Source: Candidatus Melainabacteria bacterium | GTDB lineage: Bacteria; Cyanobacteriota; Vampirovibrionia; Obscuribacterales; Obscuribacteraceae | Assembly (NCBI GenBank): GCA_003963305.1 | Contig: RXJR01000005.1 | Location: 1-64,000 of the forward strand | Length of the DNA stretch: 64,000 nucleotides | Direction: 5' to 3' | In this document: positions 1 to 64,000 of the stretch, piece after piece | Numbering within the stretch: the stretch's first letter is position 1 | How the letters are laid out: each line of letters opens with the position of its first letter | Translations under genes and position numbers: made by a program | Notes under the pieces: model-generated | Seen by the model: only the letters and a program-made list of their open reading frames with translations | Database searches by the model: none | Told to the model about the DNA's origin: nothing

Positions 1-114
1 TGTATCGAGCTCTTGTATCGAGCTCTTGTATCGAGCTCTTGTATCGAGCTTAGCTATAGAGCTAAGCTCGATTAGAAGCTCGAAGTAAGCCACATGTCGA
101 ATTTCGAAGTAAGC
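1..114. repeat. 13-bp tandem repeat, hairpin and short direct repeat
   Basis: A 13-bp unit (TGTATCGAGCTCT) is repeated 3.8 times at 1-50 and may continue to the left of the window. It is followed by a perfect 10-bp inverted repeat (45-54 against 61-70, loop of 6) and two copies of TCGAAGTAAGC (80-90 and 104-114), the second touching the stop codon of the neighbouring minus-strand gene. The hairpin could end transcription of that gene, but it has no T-run. Confidence 0.8.
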
Positions 115-713
115 TAAGCGCGATTGGCTTCGCTGGCAATACTCTCCGCCAATAACCGGAGCAAGTGCTTGCTCCATGTCTCTACGTTTTCGTAATTCTT
201 GCCGTAGTCGAACAAAACATTCTTTCCTTTAGACTTACTGGTGCACTTCAAGCTCCAGCGAGTAGCACTGATTGGATTAATCTCCACCTCCAGTTCCTCG
301 CCGGCGGAGCGCCAGCTCGCGCCCGTGGCTGCGCGAGTAATCAGGTGTTCGGTATCATCTGAGACGTTGGTGATATATGGCACCACCAGCAGTGCCTGAC
401 GGCAAGCGGAAACGACTTGCTTGTTGGTGCCTTCCACTTCTACTTCGCGGGTCTGCTCAAGCTCCCAAACTTCCCTGTAAAGCCCTTTTCGCAAAAACAA
501 GTGAGCGCTGAGATCCATCGGCAACAATATGCCGACGACTATGCTGGAAAAAAGCAAACCAACGATCAATCCAGCTTTGACTGCCAATTCGAAAGCATTG
601 GGAGCGCCATTGAAGATAACGCAATAAATGAAAAAGAACAGTCCCGCGCCACCTCCAAAACCCAAGGTGCACACAACAACTGCTCGAACAATACGGGCGA
701 AATAACGCTGCAT
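114..713 (-). CDS. Small membrane protein of unknown function
   Basis: A 199-residue protein that I do not recognise. Two hydrophobic segments near the N-terminus (roughly residues 8-33 and 43-66) look like a transmembrane hairpin. They are followed by a soluble, mixed-charge domain of about 130 residues with no motif I can name. The ATG start lies 3 bp after the stop of a 45-residue membrane gene, which itself starts 1 bp after a third gene, so the three are probably one transcript. The stop codon touches a short direct repeat. A role in the envelope is the only inference the sequence allows. Confidence 0.7.
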   Translation of the reverse strand: MQRYFARIVRAVVVCTLGFGGGAGLFFFIYCVIFNGAPNAFELAVKAGLIVGLLFSSIVVGILLPMDLSAHLFLRKGLYREVWELEQTREVEVEGTNKQVVSACRQALLVVPYITNVSDDTEHLITRAATGASWRSAGEELEVEINPISATRWSLKCTSKSKGKNVLFDYGKNYENVETWSKHLLRLLAESIASEANRA

Positions 714-716
714 TCT

Positions 717-854
717 CTAAGCTTCAGTGGCGTCGGCATCGATTATCTGCGGTTCGCTCTCTTGCTTGATATACCATTTCAAAAAACGGAACAGCATATA
801 AACAGGCGGTAGAACCACCATCAGACCAAAAATCTTCTCTATCTTACTGAACAT
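717..854 (-). CDS. 45-residue single-pass membrane miniprotein
   Basis: A short gene starting ATG one base after the TAA of the upstream gene and ending TAG just before the downstream ATG. The peptide begins MFSKIEKIFGLMVV, has one hydrophobic stretch (about residues 8-23), then a basic patch (RFLKWYIK) and an acidic tail (QIIDADATEA). That pattern fits a single-pass protein with a cytoplasmic C-terminus. Its exact fit between two genes, with spacers of 1 and 3 bp, is the main argument that it is translated. Function unknown. Confidence 0.6.
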   Translation of the reverse strand: MFSKIEKIFGLMVVLPPVYMLFRFLKWYIKQESEPQIIDADATEA

Positions 855-855
855 G

Positions 856-1332
856 TTAGATGTCTCCATCGTCGGTCAGGTTGCAGGATTCCTCGTCATC
901 ATCGCCTAGTTTAACGCCTTCGGCGGCAATATCTTGAACATCGACAGACTCCAGCTCGAGTTCGTCCACATGAATGTCTACGGTCTTTTGCCCCACTTCC
1001 TGGGCGTCCATAGACTCAAGGAGCGCATCCACGTTCTCAGTCAGAGCCAACTCGGCTTCGGCGGCGGCTGCCGCTTTGCCCATGGCCAGAGCCACACGGG
1101 CGGCTGCCTTATCAGCAGCTGTTCTGCGCGGGTAGAGTCTGGTCCGGCAAGTGGTGCAGAAGCAGTAGCTGCCTTCGCTGAGATGACTGAAATCGCCAAC
1201 TTTCAGCCCCACAGGCAGAAAAACGCGCATCGCCACCATACGACGCTCCAGCCCCTTGAGTTTGCGCTGAAACACCTTCACGTATTCGTGACGGCACGGT
1301 TTTTCGGGCTTCTCAATGTTCTCTTCCATCAT
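856..1332 (-). CDS. Acidic Cys-containing protein of unknown function
   Basis: About 158 residues if translation starts at one of two adjacent ATGs (1332 or 1329). The frame also extends to a TTG at 1374 that would overlap the upstream stop. The N-terminal half is basic and holds CRHEYVK and, about 45 residues later, CFCTTCRTRLYP, so a Cys/His zinc knuckle is possible. The middle is Ala-rich and probably helical, and the last 60 residues are strongly acidic (DDDEESCNLTDDGD). It sits between a TPR gene and two small membrane genes on the same strand. I do not recognise the family and no clear Shine-Dalgarno decides the start. Confidence 0.6.
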   Translation of the reverse strand: MMEENIEKPEKPCRHEYVKVFQRKLKGLERRMVAMRVFLPVGLKVGDFSHLSEGSYCFCTTCRTRLYPRRTAADKAAARVALAMGKAAAAAEAELALTENVDALLESMDAQEVGQKTVDIHVDELELESVDVQDIAAEGVKLGDDDEESCNLTDDGDI

Positions 1333-1360
1333 CAAATTATTAAAACACGCCACATTACTA

Positions 1361-2896
1361 TTATTGCTTAGCAACCGGAAACTCTTTCAAGAAATGTCCG
1401 CGCCAGAAAATAATGACAGCCAGCTGATGTTCAGGTTTGACAATGTTAGGACAGGAAAAATAGAGAGAGCGGGAGCCATCCTCTGGAAACGGCTGCGACT
1501 GCGGTGAAGCAACAGGCAAGCTGACAGTGCCGCATTGCCGGCGAGTCGTGTTATCGAAAAATACGGCAGTAAGAGCCAGATCGGCCACGGCATGCCCGGA
1601 TATATTGCGAATTTTAATCTCACCCTCGGGAGTTAAGCTGCCCTTTGCCAACCAGATTCTTGAGGAACTGAGCGCTACAGGCGGAACACGAGGGTCATCA
1701 ACCCGAACAGACTTATCCTGCTTGTCTGAAAGTTCGACTTTATCGTCCTTTGTCAACATGCCAAGTTGCTCGGCAACACGCTCAGCATGCCCTTTTACCG
1801 AAGCAGCTTCCTGAAACTTCTTCTGCTTCATAAGCAAATTGCTCCAGTCGACAAGAACGGCTTCCAGTTGTTTCAGCAACTCAGGCTTAGGACGAAGGTC
1901 ACAAGCATCTTCAAAAGCTCGAACAGCGCCTGCATAATTTTCCAGCTTCAAATTGACAGCCGCCAGAAGTTGATAATTTTCGACGCTTTTCTCTTTGTCA
2001 GTCAAATCGAGAAGCGCTTCCTGAGCGCCCTGATAATCTTTGGTCTGACAGAGAAGGTCAATCAAGCGATGGCGCGCTTCCAGGTTGTTCGCATCAGCTG
2101 CTACCACACTCTTGTAATTTTCAATTGCTTTCTCCGGCTGTTCAATGCGAGAATAAATGGCAGCCAGAGCCATTCTTGCCACCGGCTCATCAGAAACAGC
2201 AAGGCTTTTGTTGAGCAATTCAATAGCGGACTGGTCATTTTTGGCTAGTTCTGCAGACGCTGCTAACTGCCGATAAGCCTCGCTCAATCGATGCGGAACC
2301 AGGCTCTTCTCAGGCTCTTGCAACTTGTTGGAATATTTTTGAGCCAACTCGAGATGAGCCACCGCCTGCTCAACTTGATTCTTACTTAAATCGAGATCTG
2401 CCCATTTAGCATACAAGCTGCCAAGCCCAGCGCTCAATTCCTCAGGCGGACAGGCAGAAGAAGCAGACTGGAAAAGTTTTTCGGCCTCGTCAAAGTCACC
2501 CTTGCTCTCGTAGTAGTTTGCATAAGACAAGACCACTGGAGACAACGTAGGTCCTTTTATATTCAACCTGAGCGCGGTATCGAGATAAGTGCGACCCTCC
2601 GCCAACCGATCCGTACTCAAATAGACCTGCGCCAGAAGCGGGTTGACTTCAGGATCTTCAGGATGCTCCTTGGCCAGCTGCTCGAGCATGGGCAGTGCCG
2701 CCGCCGCTTTGCCCTCACGAATGAGCGCTGCTGCGCGCGTGTAGGGAGTCTCTGCAGGGCGAGTCAGGTAGTAAACAGCAACGGCGGCCACACCAATGAC
2801 AATTACCGCGATAAGAACACGCCAGATTTTTGATCCGCTTTTCGAGGCGGGCTGATGTTGCTCCACTCCAGGTTCGTTAAATCCAGTTTCTGTCAT
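1361..2896 (-). CDS. Membrane-anchored TPR protein
   Basis: 511 residues from the ATG at 2896; the frame runs on to a TTG at 2959, which would enter the divergent promoter region. A cytoplasmic N-terminus of about 25 residues leads into one transmembrane helix (WRVLIAVIVIGVAAVAVYYL). The body is a long series of helix pairs typical of TPRs (for example LPMLEQLAKEHPEDPEVNPLLAQVYL), up to about residue 390. The last 110 residues look like a separate beta-rich domain (IRNISGHAVADLALTAVFFD), similar in style to FxLYD-type domains. The arrangement suggests an envelope scaffold exposed outside the membrane. It heads a four-gene minus-strand run. Confidence 0.85.
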   Translation of the reverse strand: MTETGFNEPGVEQHQPASKSGSKIWRVLIAVIVIGVAAVAVYYLTRPAETPYTRAAALIREGKAAAALPMLEQLAKEHPEDPEVNPLLAQVYLSTDRLAEGRTYLDTALRLNIKGPTLSPVVLSYANYYESKGDFDEAEKLFQSASSACPPEELSAGLGSLYAKWADLDLSKNQVEQAVAHLELAQKYSNKLQEPEKSLVPHRLSEAYRQLAASAELAKNDQSAIELLNKSLAVSDEPVARMALAAIYSRIEQPEKAIENYKSVVAADANNLEARHRLIDLLCQTKDYQGAQEALLDLTDKEKSVENYQLLAAVNLKLENYAGAVRAFEDACDLRPKPELLKQLEAVLVDWSNLLMKQKKFQEAASVKGHAERVAEQLGMLTKDDKVELSDKQDKSVRVDDPRVPPVALSSSRIWLAKGSLTPEGEIKIRNISGHAVADLALTAVFFDNTTRRQCGTVSLPVASPQSQPFPEDGSRSLYFSCPNIVKPEHQLAVIIFWRGHFLKEFPVAKQ

Positions 2897-2962
2897 GCTT
2901 TCGGAGCCATCACGCCTTTGCAACAATTGCTCAGCAATGTAATATCTAGCATCTATCAAAGT

Positions 2963-2968
2963 TATAAT
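2963..2968 (+). promoter_or_regulatory. -10 element of a likely leaderless promoter
   Basis: A perfect TATAAT lies only 9 bp before the ATG at 2978, which would put the transcript start at or next to the start codon. No good -35 is seen at 16-18 bp. The divergent TPR gene starts only 80 bp away, so this gap must serve both directions. Confidence 0.4.
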
Positions 2969-2977
2969 AACTTGAAT

Positions 2978-3907
2978 ATGGTCGTCGATATCAATCTAAC
3001 GCCCACAGCCTCGCATATTCTGATAGATCGCACTGAACATGCGACATCGGAACAGTCTCAGCTTGCCAAGCCTCTTCCTGCGCGGACCTGGGGCACGCCA
3101 AATGAGTGTGCAGCCGGAGCCATACTCGTTCATGGTCTTGGCGCTCACAGCGGTTGGTTCGAAGCTCTGGGGCGCCGACTGCGTATACGCCGGATATACT
3201 CGATTGCGTACGACCAGGTCGGCTTTGGAAAACGCAAAGACGAAGAGTTCGTCTCTTACACCCAGTGGCTGACAGACCTGGAAACGGCGTTCACTTATGC
3301 ACGTGACACGATCGGTGACAAACCACTCTACATCATGGGCAACAGCATGGGAGCAGTCGTTTCCGTCCGAGCGTTGAGCGACCGCCTGGTGGACCCAGCC
3401 GGTCTGGTCATGTTTTCTCCAGGCTTCGACGGACATCCTGAAGTTTTTACTTTACCTTTTCGCATCAAAGCCCTCTGGCAAGCCTTTACAGCACCAGATA
3501 GCGAAGTCGTATTACCCTACTCACCAGAACTGGTGACGCGCGATCTGGGCGTTCGCAAGTGGATCTTAAGCGATCCGGAACGGCGTTTCACGGTACCAGC
3601 GCGCATGCTGCTCGAACTTTTAAAAATCACCAACGACTTGAGTAAACGCTCAAAGCAAATCGTCTGCCCGGTCATGATGTTTAGCGCGGGAATGGAAAGA
3701 ATAGTCAATCCCCGGGCCAGCGAAAAACTTTTCAGCGGTCTGACGTGCGCTAAAGAGAAAGAGGTTTATCAGGATGCCTGGCACGATCTAATGTTTGACC
3801 CGATCATTGACGAAATGAGCGACCGTCTCTCGTCCTGGATTTCCCAGACATCGCTAACAGCAAAACCCGCATCAAAAGTGAAAGCAGATTTTCGCAAGAG
3901 CACCTAG
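2978..3907 (+). CDS. Alpha/beta hydrolase (S33/monoacylglycerol-lipase-like)
   Basis: 309 residues from ATG 2978; the open frame extends upstream to 2855 but that part overlaps the divergent gene. The oxyanion-hole motif HGLG is at about 52-55, the nucleophile elbow GNSMGA puts the Ser at 123, and a C-terminal AWHDLMFDP supplies the likely catalytic His. The usual acid before the His reads SAGMERIVNP, so Glu appears where Asp is common. The fold resembles the serine aminopeptidase S33/lysophospholipase group, which acts on lipid esters. It lies upstream of an acyl-CoA synthetase, consistent with release and activation of fatty acids, although a 370-bp gap separates them. Confidence 0.85.
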   Translation: MVVDINLTPTASHILIDRTEHATSEQSQLAKPLPARTWGTPNECAAGAILVHGLGAHSGWFEALGRRLRIRRIYSIAYDQVGFGKRKDEEFVSYTQWLTDLETAFTYARDTIGDKPLYIMGNSMGAVVSVRALSDRLVDPAGLVMFSPGFDGHPEVFTLPFRIKALWQAFTAPDSEVVLPYSPELVTRDLGVRKWILSDPERRFTVPARMLLELLKITNDLSKRSKQIVCPVMMFSAGMERIVNPRASEKLFSGLTCAKEKEVYQDAWHDLMFDPIIDEMSDRLSSWISQTSLTAKPASKVKADFRKST

Positions 3908-4277
3908 CGATACCAGATTTGATACCAAGATGGACAAAGTCGGCCGCTTCGACAAACACGAGCGCAGTTGCTCGAATCCCTTCGGCAACCTTGCACGTAG
4001 CACATTGCAGCGCCGACAGAAATCACCAGATTCAAACCAGACTTCAGGTTAAGTAAACTTCACAAGCCCGGGAAAAACAATAGTCGCCCACTATTGTTGA
4101 AAAGCCCAACAGGGCAAGAATTGCGGGGAACGTCGAAAATATTCGACCTGATTCAAACCTCAGAGTTCTCTCACCATTGACAAGCCGGGAACTGGCTATA
4201 ATAGTGCGACGTCGTAAGACGCGGAATGCTCTAACTGTCTGAAGTTCACGTAGCTTTCAATCAACTGAGGATGAATC
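3908..4277. other. 370-bp intergenic region with hairpins and promoter-like boxes
   Basis: No credible gene. It holds a 9-bp hairpin (4076-4084 against 4090-4098) and a smaller one (GTCGAA/TTCGAC around 4132-4147). Near the downstream gene are TTGACA (4177-4182) and TATAAT (4197-4202), but only 14 bp lie between them, shorter than a standard sigma-70 spacer. The good -10 alone may still mark the start of the acyl-CoA synthetase transcript. Confidence 0.5.
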
Positions 4278-6143
4278 GTGACGCAAGGTATTGCCACCAG
4301 GTTCTTCGAACGTGCTCAAAGAATGGGCGATCGGGTCGGAGTACGCTACAAAGAACAAAAGAGCCCATACAAAAGTTTGAGCTGGACTGATTATGCGACT
4401 CTTGTTAGAGACATGGCATTCGGTCTGGCAGCTCTCGGTGTAGATAGCGGCTCCAGTGTCGCTATCTTTTCAGCCAATTCTATTTACTGGGTGGCAGCCG
4501 ACATTGCCACCATCTGTAATGGTGGTATTTCAGTCCCAATATATCCGACCAGCTCACAGTCAGACATTCAATACATTCTCGAAAATTCAGAAGCACAGAT
4601 AGTGTTCGTGCAAAACGAAGAACTTTGCCGAAAAGTAGTTGCCACGAAGAAAGCAGCTATTAACAAGATAGTTTTACTCAACAAGCCCAAAAAGTCGCTT
4701 GCTGAGTTGACTCAAGAATTAGGTCTGCCAGCGGATCAGAGCATACTTGCAAGCGTCGAAGATATTCTCGAGCTTGGTAAAAAGCTGAAGAGCGAAAATC
4801 CAGATCTAATTGATGAGCGCTTAAGTCGCACGAAATTGTCCGATCTGGCCACCATTATCTACACGTCAGGCACGACCGGCACCCCGAAAGGGGCGGGGCT
4901 GACTCATGCCAACATCCTGTCTTTGATTGAAGCGGTTAAGCAAGTCTTGCCGGTCGACGAAAACACCGTCTACCTCAACTACCTGCCTCTTTCTCACGTT
5001 TTCGAGCGCGTCTGCGGTGAGTTTTATTGGATGACTTGCGCAGGCGAATACGCCTTCGCTGAAAGCATCGAGGCGATGGGCAAAAACCTTGCCGAAGTAC
5101 AGCCAACCATGATTCTGGTCGTGCCGCGCGTTATGGATAGAATCTATTCAAAAGTACGCATCGGCATAGAAGGCGCTTCCGGCCGACGAAAGAAGCTGAT
5201 CAACTGGTCTATTGCAGTTGGCAAACAGATCGTCGGGAAAAGGGCTGAGGGTAAAAACATCTCGGCATTTTTGCAAGCAAAATACTGGCTCGCAGAGAAG
5301 CTTGTGCTCGGCAAACTCCGCGAAAAAATTGGACCGAGACTTAACCTTGTCGTCAGCGGTGGAGCACCCGCGTCCACAGAACCAATCGAGTTCTTCAATG
5401 CAATCGGCATCGATACACTTGAGGGGTATGGACTAACCGAGACAACCGCTCCCGCTTGCGTGAATCTGCGCGGCAAAGTAAAAATCGGCACAGTCGGACC
5501 AACGCTGCCTTCAATCGATTTGAAAATCGGAGAAGACGGCGAAATCCTTCTTAAAGGACCATCGATCTTCAATGGCTATTACAAGAATGCAGAGGCTACA
5601 GCAGATGCTTTCGAAGATGGCTGGTTCAAAACCGGAGACATCGGAGAAGTGGACAGAGACGGCTATCTGAAGATCACTGACCGCAAGAAAGATTTGATCG
5701 TCAACTCTGCCGGAAAGAATATTGCGCCACAGAGAATAGAAGCGATACTGAAAACGGTGCCTTTTGTCTCGCAAGCCGTTGTCTTTGGAGATAAGCAGAA
5801 GGCTCTTGTTGCCTTGTTAACGCTCGATGAACAGGCTGCGACCGAATTTGGACACGAACAAAACTGGGAATTCAACTCATATGCTGAGCTATTGAAGCAA
5901 CCGAAATTGAATCAGTTCTTGCGCAAAGAAATCCAATCTCGCTCGGGTCAGTTAGCTGATTATGAAGTCGTGAAGCGCTTCGCCGTTCTACCAGATGAGC
6001 TCTCTGTCGATGAAGGCGAATTGACAGCGACGTTAAAGATCAAGCGAAATGTCGTTGCCAGCAGATATAAATCGGTCATCGAAGCTTTGTACAGAGACGA
6101 GAACGTCGATGCAGCGGCGCTCGTTGGTGGCTCAAAACGCTAG
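4278..6143 (+). CDS. Long-chain acyl-CoA synthetase (AMP-binding)
   Basis: 621 residues, GTG start with GAGG 7 bp upstream. It activates fatty acids to acyl-CoA through an acyl-adenylate. The ATP-binding P-loop is seen in TIIYTSGTTGTPKGAG (about 191-206), the A5 motif in GYGLTETTA (about 383-391), and the hinge and C-domain in GWFKTGDIGEVDRDGYLKIT followed by RKKDLIVNSAGKNIAP, whose Lys contacts the adenylate. Length and motifs match the FadD15/FAA1-like long-chain group. The protein has no transmembrane segment and should be peripheral. Together with the acyl-CoA carboxylase and B12-dependent mutase domain elsewhere in the window it points to fatty-acid or odd-chain acyl-CoA metabolism. Substrate length cannot be read from the sequence. 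Confidence 0.95.
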   Translation: MTQGIATRFFERAQRMGDRVGVRYKEQKSPYKSLSWTDYATLVRDMAFGLAALGVDSGSSVAIFSANSIYWVAADIATICNGGISVPIYPTSSQSDIQYILENSEAQIVFVQNEELCRKVVATKKAAINKIVLLNKPKKSLAELTQELGLPADQSILASVEDILELGKKLKSENPDLIDERLSRTKLSDLATIIYTSGTTGTPKGAGLTHANILSLIEAVKQVLPVDENTVYLNYLPLSHVFERVCGEFYWMTCAGEYAFAESIEAMGKNLAEVQPTMILVVPRVMDRIYSKVRIGIEGASGRRKKLINWSIAVGKQIVGKRAEGKNISAFLQAKYWLAEKLVLGKLREKIGPRLNLVVSGGAPASTEPIEFFNAIGIDTLEGYGLTETTAPACVNLRGKVKIGTVGPTLPSIDLKIGEDGEILLKGPSIFNGYYKNAEATADAFEDGWFKTGDIGEVDRDGYLKITDRKKDLIVNSAGKNIAPQRIEAILKTVPFVSQAVVFGDKQKALVALLTLDEQAATEFGHEQNWEFNSYAELLKQPKLNQFLRKEIQSRSGQLADYEVVKRFAVLPDELSVDEGELTATLKIKRNVVASRYKSVIEALYRDENVDAAALVGGSKR

Positions 6144-6248
6144 GAATTAGTCCGAAGGACTCATCAGTCTAATTCAGCTCTGTTCAAGCAGAGCAGGTGA
6201 GCTTGCTCCTTCGATTTTGGCGCCACAAGACGCACAGGAGGACACATT

Positions 6249-6965
6249 TTGGGTTTCAAATGCTACTGCTTATTCGTCGGTGATATCGAAAATGGCTATT
6301 TCGGTACTGGACCTCAACATTCGCCGGAAAAGGCCAGACAGATTCTGAAAAAACTTGGCTACGATCCGCATATCCAGGGGAAAGGCTACAACGCGGAGAT
6401 CTATCCACGCAAACGCAATCAGATCGTTATTGGTGCATTCGACAACGGTGCCTTCATTGCAACAGAAAAGATCATGGACGAGTTGGAAACGCATGAAGAT
6501 AAACTTCTGCGTCAGGCAATGTCATGTTATCCCGGTGGAAACTTATTGGCGCTGGGCTTACATAGCGTAACTGGTTTTGCTGCCTTCAATTACTATCGGA
6601 ATGGTGAACTGATCAGGGCGTTTGCAGGTGATGGCGAGGTTGACATAATCCATGAGAATGGCAATCGCATGCCAGAGGAAGAGCGTGTATACGCAAACTC
6701 ATTTGAAAAGGATGGCAGTCTAGTATTTCCACGTGAAATCTCGGGCAAGATAGAAGAATTTCCCCTGTGTGCCATAGCCGAGGAAATCATCTTCGCATTA
6801 GGAGCACGCCCGCTTGGAATGCCATTGGATGAAATGCCGGAAGATGTATTTGAAACAGAGCTCTTTGATTTAACAAACCAGACTACTTCAATAAAACCGT
6901 CCAACAAGCAAACCACCGCCCCTGAGTCACAAAAACAAGCTAAGCCGTTTTGGAAGTTCTGGTAA
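6249..6965 (+). CDS. Conserved protein of unknown function
   Basis: 238 residues from a TTG start that is well supported: AGGAGG lies 7 bp upstream (6236-6241). The protein is soluble, opens with MGFKCYCLFVGDIENGYFG, has a compact N-terminal domain of about 190 residues, and ends in a Gln/Ser/Thr-rich linker and an aromatic tail (PFWKFW). It resembles small proteins annotated as DUF6928 in other phyla, but I cannot confirm this. No catalytic motif is evident. A strong hairpin terminator follows directly, so the gene ends its transcription unit. Confidence 0.75.
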   Translation: MGFKCYCLFVGDIENGYFGTGPQHSPEKARQILKKLGYDPHIQGKGYNAEIYPRKRNQIVIGAFDNGAFIATEKIMDELETHEDKLLRQAMSCYPGGNLLALGLHSVTGFAAFNYYRNGELIRAFAGDGEVDIIHENGNRMPEEERVYANSFEKDGSLVFPREISGKIEEFPLCAIAEEIIFALGARPLGMPLDEMPEDVFETELFDLTNQTTSIKPSNKQTTAPESQKQAKPFWKFW

Positions 6966-6971
6966 CAATTC

Positions 6972-7001
6972 AAAAGGGGCACCATGATTGGTGCCCCTTT
7001 T
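6972..7001. terminator. Bidirectional intrinsic terminator
   Basis: A perfect 12-bp inverted repeat (AAAAGGGGCACC against GGTGCCCCTTTT) with a 6-base loop. It sits between convergent genes, and its A/T ends give a U-run in both directions, so it probably ends both transcripts. Confidence 0.9.
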
Positions 7002-7023
7002 GCAAACAATGTCGAACTGAATG

Positions 7024-8184
7024 TTAGCTCAAGGCTGTCGCATTTGCTGTGCGGTCAGCTTTGTCGAGAGCCGCGACTCTCAACACTCTCGAGCGTCCTG
7101 CTTCCAGTACGAAGAGAGCGCCATCCGAACCGAAGGCGACGCCTGTCGGATTTACCAGACCAGTCAAGAACATTTCGCTCTTGCCTTCGCGATTGACGCG
7201 AAGCACGCAACCTGAACGTCCAGCGGTGACATACAATCTGCCCAGGCTGTCCATCGAGAGATTGCCGTCGTAACCGTCTGCAAAATTGAAGCTTTCCGGC
7301 TCAGCAACAACAACTCTTGCGATTTCTCTGCCGTCTAGCGATCTTTTCACAACTGACCCAGTTGCATGTTCGAGGCACCAGAGGAAGCCATCAGGATCGA
7401 GAAGCAATCCCTGAGTGCCGTGTCCGGGTCCACCGACGAGCACTTCGTATTCGCCGGTACGATCGATCTTGAAGATACCGCCTGTATTGGATGGGAAATT
7501 AGAAACGAATAGCTCTTCTCTAGTGCCGATCGCCAGGTCTGATAGGAAGGTGCCACCACCTGTCAAACTGCCATCGAGCTGAGCAAGGATGCGTCCGCTC
7601 TTGTTCGGGTCGATGCGGTAGACCGTTCCCTGGATTGTAGCGACGTAGAGCACGCCCTTGCGATCGAACCTGAGACCTGAAATGGTGCTGTTGCCGCGGA
7701 TGCGTGCGTACTCAGTCAGTTGACCGGCGCTGTCGACAAACCAGACACTGCCGTCACAGGCAAAGTAGACGCCTCCAGGACCGGAAGCCATTCTCGAGAA
7801 CCGGTTAGAGTACGAAGCGTTCAACTGAGAGAGCACGCGCACTGCGTATCCGCGTGGCGCATCAGGCAGATCAATGACCTGCATCTCAGTTGCCGACTGC
7901 TTTCCCTCTTTGGTTCCCTCCGCCCCCTGTGCTGAATCGGCTTCTTCCTCTTCGATAGACTCCGCCGATGTAATATCAATGTGCAAAATCAAATGCAGTG
8001 GTATGAGAATGCGACGAATGTGAATCTGTCCATCGCTTTCGTGTGAGTAAGATTCGACGTCGATATGGTCGTGATCAACGGAAAGCACACGTCCGGTTAC
8101 CGTGTTGTGGCAACCCATTCCATACCAGATCTGGATCTTCTGCCTGTTTTCAACAAACCCTTGTAATCTGGTCCTGAAGCTCAT
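7024..8184 (-). CDS. Beta-propeller (NHL/SMP-30-like) protein with an N-terminal small beta domain
   Basis: 386 residues. The first 75 or so (FVENRQKIQIWYGMGCHNTVTGRV and onward) form a compact beta-rich domain with the look of a small Sm- or Tudor-like barrel. An acidic linker (EEEEADSAQGAEGTKEG) follows. From about residue 110 there are six or so repeats of the type GLRFDRKGVLYVAT..GTVYRID, typical of NHL or SMP-30/gluconolactonase-like propellers. No signal peptide is seen, so it is probably cytoplasmic. The propeller may bind a ligand or act as a lactonase; the exposed acidic metal ligands of SMP-30 enzymes are not obvious. The combination with the N-terminal domain is unusual. Confidence 0.8.
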   Translation of the reverse strand: MSFRTRLQGFVENRQKIQIWYGMGCHNTVTGRVLSVDHDHIDVESYSHESDGQIHIRRILIPLHLILHIDITSAESIEEEEADSAQGAEGTKEGKQSATEMQVIDLPDAPRGYAVRVLSQLNASYSNRFSRMASGPGGVYFACDGSVWFVDSAGQLTEYARIRGNSTISGLRFDRKGVLYVATIQGTVYRIDPNKSGRILAQLDGSLTGGGTFLSDLAIGTREELFVSNFPSNTGGIFKIDRTGEYEVLVGGPGHGTQGLLLDPDGFLWCLEHATGSVVKRSLDGREIARVVVAEPESFNFADGYDGNLSMDSLGRLYVTAGRSGCVLRVNREGKSEMFLTGLVNPTGVAFGSDGALFVLEAGRSRVLRVAALDKADRTANATALS

Positions 8185-8297
8185 ATCAAACCCCTAGCCC
8201 CCGATGATCCTCAACCCGCTTACTAAAAATGGAATCTGGTTCAGAAGCGATGCTTCCAGTCCAAAATTTCCTCTATCATCCTTGTACCCGAATCTGA

Positions 8298-8687
8298 CTA
8301 TTCTGAACGCTCCCACTCCACTTTTGGCACAATCAAGCCGTTATTCCAAAACTGCTCTAGTTTGTAGAAGTTCCGCTCTTTCTCATGAAGGACGTGAACG
8401 ATAATATCACCGTAGTCCAGAAGCACCCATCTTCCGTCAGCCTTGCCTTCGATTGAGCGCTGCCGATAGCCCAACTTGGAAAGCGCCTCGTCGACTGAGT
8501 CGACGATGGCTCGTACCTGGTTGGTCGAATCACCCCCAGCAATCACAAAATAATCAGCTATAAGGGTTACCTGCCTTACATCCAACACGACTGTGCTAAG
8601 CGATTTCTTTGCTTCCGCGGCGTTCGCGGCCGCAAAGGTCGCCTGGCGCGAATCTATTGAATTTTTTGAGGCTGATGATGGTCCCAA
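8298..8687 (-). CDS. rsfS: Ribosomal silencing factor RsfS (Iojap/YbeB)
   Basis: 129 residues from a TTG start with GGAAGAG a few bases upstream. RsfS binds ribosomal protein L14 and keeps the subunits apart when nutrients are short. The family core is clear: a helical start (AANAAEAKKSLSTVVLDVRQ), then YFVIAGGDSTNQVRAIVDSV, the conserved EGKADGRWVLLDYGDIIVHV, and the FYKLEQFW end. Length is normal. The usual neighbour nadD is not here. The gene stands between a propeller gene on the same strand and a 386-bp spacer before the divergent HU gene. Confidence 0.95.
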   Translation of the reverse strand: MGPSSASKNSIDSRQATFAAANAAEAKKSLSTVVLDVRQVTLIADYFVIAGGDSTNQVRAIVDSVDEALSKLGYRQRSIEGKADGRWVLLDYGDIIVHVLHEKERNFYKLEQFWNNGLIVPKVEWERSE

Positions 8688-9073
8688 ACTGACTCTTCCG
8701 AGGATAGTCTACGCAGCTGAACTGCTCGACTTAAGGATCCGTACTGCATGATATTCCCATTTGTACCCGATTTCACACCACTTTTGGCCATTTCTTTTAG
8801 AACGAATTGCAACTGACAAGCCAGTTCTGGCGTGCCAAATCGCATTTACTGATGCGATTGTTTTCCACCTCGAGGATGTCATCCCCTCTTTGCGGCGTGG
8901 GCGCCGAAAATTCGTTACCAATAAAGTTGATTTTTTATGCTCAGTATCTTGTCTCACGGTATCAGGTGCTGTATTCTTGCCGATTACGTGGTTCGTTGCG
9001 TCAGAGCAGAAAAATCACAAAGACTCAGTAAACAAGGTGGTTTACTAAACTAATAGGGATAGGAGGAAGCTCA
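8688..9073. other. 386-bp divergent intergenic region (rsfS/HU)
   Basis: Short frames on both strands here have no credible protein features. The right part carries a probable promoter (8949-8977) and a leader for the HU gene. The leader contains an inverted repeat AGTAAAC/GTTTACT (9027-9047) and the Shine-Dalgarno AGGAGG at 9061-9066. Confidence 0.6.
8949..8977 (+). promoter_or_regulatory. Sigma-70-type promoter of the HU gene
   Basis: TTGTCT (8949-8954) and TATTCT (8972-8977) are separated by exactly 17 bp. Transcription would start near 8984, giving a leader of about 90 bases with a small hairpin before the HU start codon. Predicted from sequence only. Confidence 0.55.
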
Positions 9074-9355
9074 GTGAACAAAGCAGAATTAGCTGCAGAA
9101 ATCGCCGCTCGCACTAACAACACGAAGAAATCCGTGGAAGAGATGCTCGCTGCATTTACAGATGTTGTAACCGAAGTAGTCGCCAAGGGCGATCGTGTAA
9201 CTCTCGTTGGATTCGGCACTTTCGAGCGTCGTAACCGTAACGCTCGTGAAACGAACAACCCACAAAAACCTGGCGAAAAGATCAAAGTTCCAGCGAAGCG
9301 CGTACCTGCTTTCGCACCTGGAAAAGAATTCAAAGAAAGAGTCGACCACAAATAA
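9074..9355 (+). CDS. hup: DNA-binding protein HU
   Basis: 93 residues, GTG start with AGGAGG at a good distance. HU is a small dimeric nucleoid protein that bends DNA. The typical order is present: helical N-terminus (MNKAELAAEIAARTNNTKKSVEEMLAAFTDVV), the GDRVTLVGFGTFERRNR turn, the DNA-intercalating arm with Asn-Pro (ARETNNPQKPGEKI), and the C-terminal PAFAPGKEFKERV. Only one HU gene is in the window. It is a single-gene unit with its own promoter and terminator. Confidence 0.98.
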   Translation: MNKAELAAEIAARTNNTKKSVEEMLAAFTDVVTEVVAKGDRVTLVGFGTFERRNRNARETNNPQKPGEKIKVPAKRVPAFAPGKEFKERVDHK

Positions 9356-9384
9356 GTGTGACTCGGATCGTGATCAATCCAATG

Positions 9385-9411
9385 AAAAAGGAGGGGCAAC
9401 CCTCCTTTTTT
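9385..9411 (+). terminator. Intrinsic terminator of the HU gene
   Basis: Stem AAAAAGGAGGG with CCCTCCTTTTTT across a GCAA tetraloop, ending in a run of six T. It lies about 30 bp after the HU stop codon. Confidence 0.92.
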
Positions 9412-9563
9412 GTTAGCCTGGAATGCCGCCAGGTGCCTCTTCTTACAGAGCAGTCGCTCCCCGGCTTGAACGATTCAGTTGCGCATGTCATGAGCTACAT
9501 GACATAGAATCACCGTCAATGCGACGTCGTTATTAAAGCACTATCGGCGCCACCAGTTTCTGA

Positions 9564-10991
9564 TTAAGGCATTTCGTCGTCAACAGGCTCAACTGCAGGC
9601 TTAGTTTTGGACCTGTTTGCATCCGCAGCCGCTCCCTTCAAACCGCTGACTGGCGCATCTTTTGGACCATTTGCGCTAGTATTTCCGGCACCATCTGCAC
9701 TGACGCTTTTCGAATTTTCGGGAGTGTATGTTTTAACGGCATCACCCGCCCCTTTCGGGAAATCGGAAGACTCTCGCTTAGGTAAAACATTGACCGGCTT
9801 GTTAGCTGGTTCAACTCGAGCTCGATAAAACTCTCCACCGGATGCGGGCGTGTATTGAAACGGTCTTCTCTGGGAGCCGCTGCCTGTGTTCACAGACTGC
9901 TCCTGTGGATGCTGTTGCTGATAAAGGCGCCATTGCGCCTCCTGCCTGGCGCGACGCAACTCGTTCTGGCCGGCACTGTCAGCAGTTTCGCTCGATGTCG
10001 ATTCAGCCCCGGTGTTGTCGCGCCCCTCGGTCGAGCTAGATTTGGAAGCAGCAGGAGATGTGGACGGAATGACGGGTTCTTGCTCCAGGTTGGTCGGCAC
10101 ATCCGTATAATTCAAGGTCGAACGAGAGCGAAGCAAGCGATCGGCAGACTCGCGCTCTACTTTGGCGTCGGCATTCAATCCGTTACTGTCGAGCACCAGT
10201 GCAAGAATTTGATGTGAACGCGGATCATTAGGATTCATCGCCACGGTCTCTCTAGCTCTACTCAAAGCCGCCTGCGGTTGACCGGCTTTCATCAGCATAC
10301 TCGTAAGGCGCACTGATGCCTCGATTAGATTAGGCTTTACCCTCAGACTGCGAGCATAGGCATCAGCGGCAACCGAGTAGTTACGGCACGCTTCGGCGGC
10401 CTGGCCAAGCTCGTAATCAATCATCGCCTCAATAGTCAAGCCTCGCTGGTTAGACGAGTAAGCGTTGCTGGCTTCCCGCAATGTCTTGGTAGCCTGCTCA
10501 TACTGACCGGCCAAACGTTCGTTAACGCCACGATCATAGAGTCGATAAACGCTGGCCAGACTATTTGCATTCTGCACATTGTCGGCGTGAGGCTCAGGAT
10601 ATGAAGTCGGAGCAGTGTGATGAACAATATGATTTGAGACGTGCACACCTCTACCATGGTGCACATGCCCGCGAGAAACTCCTATTATTGAATGCCTTCC
10701 GCCCTTCCTGCTGACATGACTGACCGGACCAGCACCACGATGAGCGGCATGGTGAGTGGACGAATGCGCCCCTGTTCGATGGGAAACCGCAGCATGATGA
10801 CTGCTGGTGGAGTGATGCGATGCGTGTGCCCTGGAGCTTTTAGAAAGCGCAGGGGAAGCAGCACCGACAGCAAAAGTAATCGCCAGAAGAGCACTGACCA
10901 AACCGCTCGGTCTGATGGATAGCAATCCAGCTCCGCGTTTCGTTAACGAAGAAATGCCATCTTCGAGATAGCGATCATATCCAAAGAGCAT
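9564..10991 (-). CDS. Secreted TPR protein with His/Ser-rich region
   Basis: About 475 residues from ATG 10991; the frame continues to a TTG at 11018. A long basic N-region leads to a signal-peptide-like hydrophobic stretch (LVSALLAITFAVGAASPALS). Next comes a His/Ser/Arg/Gly-rich low-complexity region of about 90 residues (HASHHSTSSHHAAVSHR and similar), which could bind metal. At least four TPR-like helix pairs follow (about residues 145-280), then a disordered Ser/Pro/Asn tail to the end. It is probably exported and may act as an adaptor in the periplasm or cell wall. The His-rich block is odd for a TPR protein. The exact start is uncertain because neither candidate has a good Shine-Dalgarno. 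Confidence 0.75.
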   Translation of the reverse strand: MLFGYDRYLEDGISSLTKRGAGLLSIRPSGLVSALLAITFAVGAASPALSKSSRAHASHHSTSSHHAAVSHRTGAHSSTHHAAHRGAGPVSHVSRKGGRHSIIGVSRGHVHHGRGVHVSNHIVHHTAPTSYPEPHADNVQNANSLASVYRLYDRGVNERLAGQYEQATKTLREASNAYSSNQRGLTIEAMIDYELGQAAEACRNYSVAADAYARSLRVKPNLIEASVRLTSMLMKAGQPQAALSRARETVAMNPNDPRSHQILALVLDSNGLNADAKVERESADRLLRSRSTLNYTDVPTNLEQEPVIPSTSPAASKSSSTEGRDNTGAESTSSETADSAGQNELRRARQEAQWRLYQQQHPQEQSVNTGSGSQRRPFQYTPASGGEFYRARVEPANKPVNVLPKRESSDFPKGAGDAVKTYTPENSKSVSADGAGNTSANGPKDAPVSGLKGAAADANRSKTKPAVEPVDDEMP

Positions 10992-11107
10992 ATATTTCGA
11001 GGCAGCACTCCAAAACAACTCAACTAATCTAAGAATAGCCGATTTGAAACAGACAGCCTGCTGCCTTCTCCTGATAAAACCGCAAAGCTCGCTGAGGCGC
11101 TCAGTCT

Positions 11108-13246
11108 TTAGCCCTTGGGAGCGAATTGAGCCTTCTCTTCATCACTGACGCCTTTCATGGTCAGGTTGACGCGATTGCGATCGTCAATCTCTCTTACTTT
11201 GACCACCACGCGTTGACCGATTGAGACTACGTCTTCAACTTTTTCCACACGGTGATTTTCCAGTTGAGAGATGTGCACCATGCCTTCTTTTCCTGGCAGA
11301 ACTTCAACGAAGCAGCCCATCGGAATTATGCGAGTGACACGTCCTTCATAGACTCCGTTCACTTCGATGCGTTGCACGAGGCGCTGAATCCAGTCGCGAG
11401 CAGCCTCGCCACCAGCTTGGTCGACACTACCAACGAGCACGGTGCCGTCATCTTCAATGTCGATGGTGGCGCCGGTCTCTTCGATGATGCGACGAATCAT
11501 TTTGCCACCCGGTCCAATCACGGTACCGATGTCTTCAGGATGAATGTGCAGAGTGATAATGCGAGGTGCCCATTTTGACATCTCTGTTCTTGGTCTCGGC
11601 ATGACAGCTTCCATCTTGTCGATGATGTGCAGTCTGCCACGTTTTGCCTGCTCTAGAGCCAGGTGCATGATAGCCAGGGAGATTCCTTCGATTTTGATAT
11701 CCATCTGCAAGGCAGTGATGCCGTCTCTGGAACCGGCTACCTTAAAGTCCATGTCGCCGAGGAAGTCTTCAAGACCTTGAATATCAGAGAGAATCGCGAA
11801 CTTGTCGCCTTCCAGGATCAGACCCATGGCGATACCACCAACTGTGTGCGAGATAGGTACTCCAGCGTCAGCGAGAGCCAGACTCGATCCGCAAGTCGAA
11901 GCCATAGATGTTGAGCCGTTTGATTCAAGCACTTCAGAGACGACGCGAATCGTATACGGGAAATCTGCCTGACTTGGCAGCACCGGAATGATGGCTCTTT
12001 CAGCAAGAGCACCATGCCCGATTTCGCGACGTCCTGGACCGCGATTTGGTTTAACTTCGCCGACTGAGAAACCGGGGAAGTTGTAATGGTGCATGTAGCG
12101 CTTCTCTGTCTGAGGATCGATTGAATCCAATCTTTGCGCGTCACTGCCGATACCAAGTGTTGCTACAGACAACACCTGAGTGGTGCCCCGTGTAAACAAG
12201 CCGGTACCGTGAGTTCTGGGCAATATGCCACATTCAATGGTGATCGGTCGAATCTCATCGCAGCGTCGCCCGTCGGCTCTTGCGCCTGTGTCTAGAACCT
12301 GAGCGCGCATGATCTCGGCTTCCACTTCCTCCAGGTACTCAGCGATGGTCCTGTCGGAAACAGTCTTCAATACATGCTCTTCTGGAAGCTGCTCGATTGC
12401 CGCCTTGAGCGCCGCTTTTGCTTCATCGATGAATCCGTTTCGCACAGCTTTGTCTGTGACTCCGGCCATTGATTGCTTGAGCTTGTCTGTGCAGTGCTCA
12501 ATGATGAGCTCTTTGAGTCCTTCCTTTTTCGGCGGCGCTTCGAATGACTTTTGTTGAACACCAAGGCTGCGAAAAAAGTTGCGCTGAACTTCCACCTGCT
12601 TCTTGATTATGTTGTGAGCGTAGTCGATGGCAGCGAGAATGTCCTTCTCAGTGACCAGCTTGCAACCAGCTTCAACCATCATGATCGAGCTTTCTGTGCC
12701 GGCAACGACCAGGTCGATGTCAGACTCTTCCATCTGTGAGTAGCTCGGGTTGCCAATAAACTTGCCATTGACACGTCCGACGCGTACGGCACCGATAGGT
12801 CCGTTGAAAGGCAAGCCGGCCAGCCCAATTGCCACTGAAGCTCCGAGCATCGCCAGCGTGTCGGTCGGATGCTCATGATCTGCGCTCATGGCAATCGCTG
12901 TTACTTGCACATCATTTCTGTAACCTTCTGGAAACAGCGGTCGAATCGGTCTGTCAATCAAACGACTGATCAATACAGCCTTGTCGGGCATCTTGCCTTC
13001 ACGGCGTCCGAAGCTGCCAGGCACTCGACCAACTGAGTACAACTTCTCTTCGTAGTCAACCAGAAGCGGGAAATAATCGATACCGTCGCGAATAGTCTTG
13101 CTCTCCGTAGCAGTAACAAGCACCATCGAATCACCGCTGTAAACCTCAACAGATCCTGAGGCTTGCTTGGCGAGACGCCCTGTTCTCACCGTGATTTGCT
13201 TTCCGTCTACTTCAAAAACAGTTTGTTGACTTTGCATTGTTTGCAC
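11108..13246 (-). CDS. pnp: Polyribonucleotide nucleotidyltransferase (PNPase)
   Basis: Degrades RNA 3' to 5' by phosphorolysis and is part of RNA turnover. Starting at GTG 13246 (GAGGG 8 bp upstream) gives 712 residues; an ATG 45 bp upstream is in frame but has no better signal. Two RNase PH domains, with GSFGRREGKMPDKAVLISRL in the first and FTRGTTQVL plus RREIGHGALAERA in the second, are linked by a helical segment. A KH domain (VIGPGGKMIRRIIEETGA) and a C-terminal S1 domain (VTRIIPMGCFVEVLPGKEGM) follow. It lies behind rpsO, the conserved rpsO-pnp order, with a terminator-like hairpin in between. Confidence 0.98.
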   Translation of the reverse strand: MQTMQSQQTVFEVDGKQITVRTGRLAKQASGSVEVYSGDSMVLVTATESKTIRDGIDYFPLLVDYEEKLYSVGRVPGSFGRREGKMPDKAVLISRLIDRPIRPLFPEGYRNDVQVTAIAMSADHEHPTDTLAMLGASVAIGLAGLPFNGPIGAVRVGRVNGKFIGNPSYSQMEESDIDLVVAGTESSIMMVEAGCKLVTEKDILAAIDYAHNIIKKQVEVQRNFFRSLGVQQKSFEAPPKKEGLKELIIEHCTDKLKQSMAGVTDKAVRNGFIDEAKAALKAAIEQLPEEHVLKTVSDRTIAEYLEEVEAEIMRAQVLDTGARADGRRCDEIRPITIECGILPRTHGTGLFTRGTTQVLSVATLGIGSDAQRLDSIDPQTEKRYMHHYNFPGFSVGEVKPNRGPGRREIGHGALAERAIIPVLPSQADFPYTIRVVSEVLESNGSTSMASTCGSSLALADAGVPISHTVGGIAMGLILEGDKFAILSDIQGLEDFLGDMDFKVAGSRDGITALQMDIKIEGISLAIMHLALEQAKRGRLHIIDKMEAVMPRPRTEMSKWAPRIITLHIHPEDIGTVIGPGGKMIRRIIEETGATIDIEDDGTVLVGSVDQAGGEAARDWIQRLVQRIEVNGVYEGRVTRIIPMGCFVEVLPGKEGMVHISQLENHRVEKVEDVVSIGQRVVVKVREIDDRNRVNLTMKGVSDEEKAQFAPKG

Positions 13247-13389
13247 GAATATTTCCCTCTCTTCTTCTTTTCTACTTTCAATTCTTTGCATGACAGCGCC
13301 TCACCGACATGCTGGCGGTGCTGCTCGCGATCACAATTTCACTAAACGTCTCTGTCAGGCCGTCAAGGGAGATCACTCCACGCGGCAGC

Positions 13390-13421
13390 AAAAAAAAATT
13401 GGCGAGCAATTGCCCGCCAAT
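13390..13421 (-). terminator. Terminator between rpsO and pnp
   Basis: On the minus strand a GC-rich inverted repeat (ATTGGCG and CGCCAAT around GGCAATTGCT) is followed by nine T. It sits directly after the rpsO stop codon and should limit read-through into pnp, a well-known control point of this operon in other bacteria. Confidence 0.85.
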
Positions 13422-13427
13422 ATAGCT

Positions 13428-13694
13428 TTACCGTCTTAGTCCGAGCTTTTCGATCAGGCTCTTGTATCGGTCCTGGCTTTCTCTGCTGATGTACTGCAGG
13501 AGCCTACGTCTTTTGCCAACCATCATTAGCAGTCCGCGACGGCTGTGGAAATCTTTCGGGTGCGACCGAAGGTGTTCGGTCAACTGGTTGATGCGCTCTG
13601 TCAGCATCGCCACCTGCACTTCAGGGGAGCCGGTATCTTTGGCGTGTACGCGGTGCGCTTCGATAACTTCTTGCTTGCGTTCTTGTAAAAGCAT
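13428..13694 (-). CDS. rpsO: 30S ribosomal protein S15
   Basis: 88 residues, the usual length. S15 binds 16S rRNA at the central three-way junction early in 30S assembly. The signature is present: [38 protein letters not shown] and [15 protein letters not shown]. It precedes pnp on the same strand. The 5' side faces a divergent small gene about 280 bp away. Confidence 0.98.
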
Positions 13695-13977
13695 CTCTGT
13701 AGATTCGTTCCTGTTTATAGATTGTATTTGCGTCCGTAAATGATATCACCTTTGAGCCACTGGACGGGCTTTAGGACAATAATCCTCATTGTTTATGTAG
13801 AATTGTCGCCTTAAAATCTCATCAGTCGCGACATTTTAAAGAACGCTTTGCCGCGTCCGACGGTAAATTGACGGCAAGCGAACCTGATGCGTGTTTGTTA
13901 ATGTAACAGGCAGGCAAGTACTAAAGTGCCAGAAGATGCCAAAATTATTCTGACCAGAAGAATTACAGGAGCAGGAG

Positions 13978-14259
13978 ATGGCGGACGTCAAAGTCAATAT
14001 ATATACACCGAGCGCCCAGCACGTCGGGTACTTTCTCAATCCTGAAATCGAATCTTTCCCAGATGGCGACTACGAAATTAGCGGTCGTTTTTATGATGAC
14101 CTGGGCGAAGCAGTTGGCAAGATGGAGTTCAATCCAGAAGTCCTCCCTTACGTTGCCGATTTATCAGACGTCAAGGACGTAGCCCATAAGAAACTGGTCA
14201 GAGTTTATCTGCAGCGCGGCAGACAACCGATTCGGATGACTGGAACGGGCGCAAACTAA
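13978..14259 (+). CDS. Small conserved-looking protein of unknown function
   Basis: 93 residues with a strong Shine-Dalgarno (GGAGCAGGAG just upstream of ATG). The sequence is soluble and beta-prone with many acidic residues (NPEIESFPDGDYEISGRFYDD) and ends with a basic RGRQPIRMTG. No Cys and no signal peptide. I do not recognise the family. It stands alone between rpsO and a regulator, followed by a long spacer with a palindrome and a terminator. The good ribosome site and intact frame make it a likely real gene. Confidence 0.65.
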   Translation: MADVKVNIYTPSAQHVGYFLNPEIESFPDGDYEISGRFYDDLGEAVGKMEFNPEVLPYVADLSDVKDVAHKKLVRVYLQRGRQPIRMTGTGAN

Positions 14260-14352
14260 TCAGATTGATTTTTTGCAGTTTATTTGACCCGGTCAGGAGT
14301 CGAAACGCCCAGCCTGTGGCGTTCCTATAGAATAAAAATGCCTCGTACCGGT

Positions 14353-14376
14353 TTTTAAACTGATATCAGTTTAAAA
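14353..14376. promoter_or_regulatory. Perfect 24-bp palindrome, possible operator
   Basis: Two 12-bp half-sites (TTTTAAACTGAT and its complement) meet without a spacer. The size and perfect symmetry fit a site for a dimeric repressor. It lies about 95 bp after the small gene and 365 bp before the regulator. As an RNA it would form only a weak AU stem. Confidence 0.5.
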
Positions 14377-14461
14377 CTCAAAAGGGGTACCTGGAACTCA
14401 TATGGCTTGCCAGCCCGTCAGGGTTTCAGGCGCAAACAGGCAAGCCGAAACAGACAAAATA

Positions 14462-14491
14462 AAAGAGCAGCCGGAGGGAAGGCTGCTCTTT
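14462..14491 (+). terminator. Intrinsic terminator
   Basis: An 11-bp perfect stem (AAAGAGCAGCC against GGCTGCTCTTT) with an 8-base loop. The A-rich 5' arm and T-rich 3' arm allow function in both directions. It closes the transcription unit of the 93-residue gene. Confidence 0.8.
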
Positions 14492-14741
14492 GATTCTCGT
14501 AGGATTCTTCAAAACCTCAACAAGAGGTCTGGGGGGCTTCTGGTGAGGGTCTTTGTTTAAAGAATGATTCCTTGCGAGATTTGGACCGATAATTGCAAAA
14601 CCAGCAACTATATTTTTTATACCAATCTCCCAACTACGAGCCCTATATGCTGGGCAATAATTGTTTATGGTCTGGCTTATGTTATCAATGAGGGTCGACG
14701 CGGTCTGATACATGTAGTGTTGAGGTGGTAGGGAATCCCCG

Positions 14742-16025
14742 ATGGAGATGGAGTCAATTTCTGTGAGTAACACTACAGCTAGCACTGAAACCAGTGAACG
14801 GCTCGTGTTACTGATTGCCCACAACAAAGCAGAGCAAGATCTCTGTCGCAACGCCATCCTGGCGCAATCTCAGCTGTACGGAGTAGAAACTGCAACCAAC
14901 GCCGAAGAAGCGCTTGCCAAGTTGCAAACAGGCCGCTTTGACGTCATCGTTATGGATTACGAACTGCCTGACAACATCAACGGCGAGTTGGTTCAAACTC
15001 TCCATAAGGCAGTACCGCACTGTCCGATGATAGTAATCACAAGCGTCGACAGTCCCGAGCTCGCCCTGAAGATATTGCTTTCAGGCGCAAGCGACTATTT
15101 GCCGAAGATTACCGAATATCAGAAATTTTTGCCCAGATCGATCACGACTAATTTGCAAAGAGCCATGTTACTCGAGAATCTGCGCGAAACCTACCAGCGC
15201 GTCGAGCAGTCATCCAAAGACGAAGCTCTTCTCAATCGTCTCATTGTCAGCATCCACGGTTCTCTCGACCTGGAAGATATTGTCGACAAAGCAGTACAAA
15301 GCCTCTCCGGCGAATTCAAAATTTCACGTGCAATCATTTGTTTGACCTCTGATCCGACAAGCAGCATGCGCATAGTCAGACAGTTGACTCCAGAAGGAGT
15401 GGATGCGATCTCAGAAAAGAGTTCTCTCTTTTCTCAATATCACGATCTGCTGCTCGATGTCGGTGAGCGGCGTCCTCTCGTGGTTATGCAAGACGACACT
15501 TTCGCCTTTGCTAAAGATGTAAGAGCAGAACTGATTCAGTTCCAGATTCTATCCATGATCATGGTGCCACTCGTTTATCGAGGACGGTTGATGGGGCTTT
15601 TACATCTGGACCAGTGCGACTACGCACGCTGCTGGACAGTAGGCGAAATCAACTTGCTGACGCGCATCGCCAACCAGCTCTCGATTGCCATAAGCCAGGC
15701 AAGACTCTATCAAATCGTTGAAACACAAAGTACCAGCATCGATAAGCTAACCGAGCTGTGCAGCCAGTTGAGCACGGTTGTTAACTCAACAAGAGAAATT
15801 ACCGAGCGCAATGAGAGTCGTGAGAAAGTTCGTGTTCAACTGAGCACCCGCGAAATTGAGGTCTTAAGGAATGTGGCTGCAGGTCTTTCAAATAGAGAGA
15901 TCGCAGAAACACTGCACATCACGGAAGGCACCACCGAAGTACACGTAAGCCGCCTGCGGAAGAAGCTAAACCTGGGCAGCAGAGCCGCTCTCGTGCGCTA
16001 CGCTTACGAGAATCATCTCTGTTAA
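14742..16025 (+). CDS. Atypical receiver-GAF-LuxR/NarL DNA-binding regulator
   Basis: 427 residues. The N-terminal receiver-like domain (about 20-140) keeps the phospho-acceptor position (VIVMDYELPD, Asp72) and a Lys in YLPKIT, but the acidic pair that binds Mg is replaced (LVLLIAHNKA). It may therefore not be phosphorylated normally. A GAF domain follows (about 165-315), containing MVPLVYRGRLMGLLHLDQCD. The C-terminal LuxR-type helix-turn-helix is clear (LSTREIEVLRNVAAGLSNREIAETLHI and VHVSRLRKKL). The likely role is control of transcription by a ligand sensed in the GAF domain. No histidine kinase is adjacent. The GAF resembles those of the diguanylate cyclase at 35.7 kb. Confidence 0.9.
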   Translation: MEMESISVSNTTASTETSERLVLLIAHNKAEQDLCRNAILAQSQLYGVETATNAEEALAKLQTGRFDVIVMDYELPDNINGELVQTLHKAVPHCPMIVITSVDSPELALKILLSGASDYLPKITEYQKFLPRSITTNLQRAMLLENLRETYQRVEQSSKDEALLNRLIVSIHGSLDLEDIVDKAVQSLSGEFKISRAIICLTSDPTSSMRIVRQLTPEGVDAISEKSSLFSQYHDLLLDVGERRPLVVMQDDTFAFAKDVRAELIQFQILSMIMVPLVYRGRLMGLLHLDQCDYARCWTVGEINLLTRIANQLSIAISQARLYQIVETQSTSIDKLTELCSQLSTVVNSTREITERNESREKVRVQLSTREIEVLRNVAAGLSNREIAETLHITEGTTEVHVSRLRKKLNLGSRAALVRYAYENHLC

Positions 16026-16026
16026 C

Positions 16027-16416
16027 CTAAACGACTTCTTCGACGATGACACTCTGTCTGGCAAAATCAACAGTCAGTCGTCGCCCCGAAAGCAGCTTAT
16101 GGCCAACTTCTGCGACGTTTCTATAACTTCCTAACGCTACCACTGTCTGGGTTGTGCCACCAAGCGACATCACTCCAATATAGTGGTGTAACAACTCAAC
16201 GTGGTTGCCGATCTGCACTCTGCGCGCCCCCAGGCACCGCCAGCCAATAGAACGAGCCAGAGACTCTGGTAAAACAAGGGCTCCAGTAAATTCCAAATTA
16301 ACCAGAGCTTCAACGATCAGCTCAAAACCGTCCGAAGCCATTAGCGTGACCGGCAAAAGCACTCGCCCTGCCTCATCAAACTGCCCTGTGATACTTTTCG
16401 TCTTTCTCAGATACAC
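16027..16416 (-). CDS. Clan-AA aspartic-protease-like protein lacking the catalytic Asp
   Basis: 129 residues. The fold of small retropepsin-like proteins is visible in LVNLEFTGALVLPESLARSIGW and the C-terminal GHKLLSGRRLTVDFARQSV. Active members read DTGFTG at the first motif; here it reads NLEFTG, so the catalytic Asp and the following Thr-Gly are missing. It is probably not a protease. The gene is followed upstream by a small gene whose relatives commonly accompany clan-AA genes in Cyanobacteria-like genomes. The pair resembles a two-gene module of unknown purpose, and a toxin-antitoxin role is only a guess. It lies tail to tail with the regulator gene, 1 bp apart. Confidence 0.75.
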   Translation of the reverse strand: MYLRKTKSITGQFDEAGRVLLPVTLMASDGFELIVEALVNLEFTGALVLPESLARSIGWRCLGARRVQIGNHVELLHHYIGVMSLGGTTQTVVALGSYRNVAEVGHKLLSGRRLTVDFARQSVIVEEVV

Positions 16417-16438
16417 CTAAGAACCTCACCGAGTCTGG

Positions 16439-16687
16439 CTACAAACTGTCTATGGCCGGATTTTCATTGAGCCGATAAGCAAAGAAAACGCCCCTGGGGT
16501 GCTTCTTTCTGGCACGTGACAACACTTCTTGATCGTCCTGACCCAGGAAGTATTCTTCCGAAACAGGCTCAATCACTACAATCCAATTACGGTAACGTTC
16601 ACCCAATTCATCCATCAACCGCTGGAACACAGGCCAACAAGCCCTGTCCAGTTCTTCCATGTCGATGTCTTTGGTCACGAGTCTCAT
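16439..16687 (-). CDS. Small partner of the clan-AA-like gene
   Basis: 82 residues from ATG 16687, preceded by GAGAG at a suitable distance; the frame extends to an ATG at 16753 but without such a signal. The core VVIEPVSEEYFLGQDDQEVLSRARKKHPRGVFFAYRLN matches, in pattern, small proteins with E.x.YF.G and KHP.G.FF motifs found beside clan-AA aspartic protease genes. The gap to the next gene is 22 bp, so they are cotranscribed. Function unknown. Confidence 0.7.
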   Translation of the reverse strand: MRLVTKDIDMEELDRACWPVFQRLMDELGERYRNWIVVIEPVSEEYFLGQDDQEVLSRARKKHPRGVFFAYRLNENPAIDSL

Positions 16688-17005
16688 ATCTACTCTCTTC
16701 GTAAAAGATATATTCCCTATCAGTATGGATTTGCATCTAATCGGATGTAACATGTAGGTAGAGAACCTGCAGGATACTCTTGGCTACCATGGCTGATTGT
16801 GCTAGCCTGAAACCAGCGAATTGGGTGTGGCGACACTTCCGCAAGATTATTAGCCTCGCAAACTCAAAAGATAAGTCAGCAGCTTGCTGCGTAAACAATC
16901 AACGGTAACTAAGTCGCGTCATTCGGAATCTTTTCAGCACAACTCGGAAGGTTAGTAATTCGGAAGTTTCATGACGATCGTATTACGACTAGTTGGTAAA
17001 CGGGT
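16688..17005. other. Divergent intergenic region of 318 bp
   Basis: Separates the clan-AA pair from the AsmA-like gene. It holds a small GCAGC/GCTGC inverted repeat near 16880 and no recognised gene or RNA. Both promoters should lie here, but no convincing -35/-10 pair was identified. Confidence 0.5.
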
Positions 17006-20000
17006 TTGATTCAAAGCGACTCGCTATCAGAGCAGACAGTGGCCGAGGATGAGTCTCCTCTTAAATCAAACTTCGCTCCGCTGCAGATTATTCGCAAATT
17101 TATGGCGATGTGGCTTGCCTTTGTCGTCATCCTCATTGGCGTAGCGCTGCTAGTCGACATCGATTGGGCCAAGCCTTACTGCCAGACCGCGCTCACTCAA
17201 ATGTTTCACCGTAAAGTGCGCATTGGTCACCTGACCTGGTCTTTCGGACTGAACGGTCTCGAGGTCGAAACCACAAAACTGGCTGTGTACGAACCCAACG
17301 GTGCGCCCTTTTTAATCGCCGGCACAAGCGAAATCGGCATCGGCATTTTGCCGCTCTTCACCAAGAGAATGGTGATCAGCCATCTCAATTTCGTCCAACC
17401 AGAAATCTGGGCGATACGCACAGCTCAAGCGAACTGGAACTTCGACGATTTGCTCGAGGCCGGGCCTGATATTCGTTACCTGCAAATTCAAAACGGCAAG
17501 ATGCACTTGATAGACCGCATTCCCAACAAAGTGGAAGCCTGGAAAGTGGTCGACCTCAATGAAGTGAAGCTGAAATTCGTCTGGCCACACAAGAGCAAGA
17601 AAACGCCCTTCTATCTTGCCTTCAAACTACCCAAACAAGGCTACACGACAAGCTTTGACTTATCCGGGCTGGGCTCAGGTGAGCTGGCAAATTGGCAAGA
17701 CAACAAATATAGCTTCAAGGCAACCGTCAGTCGAGCCAATCCTGAAGACATGATGCCCTTCTTACGAGCTATTTCTGATCGCCCCCTCAGCACTACAGAA
17801 GGTGGCAGGAAATTTGAACAATTACAGGGCTTGTTCGACTTTAAAATCGAAGGAGGGGGCACACTCAGCAAAGGGATAACAGCCGATGTCTCAGCCGAAG
17901 CTCAAAAATTCTCCTTCGACGCACCGGTAATCGGCACGATCAAGGCACCGGAAGCTACAACAACTGCCAAAGTTCGCATCGACACAAAAAATCTCGAGTG
18001 GAAAGACATGGTCACCAAACTGGCTAATGTCGAGTTGACCAGCCATGGAACAGTCAGTGACTGGAGCCAGAAACTTCCTCTCTATTCTGCCAATTTCGAC
18101 AGCCACATCAAGGATCTTGGAGAAGTATCACGTCTTGTCACCAAGAATGGAGCGGTCCCAAACAGCTATGTTGATCCCCAGAAAATGAGCGGCAGCGCCC
18201 AGGTCGGCATCAAAATCGAAGGACCATCCAACAATCCGAAAATGATGACCGATGTTAAGTCTGAAGGACTCCCGGTTGAAGAGTTCATCTCCCGCCTGCC
18301 AAAACAACTCTCGCCCGCTCTGTGCTTGCTCGGTCTCAGCAAGACATCACAGGTGAAAGGCGAAATTAAAATGATTCCCGATGAGCGTGTCGATGTTACC
18401 GAAGGAGTTATTCCTGTCGCAGGCGGAACCATACGAACGGAAGGCTCAGCAAACCTCAAGACAGACGAAGGCAAATTCGCATTTCACACAGACAAACTAT
18501 CGCTGGCAAAAGCAGAGCAAGCTCTCTACCAATCAAAAATGGCCATGAACGAATTGGCTCGCCTTGTCTTTCTCACACCAAAGCAAAAATTGAATCTGGA
18601 TGGACTGCTCGACGTCAATGGTGTCTTCGAAAAACTGAAAGACAATCAACACAACACAAGCGGCACTGCCGATTTCAGAGACGCCGAATTTAGCCTTTCA
18701 GACGGCACACTAACAGCCCGACATATGAACGGACATCTAAAATGGAATAACGACCAGGTCAACATAGAACGTCTGGCCGGCACTATAGGTGATGGCAGAT
18801 TCAGCTTAAACGGCACTGCCAGTGTTAGAGGAACACCTTCCGTCAATTTGACTATTCATTCAGACCATCTGGATCTGAATCAGCTCAATACGCTCCTCAA
18901 AGTTTTGAAGGTGCACGTGCCTCTCTTGACCGAGCACCAGTTGAGGGGCAGAGTGCATGCCCTTGATCTCGTAATCAGTGGACCGAGAACCTATCCCAAC
19001 ATTTACTTCAAGACCACGCCCGAAGATCTCTGCTATCAGCCGGCAGGCATGACCAAGCCACTGCGTGCGAAAAGCGGAACCATCGTCTACGACCATGATG
19101 TGCTGACGTTGCAAGACGTCGGCTTCGTGACGCACAACGACAAAGTAGTAACCAGCTTTGCCATTGAACAACTGTCAACGAACGCCAGGGTGAAAACTGC
19201 CATCAAAGTAAAATCGGCGGGCATAGACCTCTCAGACGTCGACTTTTACCTGGCATCCAGCGTCATGCCAAAGCCGCTCAAGAAGCTCTACACCGACTTC
19301 CTGAAAAGCTATAACTTGAGCAAAGTGCACGGACGCGTCTACGGCGATGCCACTTGCGAGATGAAGAATGACAAGCCGAATCTCTCCGGTGTGATCAGTC
19401 TTATCAACGTCGGGGCAAAGTTTGGTGCGCAGAGATTTCCAATCGAACACGTAGCAGGCACACTGACGGCATCAGGATCGCTTCTGACGGTGCAAGACCT
19501 GAACGGAGCGCTGCGAAATTCTCACTTTAGCTTAAACGGACATGTCGAAAACTATCAAAGCGACCTGCCCAACTTAAAAACAGAATTGATTGCCTCCATC
19601 GATTCAAAAGAGATGCTGGAGCTGATTCCATCGCTCACAGATCAGTTCAAGAAGTGGAAACTAACGATCAACTCATCGGGTCCGCTGGCACTGCGAGCCA
19701 AGCTCAACGGCACCATGAAAGCCAGCGAAGTTAGTTTCTCTGTCTCCTCTGGAGCGTCGAATCGTCTCGTGCTTTCGTCACCGCTGGGACAGTTGCATCA
19801 GCCACTGGACGAGCCGATGAAGATAGAAGGAGTCCTGGCGATCGGTGCCAACGCTATGAAAGTCTCCTCCGCCACAGTTACTCTCGGCGATTCTGTCTTG
19901 CAGGCCGAAGGAGCAGTAGCCTGGAGTTACAAAGACAAAGAAAAGAAAGAGCTGGATCTGCCTCACTCAACACTGAGCGGATCAATCAAATCACCACATC

Positions 20001-21148
20001 CGGTGCCGGCCAAGAGACTGATTGCCCTGCTCGAACCGTCCCTGGCTAAAGATGTAGGCGGCACGGTAGCGGGCGCATTGAACCTCGGGGGCACGGCATT
20101 CCAGCCTAAAGCAACTGGAAAAATTGTATTCAACAAAATTACGATTCCATCTTTCGACGTCAGAGATTTAAGTGGAAACATCAATTTAGAGGAGTTGAGC
20201 GGTTCAGACCAGAAAGCAGAAATAGACTTTTCGCAGATGCAAGTCGGACAGATTCCCGTTCACCAAATTAGAGCCGATATCAAACTGGACGCCGACGAAC
20301 AACAAATCAGACAGCCGAAGCTGCACATCACGAATGGGCACGCCAATCTAGCTGGCGGCGCCATGGACGTGAGCGGCTGGCTCGACATGAACGAACATAA
20401 ACTGTCGCTGAGAACAACTCTAGCCAAGGCTCAGGCCAACAAACTAACGGAGCAATTGTTCGGACATCCAGGAGAACTGACAGGCACAGTCGATGCCGAC
20501 ATGAAGTTCGAAACAGAAGGCAACGACTATAAAGATGCCCTGTCCAACTTGCGCGGCAATGGAGTGGTAACGGTGCACAGCGGCATCGTCACCAGATTCA
20601 GCCAGCTGCAGAACAAAATCACGCAGGCAAACTTATTGCACCAGGGCTTATTCGGCTTCAACCTGAACAATCTTTTGCAAAGCACTGTGCCTGTGAGAAC
20701 AGGAAAGTTCAAAGACATGGTGAGTGAATTCAGACTGTCCAAAAATGTTCTCTACGTTGACGAACTGACATACAACGGCGACGACATGCGACTGTGGGGG
20801 GCCGGAAAAGCCAACCTGACCCGAAACACTCTCGATATCGAGGTTGCCGGAAAGATTCCTCGGGTTACATCGAGCGTTTTCGGCAGCGGCACCATCGGCG
20901 AAATGTCCAAGGCTATGACGATTCAAAAACTAATGAACAAAGTGACAATGCATCAGCTGGAGAACCTGCCATCACTGCCGGTGCTTGGCGATATCGCGTC
21001 TGATAAACCGCGCGCCTTCGCCTTCAAGATAAATTCGCCACTCGATAAACCAAAAGCCGTCGGTCAGTCGATTGAGAAGTCTTTCCACTGGCTGCCCAGC
21101 AAACCGCGGGCCTCAGCGCATCCGTTGCCGGGACTGACACCCGGCTAA
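17006..21148 (+). CDS. Giant AsmA/TamB-like envelope protein
   Basis: 1380 residues from a TTG (an ATG 32 codons later is the alternative). A short cytoplasmic N-terminus and one transmembrane helix (MWLAFVVILIGVALLVDIDW, about 35-54) are followed by more than 1250 residues of repeating beta-strand segments of the AsmA/DUF3971 type. These include the family-like opening ALTQMFHRKVRIGHLTWSFG and a C-terminal AsmA_2-like part with DLEV-type segments (YNGDDMRLWGAGKANLTRNTLDIEVAG). Proteins of this group form hydrophobic grooves that carry phospholipids between inner and outer membranes. A diderm envelope is therefore likely. It ends about 80 bp before a XerC/D gene, whose own promoter lies between. 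Confidence 0.85.
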   Translation: MIQSDSLSEQTVAEDESPLKSNFAPLQIIRKFMAMWLAFVVILIGVALLVDIDWAKPYCQTALTQMFHRKVRIGHLTWSFGLNGLEVETTKLAVYEPNGAPFLIAGTSEIGIGILPLFTKRMVISHLNFVQPEIWAIRTAQANWNFDDLLEAGPDIRYLQIQNGKMHLIDRIPNKVEAWKVVDLNEVKLKFVWPHKSKKTPFYLAFKLPKQGYTTSFDLSGLGSGELANWQDNKYSFKATVSRANPEDMMPFLRAISDRPLSTTEGGRKFEQLQGLFDFKIEGGGTLSKGITADVSAEAQKFSFDAPVIGTIKAPEATTTAKVRIDTKNLEWKDMVTKLANVELTSHGTVSDWSQKLPLYSANFDSHIKDLGEVSRLVTKNGAVPNSYVDPQKMSGSAQVGIKIEGPSNNPKMMTDVKSEGLPVEEFISRLPKQLSPALCLLGLSKTSQVKGEIKMIPDERVDVTEGVIPVAGGTIRTEGSANLKTDEGKFAFHTDKLSLAKAEQALYQSKMAMNELARLVFLTPKQKLNLDGLLDVNGVFEKLKDNQHNTSGTADFRDAEFSLSDGTLTARHMNGHLKWNNDQVNIERLAGTIGDGRFSLNGTASVRGTPSVNLTIHSDHLDLNQLNTLLKVLKVHVPLLTEHQLRGRVHALDLVISGPRTYPNIYFKTTPEDLCYQPAGMTKPLRAKSGTIVYDHDVLTLQDVGFVTHNDKVVTSFAIEQLSTNARVKTAIKVKSAGIDLSDVDFYLASSVMPKPLKKLYTDFLKSYNLSKVHGRVYGDATCEMKNDKPNLSGVISLINVGAKFGAQRFPIEHVAGTLTASGSLLTVQDLNGALRNSHFSLNGHVENYQSDLPNLKTELIASIDSKEMLELIPSLTDQFKKWKLTINSSGPLALRAKLNGTMKASEVSFSVSSGASNRLVLSSPLGQLHQPLDEPMKIEGVLAIGANAMKVSSATVTLGDSVLQAEGAVAWSYKDKEKKELDLPHSTLSGSIKSPHPVPAKRLIALLEPSLAKDVGGTVAGALNLGGTAFQPKATGKIVFNKITIPSFDVRDLSGNINLEELSGSDQKAEIDFSQMQVGQIPVHQIRADIKLDADEQQIRQPKLHITNGHANLAGGAMDVSGWLDMNEHKLSLRTTLAKAQANKLTEQLFGHPGELTGTVDADMKFETEGNDYKDALSNLRGNGVVTVHSGIVTRFSQLQNKITQANLLHQGLFGFNLNNLLQSTVPVRTGKFKDMVSEFRLSKNVLYVDELTYNGDDMRLWGAGKANLTRNTLDIEVAGKIPRVTSSVFGSGTIGEMSKAMTIQKLMNKVTMHQLENLPSLPVLGDIASDKPRAFAFKINSPLDKPKAVGQSIEKSFHWLPSKPRASAHPLPGLTPG

Positions 21149-21165
21149 ATTGACAAGAAAAAGCT

Positions 21166-21193
21166 TTGCATTGAGCATCGCTTTGTGTATGAT
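21166..21193 (+). promoter_or_regulatory. Possible promoter of the XerC/D gene
   Basis: TTGCAT (21166-21171) and TATGAT (21188-21193) with a 16-bp spacer, about 33 bp before the ATG. Weak -35, reasonable -10. Confidence 0.4.
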
Positions 21194-21225
21194 ACTGACA
21201 CGCTTAAAATTTCATAATTCTAGAA

Positions 21226-22254
21226 ATGGAACCTTCGGTCGTGCCACCACGCTCGATGCCGCATTATTCCAGGGCTGTGTTGTCACGTGCACCACATCCG
21301 GAACCACTTTCATTATCTGACGCTCTCCAGGACTACTTGAGCCACATCGAGTTGGAGCGTGGACTATCCGCGAACACAGTGGCGGCATATCGATCGGACC
21401 TGACTGCGTTTATCAAAGCGTTGAACGGCAACAACAATCCGACCCGCCATGACATTGCCCGATATTTGAGCAGCCAAAAAGCAGCTGGGCAAAGCGCGGC
21501 CACAACAACGCGAATTCTTGCCAGCCTGCGCGGTTGGTTTGTCTGGCAGCGCCATGTCGGCATGCGGCAAAATGACCCGTGCGAAGGATTCCAGAGCCCT
21601 CAAAAAGCCAAACATCTGCCTCAAGTTCTGACACCAGATGAGGTGGCGCGAATGCTTGCGGTGGCAGAAAAATCTCGCGATCGTCTGATCATCGAATTGC
21701 TGTACGGCGCCGGTCTACGCGTCAGCGAACTCGTAAAACTGGATCTAAAAGATGTGAACCTGAGCCAGGGATACATACGTTGCCTGGGCAAAGGCTCCAA
21801 AGAAAGAATCGTCCCTTTCGGCAAGCTTGCCATGGAAGCGCTGAAAGAGTACCTGGCCGAAGCAAAGAAGTTTCCCCCCACCACCAGATCCGCATCACTG
21901 AACGCGAAAGCAGTGCCGCTTTTGATTGACCTGAAAGGCAATCGGCTTTCCCGACTGGTTGTCTGGCAGACAATCAAGCGGCTTGCTTATCGCGCTAAGA
22001 TTCAAAAGAATCTGTCGCCCCACAGCCTCAGACACAGCTTCGCTACCCACCTTCTGGAAGGTGGAGCGGACCTTCGTTCCGTACAAGAACTGCTCGGACA
22101 CTCATCGGTTGTAACCACCCAGCTTTACACGCACCTGAGCAGGAATCATCTGCGTCGGGCTTACCAAAACGCTCAAACATCGTTCGGAGCGCAGTTCGTG
22201 CCCCCAGCGGGTGAACTGTCGCCAGTGTCGTCAGCAGCGATGACGAAAAATTAA
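21226..22254 (+). CDS. xerD: Tyrosine recombinase XerC/XerD
   Basis: 342 residues. Acts on dif-like sites to resolve chromosome dimers. The N-terminal SAM-like domain (about 30-115) opens with ALQDYLSHIELERGLSANTVAAYRSDL. The catalytic set is complete: Arg165 (GAGLRVSELVKLD), Lys in GKGSKERIVPF, HSLRH at 266-270, LLGHSS, and the nucleophile Tyr301 in TTQLYTHL. The first 30 residues are Pro-rich and extra to the family, and so is the tail. No integration signs (att repeats, phage genes) surround it, so a housekeeping Xer rather than an integrase is likely. XerC and XerD cannot be told apart here. Confidence 0.9.
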   Translation: MEPSVVPPRSMPHYSRAVLSRAPHPEPLSLSDALQDYLSHIELERGLSANTVAAYRSDLTAFIKALNGNNNPTRHDIARYLSSQKAAGQSAATTTRILASLRGWFVWQRHVGMRQNDPCEGFQSPQKAKHLPQVLTPDEVARMLAVAEKSRDRLIIELLYGAGLRVSELVKLDLKDVNLSQGYIRCLGKGSKERIVPFGKLAMEALKEYLAEAKKFPPTTRSASLNAKAVPLLIDLKGNRLSRLVVWQTIKRLAYRAKIQKNLSPHSLRHSFATHLLEGGADLRSVQELLGHSSVVTTQLYTHLSRNHLRRAYQNAQTSFGAQFVPPAGELSPVSSAAMTKN

Positions 22255-22525
22255 TAAACATCTCGGCGCTGACTATAAGTATATGGTTTAACTTTAAGAG
22301 GGTTCTTGATGCCCTGAGGCCAGAGGCGATTTCGCTAGTTCAGGCTGCTCAGGCAAGTTCCTCAGGTTCGTCATTTCAAACAGGTTCAGCTCACCAACCA
22401 ACGACTGGAGCATCCGGAAGTTGCGGCGCAGTTAGCGCAGTTCAGTTCAGATTTGACCTTGAGCAGAAGTCGACGAACGAGACGACACCATTTAGACAAC
22501 ACATACAGTCAGGACTAATCACTTA

Positions 22526-23719
22526 ATGAGCCGAACACCAAAGGTAGAGGGCACGAAGATTGCCCAAGCCGCTAAGGACTTGAATGTCACTAGCGTTACG
22601 ATTCGCCGATATCTAACCGAATTCAACATCGAAACGATATCAGATGAAAATGGCATCAAAGTTCTTCCGGACCAGGCCATGGAAGAGCTGAAAGAAATTC
22701 GCAAGTTGAAAGAGGACGGACTCACCAATCCGAAAGTATTGGAGATCCTCGAGGAACTTCGCGCTAAGCCCAAGAAAAAAGCGGAGCCAAAATCACGAGC
22801 CAAAGCTGCCGTGAAGAAGACTGAAACAACTAAGGCAAGCAAAGAGAAGGAATCAGCCAAAGCTGCTGTTGTAGAAGAGGAAGAGGAAGAAGAAGAGGCT
22901 CCTAAAGTGCGCAAGACCGCACGTCGGGTCACGAAAGTGGAACCGGAAGCCGAAGTCGAGCCAACCACTCCTGAAGCACCAGCCGAAGAATCTGAAGGTG
23001 AAAGCGAAGCTGCCGCTGACGGCGAAGAACTTGGCGATGGACGCAGCAAGCATTCATTGACTTGTCAGACCTGCGGCAAAGTTTTCGAGCACATGAACCC
23101 ACGCTTGCGCGACTGCCTCGACTGCTATAGAGCAAAGAGAAAAGAACGCAGACGCGGCGGTTCAGACCGACACAAAAACGTCATCCAGCATCCGCTCGCC
23201 CAACAAGCTGCCAGCAAAGGCACAGCCGCCCAGGCTGGAAACGGCGAATTGGAAGCCGTTCCGCAGATTCGCGAAGAGCGTGCACCACGTGAACGTGGTG
23301 AACGTGGTGAGCGCGGCGAACGGGGAGAACGCGGAGACAGAGGAGAGCGCGGAGAACGTGAACCTAGAGAACACCGCGAACGCATTGAAGCCCGTGCACC
23401 GAGAGAAAGTCGCGAGTTTGCTCCGCAGCAACAAAATGCTCAGCCCCGAATTGCTGCTCCGACCGTGGCACCGGCAGCGGTGCAACGAACTTCGGTACGC
23501 AACTACCGCAAAGCAATTGAAGAGACCAGGACCATTACAGGCAGCCTGAAGCGCCGACTGGAGCGTCCAGACTTGCCGGAAGGCGAACGTCGCTGGTTGG
23601 AGCAAATCTATGCATATCAATTGATCTTGCATCAGGGTTGGCGTCACCTTGCTGACTACAAAGCAGCCACACAGCAACAGGGACTGGGCAAATCACCCGC
23701 CCCAGCAACAGAAGACTAG
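22526..23719 (+). CDS. MerR-like HTH protein with zinc-ribbon and Arg-Gly-Glu repeats
   Basis: 397 residues with an unusual modular build. Residues 1-80 are a MerR-type winged helix (GTKIAQAAKDLNVTSVTIRRY and the following helix). A Lys/Glu/Ala-rich charged linker covers about 80-170. A single treble Cys motif follows (TCQTCGKVFEHMNPRLRDCLDC, four Cys), then a basic stretch (RAKRKERRRGG). About residues 250-285 are perfect or near-perfect Arg-Gly-Glu triplets. The last 60 residues are helical (YRKAIEETRTITGSLKRRLE). RGG/RGE-like tracts often bind RNA, so an RNA- or DNA-binding protein is likely, but no known family is recognised. A 270-bp leader precedes it. Confidence 0.8.
   Translation: MSRTPKVEGTKIAQAAKDLNVTSVTIRRYLTEFNIETISDENGIKVLPDQAMEELKEIRKLKEDGLTNPKVLEILEELRAKPKKKAEPKSRAKAAVKKTETTKASKEKESAKAAVVEEEEEEEEAPKVRKTARRVTKVEPEAEVEPTTPEAPAEESEGESEAAADGEELGDGRSKHSLTCQTCGKVFEHMNPRLRDCLDCYRAKRKERRRGGSDRHKNVIQHPLAQQAASKGTAAQAGNGELEAVPQIREERAPRERGERGERGERGERGDRGERGEREPREHRERIEARAPRESREFAPQQQNAQPRIAAPTVAPAAVQRTSVRNYRKAIEETRTITGSLKRRLERPDLPEGERRWLEQIYAYQLILHQGWRHLADYKAATQQQGLGKSPAPATED
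23288..23361 (+). repeat. 9-bp coding repeat (Arg-Gly-Glu)
   Basis: Eight or so copies of a CGTGGTGAA-type 9-mer encode consecutive Arg-Gly-Glu triplets inside the MerR-like/zinc protein. Third-position variation between copies shows the repeat is kept at protein level. Confidence 0.85.
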
Positions 23720-23760
23720 AGCTCCGAAATCTGCAGTGATAGATAGAGCAGGATAGGTCT

Positions 23761-23865
23761 GCTATTTGTAGCGATGGGCTGGCTATCCGTGTATTGCTCG
23801 CATGCTATTTGTAGCGATCGGCTGGCTATCCGTGTATTGCTCGCATGCTATTTGTAGCGATCGGC
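23761..23865. repeat. 43-bp tandem repeat derived from the ABC gene 3' end
   Basis: Two full copies (23761-23803 and 23804-23846, one mismatch) and a 19-bp third copy (23847-23865). The third copy is the stop codon and last codons of the ABC transporter gene, so the repeat duplicated that gene end into the spacer. The unit includes TGTAGCGATCGGC. Confidence 0.9.
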
Positions 23866-25764
23866 CTGTAAATTATAGAGTCGCGCATATTCGCCATTCT
23901 TGAGCATAAGCTCGTCATGGCTGCCCTGCTCGATGATCTTTCCCTTCTCCAGGACCAGAACGACATCAGCCATCTTCACCGTCGAAAAACGGTGCGAAAT
24001 CAGAAGCGTGGTCTTGCCTCTGGTCAACTCCGAGAATCTGAGATAGATGTCGTATTCTGCCTGTGCGTCAAGCGCAGAAGTTGGCTCATCCAGTATCAAC
24101 AACTGCGCTTCACCCTCACCGGCTCGCATGAAAGCTCGCGACAGGGCAATTTTCTGCCACTCACCGCCGGAGAGCTCCGTCCCTTTGTCTGCAGAAAACC
24201 ATTTGCCTAACATGGTTTCGTACTTGTCCGAAAACTTCTCGATCAGAGAAACAGCGCTAGCTCGCTCGGCAGCCGCGACAATCCGTTCCATATCGTCGAG
24301 AAAATCGACATTACCCACTCCGATATTCTCTCGTGCTGTCAGATGAAACCGTACATAGTTCTGAAATATGACACTCAAGTTCGCCCGCCAGCTGGTTAAG
24401 TCGTATTCTTTCAGGTCCACTCCATCAACAAGGATGCGTCCCGAAACAGGCTCATAGAGCCGCGACAACAATTTGACGATAGTAGTCTTACCGGCACCGT
24501 TCTCTCCAACCAGCGCAATCGACTGCCCCGCTTTCAGCTCAAAACTAAGGTTCTCAAAAACCTCGCGCTCACTGTCTGGATAATGAAAACTGACATTTTC
24601 AAAGCGAATGCCGTGCTCAAATTTTTTCGGCACCAGTTTTGCCGCGCCAGTCGCAGGCAATACCACGGGCGATGACACCTCGAGAAAGTCGAACATGTTT
24701 TTTGCAAACAAGTTCCCTTGATACAGGTGCGCTATCGACCAGATAATTATCTCCAATTGATATTCAATCTGAGTTGTGGCAGTCAGATACATAGAAAGGC
24801 TGCCCAGCGAAATAACATTGCGCAGAGCACTAAAGACAACATAGGAGTAGGAAGCGACCAGCCCCACTGCCGCTATGTTAGCCAGAATAAAATTCCTTAT
24901 CCAGTGATTGGCGCGCAGTTTTGCATGAGCCTTTTGAAATTCCGCAAACTTGTCCAGGTATTTCTTTATGAACAGGTCACCAAGATTGAACAAACGAATT
25001 TCACTGGCTGTTTCTACGCGCGTCAGAACTTCAGCGAAATAGCGCATTTTACGCACTTCGGGAATTTCAAAATTCTGAATAGCCCAGGACTCGTGTTGCA
25101 TCTTGATCTGAGCAATCAGATTTGGCATAGCCAGCGCTATTACCGCAGCCGCCAACCAGGGCTGAAAGGACGCAAGCACACAGATCATTGATGTCAAACT
25201 TATGAATGAGCGCGAGATCGCCGTCACGTTACTGAGTATGGCAAGCGGTCTATAACTTGCTTCATTTTGTGCGCGAGTCAGCTTATCGTGAAAGGTCGAG
25301 TTTTCGAAAACTGAAATATCAACCAGGCTGTTTGCCTTTCGCAAGATCAGCAAATTGATATCGCGAACGAGATGATCGCCAAGTTGCTCCTGAACCAGGC
25401 GAACCGTGGGCTCCATAGAACTGCTGACCAGGCGGATTAAAGCCAGCACGACAAGCAAACCAACCAGGTTTGCCTGCTCTGTGCCGGAAAAATTTCCAGT
25501 TTTTATGCACTGCGCCACCCCGTCAATAATCAACTTGATTGACCAGATCTCTGCCATTGGCGCCAGGCCGAGAACAATATTGGCGGAAATCAAAATTGCC
25601 GTAAATTGTCGATGCGATTGCCACACCAGACGAAGAATTCGCGGCGTGCCTGCCATCACCTGCAGTGCCTCGCTGAATTGCTTAAACCAATTTTTTAGCG
25701 GTGGCAGTGGCTTGTTTTCACTAACGGGAGATGAAACTTCACCGGTCGAAGATGATGCAGTCAT
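23848..25764 (-). CDS. ABC exporter, fused permease and ATPase
   Basis: 638 residues, half-transporter of the MsbA/multidrug type, working as a homodimer in the inner membrane. The permease domain (about 50-350) holds five to six hydrophobic segments. The ATPase domain has Walker A GENGAGKTT (about 415-423), Q-loop in VIFQNYVRFH, signature LSGGEWQK (about 532), Walker B LLILDEPTSALD (about 560) and the switch His in LISHRFSTVK. All catalytic positions are intact. The substrate cannot be told. The gene stands alone, and its last codons form part of a 43-bp tandem repeat. The motif order and the long cytoplasmic N-terminus are typical of lipid or peptide exporters. Confidence 0.93.
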   Translation of the reverse strand: MTASSSTGEVSSPVSENKPLPPLKNWFKQFSEALQVMAGTPRILRLVWQSHRQFTAILISANIVLGLAPMAEIWSIKLIIDGVAQCIKTGNFSGTEQANLVGLLVVLALIRLVSSSMEPTVRLVQEQLGDHLVRDINLLILRKANSLVDISVFENSTFHDKLTRAQNEASYRPLAILSNVTAISRSFISLTSMICVLASFQPWLAAAVIALAMPNLIAQIKMQHESWAIQNFEIPEVRKMRYFAEVLTRVETASEIRLFNLGDLFIKKYLDKFAEFQKAHAKLRANHWIRNFILANIAAVGLVASYSYVVFSALRNVISLGSLSMYLTATTQIEYQLEIIIWSIAHLYQGNLFAKNMFDFLEVSSPVVLPATGAAKLVPKKFEHGIRFENVSFHYPDSEREVFENLSFELKAGQSIALVGENGAGKTTIVKLLSRLYEPVSGRILVDGVDLKEYDLTSWRANLSVIFQNYVRFHLTARENIGVGNVDFLDDMERIVAAAERASAVSLIEKFSDKYETMLGKWFSADKGTELSGGEWQKIALSRAFMRAGEGEAQLLILDEPTSALDAQAEYDIYLRFSELTRGKTTLLISHRFSTVKMADVVLVLEKGKIIEQGSHDELMLKNGEYARLYNLQADRYK

Positions 25765-25850
25765 TTGCTTTCACGGCGAAACAGCTAAGTGGATTATTCC
25801 TACTTACCCAGGAGCCTGAAAATACAACTACAGTAACGCCTGAGAGATTT

Positions 25851-26828
25851 TTAAAATGGCTCAGGCAAATCAGATTGAGGCATTGGCTTCACCGGTGCTG
25901 AAAGCCCGAAGTGTGAATCTTCGCCGGGAGCAAGACCGGGCAGCAAACCTGCCGTCGCCGATTGGCCGATCGGAGGTGCCTGCGGTGGCATGCCGTCAGC
26001 CGAAGGGGTGAAGTTAGGCATTGTCGCTGGAGCCATGGCAGTACCTGGTATCACTGGCGGTGCAGCCATATTAGAGAGATCGCAAGTGCGGTTCAAACGC
26101 ACGGGCAAGAGTTCGCCTTTCGACATAGTGAAATCAAGACCCTGCCGCATGTTTGGCATTTGAATAGGCAGCCCTGTTTTTTGATTAATGCCGGAAAAAA
26201 CAGAAAGAGCTGAGGCTTTGACAGTCTGATATGGTCCGGACCAGGCGCTTCCTGTGCCGTTTTTACTCTTCATATCAAGGGCCGGATTGTGCTCGACAAA
26301 TCCAAAAATGCGTGTTGACCGGCCGTCCGGGAAGACGAGAGTCTGGAGACTGACATCCATCGACCCCGGCGCTCCGAACTTTTGAAACTTGGCTGACTTG
26401 ACCGAGATGACAGAGCCCAGAATTTTAGATTGGGGCGGAATAATCACCACACCATTAGAGGAGAATCCATTCTCCAGTCGAATTGAGAAAACATCCCCAA
26501 CTTGATTCTTGGCACTGGAAAGGTCATCTTCCAGGATGCCGGTCAGAACGGTACCTGCGCCGAGGCGAGTGGAAGTGACCTGCTTGAAGAGATCAGGGGT
26601 GAAGGCTGGGATAGGCCGCATACCAGCTGGCACAGGCAAACTATAAGCACTCATGGACGGTAGAGTGAACCCAGGCGCCACTCCAGGCACTTGCGGCGTG
26701 AACGGCATGGGATTCTGGTCGCCTGACGACGGCTCAGCCAGGATTCCTTGCGCCAGCACAGTCGGTGAAAACGTGCAAAATGCGCTACACACGGCGATTA
26801 CAAGAGTTGGGAGATGCCTTTGTTTCAT
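25851..26828 (-). CDS. Secreted Pro-rich protein with TrbI/VirB10-like barrel
   Basis: 325 residues with a clear signal peptide (MKQRHLPTLVIAVCSAFCTF, cleavage after VLAQ or nearby). The middle (about 90-200) reads RLGAGTVLTGILEDDLSSAKNQVGDVF and VVIIPPQSKILGSVISV, a pattern of small beta-barrel domains seen in VirB10/TrbI-type and related surface proteins. The flanks are Pro/Ala/Met-rich and probably disordered. No conjugation genes are near, so a transfer role is not supported. An envelope protein of unknown function is the safest call. It is divergent from the rpsF operon. Confidence 0.7.
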   Translation of the reverse strand: MKQRHLPTLVIAVCSAFCTFSPTVLAQGILAEPSSGDQNPMPFTPQVPGVAPGFTLPSMSAYSLPVPAGMRPIPAFTPDLFKQVTSTRLGAGTVLTGILEDDLSSAKNQVGDVFSIRLENGFSSNGVVIIPPQSKILGSVISVKSAKFQKFGAPGSMDVSLQTLVFPDGRSTRIFGFVEHNPALDMKSKNGTGSAWSGPYQTVKASALSVFSGINQKTGLPIQMPNMRQGLDFTMSKGELLPVRLNRTCDLSNMAAPPVIPGTAMAPATMPNFTPSADGMPPQAPPIGQSATAGLLPGLAPGEDSHFGLSAPVKPMPQSDLPEPF

Positions 26829-27052
26829 TTACAAGCGCCAGGTGAAACAACCTTAACAAGGAAAGTTTATTGCAAGACCGTTGCGTTGGCTATGTTGAGA
26901 CTACGCAAATGGCACTCCTATTTGGATCCCGTGGTAGAATTTGCCGAATGTTCTGCACGTTGCCTGACTTTTCGTCCGGCAATTAGTTGCGAATTTGTAA
27001 TACAAACGTCCCTTGCCTGCTTTGCAGGACAGACGACCAGAGGGGAAAACCA

Positions 27053-27373
27053 TTGGCCAGCAACGTAATCAAACCATACGAAGTTGTCTACATCATCAGG
27101 CCAAACCTTGATGAAGACGCTGTAGACAGAGTAGTCCTCGCCGTTGAAGAGTTCATCAAAGGAACCGGCGCCACTATCGAAACAACCGATAAAAAAGGCC
27201 GCCGCAGACTTGCTTATGAAGTCGACAAAATGCGCGATGGATATTTCGTCCTCACCATTTTCCACGCGAAACCAGATGCGATTTTGGGCATCAAGCGCAT
27301 GATGACACTTTCCGAAGACATCATTCGTTCCCTTATCGTCATTCACGAAAAAGAGTCGGCAAAGACTCTGTAA
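27053..27373 (+). CDS. rpsF: 30S ribosomal protein S6
   Basis: 106 residues from TTG 27053, which has GAGGGG 7 bp upstream (27040-27045); a longer frame to 26987 lacks homology to the family. S6 pairs with S18 in the 30S platform. The fold markers are YEVVYIIRPNLDEDAV at the start and the GRRRLAYEVDKMRDGYFVL strand. First gene of the rpsF-ssb-rpsR group. Confidence 0.97.
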   Translation: MASNVIKPYEVVYIIRPNLDEDAVDRVVLAVEEFIKGTGATIETTDKKGRRRLAYEVDKMRDGYFVLTIFHAKPDAILGIKRMMTLSEDIIRSLIVIHEKESAKTL

Positions 27374-27397
27374 CCCCACAACACATCAGGGATTTTC

Positions 27398-27868
27398 ATG
27401 AGCTTAAGCAAAATCGTTGTTTCTGGAAGAGTGATAAGAGCGCCCGAAAAGCGCTTCACCCCATCCACAAACGTTGCAGTAACTGAATTCGCGATTGCGG
27501 TTGAATCCGCACCGCGAGCAGATGGTGCAACAGAAACTGCTGCCGTCAAAATTGTTACCTGGAGAGATCTCGCTGAGCGATGCGCTCAAGAAATCAAGAA
27601 GGGTGACCTCGTAGCCGTCGATGGACGGTTGCAAATCAACAACTACCAGGCACAAGATGGTTCACGCAAACGCGACGTTGAAATCGATGCGATTGCCGTG
27701 GAAAATCTGACTGCCGCAGTTGGCGGAGCAAGCAGCGCATCAGACGACTATGCCGGAGCGGCTGAACCGAAACTAGCTCGCGCCGGAGCTAAATCCGGTG
27801 GTCCCAAAGCGAACAAATCAGAGGATCTCGACCAAATCTTCGCTTCCGAAGACGAGATTCCGTTCTAA
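27398..27868 (+). CDS. ssb: Single-stranded DNA-binding protein
   Basis: 156 residues. Binds single-stranded DNA during replication and repair. The OB-fold covers residues 1-110 (SKIVVSGRVIRAPEKRFTPS, VKIVTWRDLAERCAQEIKKG and VAVDGRLQINNYQAQDGSRK). A disordered Gly/Ala/Lys linker leads to the acidic tip DEIPF that recruits partner proteins. Located between rpsF and rpsR, the classical order. Confidence 0.97.
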   Translation: MSLSKIVVSGRVIRAPEKRFTPSTNVAVTEFAIAVESAPRADGATETAAVKIVTWRDLAERCAQEIKKGDLVAVDGRLQINNYQAQDGSRKRDVEIDAIAVENLTAAVGGASSASDDYAGAAEPKLARAGAKSGGPKANKSEDLDQIFASEDEIPF

Positions 27869-27921
27869 GTCAGCAGCTTGACTGCTAAGACGCCTAATAA
27901 TAAGGAAAGAGGTAAAGGTAA

Positions 27922-28158
27922 ATGCGTCAATCGCAAGATTCACCACCACGTCGCCGTAAAACCTGCGGCTTTTGCGCCGATAAAGTGGATTTCGTAGACT
28001 ACAAAGATCCAAACCGTTTGAAGAAGTTTGTCACCGAGCGCGGCAAAATTCTTCCACGCCGCATCAGCGGCAACTGCGCGCGTCACCAGCGCGTTCTCAC
28101 GGTCGCTATCAAGCGAGCCAGAGATATCGCCCTCATGCCTTACACCGCTGACGGCTAA
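27922..28158 (+). CDS. rpsR: 30S ribosomal protein S18
   Basis: 78 residues, a normal length. It carries the family core [20 protein letters not shown] and [21 protein letters not shown]. The N-terminal CGFC plus the Cys in NCARH suggest the zinc-binding form of S18. The gene rplI, which often follows, is absent; a hairpin terminator follows instead. Confidence 0.97.
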
Positions 28159-28198
28159 ACTCAAATTTGTACACAATCGCACAAAAAATCTTTCAGCC

Positions 28199-28224
28199 GG
28201 CTGCCCATCTTGTGTTGGGCAGCC
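28199..28224 (+). terminator. Hairpin after rpsR
   Basis: A 9-bp GC-rich stem (GGCTGCCCA and TGGGCAGCC) with an 8-base loop, 40 bp after the rpsR stop. The T-run is weak (TGTTGAGTTCTC), so termination may be incomplete. Confidence 0.6.
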
Positions 28225-28256
28225 TGTTGAGTTCTCACTTGACTATGGCACTTAAT

Positions 28257-28285
28257 TTGGTTGCCGTAAGATAGTGTTGTAGAAT
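28257..28285 (+). promoter_or_regulatory. Promoter for tRNA-Leu and perhaps infC
   Basis: TTGGTT (28257-28262), a 17-bp spacer and TAGAAT (28280-28285), about 47 bp before the tRNA. It is the only good match in this spacer. Confidence 0.6.
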
Positions 28286-28331
28286 CAGATAACGCCAAGC
28301 AGCTATCTGCTAGGCTAATGCAATTCGACCC

Positions 28332-28414
28332 GCCGAAGTGGTGAAATGGCAAACACGCTACGTTCAGGTCGTAGTGAGAGCAATCTCTTGTGGGTTCAAG
28401 TCCCACCTTCGGCA
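28332..28414 (+). tRNA. tRNA-Leu (CAG)
   Basis: 83 bases with a perfect 7-bp acceptor stem (GCCGAAG and CTTCGGC), anticodon arm CTACG-TTCAGGT-CGTAG with anticodon CAG, a variable arm of class II size, and the T-loop GGTTCAAGTCC. The discriminator is A. CCA is not encoded. It lies 30 bp before infC. Confidence 0.96.
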
Positions 28415-28444
28415 TATTTTTTAGTTCCAACCATGAGGTGATTA

Positions 28445-29038
28445 TTGAGCGTAGACAAAGGCGATCCGCGAAGACCGGAAGCACGACGAGACATGCCCCT
28501 CTTGAACGAGAGGATTCGTGACCGTGAACTCAGATTGATCGATGAAGAGGGCAATCAGCTGGGCATCGTTCCCACTCGTGAAGCACTCAACACGGCAAGA
28601 GAACGAGGACTGGACTTATACGTAGTCCAACCCGATGCTAACCCGCCCGTAGCCAAGATAATGGATTACGGTCGTTTCAAATTCGAGCAAGAAAAGAAAG
28701 CTCGTGAAACAAAGCGTAAGCATCACGTTGTCGATGTTAAAGAGATCAAGATGCGCTACAAAATTGAAGAGCATGACTACCAGGTCAAGCTCCGCAACGC
28801 TCAAAAATTCCTCAACGACGGCGACAAAATCAAAGTACTCACCATCCTGCGTGGACGCGAAATGCAACACAAAGACATGGCGATGAAATTGATGCAGAAA
28901 TTCGCCGACGAGTTGAAAGACCTGGCCATGATGGACAGAGAGCCAAAAATGGAAGGCAAGAGCGTCCTTATGATTCTCTCGCCATTGCCGTCGCGTGGTG
29001 GCTCCAGACCAGCTGCAGAAACGGCTGAAAGCACATAA
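28445..29038 (+). CDS. infC: Translation initiation factor IF-3
   Basis: 197 residues from TTG with GAGGTG just upstream. IF-3 keeps the 30S subunit free and checks start-codon pairing. The N-domain shows LLNERIRDRELRLIDEEGNQLGIV, the linker is Lys-rich, and the C-domain shows KEIKMRYKIEEHDYQVKLRN and KVLTILRGREMQHKDMAMKL. A short unstructured C-terminal tail of about 20 residues is extra. In many bacteria rpmI and rplT follow at once; here two genes intervene and a terminator follows infC. AUG-poor starts such as this TTG may reflect the familiar self-control of infC by rare start codons. Confidence 0.97.
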   Translation: MSVDKGDPRRPEARRDMPLLNERIRDRELRLIDEEGNQLGIVPTREALNTARERGLDLYVVQPDANPPVAKIMDYGRFKFEQEKKARETKRKHHVVDVKEIKMRYKIEEHDYQVKLRNAQKFLNDGDKIKVLTILRGREMQHKDMAMKLMQKFADELKDLAMMDREPKMEGKSVLMILSPLPSRGGSRPAAETAEST

Positions 29039-29070
29039 CTGATTTGATTCGGTTGGAATCTATTGAATTG

Positions 29071-29097
29071 GAAGCAGGACGCGCAAAGTCCTGCTTC
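29071..29097 (+). terminator. Hairpin terminator after infC
   Basis: Perfect 10-bp stem GAAGCAGGAC with GTCCTGCTTC, 7-base loop, 33 bp after the infC stop. The following bases (ATCTTGTATAAAT) give only a short U-rich stretch. Confidence 0.7.
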
Positions 29098-29171
29098 ATC
29101 TTGTATAAATCAGACTATGTACATGTAAAGATCAAGCAAACGCGACACCGGTGAGAACAGAGGTTTAAGAC

Positions 29172-29711
29172 GTGGCAGGAAAGTGCAATCACGCGGATTC
29201 TCGCTTGAAGTGCAGCGAATGCGAAGCACCTATTTGTAGCAACTGCATGACTCAATGCCCGGTCGGCTTTCGCTGCCGCGCTTGCATGGGAGGCGCCGCG
29301 AAAAGCTCTTCGTCCGGCCCGTCAGCATGGCTTGTGACAAGAACACTGGCAATTTGCGTTGCCATTGGTTTTGCCGGCGGCTGGATTATGCCATTTATTC
29401 GTGTACCTCTGTTGTGCTGCTTCATTGCCTTCCTGCTCGGACTGGCAGCGGGAAAGTGGCTGGCCGGAATTCTAGATCGCAGATTGGCCGAGAAGACAGG
29501 CACGATCGTCGTCTTTGGGCTGCTGATCGGCTTGTCGCTTTCTCCTTACGCCATGATTGTACCGATAGCTGTTGAGATGATCCGCGCGCCGCTAACTGGC
29601 GATGTCACTCATATAATCAGCGACCTGAATGCTTTCGTATCGCTTATTTTCAGCCCTGTATGCTTTATAGTCGGCGTGCTGCGGCCCAGCATCTGGGGAC
29701 TGCCGTTTTAA
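29172..29711 (+). CDS. B-box-type zinc finger membrane protein
   Basis: 179 residues from GTG. The N-terminus carries the ligands of a B-box-like zinc finger (CNHADSRLKCSECEAPICS then NCMTQCPVGFRCRAC), a domain often placed before rhomboid proteases or other membrane modules. Three to four transmembrane helices follow (about residues 53-75, 78-98, 107-130 and 150-175), but no rhomboid GxSG/His motif. It is therefore not a protease by sight. Located between infC and rpmI, probably with its own promoter. Confidence 0.75.
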   Translation: MAGKCNHADSRLKCSECEAPICSNCMTQCPVGFRCRACMGGAAKSSSSGPSAWLVTRTLAICVAIGFAGGWIMPFIRVPLLCCFIAFLLGLAAGKWLAGILDRRLAEKTGTIVVFGLLIGLSLSPYAMIVPIAVEMIRAPLTGDVTHIISDLNAFVSLIFSPVCFIVGVLRPSIWGLPF

Positions 29712-29798
29712 TGCCACCATATCCGGTGACATTAAAATAATTGCTTTCTGTCTGCAATTAAACCGTAAATGCCCGCACTGAGAGACTGTTTTCCAGTG

Positions 29799-30368
29799 TC
29801 AGCAATCGGTCGAGCGAAGGCGAAAAATCGTCTCGGGCACTAAGATTTCGCGTGTCGCCCCATCGCGTTTTACGTACTCGATATCTTGCATGATGCGCTC
29901 GTAACCTTGTTCTGAGACAAAGTCAACAAAGTTTGCCCAGCCCGCACTGTCGTCACCGCCAACATAGATACCGACGCCTGGAGCGAGATAGATTTCGCTG
30001 AGTTTCTCTTCATATTTTGTCCTGAACAGTGCCACTAGTTGCTTCGCTCTCGACCAATCTTCGAACCTGGCTAGTTCTCGATACAAGTGAACACCGCCGT
30101 CTGTTTCAAACTCGAAATACAAAATGCGCTCGTCCTTTTCGTCCCGAGCAATCGACCAGACCAGCTTGAAGGGGCAACACACATCCGGCAACTCGGTTGG
30201 GTCGCCGAGTCTTGCCTGAGTTGTATTGTCATTTGCATGAACTGGGCTTCCATCTTCCAACGAACGCATCTTGCCCGCAGGGAATAACAAACCGATGATA
30301 TTTCTGAAAAAATCCATGATTTCGGGCAGTATCGGTATCAACTGGCGCACACCATCCATGAATATCAC
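29799..30368 (-). CDS. Hypothetical protein with short hydrophobic N-terminus
   Basis: About 190 residues if started at GTG 30368 (AGGA 5 bp upstream) or 187 from ATG 30359. The open frame continues far upstream but that part lies antisense to rpmI and looks random. A hydrophobic stretch (MDFFRNIIGLLFPAG) near the start is followed by a soluble domain with FKLVWSIARDEKDERILYFEF and YVGGDDSAGWANFVDF. No family recognised. It is tail to tail with the zinc-finger membrane gene and interrupts the usual infC-rpmI-rplT order. Confidence 0.6.
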   Translation of the reverse strand: MIFMDGVRQLIPILPEIMDFFRNIIGLLFPAGKMRSLEDGSPVHANDNTTQARLGDPTELPDVCCPFKLVWSIARDEKDERILYFEFETDGGVHLYRELARFEDWSRAKQLVALFRTKYEEKLSEIYLAPGVGIYVGGDDSAGWANFVDFVSEQGYERIMQDIEYVKRDGATREILVPETIFRLRSTDC

Positions 30369-30615
30369 GGAAATCCTGACAAAAACTGAATTTACCCGAA
30401 AAGCAAAGGGGGATGGACTTTTCAGCTCAAAGGTGTGGCAGCCCTCCCGTGTACTGCGAAACATTGAGGAAACATGGAGAATACGCCCGGAATCGGCATC
30501 AGTGGTGTTATGATGTACAGTTCGTCCCCGTCTACCAGGCTGGGGCTTACGAATGCTCACTATTGTTACTGACAATAGTTGGCAACACCTCATGATTAGC
30601 CACTGGAGCAAATTC

Positions 30616-30825
30616 ATGCCAAAGATGAAGACCAACAAGGCTGCAGCCCGCCGCTTCAAAATCACCGGCACCGGTAAGATTTTGCGCAAGCAGGCAGGTA
30701 AGCGCCACATCAACGAATGGATGTCCCCATCCGTCAAGCGCAATCTGCGCGGCTGGGCTCCACTTGATAAGACCCAAGACGACAACGTACGGGAACTCTT
30801 CCCCTACCCGAAATACCTTCGTTAA
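30616..30825 (+). CDS. rpmI: 50S ribosomal protein L35
   Basis: 69 residues from ATG 30616, TGGAGC about 7 bp upstream. The family start PKMKTNKAAARRFKITGTGK and the basic KRHINEW are clear. It precedes rplT by 147 bp. The stop codon lies inside an inverted repeat that may belong to an rplT control region. Confidence 0.96.
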   Translation: MPKMKTNKAAARRFKITGTGKILRKQAGKRHINEWMSPSVKRNLRGWAPLDKTQDDNVRELFPYPKYLR

Positions 30826-30850
30826 GCCAGGCATGCCTGGTTCGACGAAG
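30817..30850 (+). promoter_or_regulatory. Hairpin in the rpmI-rplT spacer, possible L20 control site
   Basis: Nested inverted repeats: a perfect 14-bp palindrome (CCAGGCATGCCTGG, 30827-30840) inside CCTTCG/CGAAGG arms (30817-30822 and 30845-30850), overlapping the L35 stop. L20 represses its own operon by binding mRNA in other bacteria, so this may be such a site. It could equally be a partial terminator. Confidence 0.45.
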
Positions 30851-30972
30851 GTGCCGGCGTCTGATTCTGTCTAAGGAACCTCCTCTCCGATGACGAAACA
30901 GACTTTTCAAGCTTTGAAAACAAAACCGGCTTCTCAATCACACGACTCGTTTCATCAGAAGAAGGAGATGTA

Positions 30973-31443
30973 ATGTCTAGAGTCAAACGTGGCAACGTTC
31001 TACAAAAACGCCACAAAAAAATCCTCAAGTACGCCAAAGGATTCCGCGGATCAAAATCAAAACTCTTCATCGCCGCACAACAGGCAGTGATGAGAGCATG
31101 GCGAAATTCCTTTGCTGACAGACGCAAGAAAAAACGCGATTACAGAAGTCTCTGGATCGCCAGAATCAACGCTGCGTGCCGCGCCAACGGACTCAGCTAC
31201 AGCAAATTTATCTGGGCAAACGACAAGCTTGGCGTTACCCTCAACCGCAAAGTCCTTGCCGAAGTAGCTGTCAATGACAAAGAAGCTTTCGCAGCTCTGG
31301 CGTCACAAGCCAAACAGCTCGTCGACAAGACCCTGGCTGAAAAAATCGAATCCGATAAGAAAGCGCATGCAGATAGACAGGCGCGCTTAGCGAAGAAGAA
31401 AGAAGCAGAAAAAGCTCGCGAAAAAACCTTCGCTGCTCACTAA
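30973..31443 (+). CDS. rplT: 50S ribosomal protein L20 with long basic tail
   Basis: 156 residues against a usual length near 118. The core is normal ([20 protein letters not shown] and [20 protein letters not shown], then [20 protein letters not shown]). The additional 38 residues are a Lys/Ala/Glu-rich helix ([20 protein letters not shown]). Strong Shine-Dalgarno (AAGGAG) precedes the ATG. The 147-bp leader from rpmI may carry translational control. L20 is essential for early 50S assembly. Confidence 0.97.
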
Positions 31444-31479
31444 AGCAAACCAGGGCACACGCACCAACAGCAGGCAGCG

Positions 31480-32283
31480 ATGAAGATCAATTCGATCGGC
31501 AGCGCCTCTAACTCTCTACTGAAAAAAGTGCGGAGTTTACAGCAGCGCTCTGGCCGAGAGCAACATGGGCTCTTCCTTCTGGAAGGGCCTAAACTGCTTG
31601 TCGAAGCGCAGTCGAAAGGCATAATCATCCAGGATGTAATTGTCAGTTCATCTTATTTGAACTCGGGATTTTCGGCGAGCGAAAATCCCAACATCGAACA
31701 GATTACTGTGGTCGACGACAAATTGTTCCGTGATCTGACCACAACATCGACTCCGTGCGGCATTGTCAGCACAGGCAAAATCCACACGCCGCAGTTTTCC
31801 GATTGCTTGAAGGGAACTGCGACACTAATTGCGGTGGCAGAATCGGTACAAGATCCGGGCAATCTAGGCACGATGATTCGTGCAGCCTTAGCCTTTGGCG
31901 CCAGCGGCCTGATTGCCACCGCAGGCAGTGTGGATGCCTTCAACCCCAAGGTTGTAAGAAGCGCAATGGGCGCGCTTTTCAAGCTGCCTGTGATTGTCGG
32001 AATGAAAATGGACGATGTTGTAAAACGTCTTAAAGAAGAGAATATTAGAATCATCGCTCTGGAGCCGACTGCCGAGAAACCTTTCTGGCAACTGGATTTA
32101 AATCAAGGACTGGCCTTCGTGTTTGGCAATGAAGGCAACGGTCTGACCGGCGAGGTAGCCGAGCTGGCGGATGAGGTAGTGACCATTCCCATGGCAGGCC
32201 AGACCGAATCTCTTAATGTTGCGGTCAGCTCCGCTGTGGTTCTATTTGAATGCGCTCGACAGCGTAGCGCCATGAAGCGGTAA
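31480..32283 (+). CDS. SpoU/TrmH-family RNA 2'-O-methyltransferase
   Basis: 267 residues. An N-terminal substrate-binding domain (about 1-100, with EQHGLFLLEGPKLLVEAQSK) precedes the SPOUT knot domain. Its three motifs are visible: ESVQDPGNLGTMIRAALAFG, FVFGNEGNGLT and IPMAGQTESLNVAVSSAVVL. Such enzymes methylate ribose 2'-OH in 23S rRNA (RlmB-like) or tRNA using S-adenosylmethionine. Placed after rplT as in many bacteria, which supports an rRNA target. Confidence 0.93.
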   Translation: MKINSIGSASNSLLKKVRSLQQRSGREQHGLFLLEGPKLLVEAQSKGIIIQDVIVSSSYLNSGFSASENPNIEQITVVDDKLFRDLTTTSTPCGIVSTGKIHTPQFSDCLKGTATLIAVAESVQDPGNLGTMIRAALAFGASGLIATAGSVDAFNPKVVRSAMGALFKLPVIVGMKMDDVVKRLKEENIRIIALEPTAEKPFWQLDLNQGLAFVFGNEGNGLTGEVAELADEVVTIPMAGQTESLNVAVSSAVVLFECARQRSAMKR

Positions 32284-32304
32284 AATGGCGCATGGGATTC
32301 TCAA

Positions 32305-33081
32305 ATGACAACAAGCGGGTTTGAAAAGTTGGAAGAGCACCTGGATTCCACCAACCAGGCAATCAAAGAAGACGAAGAGTCGACTGAAGGCTTGATGACA
32401 GTCGTCGAGCATCTCGACGAACTCCGTACTCGCATCATCAGATCGATCGCATATATCGGCGTCGCTCTAATCGCAATGCTTTTCGTCACAAAAGATATTC
32501 TTACATTCCTGGAAAAACCAGCCGGTGATATCAAGTTTCAAGCGCTGTCCCTGGAAGAACCTGTCCTGGTTTTCTTCAAAGTTGCCTGTTATGCGGCTTT
32601 GATTGCCGCGTCGCCATTCATCTTGTTCGAGCTATCGCGCTTCATCGCGCCCGGCTTGACGAAAAGAGAGCGCGCCGTGATGACACCGATTGTTATTGGC
32701 AGTCCGCTTCTGTTTATTGGTGGCGCCGCCTTTGCATATTACCTGCTCTTGCCGCCAATGCTCAATTTCTTCAACTCTTTTGGAGTCGGTGTCAGTCCCA
32801 TCAACCAGAGACTCGATTTCTATATCTCCCTGGTTAGCTCGATCCTCTTATATATGGGATTGTGTTTCCAATTGCCAATCTTGATATTTGCGCTGTCATT
32901 CACAGGCATCGTCAATTCGCGCATGCTTCTGGGTATCTGGAAATACGCAGTTGCCGGCATTACCGTCATAGCTGCCATAGTCACTCCCGACCCGACCGCG
33001 ATGTCTATGCTCATGGTCATGGCGGCTCTGACCGGATTGTATTTCCTGTCCATTCTTTTGCTGAAATTGTTCGGGCGCTGA
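32305..33081 (+). CDS. tatC: Sec-independent translocase TatC
   Basis: 258 residues with six transmembrane helices. TatC recognises the twin-arginine signal. The family start MTVVEHLDELRTRIIRSI is at about 30-48, after a charged 28-residue extension. The conserved cytoplasmic and periplasmic loops (FKVACYAALIAASPFILFEL, FIAPGLTKRERA) and the C-terminal IAAIVTPDPTAMSMLMV are present. TatA/B genes are not nearby. The next gene starts 2 bp after the stop, so the three genes to 35572 may be one operon. Confidence 0.96.
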   Translation: MTTSGFEKLEEHLDSTNQAIKEDEESTEGLMTVVEHLDELRTRIIRSIAYIGVALIAMLFVTKDILTFLEKPAGDIKFQALSLEEPVLVFFKVACYAALIAASPFILFELSRFIAPGLTKRERAVMTPIVIGSPLLFIGGAAFAYYLLLPPMLNFFNSFGVGVSPINQRLDFYISLVSSILLYMGLCFQLPILIFALSFTGIVNSRMLLGIWKYAVAGITVIAAIVTPDPTAMSMLMVMAALTGLYFLSILLLKLFGR

Positions 33082-33083
33082 CA

Positions 33084-34286
33084 ATGCTCGATCCTTCAGT
33101 CATCTTTACGCAAGACTTTGTCATCATCATCGTCGTGCCGCTCATGCTGTACACGATTAAAATGGCATGGGAACAACGTCACAGCCTCTGGGATATTGAT
33201 CTAACCACAGCCGACCGACATCTGCTCATGCAAATTACGATGTTCGTGCTCATGCCTGTCGTCGTCTTTTTCCATGAATGCGGTCACGCGGTAACGACAC
33301 TACTGTGCGGCGGAAAAATCGCCGAATTCCACTATGGCGTACTCTGGGGCTACGTGAGACCGTCTGGATTTTTTACACCCGAGCAAGAACTGATGATTCT
33401 TCTTGCCGGAAGCGGTGTGCAGATAGCAATTGGACTGCTGGCTTTCGTCGCCTCTCTATTCATCGCCTCACCGCCGGTGGTGGCGATCCTGACTTACCTG
33501 GCATTGTGGTCTATTGCTGGAACCGCCATTGTCTATGCCCTGATGTCGGCACTCGGCATGTACGGCGACTGGCAGTTGATTTACTCGACACCAGTGACAT
33601 CGTGGCTTCCATATATAGCCGCCATTCACGCCATTATAGTAATTGCGCTCATTTATGCTTTCACAGGCAAGGCGCCCGCCTTGTGGTTTGCAGCCAGGAC
33701 GCGCCCCAACTGGGAGAACAAACGTCAACTTATCCTGGATGATTTAAAGGACCACCCCAGTGCCGACCGTTATCTGGATCTGGGTTGGCACTACTATGCA
33801 GCCGGTTTGCTCAGGTTCGCCGAAGAAGCAGCTGACACGTCCTTGAAATTGAATCCGAAATTCGCCGATCCTATATATCTAAAAGCCTGGATTGATGTAG
33901 AACGAAATAAAATCCCACAGGCTCAGGCGATTTTGACTGAACTGAGCCAGAATCCTCATGCCTCGGCGATCCTCAAATCGCGTTCACTGATGGCAGTCGG
34001 TCAACTGGAAGAGCGGGTCATTCAAACGAAAACCAAAAATGGACCTGTGCCTCCTGAGATGTGGAAAATGCCCCTGGAGGTTTTCAGTGCCGCCGCGAGG
34101 CTCGCACCCGAATTTGGCGATGCCAGGTTTTACCGGGCCCGGGCGCTTAATAAAGCTGGGCTTCACATGATGGCCCTTGACGAATTGGGTCAACTGGAAA
34201 ACGCCAGATGGCTGGATTCCCGGCTTGGTGAGCTGGTTCAGAAGGAAATCGATTTGGCAATAAAGCTTTCGGACCCGGCGGAATAA
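33084..34286 (+). CDS. Membrane HExxH protein with TPR tail
   Basis: 400 residues from ATG 33084, 2 bp after the tatC stop; the longer frame overlaps tatC. About seven transmembrane helices are followed by a TPR-rich soluble tail (from about residue 235). In the second helix region lies FFHECGHAVTTLLCGG, where His64-Glu65-x-x-His68 is the zinc motif of site-2-protease-like (M50) enzymes. The usual second M50 motif (NxxPxxxxDG) is not evident. A membrane metalloprotease or a related heme/zinc protein is likely. The downstream gene is a paralogue without HExxH. Confidence 0.8.
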   Translation: MLDPSVIFTQDFVIIIVVPLMLYTIKMAWEQRHSLWDIDLTTADRHLLMQITMFVLMPVVVFFHECGHAVTTLLCGGKIAEFHYGVLWGYVRPSGFFTPEQELMILLAGSGVQIAIGLLAFVASLFIASPPVVAILTYLALWSIAGTAIVYALMSALGMYGDWQLIYSTPVTSWLPYIAAIHAIIVIALIYAFTGKAPALWFAARTRPNWENKRQLILDDLKDHPSADRYLDLGWHYYAAGLLRFAEEAADTSLKLNPKFADPIYLKAWIDVERNKIPQAQAILTELSQNPHASAILKSRSLMAVGQLEERVIQTKTKNGPVPPEMWKMPLEVFSAAARLAPEFGDARFYRARALNKAGLHMMALDELGQLENARWLDSRLGELVQKEIDLAIKLSDPAE

Positions 34287-34306
34287 TTTTTACTCAGGCT
34301 TGTCAG

Positions 34307-35572
34307 GTGACGGGTCCCTATAATGACAAGCCAATTAAGGACCCCGCAGGCGACCTGATTAACACCGTGAGCATGAACGACATTTACCTATGGAGCGTCA
34401 CCGGCGTCACCGCGCTGGTAGGTATAAATACAATCTGGCGGCTCTTTAGCGAACGCGACCGCTTAACCAAAGAAGATTTGAACGACGAAGACAGAGCCTT
34501 CGCCTGGCGCGTCGTCATCTTCCTCATCTACCCGCTGGCGCTACTGGTAGATATGCGCACAACGTCGATGGCTTGCGATTTGTTTGGCGGTTTCGTCAAA
34601 TCGCTCAACTACGGCTTGCTCTGGTATCACATTGTGCCTGCTGAACTGCCGACACAGTATGTGATTCCAGTTCTGTTTTCAGGTTCAATAGCGACAACCC
34701 TGCTGGCTCTCTGCCTTCTACCTGCACTTTTCTTCAAGCCTCATCCATTTTTTGCCACGATCATCGGCTACACGTCAGTGTTTTTGCTCAGTCTCAACTT
34801 CATCGCCGACCCGCTCCTTTCCATTGCAGGGCTGGGTGGAGTGCGATGGCAGCTGGCATTTCAGGACGGCGCAGTCGAGCAGAGGATGCCGCTTGTGGCT
34901 ATCCATCTCACTTTAGCAACCCTTTTTGTACTCTTCATGCGCTACTCCAAGGTGCGCCCATGGTTCTCCGAACTCTCAAGACCAGCCGCCAATGAGGAGT
35001 TGCGTGAAGCACTCTCCAACATGCGCACCTACCCTGACAGTCCTAGACTGGTTTGCAAAGTCGGTCTGCTCTATGACAAAGCCGGCTTGCGGCGCCAGGC
35101 GAAGAAGCAACTGAAACGCCTGCGCGACAATTTCGGTCAGTCTCTGTACGCCAATTTTCTTGAATCTCTGATTCTCTATCGTCGTCGCGATTACAAAGCC
35201 GCTCGCAAAGCCTTCATTTACACCTCAGACCATCCCGGTGTAGACGGTGACCTGAAAGGCAGTTTGCTCGCCGCAGCGGCTTGCGCAGCCTTCGCTGAAG
35301 GCGACATTATCGGTGCGCTCAATCTCTCTGAGCGAGCCCTGGAATTTGACGACGCCTGCCTGGTTGCGCGCATGGTGAAAGTAGACGTCTTCCTGGCTCA
35401 GGGCAAAAAAGAACAGGCAGGCGAAGAAATTCTTCTCGCCATGCATCTGGGACTCACTCTCGATCTCGAAAACAAAGTGCCACTGGACGTTGAGAAGGCA
35501 TATGACTGGCTCGTTTCTGTTGAAGAACGTCGTATAGGCAGAAGATTAAGTCAAAGTACTAACAGATTCTAA
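34307..35572 (+). CDS. Membrane-TPR paralogue lacking HExxH
   Basis: 421 residues from GTG 34307 (an ATG 66 bp later is possible). Several transmembrane helices are followed by TPR-like helices to the C-terminus (ANEELREALSNMRTYPDSPR and onward). It has the same build as the preceding gene and a shared landmark (KSLNYGLLWYHIVPAE here, AEFHYGVLWGYVRPSG there). At the position of HExxH it reads SMACDLFGGFV, so metal binding is lost. The two genes lie in tandem and likely arose by duplication; this copy may be a regulatory or structural partner of the first. Confidence 0.75.
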   Translation: MTGPYNDKPIKDPAGDLINTVSMNDIYLWSVTGVTALVGINTIWRLFSERDRLTKEDLNDEDRAFAWRVVIFLIYPLALLVDMRTTSMACDLFGGFVKSLNYGLLWYHIVPAELPTQYVIPVLFSGSIATTLLALCLLPALFFKPHPFFATIIGYTSVFLLSLNFIADPLLSIAGLGGVRWQLAFQDGAVEQRMPLVAIHLTLATLFVLFMRYSKVRPWFSELSRPAANEELREALSNMRTYPDSPRLVCKVGLLYDKAGLRRQAKKQLKRLRDNFGQSLYANFLESLILYRRRDYKAARKAFIYTSDHPGVDGDLKGSLLAAAACAAFAEGDIIGALNLSERALEFDDACLVARMVKVDVFLAQGKKEQAGEEILLAMHLGLTLDLENKVPLDVEKAYDWLVSVEERRIGRRLSQSTNRF

Positions 35573-35627
35573 TGCGTGAAATCCCACCCTTAACGGCGAA
35601 TTAGTCGTTACTAAACGCGACAAGGCC

Positions 35628-35655
35628 TTTCACTCTCTTAGATAACAATTATAAT
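35628..35655 (+). promoter_or_regulatory. Promoter upstream of the diguanylate cyclase
   Basis: TTTCAC (35628-35633), 16-bp spacer and a perfect TATAAT (35650-35655). Start would be near 35662, about 60 bp before the GTG. Confidence 0.55.
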
Positions 35656-35720
35656 TCTCGTGGCGTCCGGTTATCAAGATAAAGGCATCACCGTAGAACT
35701 GGACTATAGAGAATGACTGC

Positions 35721-38621
35721 GTGGCTGTAGAATTTCCGACTCGATTCAATATTAGAACCAGAATGCTGCTCCTTTGTCTGGGAGTGGCCGCTCCGTTGCT
35801 TGCTATCGGAAGTTTCTCTCTATGGAAGGAATATCGCACCCTCAAGCAAGAAGCTCAGCGGGCAACGACGTTTCAGGCCGCCATCTCAGTGCGCACTCTC
35901 GGTCAGTGGACCAAAGCTCAGCTAAGCACAGTCAGAGCGATTGCATCTATTCATGCTGTACAGCAGATGAATTTAGACACGTCCAAAAAAGTCTTTGCCA
36001 CAGCCTTGCAAGCACAACCATTCTGGACTGAAATCACTCTTTTCAGTGCTGCCGGTGAGCCGGTTTTGAGCACATCAGCAATACCAAACGCACAAAAAAC
36101 TGCAGTGCGTTTAACGAGCGTTCCTTTTATATCCAAAGTGGAAAAAACAAAGTCTCCACTCGTCTCAGGCTATGAACACGCACCAATCAGCGGTAAAGCG
36201 GCCATCTTAGTCGGCGCTCCGGTTATAGCAAGCGGTGAACTGCAGGGCGTACTGGTTGCCGCAATCGACCCGAAAGCAGTGCTCAATTTATTTCTCGGTC
36301 TGGGAGAAAACAACGGAAACATAGTCGCCGTTGTTGATGACTCCAAACGAGTAGTAGCGCGCACCCTGCAAAATGACTACTGGGAAGGTAAAGACTTCTC
36401 GCACGCCAAGAGTGTTACAGCAGCATCGAAGACGACCCGAGGCACCTTCGAAGCAGTGGGAATCGCAGACCCGACCGCTCGCGCCTATGCCTTCGACCGT
36501 GTTCCTGAAACAGGCTGGCTTGTCGTAGTTGGTGTACCGACTGATTCCATATACGGTGCGGCTCACGATTGGTTGTTCATCATGACCTGTCTGGCTGGCT
36601 GTGCAATCGGCATCTCAGTAGGTCTGGCATTTCTCGTCACCAACCACTTCACGAGCACAATCAATGTGCTAGTCAGAGAAGCACTGGCAATTGGTCGCGG
36701 CGACCTGACCAAGAGAGTGCATGTTCCGGCTAAAGACGAACTGGGACTTTTGGCGCGGGCGTTCAATCAAATGGCCACACAGCTGGAAGTCGGACAAGAC
36801 CAGAAAGCTATGATCGAGAAACTGTCCGAATCGATTCGGCAATCTCTCGATATCAACGAAATTTTAAACACGACAGTGCGCGAACTGGGTCAGGCACTTT
36901 CAGCCAGCCGCTGTTGCCTGGCCCTCATCGACACGAAAGACACAGTCGATATCTCAGACGACGAGCTCGTCTTCAACCACGTCTGGTGGGACGAAAAATT
37001 CGGCGGCACATCACTGCACAACAAGTCAATTCGCATAACCAGAGACAGCGTTATGCAGATGATCATCGAACAGGGCTCCATTCTCTCACTCGACATGCTG
37101 GATGACCGGGGTCCGACACCTCTGTTCGAGAATTCCAAAGACTCTCCCAACGACTGGCGCTCGATCAAATCTCTGATCGCCTGCCCGATCACAACCAAAA
37201 GTGGTGCTCTCGGCTTGATTCTCGTACACCAGTGCGACACCTTGAGAGTCTGGTCCGACTACGAATTAGAACTGGTTGAGGCGGTGACACGACACGTCAC
37301 CCTGGCTCTGGAACATGCGCGTTTATACAACCGCACCAAGACAATGGCGGAACAGGAACTTCTGATCAACCACATCAGCCGATCGGTGCGCAGCTCTCTC
37401 GACCTTGACACCATACTCAATACCGTCACGCAAGAACTCGGTCAAGCACTCGGGGCTGACCGCATCCAGATCGCCCAGCCTCGCACTGAAGGACCGCTCG
37501 TCGTCACACACGAGTTCCATCTTGCTCACATGAGTGACGTCAAAGGCGTCAACATGTACTCCGATGCCATCGATTTCCATCCGAACATAGGTTTGAATAG
37601 AATTCTGCCTGGAAACAATACACTGCTGGGCATCAATCTCGACGAAATCATGGAAGCGCCGGCGCCAGAAGACGAATGGGGCTCACCAAGACCAGCCGGA
37701 ACGACACTGCGAGATGCACCAATAGCGGTGATCAACAATGTGTTCGAAGACAGCCGCACTCTACCTTTCAAAGACTTCCTGGACGTGGTCAGCTCACAGT
37801 CGATGATTGCCGCTCCACTGCTGCACGAAAACAGGCTGGTTGGCTTGCTGATGGTGCATCAGTGCGACTCGATGAGAACGTGGGACTCGAGCGAAATTCA
37901 ACTGGTCGCTGCCATCGCAGACCAGGTCGCCATTGCCATCACTCACGCACACCTGTTTGCACAGGTCAAACATCAGGCTATTACAGATGGTCTGACAGGG
38001 CTCTACAATCACATTTACTTCAAGAATCGTCTCTCTGAAGAGATCAGACTGGCGAAGAGAAAAAATACTTCCTGCTCGCTGCTCATGATCGACCTCGACA
38101 AGTTGAAGATGATCAATGACAAGTTTGGTCACCCGGTTGGTGATGCCGCCATCCGCCAGATCGGTGCCATCCTCAAGACCTTGTTGCGCTCAGGTGACAC
38201 TGCAGCCAGATATGGTGGTGAAGAATTCGCCATTATCCTTCCTGAAACGACTCTGCTTGAAGCTGCACTGATTGCAGACCGACTCTGCAGCCAGATCCGC
38301 AACACACCGGTGCCAGGACTGGGACGCATCACTACGTCGATTGGCGTTGCATCCTTTCCAAAACATGCCATGGAAATGGCTGAACTGGTCGAAAATGCAG
38401 ATAAGGCACTCTATGTCGCCAAAAATAGCGGCAGAGATCAAGTGCGTTTATTTGAGGCGGAACCGACTGCCATCGATCTGGGCGAGGGCGTTGTCTTCAC
38501 ACCGCCACCACCTACGACACCACCAGCTGTAGCTTCGTCGTTGCCCATTATCACCCCGGTGATCAATCGTGACAGTGATGCCGACAACAAACTCTCGAAA
38601 ATCAACAAGATCCGCAACTAA
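35721..38621 (+). CDS. Membrane diguanylate cyclase (Cache-HAMP-GAF-GAF-GGDEF)
   Basis: 966 residues from GTG. Makes cyclic di-GMP from GTP. Order: transmembrane helix (about 13-35), extracytoplasmic dCache-type sensor (about 40-270), second helix (about 278-305), HAMP (RGDLTKRVHVPAKDELG, about 330-350), two GAF domains (about 370-540 and 560-745), GGDEF (about 755-920) and a Pro-rich tail. The active site reads RYGGEEFAIIL, and RSGD five residues before GGEEF is a complete inhibitory I-site, so product feedback is expected. Both GAF domains contain SSL/DLDTILNTV-type openings, suggesting an internal duplication. The HAD gene follows after 12 bp. Confidence 0.95.
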   Translation: MAVEFPTRFNIRTRMLLLCLGVAAPLLAIGSFSLWKEYRTLKQEAQRATTFQAAISVRTLGQWTKAQLSTVRAIASIHAVQQMNLDTSKKVFATALQAQPFWTEITLFSAAGEPVLSTSAIPNAQKTAVRLTSVPFISKVEKTKSPLVSGYEHAPISGKAAILVGAPVIASGELQGVLVAAIDPKAVLNLFLGLGENNGNIVAVVDDSKRVVARTLQNDYWEGKDFSHAKSVTAASKTTRGTFEAVGIADPTARAYAFDRVPETGWLVVVGVPTDSIYGAAHDWLFIMTCLAGCAIGISVGLAFLVTNHFTSTINVLVREALAIGRGDLTKRVHVPAKDELGLLARAFNQMATQLEVGQDQKAMIEKLSESIRQSLDINEILNTTVRELGQALSASRCCLALIDTKDTVDISDDELVFNHVWWDEKFGGTSLHNKSIRITRDSVMQMIIEQGSILSLDMLDDRGPTPLFENSKDSPNDWRSIKSLIACPITTKSGALGLILVHQCDTLRVWSDYELELVEAVTRHVTLALEHARLYNRTKTMAEQELLINHISRSVRSSLDLDTILNTVTQELGQALGADRIQIAQPRTEGPLVVTHEFHLAHMSDVKGVNMYSDAIDFHPNIGLNRILPGNNTLLGINLDEIMEAPAPEDEWGSPRPAGTTLRDAPIAVINNVFEDSRTLPFKDFLDVVSSQSMIAAPLLHENRLVGLLMVHQCDSMRTWDSSEIQLVAAIADQVAIAITHAHLFAQVKHQAITDGLTGLYNHIYFKNRLSEEIRLAKRKNTSCSLLMIDLDKLKMINDKFGHPVGDAAIRQIGAILKTLLRSGDTAARYGGEEFAIILPETTLLEAALIADRLCSQIRNTPVPGLGRITTSIGVASFPKHAMEMAELVENADKALYVAKNSGRDQVRLFEAEPTAIDLGEGVVFTPPPPTTPPAVASSLPIITPVINRDSDADNKLSKINKIRN

Positions 38622-38633
38622 GAAAGTCCAATA

Positions 38634-39353
38634 GTGCAAAGATTAGTTCTATTCGATATCGACGAAACGATGATTTCATCGGACGGCGCGGGAAGACGCG
38701 CCATCTCGCGAGTCCTCAACGAGCACTATCAAATTGAGCCGCACCACCTGAACATCCCCATGTCAGGCAAGACAGACCCGCAAATCTTGACCGAGATTTT
38801 GACGGCATCAGCGATTCCGTTGCATGAAATCAACGACGCCATTCCGGTAGTAATCGACAAGTATCTGGGCTTATTGCAGGAAGAAATCGTTGCCTCAAAA
38901 TATTACATCGTCCATGATGGCGTCTATATTCTGCTTGAAGCAATTGCAGCGCATCCGGACATGTATCTTGGACTGTTGACAGGCAACGTAGAACGCGGCG
39001 CGAGAATGAAACTCGACCACTTCGATCTGAACAAACACTTTGAGCTGGGCGCCTACGGTTCGGACTCTGCGAACCGTTTAGACCTTCCTGCAGTTGCAGT
39101 CGAACGAGCCAGGCAGCTTTTCAAAATTCACTTCCAGCCAGACGAAGTCGTCATTATCGGTGACAGCGTCAATGATGTGTTGTGCGCAAAAGGCTACAAT
39201 GCAAAATGCATAGCAGTCAACACAGGCAAGACCTCGTGGGACGAGTTGCAAGCCGCCAATCCAGAATACTTGTTCAAATCGCTGGCTGACACACAGGCAG
39301 TCATGGACGCCATTCTAGCGTCTATGCCGGCGTCGACAGAATGCAAATACTGA
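38634..39353 (+). CDS. HAD-family phosphatase (phosphoglycolate-phosphatase-like)
   Basis: 239 residues from GTG, 12 bp after the cyclase gene. HAD motif I is FDIDETMI (nucleophile Asp), motif II is LTGN, motif III a Lys/Arg before motif IV, which reads IIGDSVNDVLCAKG. An alpha-helical cap lies between motifs I and II as in Gph-like enzymes. The substrate is a small phosphomonoester, perhaps phosphoglycolate. Cotranscription with a cyclic di-GMP gene is likely but gives no clear functional link. Confidence 0.88.
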   Translation: MQRLVLFDIDETMISSDGAGRRAISRVLNEHYQIEPHHLNIPMSGKTDPQILTEILTASAIPLHEINDAIPVVIDKYLGLLQEEIVASKYYIVHDGVYILLEAIAAHPDMYLGLLTGNVERGARMKLDHFDLNKHFELGAYGSDSANRLDLPAVAVERARQLFKIHFQPDEVVIIGDSVNDVLCAKGYNAKCIAVNTGKTSWDELQAANPEYLFKSLADTQAVMDAILASMPASTECKY

Positions 39354-39517
39354 TCTTTTCTTGAGACGAAAGCTCAAGACCGGAGAATTTTTGCGGGCAA
39401 CAACAAGAAGCAAAGGACTCCCGAACCAAAGGCCGCTTGCTATAGTAGTAAGTGACGACAGGGAGCCCCGACCCAAAGCCACGCGAGGAACATCGTTTCC
39501 AAGCCTGAGGTTTCGCC

Positions 39518-40309
39518 ATGGATGCAAGATGGCTGAGTTATAAAGAACAGGCTGAGCGAGCCGTTCAACAAAACAAACTCGAACACGCCGAATCACTCTG
39601 GTATGCCGCACTGCAAGATGCAGAGGGTTTTCCGGAAAACGATCCAAGACTGACAGTAACGCTCGAGTGCCTGGCCGAGTTGCTCTTCAAACAGGGTAAG
39701 TACGCGCAAGCAGAGCCGCTTTGCGAACGCACTCTGCAAATTTACGAGCGCACAATCGGACCGACTCATCCAGACGTCGGCATCCTCGCAAATAACCTGG
39801 CCATGCTTTACCACATGCAAGACAAATTCGAGCAGGCTGAAAACCTGTACAAGAAAGCTCTGGCCGTGCAAACGAAAGCACTTGGCGCAAAACATCCCGA
39901 AGTTATCAACTTGCTCGGAAACTATGCAAATCTGCTCTTTCGTGTCCATCGAGACGCAGAGGGAGAACAGATGCGGGCCATGGCCAAGAGCGCGACTACC
40001 GGCAAGTGGAACATGTCGGGAAGATATCAGGCCTACAATGCCGGTGGAGTAGCTCCGTCGCACGCCCAGGCGCCGGCTCAGGCAGCTCAAAGCACCCCAC
40101 CAAAACAAACGCAACAGCAACAGTCAGACACCGTGCCCCCTTCCAGCAAAATATTGCACTCAGTCGGAGCTCCTCCGCCAATTCAAAAGCCCGTCATGCC
40201 GGAATCTCCACAATTTCCTTTGCCACCGCCTTCTACCGAGGCGCCGCCGACGCAGTCTGGTATTGGTCGTCTGATGCAACAGCGCAAAGACTCCTTGAAC
40301 AACCCCTAG
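39518..40309 (+). CDS. Kinesin-light-chain-type TPR protein with Pro-rich tail
   Basis: 263 residues, ATG with GAGG upstream. Residues 5-155 are three to four 42-residue TPRs of the kinesin-light-chain type (LAELLFKQGKYAQAEPLCER and NLAMLYHMQDKFEQAENLYK). The rest is Gln/Pro/Ser-rich and likely disordered (PPKQTQQQQSDTVPPSSK). No signal peptide. A protein-protein adaptor is the probable role. The stop codon overlaps an 18-bp repeat. Confidence 0.8.
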   Translation: MDARWLSYKEQAERAVQQNKLEHAESLWYAALQDAEGFPENDPRLTVTLECLAELLFKQGKYAQAEPLCERTLQIYERTIGPTHPDVGILANNLAMLYHMQDKFEQAENLYKKALAVQTKALGAKHPEVINLLGNYANLLFRVHRDAEGEQMRAMAKSATTGKWNMSGRYQAYNAGGVAPSHAQAPAQAAQSTPPKQTQQQQSDTVPPSSKILHSVGAPPPIQKPVMPESPQFPLPPPSTEAPPTQSGIGRLMQQRKDSLNNP

Positions 40310-40353
40310 CACCTGAACACCCCACAGCAACTGAACGACCCACAGCACCTGAT
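40308..40353. repeat. 18-bp imperfect tandem repeat
   Basis: AGCACCTGAACACCCCAC (40308-40325), a copy with two or three changes (40326-40343) and a partial third. It begins inside the stop codon of the TPR gene. Confidence 0.6.
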
Positions 40354-40517
40354 CTGGTACGGTAACCATTCCGCCCCGGCCGGATAAGCTGTGCATGTTC
40401 CCCCAGGTCAGCATTCAGTACGCATAAACAAAGGTTCTTGCAAGTCAAGACTCGTACAGACCTGGCTGAGTCGATATAATTAGCGCGCTCACCTGAAGTG
40501 GGCAAGAGAGAAATATT

Positions 40518-41084
40518 TTGGTCGAGCCGCGCAAAATAAGAGGCAATCCGCGCCAGAGTCGAGCTTTCATAGGACTCGGGTCAAACGTTGGCGATCGCGT
40601 GGGCTATGTACAGCAGGCAATGCAGTTGCTCAAAGACATTCCTCGCATCAAAGTAATTGAGTGTTCCAGTCTTTATGAGACAGAGCCGGTCAATCGAGAA
40701 TATAAAGAGTGGTTCGTCAACGCAGTCGCCGCGGTAGACACAACTCTGACCGCCGAAGAGCTGCTCGACGTCTGCAAAGACATCGAAAAACGATTAGCCG
40801 AAATGCACAGCAAAGAGTCTGTTTCCAGTCGGCGTAACGACGGTTTGAGAATAAGAATAATCGACCTGGATATTCTCTTTTTCGGTGATGAAGTTTTGGA
40901 AACACCTTATTTGCACGTTCCTCATCAATACATTGCTGAGCGAGCCTATGCGCTGGTGCCGCTTTTAGAGATTGCACCTAATTTCGTGCATCCGATTTTG
41001 AACAGAACAGTCACTCAAATTCATGAAGCACTTCCCGCTCCAGAGTTAGTATTTTTATACGGCACGCGCGGAGTCGATCAGTGA
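40518..41084 (+). CDS. folK: 6-hydroxymethyl-7,8-dihydropterin pyrophosphokinase (HPPK)
   Basis: 188 residues from TTG. Transfers pyrophosphate from ATP to the pterin in folate synthesis. Visible motifs: FIGLGSNVGDR at the start, SSLYETEPVN and WFVNAVAAVDT in the middle, and RIIDLDILFFGDEV with the conserved metal-binding Asp pair, then HVPHQYIAERAYALVPLLEI. Length is slightly above the usual 160, from a basic N-terminus. Other folate genes are absent. acpS follows 106 bp on. Confidence 0.95.
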   Translation: MVEPRKIRGNPRQSRAFIGLGSNVGDRVGYVQQAMQLLKDIPRIKVIECSSLYETEPVNREYKEWFVNAVAAVDTTLTAEELLDVCKDIEKRLAEMHSKESVSSRRNDGLRIRIIDLDILFFGDEVLETPYLHVPHQYIAERAYALVPLLEIAPNFVHPILNRTVTQIHEALPAPELVFLYGTRGVDQ

Positions 41085-41190
41085 CTCAACGGGTCTCACT
41101 GAACAGATAAAAGCGGCTCCAAATAGTCCGGCTTTGATTTCAGAGAATGAGCTATGCTGAAATAATCAGCCACAGCGAAAGGTTGTTTAG

Positions 41191-41601
41191 ATGGAAACCC
41201 TTCCTTTTCAACTGAAAATCGGTACCGATGTTTGTTCAGTCAACCGTATCGAGAATACATACAAAAGATTTGGCCATCGTTTTGCTGAACGCATTTTGAC
41301 TGAGAACGAAGCGAAATATGTCTTCGGCAGGAAGCACGGCGCGGCCCAACGTTTCGCCGCCAGATTCGCAGCCAAAGAAGCTATGTCAAAAGTGCTGGGA
41401 ACAGGCTGGAACGGAATCGGCTGGAAGGACGTCGAAGTGACAAAGAAGCGGTCCGGCGAACCCGGCATCCGCCTGCACGGACGCGCTGAAGTGCTAGCCA
41501 GGAAATTAGGATTGACAAATATCGAGGTGACTTTAAGTCACGAGCGTGAGTATGCAGTCGCTTTCGTAGTCGCTTACGGTCCAACGGAGACCAGTCCGTG
41601 A
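41191..41601 (+). CDS. acpS: Holo-acyl-carrier-protein synthase
   Basis: 136 residues. Transfers 4'-phosphopantetheine from CoA to acyl carrier protein. The signature is intact: IGTDVCSVNRIENTYKRFG, then FAARFAAKEAMSKVLGTGW, with the metal-binding Asp (GTDVCS) and Glu (AAKEA). The stop overlaps the GTG of the following membrane gene by 4 bp (GTGA). Confidence 0.96.
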   Translation: METLPFQLKIGTDVCSVNRIENTYKRFGHRFAERILTENEAKYVFGRKHGAAQRFAARFAAKEAMSKVLGTGWNGIGWKDVEVTKKRSGEPGIRLHGRAEVLARKLGLTNIEVTLSHEREYAVAFVVAYGPTETSP

Positions 41602-44600
41602 AAAAACGCCACTACCTATGGTGTCTGGCGATTGTCGGAATAATCGGCTTTTCTTTTTATTTGCTGAAATCGTCGCAGGTTTTTCCTTCAGCAAGTATTG
41701 AAATCAAGCTCTCAAAAACTCAAGTAACTCAGCGCGCTGAAGAATGGGCTAAGAAACTGGGCTACAGTGAAATACTTCCCATCCATTCAACCACCTTTGC
41801 CTACGACGACGATGGAAAAACTTTCCTCGAGTACGAGCTTGGATCGACACAAGCAAATGCTCTGATGAAGCAAACAATTCCGATATGGTACTGGACAACA
41901 CGCTTTTGCAAGCCGCTCAAGCAAGAAGAATTTGGCTGCTGGCTCAGCCCAGACGGGCATCTGACTGCCTTTGACCGCAGCCTGGAAAATGATCGAGAGC
42001 TGCCCACGGTGAAACACGACCAGGCTCTCACCATGGCCCAGGACTTTGTCACCAGAGAAGCACAATCCAGTCTCGATGGTTACAAACTGATCGAGCAGGC
42101 CACAGTCGAGCAACCGCACAGAACCGATCACAATTTTACGTGGGAAGACACTGTTCATGAATGGCACGGAGCCAAGCTTCGGACGCACGTGTACATAAGC
42201 GGAAATCAGGTGACTGGTTATAATCATTACTTGCACGTGCCCGACGTCTGGTCACGTAAATTCGGCAAGCTGCGTTCCTACAATGATGCACTGGCTGACG
42301 CAGCCAGCATATTTTACGTGGCACTGAACACCGGGTCGTTTTTCATTTTTATATGGGCTTTTGCCAATAATTTGATTCGCTGGCGTTTTGCTCTCATCGT
42401 CGCGGTCGTCTACGCCGTGCTCAATACGCTTGAAAGCCTGAACGGATTACCCAGTCAGTGGCACAGCTATGACACGAGTATGCCGCAGCACGGATTCCAA
42501 CTCAATCTGGCTATGGGAATATTCACGGGCGCCGTGCAGACTTTTGTCCAGACATTCATTCTGACAGCAGCAGCAGAATCTATCTACCGCCGCTCTTTCC
42601 CAGAGAAAATGGCCCTCGAAAAAGTGCTGACGACTATTGGTCTGCGCACAAGAACCACGCTGAACGGCATTGTAAGCGGCACGTCCGCGTTCGGAACACA
42701 CCTTGGCTGGATAGTTCTTTTCTATCTGGCAGGCAGACCGCTGGGACTGTGGTGCCCACTTGAAGTGCAAAATGAAGAGTCTTTGAGCTCTTACTTCCCA
42801 TTCTTTTCAGCCCTGAATGTGGGTTTCAACGCCTCTCTGACTGAAGAATTCACTTATCGCGTAATCGGGCTGATTGGCTTTCAACGACTGGTAAAAAACT
42901 TCTGGGTAGCTAATTTGTTGCAAGCCGCCGCCTGGGCTTTCATGCACAGCAACTATCCCCAGGAGCCGCCTTACGCTCGCGGCGTCGAGCTCACGGTGGT
43001 GGGCTTTTTCTATGGCACTATCCTGCGCTATTTCGGGGTATTTCCGTGTATCTTCTCTCACAACCTGATTGATACGTTTCTCGGTCTGGAACCGCTGTTC
43101 GCCTCCTCCATTCCAACCATGCGCCTCAGTGCCTTCCTGGCGCTGACGCCGTTTCTGGCTCTGGCTGCAGGTTCTCTTATCTTGCGGGCCAAACGCGGAG
43201 AGTTCACCGACGAAGATTCAATCAGCAACAAGGCGCTGACTCCGGTTGAATTGCCACCAGCTGTGGTAGTAGCTGAAGAGCTAGCGCCGCGCACGTATCA
43301 ATACAAACCAATGAAAAGACCGCTGCGCCTGATTCTGGCATGCATGGCAACAATTTTTACGGCGATCCAGTTTCTTTACTATGTGCCGGCGATCGGGCAG
43401 AGCGCACTACTGACGATACCACGAGAAAGTGCTATTGCCAGAGCCAAACAGTACCTGGAAGCCAACGACGTGCACCTGGACGGATACTCGTATTCAGCAT
43501 CGCTGGTTAAAGGTCTGGACGACAGCGAAATGCAATATGTGTTCGAAAAGGCTCCCAAACGGCTCTATGAGTTGAGCGAGATCCCGGAGCGCCCGCTCAT
43601 CTGGCGCATACGATTTTTCAAGCATCTTGTACAGAAAGAATATCTGGTGCTCGTCGATTCGCGTGGAAAAGTGCTCTCGCTCGGTCTGACCGAACCTGAT
43701 GACGAGCCTGGAGCCAACCTGACACAGAAAGAAGCGCAAGAGAAGATAGAAGCATTCCTCAACAAGGAACATCGTGAAATCGTGCCGTTCACACTGGCGG
43801 CAGAACCAAGAGAAGAGAAAAAAGAGGCGCGCACTGATTATACGGTGCAGTTCGACGTGCCTAAATACAAAGTCGGGGAAGCTGAATACAAGCTCACCTC
43901 TGAGTGTATCGGTGACAGAGTAAGCGGTTACGATCACAACTGGATTTTGCCCGACAAATGGAAGTTCGACCGCGACAAAAAGTATTTACGCGAAGAAATT
44001 TGCAAAGTCCTCGTCTATTTCGTCTACTTTGTATTTGCCGTTGCCTTGATCTGGTGGGCGAAAGGCGTGTTGCGCTCACAAGCCATTCCATGGAAACCCG
44101 CAATTGCAATTGGGGTAGTGATTGGCATCTTCAACATGATTGAGACAGTGAACGGATTGCCGGATCTGTTTACTGAGTACGATACGAAAATGCCCCTCGT
44201 CTCCTTTTTTGTCGCTGAAGGTGTGCGCACATTCGCCAGCGCCACATCGACAATCGCTATGTACGCAGCCATTGCCGCATTCGGTCTGGGTGCGTTGCGC
44301 CTGCTCATGCCCAGCACCTCCGTAGCATCGGTCCTGAGAACAACATTCTTGCCGGCCGGCCCTGAAGAAAAGTCAGTCAGCTTGAACATCTGGCTCGATG
44401 CCACCATCATCGGTTTCGTAATCGGGCTCGGGCAGCGGGTTTTATGGATCGCTCTCGGTCTGGTGCGCAGTCACATCTCTCCCACTATTTCAATGGCACC
44501 ACTCGAGGTTTTGTGCGGGCTGGTCAACATTTTCAACCCCTCCGTCAGTACGGTACTGGATGCGGTGACGAGAGGCATGACATTAGTTTTTGCATCAGCA

Positions 44601-45023
44601 ATCTGTATCGGCATCTATTTCAAGTATTTACGCACGGCGCGAAACTATTTCATCTTTGCGCTCGTGGTCAGCTTCATCTTCCCCAGCCCGGACAGATACT
44701 GGCAAGATTACTTGATAGACGTAGTCAACTATCTGGTCACATTTGCCATCATCTATTTCCTTGTTTCAAAGCTGGCCCGAGAAAACCTGCTCGCTTATTT
44801 CCTGGCTGGATTCATCACAACCATCGTCGGTTCCATGCGGGTTCTCATGAAACACGCAGCCGGACTGTATTTTGACGACCTCGTCTTTCTGACAGCTCTG
44901 ATGATGTCACCTGTCATGTATGTGATTTTCAAAAGAACAAACCGTCCCAGATTTCTGGGCGGCAAACCAAAACCGGCTGCTCAAGCTAAGAATCAAGCAC
45001 TTTCAGATTTGGGCTCATTCTGA
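41598..45023 (+). CDS. Duplicated CPBP (CAAX/Abi) protease-like membrane protein
   Basis: 1141 residues, GTG start overlapping the acpS stop. It contains two similar halves, each with an extracytoplasmic region and a set of transmembrane helices. The first half holds a complete CPBP site: EEFTYR (Glu416-Glu417 to Arg421), WAFMHSNYPQ and FSHNLIDTFLG. In the second half the first motif has decayed to STVLDAVTRG, so that copy should be inactive. CPBP proteases act in membranes on prenylated or other small membrane proteins, often in bacteriocin immunity. The extracytoplasmic parts (LTAFDRSLENDRELP, VLVDSRGKVLSLGLTEPDDE) also repeat. The 3' end is overlapped by a MazF-like gene on the other strand. 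Confidence 0.88.
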   Translation: MKKRHYLWCLAIVGIIGFSFYLLKSSQVFPSASIEIKLSKTQVTQRAEEWAKKLGYSEILPIHSTTFAYDDDGKTFLEYELGSTQANALMKQTIPIWYWTTRFCKPLKQEEFGCWLSPDGHLTAFDRSLENDRELPTVKHDQALTMAQDFVTREAQSSLDGYKLIEQATVEQPHRTDHNFTWEDTVHEWHGAKLRTHVYISGNQVTGYNHYLHVPDVWSRKFGKLRSYNDALADAASIFYVALNTGSFFIFIWAFANNLIRWRFALIVAVVYAVLNTLESLNGLPSQWHSYDTSMPQHGFQLNLAMGIFTGAVQTFVQTFILTAAAESIYRRSFPEKMALEKVLTTIGLRTRTTLNGIVSGTSAFGTHLGWIVLFYLAGRPLGLWCPLEVQNEESLSSYFPFFSALNVGFNASLTEEFTYRVIGLIGFQRLVKNFWVANLLQAAAWAFMHSNYPQEPPYARGVELTVVGFFYGTILRYFGVFPCIFSHNLIDTFLGLEPLFASSIPTMRLSAFLALTPFLALAAGSLILRAKRGEFTDEDSISNKALTPVELPPAVVVAEELAPRTYQYKPMKRPLRLILACMATIFTAIQFLYYVPAIGQSALLTIPRESAIARAKQYLEANDVHLDGYSYSASLVKGLDDSEMQYVFEKAPKRLYELSEIPERPLIWRIRFFKHLVQKEYLVLVDSRGKVLSLGLTEPDDEPGANLTQKEAQEKIEAFLNKEHREIVPFTLAAEPREEKKEARTDYTVQFDVPKYKVGEAEYKLTSECIGDRVSGYDHNWILPDKWKFDRDKKYLREEICKVLVYFVYFVFAVALIWWAKGVLRSQAIPWKPAIAIGVVIGIFNMIETVNGLPDLFTEYDTKMPLVSFFVAEGVRTFASATSTIAMYAAIAAFGLGALRLLMPSTSVASVLRTTFLPAGPEEKSVSLNIWLDATIIGFVIGLGQRVLWIALGLVRSHISPTISMAPLEVLCGLVNIFNPSVSTVLDAVTRGMTLVFASAICIGIYFKYLRTARNYFIFALVVSFIFPSPDRYWQDYLIDVVNYLVTFAIIYFLVSKLARENLLAYFLAGFITTIVGSMRVLMKHAAGLYFDDLVFLTALMMSPVMYVIFKRTNRPRFLGGKPKPAAQAKNQALSDLGSF

Positions 45024-45454
45024 TCGCCGCTGCCGAAAGAAAGCGGTGGTCTCGGCTCAGTCTGAACCGGACGCCCGATTGCCATGGCGATCATCAAACA
45101 TTGATCGACACGTTCCATAGTCTCATTTGGAAACTGACCGATCTTACTTACCAAAAGAGTCTTGGGAATGGTTGCAATGACCGTGCAATCGATAACGCTG
45201 TCCAGACGAAGGCCTGCTTCCTTGCCTTCGGGCGTGTTCATGGCAACGACAACCTGGGTTGGTTCGCGCCCGGCTCTGGTTGTGTTACTTGTCAGCGGCA
45301 CCAGTAGCACGTCGTCGAGTCGCTGGTTATTGTAGTCATTGGAAATGATCACAGCCGGACGCCGCTTTGTTTGCGTCTGTCCTTCGTCTGTGGTGTAAGG
45401 AAAGGATACTAAGACAACGTCGCCTTTCCTGTACTGAGGTGCTCTGGAGGACAT
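44993..45454 (-). CDS. MazF/PemK-type endoribonuclease toxin
   Basis: 153 residues. The family start is clear (YRKGDVVLVSFPYTTDEGQ, then KRRPAVIISNDYNNQRLDDV) with a later VLLVPLTSN strand. MazF-like enzymes cut mRNA at short sequences. The C-terminal 35 residues (RPVQTEPRPPLSFGSGD and on) are extra and overlap the 3' end of the CPBP-like gene by 31 bp antisense. No typical MazE/PemI antitoxin gene lies upstream in the 146-bp spacer, so this is a solitary toxin or its antitoxin is the unrelated 78-residue gene next door. Confidence 0.85.
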   Translation of the reverse strand: MSSRAPQYRKGDVVLVSFPYTTDEGQTQTKRRPAVIISNDYNNQRLDDVLLVPLTSNTTRAGREPTQVVVAMNTPEGKEAGLRLDSVIDCTVIATIPKTLLVSKIGQFPNETMERVDQCLMIAMAIGRPVQTEPRPPLSFGSGDQNEPKSESA

Positions 45455-45600
45455 TTAAGCCTCTACTCGTTTTAGTAAATAAAGTCCCAAAATGACTTTC
45501 TAGACCATTGTATCAGTCTAAAGAAGCTCGGTCTAAAAAGATCTAAAAAGCACAAATAGGGCTCTTTCGAACCCTGGGAAATTTGATTTATACCGACTAT

Positions 45601-45837
45601 TTAAGCGAAATCGTAGACGTCGTCTTCAGGATTCCAACCTTTTGACATTGCATATTGACCAATTGTGGCATTGGCTTCTGCTCTGCTAAAAAGCTGAAAT
45701 TTTTCAGCGGCGATGTCCTTGATGTTACCGCTCAAGAGTGAACCTACTTCCCGCCACATCGCTCCATACGTTGTGGTTGGCTCTAGGCTCATGCTCTTTT
45801 GAGCATCGGTGTTTTCGACAGGATTGTGTTTTCCCAT
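45601..45837 (-). CDS. 78-residue hypothetical protein
   Basis: Small soluble protein, no motif recognised. It begins MGKHNPVENTDAQKSMSLEP and ends YAMSKGWNPEDDVYDFA. The upstream sequence AGGGAC is a possible ribosome site. It lies upstream of the MazF-like gene on the same strand with a 146-bp spacer, too far for a usual toxin-antitoxin pair. A structured C-terminal helix is possible. Confidence 0.5.
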   Translation of the reverse strand: MGKHNPVENTDAQKSMSLEPTTTYGAMWREVGSLLSGNIKDIAAEKFQLFSRAEANATIGQYAMSKGWNPEDDVYDFA

Positions 45838-46013
45838 TTAATTCGAAGTCCCTGTGAGTAGAACTTGGTGAGTGCCGATAATATAACATACTTTTCAAGA
45901 GATAATCTTACTTTTTTAATGTAAGAATTTCAATTTTAACAAGTAATGCTACTCGTAGTTATGTATACCCATCTCGGAAGAAATTCTGACACCTTTTTGT
46001 ACATTTAATAATG

Positions 46014-46433
46014 CTAATTCTGGTCGCCACCGAAGCGCTCTTTTAAGAACTGGATGGTCTTTTGAGTGCCGCCTCCGGGAACGAAGATTTCAGAGATGCC
46101 TTTTGCCAGCAAAATCTCGCGGTCTTCATCGGGAATCACCCCACCGCCGAAAACAACAATGTCATCAATGCCCTGTTCTTTGAGCAACTCGACCACTCTG
46201 GGGAAAAGGGTCATATGGGCACCGGAAAGAACGCTCAAGCCGATAGCGTCGACGTCCTCTTGAATGGCAGTTTCAACAATCTCTTCGGGCGAGCGGTGCA
46301 AACCCGTGTACACAACTTCCATACCCGCGTCGCGGAGGGCTCTCGCCACGACTTTTGCGCCGCGGTCGTGACCATCAAGACCGGGCTTACCAATCAGTAC
46401 TCGAATTTTCTTAGCCATAACCTTCACTGCCAT
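46014..46433 (-). CDS. B12-binding subunit of methylmalonyl-CoA mutase type
   Basis: 139 residues. This is the cobalamin-binding domain on its own: [20 protein letters not shown] gives DxHxxG (Asp20, His22, Gly25), with His22 as the lower cobalt ligand, then [15 protein letters not shown] and [23 protein letters not shown] 7 bp upstream supports ATG 46433. Single-domain versions pair with a separate catalytic subunit, either methylmalonyl-CoA mutase or ethylmalonyl/isobutyryl-type mutase. The catalytic gene is not in the window. With the acyl-CoA carboxylase at 63.1 kb it supports a propionyl-CoA to succinyl-CoA route. Confidence 0.93.
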
Positions 46434-46514
46434 TTTGAGATCCTTGCCGAAACGGCGCTCTAGATAAAGCCTTAAGGGCTCCAGCTAGAATACATCCCAA
46501 TCAGTATATAGGTA

Positions 46515-47021
46515 TTAGGTTTTCGCTTTTAATTTGAATTCGTCCTGGTGCTTCAAAATAGCCGCCGCCAGGTCGGAAAATTGCTTGATATCACGCTTGT
46601 TCAGCAAGTAAAAGCAGCGCTGGCTCTTCAAAACTGCAAATTTCAGCATCGGTGGCGTTTTGAAATACTGAATCTCTTCCCACTTCAACCTGGCCGTCCA
46701 GAAAATCGCTTTCAGAGAAATCGAGTCGTTGAAAAGCTCAACTTTATCCACCTCGAAAAGCAAAGGCATGAGCACTGTCGTGTCGAGGAGCAACAGAGCC
46801 ACATAGGTGATCAATTCATGAACCAGGGAAAAATGAGCCGCCTTGTTGGCGCGCTCTATGTCGCTCATGACGAGCGACACGTTCAAAACTGACATGAGTA
46901 CGATGCCGAAGATGCGCATACCATGCTTCCATCGCGCTCGTTGATAAACAACCTTAGCTTCGAAAGCCGCCGGCTTGGGGGGAGTTTTTCCGTCTTTCTT
47001 CTGCTTGCCCATTGATGTCAC
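46515..47021 (-). CDS. Membrane protein with two hydrophobic segments
   Basis: 168 residues from GTG (an ATG three codons on is possible). A Lys-rich cytoplasmic start, two transmembrane helices (about 35-55 and 70-95), then a soluble PH-like part (KVELFNDSISLKAIFWTARL and LKWEEIQYF) that matches bacterial PH-domain-like membrane proteins in pattern. Not otherwise recognised. Divergent from the ThDP enzyme. Confidence 0.65.
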   Translation of the reverse strand: MTSMGKQKKDGKTPPKPAAFEAKVVYQRARWKHGMRIFGIVLMSVLNVSLVMSDIERANKAAHFSLVHELITYVALLLLDTTVLMPLLFEVDKVELFNDSISLKAIFWTARLKWEEIQYFKTPPMLKFAVLKSQRCFYLLNKRDIKQFSDLAAAILKHQDEFKLKAKT

Positions 47022-47215
47022 GAATAACCTATGGGCACATTATCCCCTTTTCCTTTGCAAATAATCACCTTTCAAAATAACGCCGCAAGCGAGAAGTTTG
47101 AAGATCTTCCCCGTTGAAAAGCACCGCGAATCAGCCGCTGATGCCATTATTGCGATACAATGCCACGCTGTAATACCCGTAAGTGCGGCGTTTTCAACAG
47201 CTTCAGGTGGTAACG

Positions 47216-48856
47216 ATGGAAAAGACAAAACTGGCGGAATACCTCTTCAAGAAAATCAAGGACAGCGGTGTCGACTGCACCTTCGGTATTCCTGGTGATT
47301 TCATTCTTCCTTTGTATGCAGCTCAGCAAAAGATTGGTGTCAAAACCGTGGTGATGACACATGAGCCGTCTGTTGGCTACGCTGCTGATGCCTATGCTCG
47401 CCTCAAGGGCTTGGGAATCGCCATGGTCACTTACGGTGCCGGCGGATTGAACATGATCAATCCCATCGGTCTGGCCTATGCAGAAGAGTCACCCGTCATC
47501 GTTGTCAGCGGCAGTCCGGAAACACGCTACCGCTCCCAGAAACCACAACTGCACCACTGCGTCAAATCGTTCGACACACAATACAACGTCTTTGCAGAAG
47601 TGACCGAAGCGCAAACATTGCTGTCCAATCCAATCACGGCCCAGGACGACATCGACAGAGTTTTCGAGACTACTCAGAAACAGTCGCGCCCGGGTTATAT
47701 AGAAATTCCGCGAGACATGGTCAACTACGAAATCAACGTCTCTGAAAAAGCGCCTGACTCTTTCGATGCCGCATCACCCGCGGTGCACGAAGCGATTGCA
47801 GATATCATAGAGCGCCTGAAAAGTGCCCAGAAACCCGTCATGTTCGTCGGTGTAGAAATTCGCCGCTTCCACCTCAAAGACAAAGTCATCGCTCTGGCTG
47901 AAGCTCTCAATATCCCAGTCGTCACCTCGATTCTGGGTAAAGCTTCCTTCCCGGAAACTCACCCTAACTTCATCGGCAATTACTTTGGACAATTCGGAAA
48001 TCCAAAGGTACGCGAATATGTCGAATCTTCAGATTGCATCGTGTCGCTGGGCACGGTTCTTACCGAGATGGAAACAGCAGGATACACAGCCAAGCTTGAA
48101 ACCGAGAACCTGATCCAATCGACAGCCAAAGAAGTGACCGTGGGCTACCACACTTACCGCGGTGTGGATTTGCGATCGCTCGTCAACGAGCTTTTGGACC
48201 GTGCCACAAGCAAAGTCAAGCCGGCAATGAAGTTCATCATACCGTCTATCCCAGTGGAAGATATCTATCCGCCCGCCGGTACGAAAGAACTGACAGTGGC
48301 AGGCATGATCGAAGACTTGAACGGTGTCATGGGCGAGAGCTATTCGGTAGTCTCAGACGTCGGCGACTGCCTCTATGCAGGTATGAGCCTGAAGACAGAC
48401 ATCTTCATTGCGCCTGGCTACTACTCCAGCATGGGATTCGGTGTGCCGGCAGGAATCGGAGCACAGGTAGCCAATCCCAAACGTCGATCGATCATTCTTG
48501 TAGGCGACGGCGGATTCCAGATGACAGGAATGGAGATAAGCACTGCCGCTAAGCTGGGTCTCAACCCTATCGTCATCGTCTTCAACAACGCAAGCTATGC
48601 CATGTTGCGCCACATTGACCAGAAACGCGACTATTACGATCTGGCTCGCTGGGACTACGGCGCCATCGCCCGGGCAGTCGGCGGCAAGGGAGTGCAGGCG
48701 ACTACCAGAGCCGATTTCCAGAAAGCACTGAAAGAGGCGCAGAAGAGCGACGGCTTATTCTTGATTGATGCGGTGATCTCAGAAGACGACATCTCGCCGA
48801 CTCTCAGACGGCTGACGGACCACTTCGGTGCCAAAGTTAAAGCATCTATCTCCTGA
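47216..48856 (+). CDS. ThDP-dependent 2-oxoacid decarboxylase (PDC/IPDC type)
   Basis: 546 residues from ATG 47216, AGGTGG just upstream; an ATG 11 codons earlier lacks it. Three domains. The N-terminal one holds the activating Glu50 (THEPSVGYAADAYARLKG) and LQLHHC-like adjacent His pair (KPQLHHCVKSFDT), a mark of pyruvate and indolepyruvate decarboxylases. The C-terminal one holds the ThDP site GDGGFQMTGMEIS to VIVFNN. It likely decarboxylates pyruvate, phenylpyruvate or branched 2-oxoacids. Alternatives such as acetolactate synthase are less likely because of the His pair. A lysozyme-inhibitor-like gene follows. Confidence 0.88.
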   Translation: MEKTKLAEYLFKKIKDSGVDCTFGIPGDFILPLYAAQQKIGVKTVVMTHEPSVGYAADAYARLKGLGIAMVTYGAGGLNMINPIGLAYAEESPVIVVSGSPETRYRSQKPQLHHCVKSFDTQYNVFAEVTEAQTLLSNPITAQDDIDRVFETTQKQSRPGYIEIPRDMVNYEINVSEKAPDSFDAASPAVHEAIADIIERLKSAQKPVMFVGVEIRRFHLKDKVIALAEALNIPVVTSILGKASFPETHPNFIGNYFGQFGNPKVREYVESSDCIVSLGTVLTEMETAGYTAKLETENLIQSTAKEVTVGYHTYRGVDLRSLVNELLDRATSKVKPAMKFIIPSIPVEDIYPPAGTKELTVAGMIEDLNGVMGESYSVVSDVGDCLYAGMSLKTDIFIAPGYYSSMGFGVPAGIGAQVANPKRRSIILVGDGGFQMTGMEISTAAKLGLNPIVIVFNNASYAMLRHIDQKRDYYDLARWDYGAIARAVGGKGVQATTRADFQKALKEAQKSDGLFLIDAVISEDDISPTLRRLTDHFGAKVKASIS

Positions 48857-48897
48857 AGTGCTTGAATAAAACTTGCCACCAGGTCTAAGGAGTAACT

Positions 48898-49596
48898 GTG
48901 AACAGCAGAGTTGCCACGTTGATTTGTCTGTCATTCCTGTACGTCGGTCAAGCCTGCGCACAGACTCAGTTGGAGATGAACGAGCAAGCAAACAGCTCAG
49001 CTACGTTGATTAAGAAACGAGCCCAGAAAACTTTGCGTACGCTCTCGACCAAATACGCAAAAACAGCTGGTTTCAAGACAAAAATGGACGAAGCTCAAGA
49101 GCTGTACGAAAATTTCGTGCAAGCCCACATCAACGAACGCTTCCCTGTACCCAAAGGCGAAGACGATCGAGCCCTCTATGGCAGCATCGAAGGCTCGTGC
49201 GTAGGCAACATCAAAGAAGAGATGTACAAAGCCAGATTGGATGAGTTGAACGCCTGGTCACAACCTCTACCGAAGGCTGACCTGGCGGCATTAAAAGCTG
49301 AGTACAACAAAGTCGATAAGACGTTGAACGATGTCTACGTCAAGGTCAAGTCAGGCAGTGCAGCAAAAGGAAAGACAGGACCGACGTTCAGGAAGAATCT
49401 GACTGATGCCGAAGTAGCCTGGATCGCCTTCAGGAACTCTGATTCAGATGCCTTCGCTCTGAGCGGCGGCTCCGAACTTTTCAAATGGCGCAAAATGATA
49501 GAGCTCACCAAAAGCCGCACCGGGCAACTCAAAGAATGGCTGAATGGCGCAGAAGAAGGCGACGTCTGCTCCGGATCGATTCCTTTGAAGCAATAG
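48898..49596 (+). CDS. Secreted LprI-like (DUF1311) protein
   Basis: 232 residues from GTG. Signal peptide (MNSRVATLICLSFLYVGQAC, cleavage near ACAQ). The mature part shows the DUF1311/LprI pattern: an initial QLEMNEQANSS helix, LDELNAWSQPL, then LTDAEVAWIAFRNSDSDAFALSGGS. The middle is extended by about 60 residues relative to the domain. LprI-type proteins bind lysozyme or other ligands in the periplasm. Cys in EGSCVGN and GDVCSG may form a disulfide. Confidence 0.75.
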   Translation: MNSRVATLICLSFLYVGQACAQTQLEMNEQANSSATLIKKRAQKTLRTLSTKYAKTAGFKTKMDEAQELYENFVQAHINERFPVPKGEDDRALYGSIEGSCVGNIKEEMYKARLDELNAWSQPLPKADLAALKAEYNKVDKTLNDVYVKVKSGSAAKGKTGPTFRKNLTDAEVAWIAFRNSDSDAFALSGGSELFKWRKMIELTKSRTGQLKEWLNGAEEGDVCSGSIPLKQ

Positions 49597-49623
49597 TCAG
49601 ATCAAGGAATAATCAATCCGTTT

Positions 49624-50214
49624 CTAAATTTGGAAGTTGGGATCGCCGGTAGAAGCCACGCCCATTTCGCACAGCTGTGTCATTGTTGCTCTGAACAGCT
49701 CGAGCAAAGAAATCAACCGGTCAAAACTATTGATCGCTTCATCCTCTTCAAAAACGAGGACGTGCACGCCGCTGGGAACATTTCCGTACTGCTTGAGAGC
49801 GCCGTTTTTGTGAATTGATAGTCTCACTGCTTTCTGCAGATGAATCATTTCACGCAAGTTCTCAGAAGAATAGAGCTTTTTGACTTTTGCTTCGTCATTG
49901 CCCTTGATGATGAAGTCGCGATCGAACTCGTCGTATCCAACGATGATGTCTTGCAGACCAAACTTCTTCTGGGCGTCAGCGATCCAGTTGCGGTTGTAGA
50001 TTTCGAATTCAAAATCAGATTTGGCAATGAACGGCAAAAGTATCTTCGAATGGTTTTTGCCTTTGCTGTTCATCTCGAATGTGACGGTCCACGGAGTCAT
50101 CGGAACGCGCACTCTAGCCACGTTTCCGTCTTCCTTGAATTCACCTTTAGCTTCGTCGGCCAGGTCCATCCATACAGACTTCCAACCGTAAACACTGCTT
50201 CTCAAATTCGGCAT
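49624..50214 (-). CDS. Conserved-looking protein of unknown function
   Basis: 196 residues from ATG 50214, with GGAGAG upstream; a longer frame to 50322 has no such site. It is soluble and probably membrane-associated in complex. The middle IIVGYDEFDRDFIIKGNDEAKVKKLY and the start of the tail VHVLVFEEDEAINSFDRLISLLEL resemble a widespread domain of unknown function, but I do not assign a name. The gene is divergent from the TIGR04222-like operon across a 331-bp gap. Confidence 0.65.
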   Translation of the reverse strand: MPNLRSSVYGWKSVWMDLADEAKGEFKEDGNVARVRVPMTPWTVTFEMNSKGKNHSKILLPFIAKSDFEFEIYNRNWIADAQKKFGLQDIIVGYDEFDRDFIIKGNDEAKVKKLYSSENLREMIHLQKAVRLSIHKNGALKQYGNVPSGVHVLVFEEDEAINSFDRLISLLELFRATMTQLCEMGVASTGDPNFQI

Positions 50215-50545
50215 AATCTTGCTCTCCGCCTTTACCGTCGCTACATATATACCAAAGGTGACAGGGAAATTGAGCAAGATATCGTATTTCTCACGAGTAT
50301 CGAAACAGAAGCGCTCCTGCAAATAGTGCAGAAATACTTAAATGATCTGCGTCTTAACTACACCATAACCACCCCGCGAGTAGTATAGAAGCACAAAAGA
50401 AAAGAAGAAAAACAGGACAGAGATGCCAGCGAGAGGCATCGCGAAAGAGTTTTAAAACCAGGTTTCAGCGGTTCAGGCGCAATGTGTGCGCGATGGGCGC
50501 AGACGCGAACGCCTCCTTTGTCCAACATGGAAATGAGGTTTAAGC
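50215..50545. other. 331-bp divergent intergenic region before the MNIO operon
   Basis: No gene. It contains an A/T-rich stretch (TATATAT near 50250) that could be a -10 for the minus-strand gene, and a GAGGT Shine-Dalgarno before 50546. No convincing -35/-10 pair for the operon was identified. Confidence 0.5.
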
Positions 50546-51427
50546 ATGAACGAATTTGATTTGATGGGTCCGCAGTTTTTAGCAATGTACGTCCCAGCCA
50601 CATTTGGCGCCATATTCGGTGCTGTCGTTCTGCGCTACGCTCTGAAAATCAAAGGTGGCGAATACAATGATGTTGAGCTGAGCGCATACGACGCGGCTTA
50701 CCTTAGCGGTGGCGATAGCCGCGTCGTTGACGCCGCAGCCGCTAAGCTCTTAGTTTCTGAAGTATTCACAACAGAGCTTACACAGCGCTCGATCAAAGCG
50801 ACCGGCACTCTGCCGAGCGACGCAGACCCGGTTGAACGCTCGGTTTTTCAGGCAGTAAAAAACCACTATATTTCCAAAGTACGGGACATCTACAAGTACG
50901 TGGTGCCCATCTCGCAGGGCATCCGTCCGAAACTGGTCGAAGCCGGACTGATTCTGGGCGATGCCAGAACTGCGGCAATACGTTCACTTTGCACTCTGAT
51001 TGTGCTCTGTCCGGTAGTTTTCCTGGGCATTCCCAAGTTGCTGCTCGGTCTCTCCAGAGGCAAACCGGTAGGACTTCTCATAGCATTCATATTGATTGGT
51101 CTCGGAGCAGCCTTATGGTTCTTCTGTCAGTCATGCATTCGTACAGCACGCGGCGACGCGGCCCTCTCATTTTTGCAAGCCGAAAACCGCGCCCTGGAAT
51201 ACAGCGTCCGCTACGGCAGCACTCCCACAAGCACAGAACTGGCCATGGCAACGGGTCTCTTCGGAACCACCATCTTGCTCACTTCGCCACTCTTTGCCAC
51301 CATGAAACCGCTCTTTATCACACAAGCCTCCGGCAGTGGATGCGGTAGCGGCAGCGGTGGTAGCGGATGCGGCTCGAGCTGCGGTGGTGGCGGATGTGGT
51401 GGCGGTTGCGGCGGCTGCGGAGGTTAA
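50546..51427 (+). CDS. Membrane protein with TIGR04222-like domain and Gly/Cys tail
   Basis: 293 residues, ATG with GAGG. A membrane segment near the N-terminus (FLAMYVPATFGAIFGAVVL), a soluble region with LSAYDAAYLSGGDSRVVDAA that fits the TIGR04222 (near-uncomplex tail) proteins, then three more hydrophobic segments (about 145-170, 175-200, 230-255). From about residue 263 only Gly, Ser and Cys occur, with six Cys. Known tails of this kind end their proteins and often sit beside DUF692 enzymes. I infer that Cys side chains in the tail are modified by the MNIO enzyme encoded 5 bp downstream, making this an anchored precursor. Confidence 0.85.
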   Translation: MNEFDLMGPQFLAMYVPATFGAIFGAVVLRYALKIKGGEYNDVELSAYDAAYLSGGDSRVVDAAAAKLLVSEVFTTELTQRSIKATGTLPSDADPVERSVFQAVKNHYISKVRDIYKYVVPISQGIRPKLVEAGLILGDARTAAIRSLCTLIVLCPVVFLGIPKLLLGLSRGKPVGLLIAFILIGLGAALWFFCQSCIRTARGDAALSFLQAENRALEYSVRYGSTPTSTELAMATGLFGTTILLTSPLFATMKPLFITQASGSGCGSGSGGSGCGSSCGGGGCGGGCGGCGG

Positions 51428-51432
51428 CGACG

Positions 51433-52251
51433 ATGTTAGGAATAGGTTGGAGACCCGAACTGGCCTGGATGATCCAGAAACGCAAAGATATCGATTTTGT
51501 CGAAATACTGGCAGAAGATTTTTCACCATCCGACAAACCACTGCCACCAATAAAGCAATTGATGAACAGAGGAGTTGATGTGATTATTCACGGCACGACC
51601 CTCAACCTTGGCGGTTCTGAGACTCCAAGCGAAAGTTCGCTGGTACACCTCGACGGTCTGGCCCGGCGTTATGAAAGTGGGCTGGTCAGCGAACATTTAG
51701 CGTTTGTCAAAGCCGGTGGAATGGAATCCGGACATCTCTTACCGATTCAAAGAACGCAGGAGAATCTGGAAATCGTCGTCGAAAACATCATGATTGCCCA
51801 ACAGGCACTGAGTGTTCCACTGGCTATCGAAAACATCGCCACGTTATTTGAATGGCCAGATAACGAAATGAACGAGGCGACGTTCCTGGCAGAAGTACTC
51901 TCAAGAACCGGTGCTTCACTGCTTCTTGATGTAGCCAATCTGTTCGCGAACGCCACCAATCACAACTTCAAAATCGAAGACTACTTGAACAAAATACCTT
52001 TTGAACAACTAGCCTACGTGCATGTGGCAGGCGGAATTTTCAAAGGATCGCTGTATCACGATACGCATTGTCACTCCATTAAGAATCCAGTGCTCAAGCT
52101 GCTGCAAGATGTATGTATGAGAGCCAACTCTCCCAGAGTTCTACTGGAAAGAGATGGAATTTTCCCGGGAAACCTGGATGAAGAATTGAACCACGAACTC
52201 GATATGATCAAAGAGATTTCGCATTCAAAGAGGTTATGCCATGCCCTCTGA
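51433..52251 (+). CDS. DUF692/MNIO multinuclear non-heme iron oxidase
   Basis: 272 residues from ATG 51433; the larger frame starting at 51367 would overlap the Cys-rich tail and has no ribosome site. The TIM-barrel family motifs are complete: GIGWRPEL, VEILAEDF, HGTTLNLG (His53), VSEHLAF (His88), AIENIATL (Glu133), LLLDVANLFANA (Asp166, Asn169), YVHVAGG (His197), HDTHCH (Asp210, His212) and LLERDG (Glu239, Asp241). These are the iron ligands of MbnB, TglH and BufB-type enzymes, which oxidise Cys residues of peptide precursors. Context (Cys/Gly tail before, DUF2063-like gene after) makes a RiPP-type role the best call. Confidence 0.93.
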   Translation: MLGIGWRPELAWMIQKRKDIDFVEILAEDFSPSDKPLPPIKQLMNRGVDVIIHGTTLNLGGSETPSESSLVHLDGLARRYESGLVSEHLAFVKAGGMESGHLLPIQRTQENLEIVVENIMIAQQALSVPLAIENIATLFEWPDNEMNEATFLAEVLSRTGASLLLDVANLFANATNHNFKIEDYLNKIPFEQLAYVHVAGGIFKGSLYHDTHCHSIKNPVLKLLQDVCMRANSPRVLLERDGIFPGNLDEELNHELDMIKEISHSKRLCHAL

Positions 52252-52660
52252 ATCGCGACGAAGACTGGCTTCCAAACAGGCCCAGCTAATGCAGGCACTG
52301 ACTGACGATAAGCCGATGCAGGGTTTTGATGTGAACCGACTGCATGTTACAGCGATCAGCCTGCAACAAAAGAGACTGCGCACAGTCGAACGTGTGCATC
52401 CGTGTCTCAACTCAGCCCTTGGTGAATCATTCGAAGAGCTCTTCGCAGAATACGCAAAAAAACATCCGATTCCAGCGGCAGGACCTCTTGCTGACGGCAA
52501 AGCGTTCATTGAGTATCTGGCTGAATCGGGAAATCTGCCAGCCCACATGTGGCGGGGATATTTCCTCTCAACTGGCTGGAGAACGCCTCGTTACTGGTGG
52601 CTTTTCTTAAAATCCACTCGCGCCTGTTCAGCACTGTTAATCGCCTTCCAGGCCCGCTAA
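52241..52660 (+). CDS. DUF2063-like partner protein of the MNIO enzyme
   Basis: 139 residues, overlapping the MNIO gene by 11 bp. The pattern RLRTVERVHPCLNSALGESF, LFAEYAKKHPIPAAGPLADG and AFIEYLAESG matches the N-terminal DUF2063 domain of the second gene in bufferin-type operons, which binds the precursor and delivers it to the enzyme. The second half is shorter than in full-length partners, ending in a basic hydrophobic segment (TPRYWWLFLKSTRACSALLIAFQAR). The overlap implies coupled translation. Confidence 0.8.
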   Translation: MPSESRRRLASKQAQLMQALTDDKPMQGFDVNRLHVTAISLQQKRLRTVERVHPCLNSALGESFEELFAEYAKKHPIPAAGPLADGKAFIEYLAESGNLPAHMWRGYFLSTGWRTPRYWWLFLKSTRACSALLIAFQAR

Positions 52661-52692
52661 ACTATTGAGGGCAGCTATGGAAGTCAGATTGC

Positions 52693-54087
52693 ATGTCGAG
52701 TTCGCAGACGGACGCCAACCCAAGTGAGAAAAAGAGAAAAGAAGGCGTCCTGACTGAGGGCAACCTCTGGAAAGCGATCTGGGTCATGTCCTGGCCGCTT
52801 ATGCTAACCACAATCTGCAGTTCGCTTGTCGGCTTGACTGACGTGAAAGTGGCGGGCACGCTAGGGCCTGCACAGCAGGCTGCCGTTGGTATCTCAGAAC
52901 AAGTGCTCTTTCTCTACATGATTTTCATCATGGCCACAGGTGTCGGCACCACAGCTCTCGTTTCACGCGCGGCCGGTGCAGGCGACCAACCCGAAGTGAT
53001 ACGCGTGACGGCGCAGTCTATTACTCTTTCAGTCATCGTCGGTCTTGTACTGACCCTGATATCACTTATATTCGCCAGATTTGGTGTCAGTTTATTCAGC
53101 AAAGCACCGGATGTAATAGCACAGAGCACTGCTTATCTAATTGTGTACAGCTTTTATCTAATCCCGTTTAGCATCACAGCCATCATCAATGCGGCATTCA
53201 GAGCCCTCGGTGACACAAAAACACCCCTCATTCTCGTTGGCATCATGACGACGGTGAACATCATAGGCGACATACTGACTGTCATTTACAAATGGCCGGT
53301 ACCCGACCTGGGCGTGCGCGGCATTGCTCTGTCAGGCGTTCTGGCCAGTTGCCTGGGCAGCTTGCTGGCTATTGCCTTCGTTGTCAGATCACCTAAATTG
53401 AACGAAAGTCTGAACGAAATCTTCAAAGTGAACCTGGACACTCTGCAACGCGTCGTCAAAGTCGGCATTCCATCAGGACTTCAGCGCCTAGCATGGGCGA
53501 TGAGTGTTTTCGCCCTCTTTTTTATCCTGGCCCGCGGTGCTCATCCTACCGAATCACTGGCCTCATGGACAATCGGTATGCGACTTGAAGGTCTGGTGTT
53601 CATGCCATTAATGGCTCTGAGCATGGCGGTATCATCAATAGTTGGTCAGAATCTCGGAGCTGAGCAGACAGACAGAGCGGTGAGGGCAGGATGGAACGTA
53701 GCAGCGATCGGAGTCGGTTTGAATTGCGTGCTCGGTACATGCATGTTTGTATTTTCCAATGCCCTGGCTAACTCGATGAGTACTGATCCGAACACCGTTC
53801 TATACACCGCTGACTACCTGAAAATAAATGCATTCTGCGAACCATTTTTAGCACTGGGAATGGTGCTGAGCGGAGGGCTGCAGGGAGCCGGCGATACAAA
53901 AACACCGATGTGGATCACCTTATTTACAAACTGGATTTTACGCCTTCCCTTAGCGTGGTATCTGGTCATCACCATCAATATGGGACCGATTGGAGCCTGG
54001 CTGGCAATGTCCATCTCATGTGTCGTGATGGGACTGCTGACTGCATGGCGATTCCAGTCCAAGGCCTGGATAAAGATACAAGTTTGA
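52693..54087 (+). CDS. MATE-family efflux transporter
   Basis: 464 residues with twelve transmembrane helices. The family start MSWPLMLTTICSSLVGLTDVKVAGTLG and the second-half repeat GLQRLAWAMSVFALF are characteristic of MATE (DinF/NorM) exporters driven by Na+ or H+. It starts 32 bp after the MNIO partner, on the same strand, so cotranscription is possible. Most MATE proteins export cationic drugs. Export of a modified peptide is only a guess because the tail-bearing precursor is itself membrane-anchored. Confidence 0.93.
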   Translation: MSSSQTDANPSEKKRKEGVLTEGNLWKAIWVMSWPLMLTTICSSLVGLTDVKVAGTLGPAQQAAVGISEQVLFLYMIFIMATGVGTTALVSRAAGAGDQPEVIRVTAQSITLSVIVGLVLTLISLIFARFGVSLFSKAPDVIAQSTAYLIVYSFYLIPFSITAIINAAFRALGDTKTPLILVGIMTTVNIIGDILTVIYKWPVPDLGVRGIALSGVLASCLGSLLAIAFVVRSPKLNESLNEIFKVNLDTLQRVVKVGIPSGLQRLAWAMSVFALFFILARGAHPTESLASWTIGMRLEGLVFMPLMALSMAVSSIVGQNLGAEQTDRAVRAGWNVAAIGVGLNCVLGTCMFVFSNALANSMSTDPNTVLYTADYLKINAFCEPFLALGMVLSGGLQGAGDTKTPMWITLFTNWILRLPLAWYLVITINMGPIGAWLAMSISCVVMGLLTAWRFQSKAWIKIQV

Positions 54088-54182
54088 GGACTATGCCAAA
54101 AGTCTGAGCCTGATTGGCTCTCCACTGCCGAACCGGCTCATGTATATCCGCTTACCTCATCACTTGTCATGCCTAGATAAAC

Positions 54183-55826
54183 ATGAGCGGAAACTTCAAC
54201 GAATCTAGACAGTCTAAGAGATTGCAACCCAATAAGCTTAGTAAAATGAATCACAATCATTCCTCGCAAAATTTGGCTTATCAAATATCCGCTTACATGG
54301 CCAGTCTGCCAACTGAAAAGAAGCCCCGAGTTTTCCTCGTAGAAGACCAACCGCTGACGTTGGCCGGCATAAAAATGGCGCTGGGCGATCTGGGCAAATA
54401 TGAGATTGCCGGGGAGGCTACAAACGGCGTAGATGCCGTGGCGTCAGTGCTGTTAACCCGCCCGGACGTGGTCATCATGGATGTTGTCATACCAGGGATG
54501 GACGGCATCGAAGCCGCCTCCCGCATCAAGCACCACTTACCAGACACCAAAATTATCATGTTCACCTCCTTCGGCACCTCGGAGGTCGTGACTGCAGCAC
54601 TTTCCATCGGAGCAGAAGGCTACTTGCTCAAAAATCGCTCCATCGAACAGATTACAAATGCAATCGACACAGTTATGAGCGGCAACATCTGGATCGACCC
54701 AGCCGTTGCAGACCGGCTCGTGCGCGACAACCCGACAAGCAGCAGAAGAGAAAATAATCTCTCGCCTGTCGAGCTGCAAATTCTCAAATTTATTCGCGAC
54801 GGTATGAACAATAAACAAATAGCCGACTCACTGGGCACAAACGAAGATGCTGTGGCAGCGGCAATACGCGGCTTATTGCGCTCTTACAGCAAACAGCAGC
54901 CGATGCGCCAGGTGCTCGGTGAAGCAGTGCAAGAAGTGATAGCGCCTGTCACTAAAACACTGCATACAGGACAGATGTTCGAGAACAAATATCGCATCGA
55001 CCGCGAATTAGGAGTAGGCGGTGCAGGCAAAGTGTACGCAGCCGAGCACGTTCTTATGGCACGTCCTGTGGCGCTGAAAATAATGCACCGCAATCTTCTG
55101 AAAGATGCGATCGTGCTCCAGAGCTTTAGAAAAGAAGCAATGGCAATTGCCTGTTTAGACCACGAGAATATCATTCGACTCTACGACTTCGGTATTTCTT
55201 CTCAGCAAGAACCATACCTAATTATGGAGCTTTTCGAGGGTGAGAATCTGCGCGATATTCTGGTCCGCCAGCATCATTTGACGCCGGCTGAGTTCTGCTC
55301 GATTTTCTCTCAAGTGTGCAAAGCGCTGAGCGCAGCTCACTCACACAACATCATTCATTGCGACATCAAGCCAAGCAACATCCTGGTGCGGAATCGAGAC
55401 GGAGTGCTGGAAGCCAAACTAGTTGATTTCGGGCTGGCCAAGTCGACAGAATTCGACAAAAAGATGACCGACTCGAAAACCGCAGAAGGAACAGTTGCAG
55501 GTACAGCACCATATATGTCTCCCGAACAGTGCACAGGGCAGGTGCTGGACGAACGAACGGACATTTATTCACTGGGCTGTGTCATGTTCGAAGCACTAAC
55601 TGGCGAAAGAGTTTTCTCCGGCAAAAATGCGATGGAGATATTTACCCAGCATGCCTACGACAAAGCGCCTACTCTGGCAGAGCGGGCTCCCCAGCTCAAG
55701 TTTCCTGAGCTCCTGGAAAATTGCATCGCCGGTATGCTGCAAAAGGCTCCAGGTGAACGCATCAAGACCGCCGGCAAAGTCGAAGAAGTGCTTGCGACAA
55801 TCACCCCGCCACATCCCGCCGAATAA
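54183..55826 (+). CDS. Fused receiver-HTH-Ser/Thr protein kinase
   Basis: 547 residues (ATG 54183, or ATG 54246). Residues 48-165 form a receiver with acidic pair Glu54-Asp55 (FLVEDQPLTL), phospho-acceptor Asp100 (IMDVVIPGMDG) and Lys in YLLKNRS. Residues 190-245 form a LuxR-type helix-turn-helix (LSPVELQILKFIRDGMNNKQIADSLG). Residues 268-545 form a Hanks kinase: GVGGAGKVY, VALKIM, IIHCDIKPSNILV, VDFGLAK and APYMSPEQ. The catalytic loop reads HCD rather than HRD, a known variant in eukaryote-type kinases. All catalytic Asp and Lys are kept. The kinase may be controlled by phosphorylation of the receiver. Fusion of these three modules in one chain is rare. Confidence 0.93.
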   Translation: MSGNFNESRQSKRLQPNKLSKMNHNHSSQNLAYQISAYMASLPTEKKPRVFLVEDQPLTLAGIKMALGDLGKYEIAGEATNGVDAVASVLLTRPDVVIMDVVIPGMDGIEAASRIKHHLPDTKIIMFTSFGTSEVVTAALSIGAEGYLLKNRSIEQITNAIDTVMSGNIWIDPAVADRLVRDNPTSSRRENNLSPVELQILKFIRDGMNNKQIADSLGTNEDAVAAAIRGLLRSYSKQQPMRQVLGEAVQEVIAPVTKTLHTGQMFENKYRIDRELGVGGAGKVYAAEHVLMARPVALKIMHRNLLKDAIVLQSFRKEAMAIACLDHENIIRLYDFGISSQQEPYLIMELFEGENLRDILVRQHHLTPAEFCSIFSQVCKALSAAHSHNIIHCDIKPSNILVRNRDGVLEAKLVDFGLAKSTEFDKKMTDSKTAEGTVAGTAPYMSPEQCTGQVLDERTDIYSLGCVMFEALTGERVFSGKNAMEIFTQHAYDKAPTLAERAPQLKFPELLENCIAGMLQKAPGERIKTAGKVEEVLATITPPHPAE

Positions 55827-55834
55827 AGACAGTC

Positions 55835-57121
55835 TCAGTCGTGTTCAGCCTTGCCACCAAACTGATACCAGGTTTGATTGCCCGCAAGCATCGCCAGCAA
55901 AAACCATTGCGCCAGTCGAACATTTCCAGTACCGAAGTTGTATTCAAAAAGTCCAGCGATCATAAGCGATACGATTCCGCCAAATACGCCAAGACTGATG
56001 GATTTGTCCAGATGCTCATCGGAGCGATTCCTTCTGGCATTCTGCCAGGCCAGCTTGAGGCTGGCGATACACAGCCATAAGTAAGCAAACAATCCAACCA
56101 CTCCGGTTGTGGTAAGACTCTGCAAATAATTGCTATGAGCATGATCCAGAACTTGCTTATTCGGTCCCTGAATGGGAAGTGGTGAAAACTTTCGGGGACC
56201 AACACCGATGATTTCGCTTTTCACTGATGATTTGTATTGATCTATAGCGCTTATCCAGACTTCCATTCGCTGGCGTGAGCTTTCTTCCTGCTCACCTCTG
56301 AGGATGCTCCCCATTCGCGCCTGCACCGCAGGCAGTGCAAACCAGCCCACCACAGCAATAACAAGCCCGACAGAGACAACCTTGAGAGCTAACTTCCTTG
56401 AGACGAGACCGGCAACAAGCAACGCTCCGAAAGCAAAGCCCAGCCAGGCACTGCGCTCAAAGGCGAAGAGCACGCCGAGTAAATTTGCCAGAGTAATGGC
56501 AATGAAAACCTTCTTGTCTTTGAAAAAACCTGACAGATTTTGGTACGACCCTGTCAACAAAAGTGCCAGCGACAGCAAACCAAGCAATTGCATGACGCCT
56601 GCAAAAGCCATAGGACCGCTGAGAAAACCCGTGCCCTGAAGATATTTGAAAGAGCCGATATGCAGCTGAAACTGATGTTCAATCGTGGCTGCTATGCCGC
56701 CTGCAGCCCCCATGCAGAGAAGCGCCGGCATTACTTTCGCCTTCAGTTCCGTTCTTCTGTCAATAGCGTAGAAAGCCCAGAAATAGACAAGGAACGTTCT
56801 CATTATTCCAACAGAAGCCGATGCCTCCTTCAGCCCACCATTGCAGAGTCCGGAAATAAAATAGACCAGAGCCAAAACGCCAATTGGCACCGCAAGTGGT
56901 GGCACTGACAATCTCAGTGTCTTCTGGCGAGCACTGAGGGCGATCTGCACGAGACCGACAATTATTCCAATAGTCAAAATTATCCATGGAATAGTAATCG
57001 GCAGGGAAAGACTGGCAGCATAGGCAATCAGAAGCCAGTCCTGCACGGCGACCAGACGCTCCCCGAAAGAGATCGGGGCAGATGAATTACTTTCCTTAAA
57101 GTCCGATTGCATACGGTTCAC
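55835..57121 (-). CDS. O-antigen ligase/Wzy-like membrane protein
   Basis: 428 residues from GTG (ATG four codons on). About ten to eleven transmembrane helices with a large periplasmic loop between about 270 and 330 that holds SSRQRMEVWISAIDQYKSS and the O-antigen-ligase-like VGPRKFSPLPIQGPNKQVLDHAHSNYLQSL, with conserved Arg and His. WaaL/Wzy proteins join or polymerise lipid-linked sugars. No other sugar-polymer genes are near. It follows trpS by 11 bp on the same strand and could share its transcript. Confidence 0.85.
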   Translation of the reverse strand: MNRMQSDFKESNSSAPISFGERLVAVQDWLLIAYAASLSLPITIPWIILTIGIIVGLVQIALSARQKTLRLSVPPLAVPIGVLALVYFISGLCNGGLKEASASVGIMRTFLVYFWAFYAIDRRTELKAKVMPALLCMGAAGGIAATIEHQFQLHIGSFKYLQGTGFLSGPMAFAGVMQLLGLLSLALLLTGSYQNLSGFFKDKKVFIAITLANLLGVLFAFERSAWLGFAFGALLVAGLVSRKLALKVVSVGLVIAVVGWFALPAVQARMGSILRGEQEESSRQRMEVWISAIDQYKSSVKSEIIGVGPRKFSPLPIQGPNKQVLDHAHSNYLQSLTTTGVVGLFAYLWLCIASLKLAWQNARRNRSDEHLDKSISLGVFGGIVSLMIAGLFEYNFGTGNVRLAQWFLLAMLAGNQTWYQFGGKAEHD

Positions 57122-57132
57122 ACCGCAAGATG

Positions 57133-58167
57133 CTAGCTCAGGGAATGCCAGTTAACCATCCCCATAATCTCACGCACTTCATAAAGCGTCTGCTTCGCTA
57201 CTTTGCGCGCCTTCACGTTGCCGTGCTCGAGAATTTTGAAAACCTGATCGGGGTCTTTCGCCAGCGTCTCTCTGCGCTCTCTAAAGGGCGCAAATTTCTC
57301 GTTGATGATCTCGCCCAGACGAGACTTGCACTGAACGCAGCCAATCTCAGCGTTTTCGCACTCTTTCTTGACTGTCGCTTGCATAGTCTTGTCGCTGAAG
57401 ACTTTATACATCGGCCATGGCACTTCGCAGATATCTACGTGTCCCGGGTCTGACTTGGCGATACGAGTGCGATCGGTGACCATTTGCTTCACCTTCTTCT
57501 CGGTATCAGCAGCGGTGTCGGCTATTTTTATATCGTTATTGTACGACTTGCCCATTTTCAAACCGTCGATGCCCTTGAGCAGCGGCGTTTCAGTGAACTC
57601 CGGCTTGGGCTCCGGTAAGTAGTTAACGTCGTAGGTGTTATTGAACTTACGAGCGATGTCTCGAGCAAATTCCAGGTGCGATTCCTGATCTTTGCCGACG
57701 GGAACCAACTCGCCTTTAAATGTGAGAATATCTGCAGTCATCAAAACAGGGTAACCGAACAGCCCGTAAGTGACTTTGTCGCGGGCTTCTGCCTCATTTG
57801 CAGCAAGCATCCTGACCATGTCTTTCAAAGTCGGCTCGCGCTCGACCCAATTTTGAGGAGTCATCATGGAAAAAAGCAGATGCAACTCAGCTATCTCAGG
57901 AACGGCTGATTGAACGTATACGGTTGATTGTTCGGGGTCGATGCCGACTGCCAACCAGTCGAGGGCAATTTCCCAGATATTGGCCTTTACTTCACGCGTA
58001 TTTGCTTTGGTCGTCAACGCATGCCAATCGACGATTGAGAAGTACGATTCGTATTGACTTTGAAACTTCAACCAGTTGATTAAAGCGCCAAAATAATGTC
58101 CGAGGTGCAAGCGCCCCGTGGGGCGCATTCCAGACATTATTCGCTTGCTGTTTACCGCCGAAGACAA
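57133..58167 (-). CDS. trpS: Tryptophanyl-tRNA synthetase
   Basis: 344 residues from TTG 58167. A class I synthetase with MSGMRPTGRLHLGHYFGALI (HIGH-like), FSIVDWHALTT and the KMSKS-like GLKMGKSYNNDI. Trp is attached to tRNA(Trp) using ATP. Length and motifs are normal, and the substrate-binding VPVGKDQESHLEFARDIARK is present. An upstream 40-residue basic gene lies on the same strand, 3 bp before the start codon. Confidence 0.97.
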   Translation of the reverse strand: MSSAVNSKRIMSGMRPTGRLHLGHYFGALINWLKFQSQYESYFSIVDWHALTTKANTREVKANIWEIALDWLAVGIDPEQSTVYVQSAVPEIAELHLLFSMMTPQNWVEREPTLKDMVRMLAANEAEARDKVTYGLFGYPVLMTADILTFKGELVPVGKDQESHLEFARDIARKFNNTYDVNYLPEPKPEFTETPLLKGIDGLKMGKSYNNDIKIADTAADTEKKVKQMVTDRTRIAKSDPGHVDICEVPWPMYKVFSDKTMQATVKKECENAEIGCVQCKSRLGEIINEKFAPFRERRETLAKDPDQVFKILEHGNVKARKVAKQTLYEVREIMGMVNWHSLS

Positions 58168-58170
58168 TTT

Positions 58171-58293
58171 TTAGTTGCGACCTTCGCGCGACTTGGCATG
58201 ATTCGCAATAGTTTGTTTGACCAGCTCTTTTTTGCGCTCAGCTTTGGCAAGACGGCGCTTTTTCTTTTCGCGAGCATTGTACTTATTGGTCAC
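58171..58293 (-). CDS. 40-residue basic protein upstream of trpS
   Basis: Starts GTG with a perfect AAGGAGGT 5 bp upstream and ends TAA 3 bp before the trpS start codon. The product begins MTNKYNAREKKKRRLAKAER and is lysine- and arginine-rich throughout (40 residues, 19 of them Lys or Arg), a single charged helix. It could bind RNA or the ribosome, or regulate trpS. Its excellent ribosome site and tight coupling make it likely real, though I do not recognise the family. Confidence 0.65.
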   Translation of the reverse strand: MTNKYNAREKKKRRLAKAERKKELVKQTIANHAKSREGRN

Positions 58294-58343
58294 GGAGACC
58301 TCCTTACATCAATCTGAATTCTAGATGGAGGGAGAATATACCA

Positions 58344-60332
58344 TTATTTGAAGGCAAAACGCTTCTGTTCGCGCGTCAATGTATCGAGATCCTCTTCAGT
58401 TACGTAACCATTTTGAAGGAAAAGGGCGCTCAGATTCTCCCCTTGCTTCTTAGCCAGAGCTGTCAATTCTCTTAATTCATCACCTGTGATCCGGCGCCGC
58501 TGGAGCAAGTACTGATCCAGCTCCACCCGGCCAAGCAGCAAATCAGCAGTTAACGAAATAACCGGGTCTGCAGACTCGATGTAACCACGGTCCAGACAGT
58601 ACCGATAAGAAGATAAAACCGCCGCAGGAGGGCGATTTCCTTCACTGATAACAGCAGTTAAGGCCTTGCCGGCCTCTACATCGAGCAAAGTTTGACGTCG
58701 CAGATGGTCCAGAGACGGATTCGTAAGAGCCAACTTTCCAAACTGAGTCTGTTTAAACGTGGCCAGCAAAAGACGCTCAATATCCATACTCACAAGCGGC
58801 AAGCTGGCGGTTTTGAGCCGCGAAGCCTCCTCGATGGCGGCCATCTCGGCCTCGTCTGTGACCAGTTTGGCAAAAGCATTATTTGTCGCTAAGGGCGGCA
58901 CTCCCGAACGAGACATCAGGTCTGCCTGCGGGTCGCTGTTATTTGGCAAAGCAGGTCTGTTTGTATCGATGCCTGACTGAGATGGCGAAAACATTGACGG
59001 CGGTGTGGGCGATGCACTGTATGGCTGAGGCGGACGAGCGGGCGCGCTGAAGTCGGTCTGACCAGTCGCAGGAGAAGGTGAAGGGGCTGAAGAAGAAGCT
59101 GTTGGCGTCGGTGCTGGCGTCGGTGAAGGTTTCGAAAAAGAATCTATAACCGGAGCCGCCTGCGATGTCGAATCGAGCACCTGATTTGGTGCCGCCGACT
59201 GCGGTTGAGTACGATTGTTGTAATCGGAGTAGTCATTAAGTGCAACAATAGCTTCCTCCAGTGCGCGCTGATTCGCCGCCTGAGAAGTCAGTAAATCGCG
59301 CAAGGGCACCGGCGGTAGGGTCACAGCCGAGGGATTCGGCAACTGCAACTGACCGGGTTGATTAGCCACAGAGTTGGCATCGCGCTGACCCGGAGCGCCA
59401 GCGGTTTGTGCTTCATTGCTTGTCTGTGCTGTCAAATCATGAACTTGCTCCGGACTGAAAGCGGGGCCGGAACGCGTCGATCTGACGCTTTTCGCACGCA
59501 ACCGCGCTTCCATCGAAGCGCGCACCTGCGCCATATCGACTTTAGGATTGATGACCGGCTGTGGTATCGTACGCGGTGTCAGATCCGTTTTGAAGGAAGT
59601 GGAGACGAAAGCATCCTGAGCGACTGCATCAGCAGCCTCTTGTGTGAGAGCGCGCGCCGCCTCGTGAGCGACATTGGCAGCGGCAGCCTCTTGCCCGCCT
59701 GTAGTCAGGAACCTCTGCACCGTGGCCGGGCTGACACCAGCCTCTTCCGGCTCGATGCCAGGCTCTTTGCCATCTTTGCTGCCAGGACGCATGACTAGAA
59801 TCGATTTGGTTGCCACCAGCCTGAATAAAATGCCAGTTGCTTTGACGAGATCGAAATTGAATTCACGGGAAGCCTGACGCATCGTGCGTCCGGATGCAAA
59901 CCATCCCAAGACCATAAAATCGTCGCGTTCGAGCGGCTGTTGCTGAACCGTGTCTTGCCATTCCGGTGTGCCGAAAAGTTTAGAGGCGATCAACACTGAA
60001 TTCAATCCGACATTCTGTTCGTTCAAGAAAGAACTCTGATCCGCAAAAGTTGCCGTCGGTTGAATTTGAAATTGCAAATTCTTTTTGATTTCAATTTGCG
60101 GATTGAGCAACTCCACACCGAAAGCGCCATCCTTCCAAGACAGAAACTCGCACAGGGCATCTTCACCCTCGAGCAGTCCATAACTCGAGGCAGTCACCGC
60201 ACCTTTGCAAACGAATATCTCACCGGCATGATTGTTCGATGTAACTTTGACCCGATAGCTCTTGTTGATTTCAGTGGCCAGAAACTGCAGGAGACCTGGC
60301 AGACTAACGTCTCTGAAATTGCCTTCTAACAT
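58344..60332 (-). CDS. DUF4388 (PATAN-like) protein with GspE-N-like tail
   Basis: 662 residues. The N-terminal domain (1-110) is a DUF4388/PATAN-type domain (MLEGNFRDVSLPGLLQFLAT and GEIFVCKGAVTASSYGLLEG), widespread in signalling and gliding/pili proteins. A second region (about 120-190) is helix-rich, perhaps a winged helix. A long Pro/Ala/Gln/Ser-rich linker runs to about 500. The last 130 residues resemble the GspE/PilB N-terminal domain (LQRRRITGDELRELTALAKK and GYVTEEDLDTLTREQK). No ATPase is present. A regulatory role in motility or secretion is possible. Confidence 0.8.
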   Translation of the reverse strand: MLEGNFRDVSLPGLLQFLATEINKSYRVKVTSNNHAGEIFVCKGAVTASSYGLLEGEDALCEFLSWKDGAFGVELLNPQIEIKKNLQFQIQPTATFADQSSFLNEQNVGLNSVLIASKLFGTPEWQDTVQQQPLERDDFMVLGWFASGRTMRQASREFNFDLVKATGILFRLVATKSILVMRPGSKDGKEPGIEPEEAGVSPATVQRFLTTGGQEAAAANVAHEAARALTQEAADAVAQDAFVSTSFKTDLTPRTIPQPVINPKVDMAQVRASMEARLRAKSVRSTRSGPAFSPEQVHDLTAQTSNEAQTAGAPGQRDANSVANQPGQLQLPNPSAVTLPPVPLRDLLTSQAANQRALEEAIVALNDYSDYNNRTQPQSAAPNQVLDSTSQAAPVIDSFSKPSPTPAPTPTASSSAPSPSPATGQTDFSAPARPPQPYSASPTPPSMFSPSQSGIDTNRPALPNNSDPQADLMSRSGVPPLATNNAFAKLVTDEAEMAAIEEASRLKTASLPLVSMDIERLLLATFKQTQFGKLALTNPSLDHLRRQTLLDVEAGKALTAVISEGNRPPAAVLSSYRYCLDRGYIESADPVISLTADLLLGRVELDQYLLQRRRITGDELRELTALAKKQGENLSALFLQNGYVTEEDLDTLTREQKRFAFK

Positions 60333-60588
60333 AAGTCATTAACCGTGAACATCACTGCCGGATTTTCTTGTCGACTGCTGGATACTTGAAGCGGTTCTTC
60401 GGACGGTGTCGGTGAAAGCGGGACACTACAATCATCATAGACGCGCCACCCACCCCATCGGCTTACTCTACATGAGATTTAGGGAATTTTACAAAACTTA
60501 ATCTACATCTTGACTGACAGAGAAGTTGGTGAACTGGGTAAATACGGAGTAGGTTACACTCGAACTTTTACTATCGGGGTTCACGACG
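60333..60588. other. 256-bp divergent region upstream of the sigma factor gene
   Basis: No gene or RNA recognised. It includes promoters for the sigma factor gene (+) and the DUF4388 gene (-), but no convincing -35/-10 pair stands out. A TTGACT occurs near 60510. Confidence 0.4.
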
Positions 60589-61542
60589 TTGGCTTCAAAG
60601 GTACGGGAAGAATTGACAGACGAATGGGCGGAAGCGGCTTTTGAGGAAGAAGCAGCCGCTGCAGACGACACTGAAGAGCCTGAAGCGGAGGTAGCTTCTC
60701 CCAGCGAAGGTTTCACTGAAGATTCCGTACGTCTTTATCTGCGCGAAATTGGTCGCGTCAAGATGATCAAGCCGGATGAAGAAATCGAATTGGCCAGACG
60801 CATTGCCAAAGGCGATCTCGATGCTAAGAAGAAGCTGATTCAAGCCAATCTTCGCCTGGTAATTTCAATTGCCAAAAAATATGTCAATCGAGGTTTGCCA
60901 TTCCAGGACCTGATTCAGGAAGGCAATCTCGGCTTGATTAGAGCGGCCGAGAAGTTCGACCACACCAAGGGTTTCAAGTTCAGCACTTACGCCACCTGGT
61001 GGATCAGACAGGCTATCAGTCGTGGACTGGCTGATAAATCGCGCACAATTAGAGTGCCAGTGCATATGGTTGAGTCCATCAACAAGTTGAAGAAAACCAG
61101 CGCTCGGCTAGCCCAGGACCTTGGACGCAAGCCAAATGAGAGCGAACTAGCCGCTTCAATGGAGTTGCCGGTAAACAAAATCCAGGAAATTATTCAAGCC
61201 GACAGAGAGCCCGTCTCAATGGAGATGCCTCTAAACCGGGATGAAGAGACATATCTTGGCGATCTGATCGAAGATAACGAATCAGCTCGACCAGACTCGA
61301 CAACAGAAGAAGAGTTGATGCGAGAAGATCTCAACCGCATGCTCAGCCAGCTCACACCAAGAGAAAGAGACATCATGCACTTGCGCTACGGTCTTGAAGA
61401 TGGACGGCAAAGAACGCTGGAAGAAGTGGGTCGCCTGTTCAATATCACACGTGAGCGTGTCAGACAGATCGAACACAAAGCATTCAGAAAGCTGCGTCAG
61501 CCAGCCTGGTCGTCTAAGTTAGTCGGCTACCTGGAAGACTGA
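60589..61542 (+). CDS. sigA: RNA polymerase sigma-70 factor (RpoD/SigA type)
   Basis: 317 residues from TTG. All main regions are present: 1.2 ([20 protein letters not shown]), 2.1-2.4 ([55 protein letters not shown]), 3 ([20 protein letters not shown]) and 4 ([38 protein letters not shown]). Region 1.1 is missing, with an acidic N-terminus of about 40 residues instead. That is typical of primary and group 2 sigma factors in Cyanobacteria-like and other lineages. Without seeing the rest of the genome, primary and group 2 cannot be told apart. It has its own terminator. Confidence 0.95.
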
Positions 61543-61564
61543 GTCTGAGTTCGAAAATACATGG

Positions 61565-61595
61565 AAAGACCTTTTGATTGAAAGGTCTTTTTTTT
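61565..61595 (+). terminator. Intrinsic terminator of the sigma factor gene
   Basis: 10-bp stem AAAGACCTTT with AAAGGTCTTT, 6-base loop and a run of eight T at 61588-61595, 22 bp after the stop codon. Confidence 0.93.
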
Positions 61596-61757
61596 GCAAC
61601 TCTTGCGACTGCCTCACATGCCCCGAAACCGGTCTGCAACATCCTTGCTTTATTAGACACATTGTCTTATACACAAATAACAGGCTTGATAGGGTTATAG
61701 TTGGTGGTGATGCGACAGCGGCTTCGCTTGCTGCCGGAATTTGTTCGAGGAATCTTC

Positions 61758-63134
61758 GTGACGGAAGCGCAAGCACTAGCACCTGACCAGTTGACTAAGC
61801 TAGTCGATAACGGCGAGCGTCAACAATTGAGAATGTTGCTCAACGAGCAACATCCAGCCGATCTGGCCGAGTCTTTTGCAGAATTAGACGCTCCCCACAG
61901 GCTTTCATGCTTCCGACTGCTGGATTTAGATAACGCCTCTGCCGTACTCTCCGAGCTGGAAGTCGAAGATCAGCGCGAACTTCTGCACGACTTAGGCGAA
62001 ATAGGCGTTGTGCCTATCATCAGCAAAATGTCTCCTGACGACGCTGTTGACTTGCTGGCCGAACTGCCCAGAGAACGAGCCAACGCAATTATCAAACAGA
62101 TGACCGACATGGAAGCGGCAGAAGACATCCAGGAGTTGATGGCCTTCAAAGATGACTCCGCCGGCGGCATCATGTCAACCGACTACCTTGCGCTTGACGC
62201 GAAGATGACTGTCGAACAAGCTCTTGCCTACTTGCGCGAAAAGTATGAGCTGTTGGAAGAAGAAATTTATGACGTTTATGTGGTCGATGAGCGAGAAGTT
62301 CTCGTTGGTCACGTGACGTTGAAAGAACTGTTCACTGCCGATCCCGAAGCTCTTGTCGAAAGCGTCATGGACGACAAGTTCATCAAAGTAAGCACCGAGA
62401 CAGACCAGGAAGACGCGGCAGAGAAATTGAGTCGCTACGACTTGATGACCTTGCCTGTAGTTGACGTGCAGGGCAGACTGCGCGGTATCATCACCGCCGA
62501 CGATGTCATCGACGTTTTGCAAGAGGAAGCGACGGAAGATATTTATCAATCTTCCGGTATCAACCCATCCGGCGCGGAAGAAGGTGAAGTGCTCACCTAC
62601 AATGTCAGCCGCGCCTTTCAAGCACGCCTGCCCTGGCTGCTCGTGACACTTTTGATCGAGTCGGGTTCGGCGACTGTAATCACTCACTTCGACGACGTGA
62701 TCAGACAGACAATCGCTGCAGCATCGTTCATGCCACTACTTTCAGGAGTGACAGGGTCAGTGGCCACGCAGAGCACCTGTATTATCTTGCGTGGTTCGGG
62801 TCTGGACCAGGTGAACTGGAAGGTCTTCAGTCGCAATGTTTTTCACGAAATCAAAGTCGGCATGATGCTCGGCTTGACTTGCGGTCTGGCAACCGGTCTA
62901 ATGGGCACACTGTTCAATCAGCAGCAACACAATCTCGGTCTGGTTGTGGGCATTTCACTTTTTGTCACCATGACTGTCGGTGTCATCATTGGCACCTCAA
63001 TGCCGTTTCTATTCGAAAAGCTCGGCGTCGAGCCCGCCCATGCAAGCGGTCCGTTCATCACAAGTATTCTTGATGTTTGCACGATGTCTATTTACCTCTC
63101 TATCGTCCACACTTGCTTGAATTCATTGCTCTAA
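61758..63134 (+). CDS. mgtE: Magnesium transporter MgtE
   Basis: 458 residues from GTG 61758, chosen because GAGGAA lies 6-7 bp upstream; the frame extends 19 codons further to a TTG. MgtE is a Mg2+ channel gated by intracellular Mg. Order: N-domain (PADLAESFAELDAPHRLSCF, LPRERANAIIKQM), two CBS domains (AGGIMSTDYLALDAKMTVEQ, VLVGHVTLKELF, LMTLPVVDVQGRLRGIITAD), then five transmembrane helices with LLSGVTGSVATQ and FITSILDVCTMSIYLS. No M-box riboswitch was seen in the 160-bp leader. The carboxylase gene follows 12 bp on. Confidence 0.95.
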   Translation: MTEAQALAPDQLTKLVDNGERQQLRMLLNEQHPADLAESFAELDAPHRLSCFRLLDLDNASAVLSELEVEDQRELLHDLGEIGVVPIISKMSPDDAVDLLAELPRERANAIIKQMTDMEAAEDIQELMAFKDDSAGGIMSTDYLALDAKMTVEQALAYLREKYELLEEEIYDVYVVDEREVLVGHVTLKELFTADPEALVESVMDDKFIKVSTETDQEDAAEKLSRYDLMTLPVVDVQGRLRGIITADDVIDVLQEEATEDIYQSSGINPSGAEEGEVLTYNVSRAFQARLPWLLVTLLIESGSATVITHFDDVIRQTIAAASFMPLLSGVTGSVATQSTCIILRGSGLDQVNWKVFSRNVFHEIKVGMMLGLTCGLATGLMGTLFNQQQHNLGLVVGISLFVTMTVGVIIGTSMPFLFEKLGVEPAHASGPFITSILDVCTMSIYLSIVHTCLNSLL

Positions 63135-63146
63135 GGAATAAGAAAA

Positions 63147-64000
63147 ATGGAGAAAACAAAACTAGATCCAAACGCTCAGCTGCTCGAGAAACGAAATAAA
63201 AGCCTGGCTGTGGATCCGGCCGTCAAGAAAAAACGGCAAGAGCGTGGAGTAATGATGGCGCGAGAGCGCATTGAGGCGCTGGTTGATCCGGGCACATTCA
63301 TGGAACTGGACCGTTATGCGTTGCATAACTGCTCGAACTTCGGCATGGAGAAGAAGAAAGTAGTGGGAGACGGAGTTGTCACCGGTCAGGCAATGATCGA
63401 TGGTCGCCCCGTATACCTGTTCGCCCATGATGGCACCTTCCTCGGTGGCGCACTGGGAGAAGTATTCGCCAAGAAAGTTTGTAAAGTAATGGACCTGGCA
63501 AAGCAAGCCGGCTGCCCGGTCATAGGATTGAACGAGAGCGGTGGTGCGCGCATTCAAGAAGGTGTCGCTTCCCTGGCCGGCTACGCCGACATTTTCTATC
63601 GCAACGTCGCCTGCTCTGGAGTGATTCCACAGATTTCAATAATCTACGGTCCCTGCGCCGGAGGCGCCGTGTACAGCCCAGCCGTCACTGATTTCACAAT
63701 CATGGTGGCAGACCAGAGCTACATGTTTATCACCGGACCTGAGATCGTCCGCACCGTAACTGGTGAAGAAGTAAGCTTCGAAGATCTTGGTGGTGCCCGC
63801 GTACATAACCAGAAAAGCGGTGTGGCACAGCTTCTCGCCGACGATGAAGAAGATTCGTTCTGGCTGACTCGCAAATTACTTTCATACCTACCGAGCAACA
63901 ATTTAGAAACGGCGCCTTCATCAGCCGAAGATGCATTCGAGCCAGAGAACGCAGCCGAGCTTGATTCTCTTGTTCCGTCTGACCCTTCCAAGCCATACGA
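63147..64000 (+). CDS. pccB: Acyl-CoA (propionyl-CoA) carboxylase beta subunit, partial
   Basis: First 284 residues; the gene runs off the right edge (full length would be about 510-530). Carboxyltransferase half of a biotin-dependent acyl-CoA carboxylase. Starts LLEKRNKSLAVDPAVKKKRQ, then ARERIEALVDPGTFMELDRYA, GDGVVTGQAMIDGRPVYLFA, GLNESGGARIQEGVASLAGY with the acyl-CoA oxyanion loop, SIIYGPCAGGAVYSPAVTDF and FITGPEIVRTVTGEEVSFED. Propionyl-CoA is the likeliest substrate given the family and the B12 mutase domain at 46 kb. Cotranscribed with mgtE (12-bp gap). Confidence 0.92.
   Translation, partial: MEKTKLDPNAQLLEKRNKSLAVDPAVKKKRQERGVMMARERIEALVDPGTFMELDRYALHNCSNFGMEKKKVVGDGVVTGQAMIDGRPVYLFAHDGTFLGGALGEVFAKKVCKVMDLAKQAGCPVIGLNESGGARIQEGVASLAGYADIFYRNVACSGVIPQISIIYGPCAGGAVYSPAVTDFTIMVADQSYMFITGPEIVRTVTGEEVSFEDLGGARVHNQKSGVAQLLADDEEDSFWLTRKLLSYLPSNNLETAPSSAEDAFEPENAAELDSLVPSDPSKPY

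Follow-up and report, generated by a model that had tools for sequence, protein, structure and literature searches.

An MNIO enzyme linked to a Gly/Cys-tailed TIGR04222 membrane protein, its putative substrate, in a three-gene cassette of Obscuribacteraceae

We describe a compact operon in which an MNIO (DUF692) enzyme and its partner protein probably oxidise the Gly/Cys tail of a membrane protein encoded in the same three-gene cassette. The operon lies in a stretch of 64,000 nucleotides that was analysed as a whole (the window; contig RXJR01000005.1, forward strand), from the 7.48 Mb draft genome of Candidatus Melainabacteria bacterium (Obscuribacteraceae, GCA_003963305.1). That the tail is the substrate, how exactly it would be modified and what it would do are inferences; the substrate link itself is well supported by comparative genomics. 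Gene order, tail conservation and enzyme fold are presented first, followed by the co-occurrence of Cys tails and MNIOs in other bacteria.

Results

Three close-packed forward-strand genes occupy positions 50546-52660. The first (50546-51427) encodes a TIGR04222-domain membrane protein of 293 aa, the putative MNIO substrate. It is followed by the gene of an MNIO enzyme of the DUF692 (MbnB/TglH/ChrH) family (51433-52251, 272 aa) and by that of a short DUF2063-like partner (52241-52660, 139 aa). The tight packing reported by the first-pass annotation was verified, as all genes are in place, the MNIO start codon is found 5 bp past the TIGR04222 stop codon and the partner gene overlaps the MNIO gene by 11 bp. 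A GGAGG that may act as a Shine-Dalgarno sequence (51419-51423) sits within the final tail codons of the TIGR04222 gene, 9 nt ahead of the MNIO start codon; in the relative G055 a GGAGG is likewise found, 10 nt ahead of the MNIO start.

The membrane protein matches the NCBIfam TIGR04222 profile over residues 14-244 with 124.1 bits (cut-off 43, E 6.7e-36), which bears out its assignment as TIGR04222-like. Its C-terminal 32 residues (51329-51424) are Gly, Ser and Cys only, with 6 Cys, every one of them followed by Gly. The composition is thus as previously annotated, while the length had been given as 31. This is the Cys-rich low-complexity C-terminal segment of the MNIO-linked TIGR04222 subset, and it was found in all 17 family members. 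A sequence resembling CGGGCGG(C)GG closes each of these tails, and the suffix of Gly, Ser and Cys alone contains 4 to 7 Cys. Within the last 45 residues of the 17 proteins, 90 of 98 Cys are followed by Gly. Mean pairwise identity among the 17 proteins is 94% over the final 16 residues vs 30% over residues 1-255, and the DNA identity of the tail codons goes down to 0.69 between genera (differences up to 31%). These figures indicate that the tail is under selection in Obscuribacteraceae.

An AlphaFold2 model of the membrane protein (pLDDT 84.5, 37-row alignment) contains three long hydrophobic helices (9-34, 139-170 and 176-194), while the C-terminal hydrophobic stretch is split into short helices and the tail is disordered. 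A fold search with this model returned nothing under E 1, and its best Z of 7.2 fell among the values of unrelated helical matches; the fold may still be a known one. Three membrane helices would leave the tail and the domain 47-132 facing the same side. Close to the membrane, Lys and Arg have densities of 0.10, 0.18 and 0.20 on the side of this domain and of 0.08 and 0.13 on the opposite one, a bias that weakly favours a cytoplasmic tail. There, the tail would be within direct reach of the MNIO. Antoine et al. 2025 (PMC12452194), in contrast, put the TIGR04222 tail in the periplasm, and if the fourth hydrophobic stretch (hydropathy peak 1.0-1.9) spans the membrane, the tail would indeed face outside, as they proposed.

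The MNIO was identified by PF05114 (249.9 bits, cut-off 25, positions 2-261 of 263). Residues H53, H88, E133, D166, N169, H197, D210, H212 and E239, assigned as metal ligands by motif alignment and not from bound metal, are invariant in 17 MNIO orthologues, in agreement with the annotation of a DUF692 enzyme carrying the ligand motifs of its family. In orthologue G085 the MNIO and the partner are a single protein, modelled with pLDDT 89.8 and pTM 0.87 (25-row alignment). The fold matches of this model concern its MNIO half only, which resembles TglH (8hi7, Z 26.8), MbnB (7dz9, Z 26.0) and 3bww (Z 24.2), with sugar epimerases as next-best matches (Z 17). The TIM-barrel MNIO fold is thereby confirmed at the level of a predicted structure of the fused orthologue. 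Identity as a bufferin-type BufB maturase was rejected, since the MNIO fails the equivalog profile (189 vs 310 bits); it is also under the HvfB cut-off (160 vs 360 bits).

We class the partner, which is encoded directly after the MNIO, among the short proteins of PME-type 2. Its match to PF09836 (DUF2063) spans the full Pfam model and scores 16.6 bits, under the curated cut-off of 27.2, so that the earlier DUF2063-like label holds for coverage and falls short in score. Sub-threshold full-length DUF2063 matches were obtained for 5 of 15 partner members. The partner profile matched actinomycete partners (Prob 97, E 9e-12) and those of the cyanobacterial family f19 (E 3e-6), which in turn matched full-length DUF2063-RRE partners (E 3e-6); these chained matches make the short PME-type 2 label the best fit. 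Direct profile comparison with full-length partners gave a weak match, and a search of the partner alignment against PDB sequences found no relative. In the fused G085 model the partner half is helical, with no complete RRE domain. A PME-type 1 partner (DUF2063 plus full RRE) was discarded on account of the score (16.6 vs 27.2 bits), the length of 139 aa and the incomplete RRE.

TIGR04222 and MNIO genes were searched for in 240 genomes of the class. TIGR04222 matches were found in 18 Obscuribacteraceae genomes, one of which, G113, was dropped (20 bits, reading frame unlike the family). In all 17 others, the window counted, the MNIO gene is immediately downstream of the TIGR04222 gene on the same strand. 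By BLAST, the partner is next to the MNIO in 16 of the 17, with no partner match in G067, and it is fused to the MNIO C-terminus in five (G085, G077, G062, G131 and G089). In G142 the TIGR04222 frame is short at its N-terminus. Since the genes flanking the operon are common only within genera, the conserved unit is exactly TIGR04222, MNIO and partner. A small unannotated precursor beside the operon was also considered and rejected, as only 31 bp separate the partner gene from the next gene and the locus has no other conserved gene. Judged by the 17/17 linkage and by the identity of the tail compared with that of the body, the gene arrangement is far beyond chance. The first-pass annotation had proposed to look in relatives for the same neighbourhood, for retained Cys in the tails and for another substrate gene tracking DUF692: the first two were found in 17 of 17 genomes, and the locus offered no other conserved candidate.

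We extended the comparison to 148 actinomycete genomes, where a tail counted as a Cys tail if the last 60 residues had at least 3 Cys and were half Gly, Ser or Cys, a rule chosen after the tails were seen. Of the 15 TIGR04222 genes followed by an MNIO, 14 encode such a tail; the sole exception, G474, is a second copy that comes after a Cys-tailed gene. Where the genome gave no MNIO match the proportion is 1 of 11, and that single Cys-tailed gene (G425) is 510 bases from the contig end in the downstream direction. The difference gives a Fisher p of 2e-5 when genomes are treated as independent, relatedness being ignored. Where the MNIO is upstream of the TIGR04222 gene, only 2 of 7 have a Cys tail; the five tails without Cys are those of L129 and L130 (G419 and G403), L082, L085 and L087. 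In two actinomycetes, a Cys-tailed TIGR04222 gene coexists with an MNIO at a remote locus. The tails in MNIO-less actinomycetes are mostly Gly/Asp-rich (L102, L104, L112), as if Asp replaced Cys.

Among other cyanobacteria, TIGR04222, MNIO and short partner are consecutive in four f19 genomes, all with Cys tails (4/4). Four more genomes carry a Cys-tailed TIGR04222 protein with no MNIO match, namely G245, G247 and G323 (completeness 99-100) and G017 (91). In G247, G245 and G323 (L066, L067 and L068, respectively) the protein is fused to an N-terminal soluble domain. Because of these four MNIO-less genomes, a Cys tail need not imply MNIO modification, and the tail is evidently used or modified in some way where MNIO is lacking. 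In the genomes surveyed, a downstream MNIO thus nearly always comes with a Cys tail, and the converse fails.

In an MNIO tree of 54 sequences (midpoint rooting, a small sample with some long branches), the TIGR04222-linked MNIOs of Obscuribacteraceae and actinomycetes form one side of a branch (40 rows, support 100/100). The four f19 MNIOs are across that branch, together with MNIOs not linked to TIGR04222, two of them from the host genome. The separation of TIGR04222-linked MNIOs into two clades suggests that MNIOs were recruited twice to the same kind of substrate.

The host genome contains additional MNIO loci. At L051:7302-9409 (contig C4), an MNIO and a full-length DUF2063-type partner of 274 residues are encoded with a precursor-like protein of 95 residues, which starts with a hydrophobic N-terminus and contains 2 Cys (GACKGKDASCK); a small hydrophobic protein encoded about 2 kb beyond may, judged by eye, be DoxX-like. 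At L052:7107-9328 (contig C31), a 109-residue precursor-like protein with 3 Cys precedes a 617-residue MNIO that has a partner-like C-terminal extension; an RND-type efflux protein and a response regulator are encoded nearby. A divergent MNIO-like gene (L053:6980-8152, contig C4; PF05114 96 bits) has no evident small precursor adjoining it.

Discussion

The operon belongs to an arrangement described in 2025 and is not a new type of system. TIGR04222 proteins with Ser/Gly-rich, Cys-containing C-termini had already been put forward as putative MNIO substrates, PME-type 2 partners are present in at least 10% of TIGR04222-MNIO clusters, and numerous TIGR04222 proteins were noted to be without MNIO or without Cys (PMC12452194). 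With the tail-as-substrate idea already in print, the novelty that had been implied for this locus is low. A full-text literature search on TIGR04222 returned a single paper besides that one. As in the published clusters, the protein described here has a C-terminus of Ser/Gly with interspersed Cys and an adjoining MNIO. Those clusters come mostly from Actinomycetota, whereas ours is from an uncultured Cyanobacteriota lineage, with the three genes linked in 16 of 17 genomes, a partner-MNIO fusion in five, and a model and charge counts that favour a cytoplasmic instead of a periplasmic tail.

Other MNIO systems share part of this design. Bufferin and oxazolin operons (BufABC, HvfABC) also combine a precursor, an MNIO and a DUF2063-type partner, with Cys as the target, putatively so in our case. 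However, their precursors are small proteins with a Sec signal peptide and not multi-pass membrane proteins, their partners are full-length DUF2063-RRE proteins and not short ones, and the MNIO described here falls in a separate clade, under both equivalog cut-offs. The methanobactin (MbnABC) and TglHI systems likewise have the MNIO fold (Z 24-27), a partner and a Cys-containing peptide (here, the putative substrate), but they act on a short leader peptide or a scaffold peptide. HvfB needs its partner HvfC to attain the active mixed-valent diiron state, and the two proteins show activity when engineered into an HvfBC fusion (PMC13419390), in parallel with the natural MNIO-partner fusions found here.

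We propose that TIGR04222, MNIO and partner constitute a minimal cassette for modification. Synthesis would begin with the membrane protein, and its Gly/Ser/Cys tail would then be bound by a cytosolic MNIO-partner complex, whose diiron centre would oxidise some or all of the tail Cys. The products could plausibly be thiooxazole-like heterocycles of the kind carried by bufferins and oxazolins. Once mature, the protein would hold its modified Cys at the membrane as an anchored array, which might bind copper or another soft metal, or else have a redox or protective role.

The proposal that MNIO and partner act on the tail came through the genomic checks, with the reservation that the Cys tail is not strictly tied to MNIO. 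Cys tails in genomes lacking MNIO, the five actinomycete MNIO neighbours without tail Cys and a partner without a complete RRE all count against it. It is conceivable, although improbable, that the MNIO modifies the membrane protein outside its tail, or an unlinked substrate, and that the Cys of the tail stay unmodified and serve in metal binding or disulfides. The cyanobacteria that keep Cys tails without MNIO would fit such a scenario, as would the two actinomycetes whose MNIO is distant from the Cys-tailed gene. However, a downstream MNIO is accompanied by a Cys tail in 14/15 actinomycetes, 17/17 Obscuribacteraceae and 4/4 cyanobacteria, and MNIO-less actinomycetes have Gly/Asp-rich tails instead.

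We give still less credit to a co-regulatory or structural linkage, by which the membrane protein would anchor the MNIO-partner complex and the true substrate would be encoded elsewhere. The host genome does have two further MNIO systems whose small Cys-containing precursors have hydrophobic N-termini, which shows that it encodes substrates of this sort, but these precursors adjoin MNIOs of their own; moreover, no other gene is kept beside the operon family-wide, and an anchor would leave the near-invariant tail unexplained. Finally, slippage can yield Gly-rich low-complexity sequence, and a functionless tail in a chance neighbourhood might be imagined. This is scarcely credible, since the tail is conserved at the protein level despite diverged codons and the linkage holds in 17 of 17 genomes while the flanks change; for Obscuribacteraceae we regard it as refuted. 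Oxidation of the tail by MNIO and partner is thus our preferred explanation.

It is tempting to go further and speculate, with considerable doubt, that two MNIO lineages were independently recruited to one cytoplasm-facing Gly/Cys tail. The result would be a permanently anchored surface of modified Cys on the inner membrane face, not an exported peptide. The topology of the tail decides where modification can occur.

Small peptides are the known substrates of MNIOs. If these enzymes also modify the tails of membrane proteins, RiPP-type chemistry reaches proteins that are anchored, and such a tail would represent a metal-binding or redox surface of a new kind. The compact three-gene unit and the five natural MNIO-partner fusions are a good system in which to test this.
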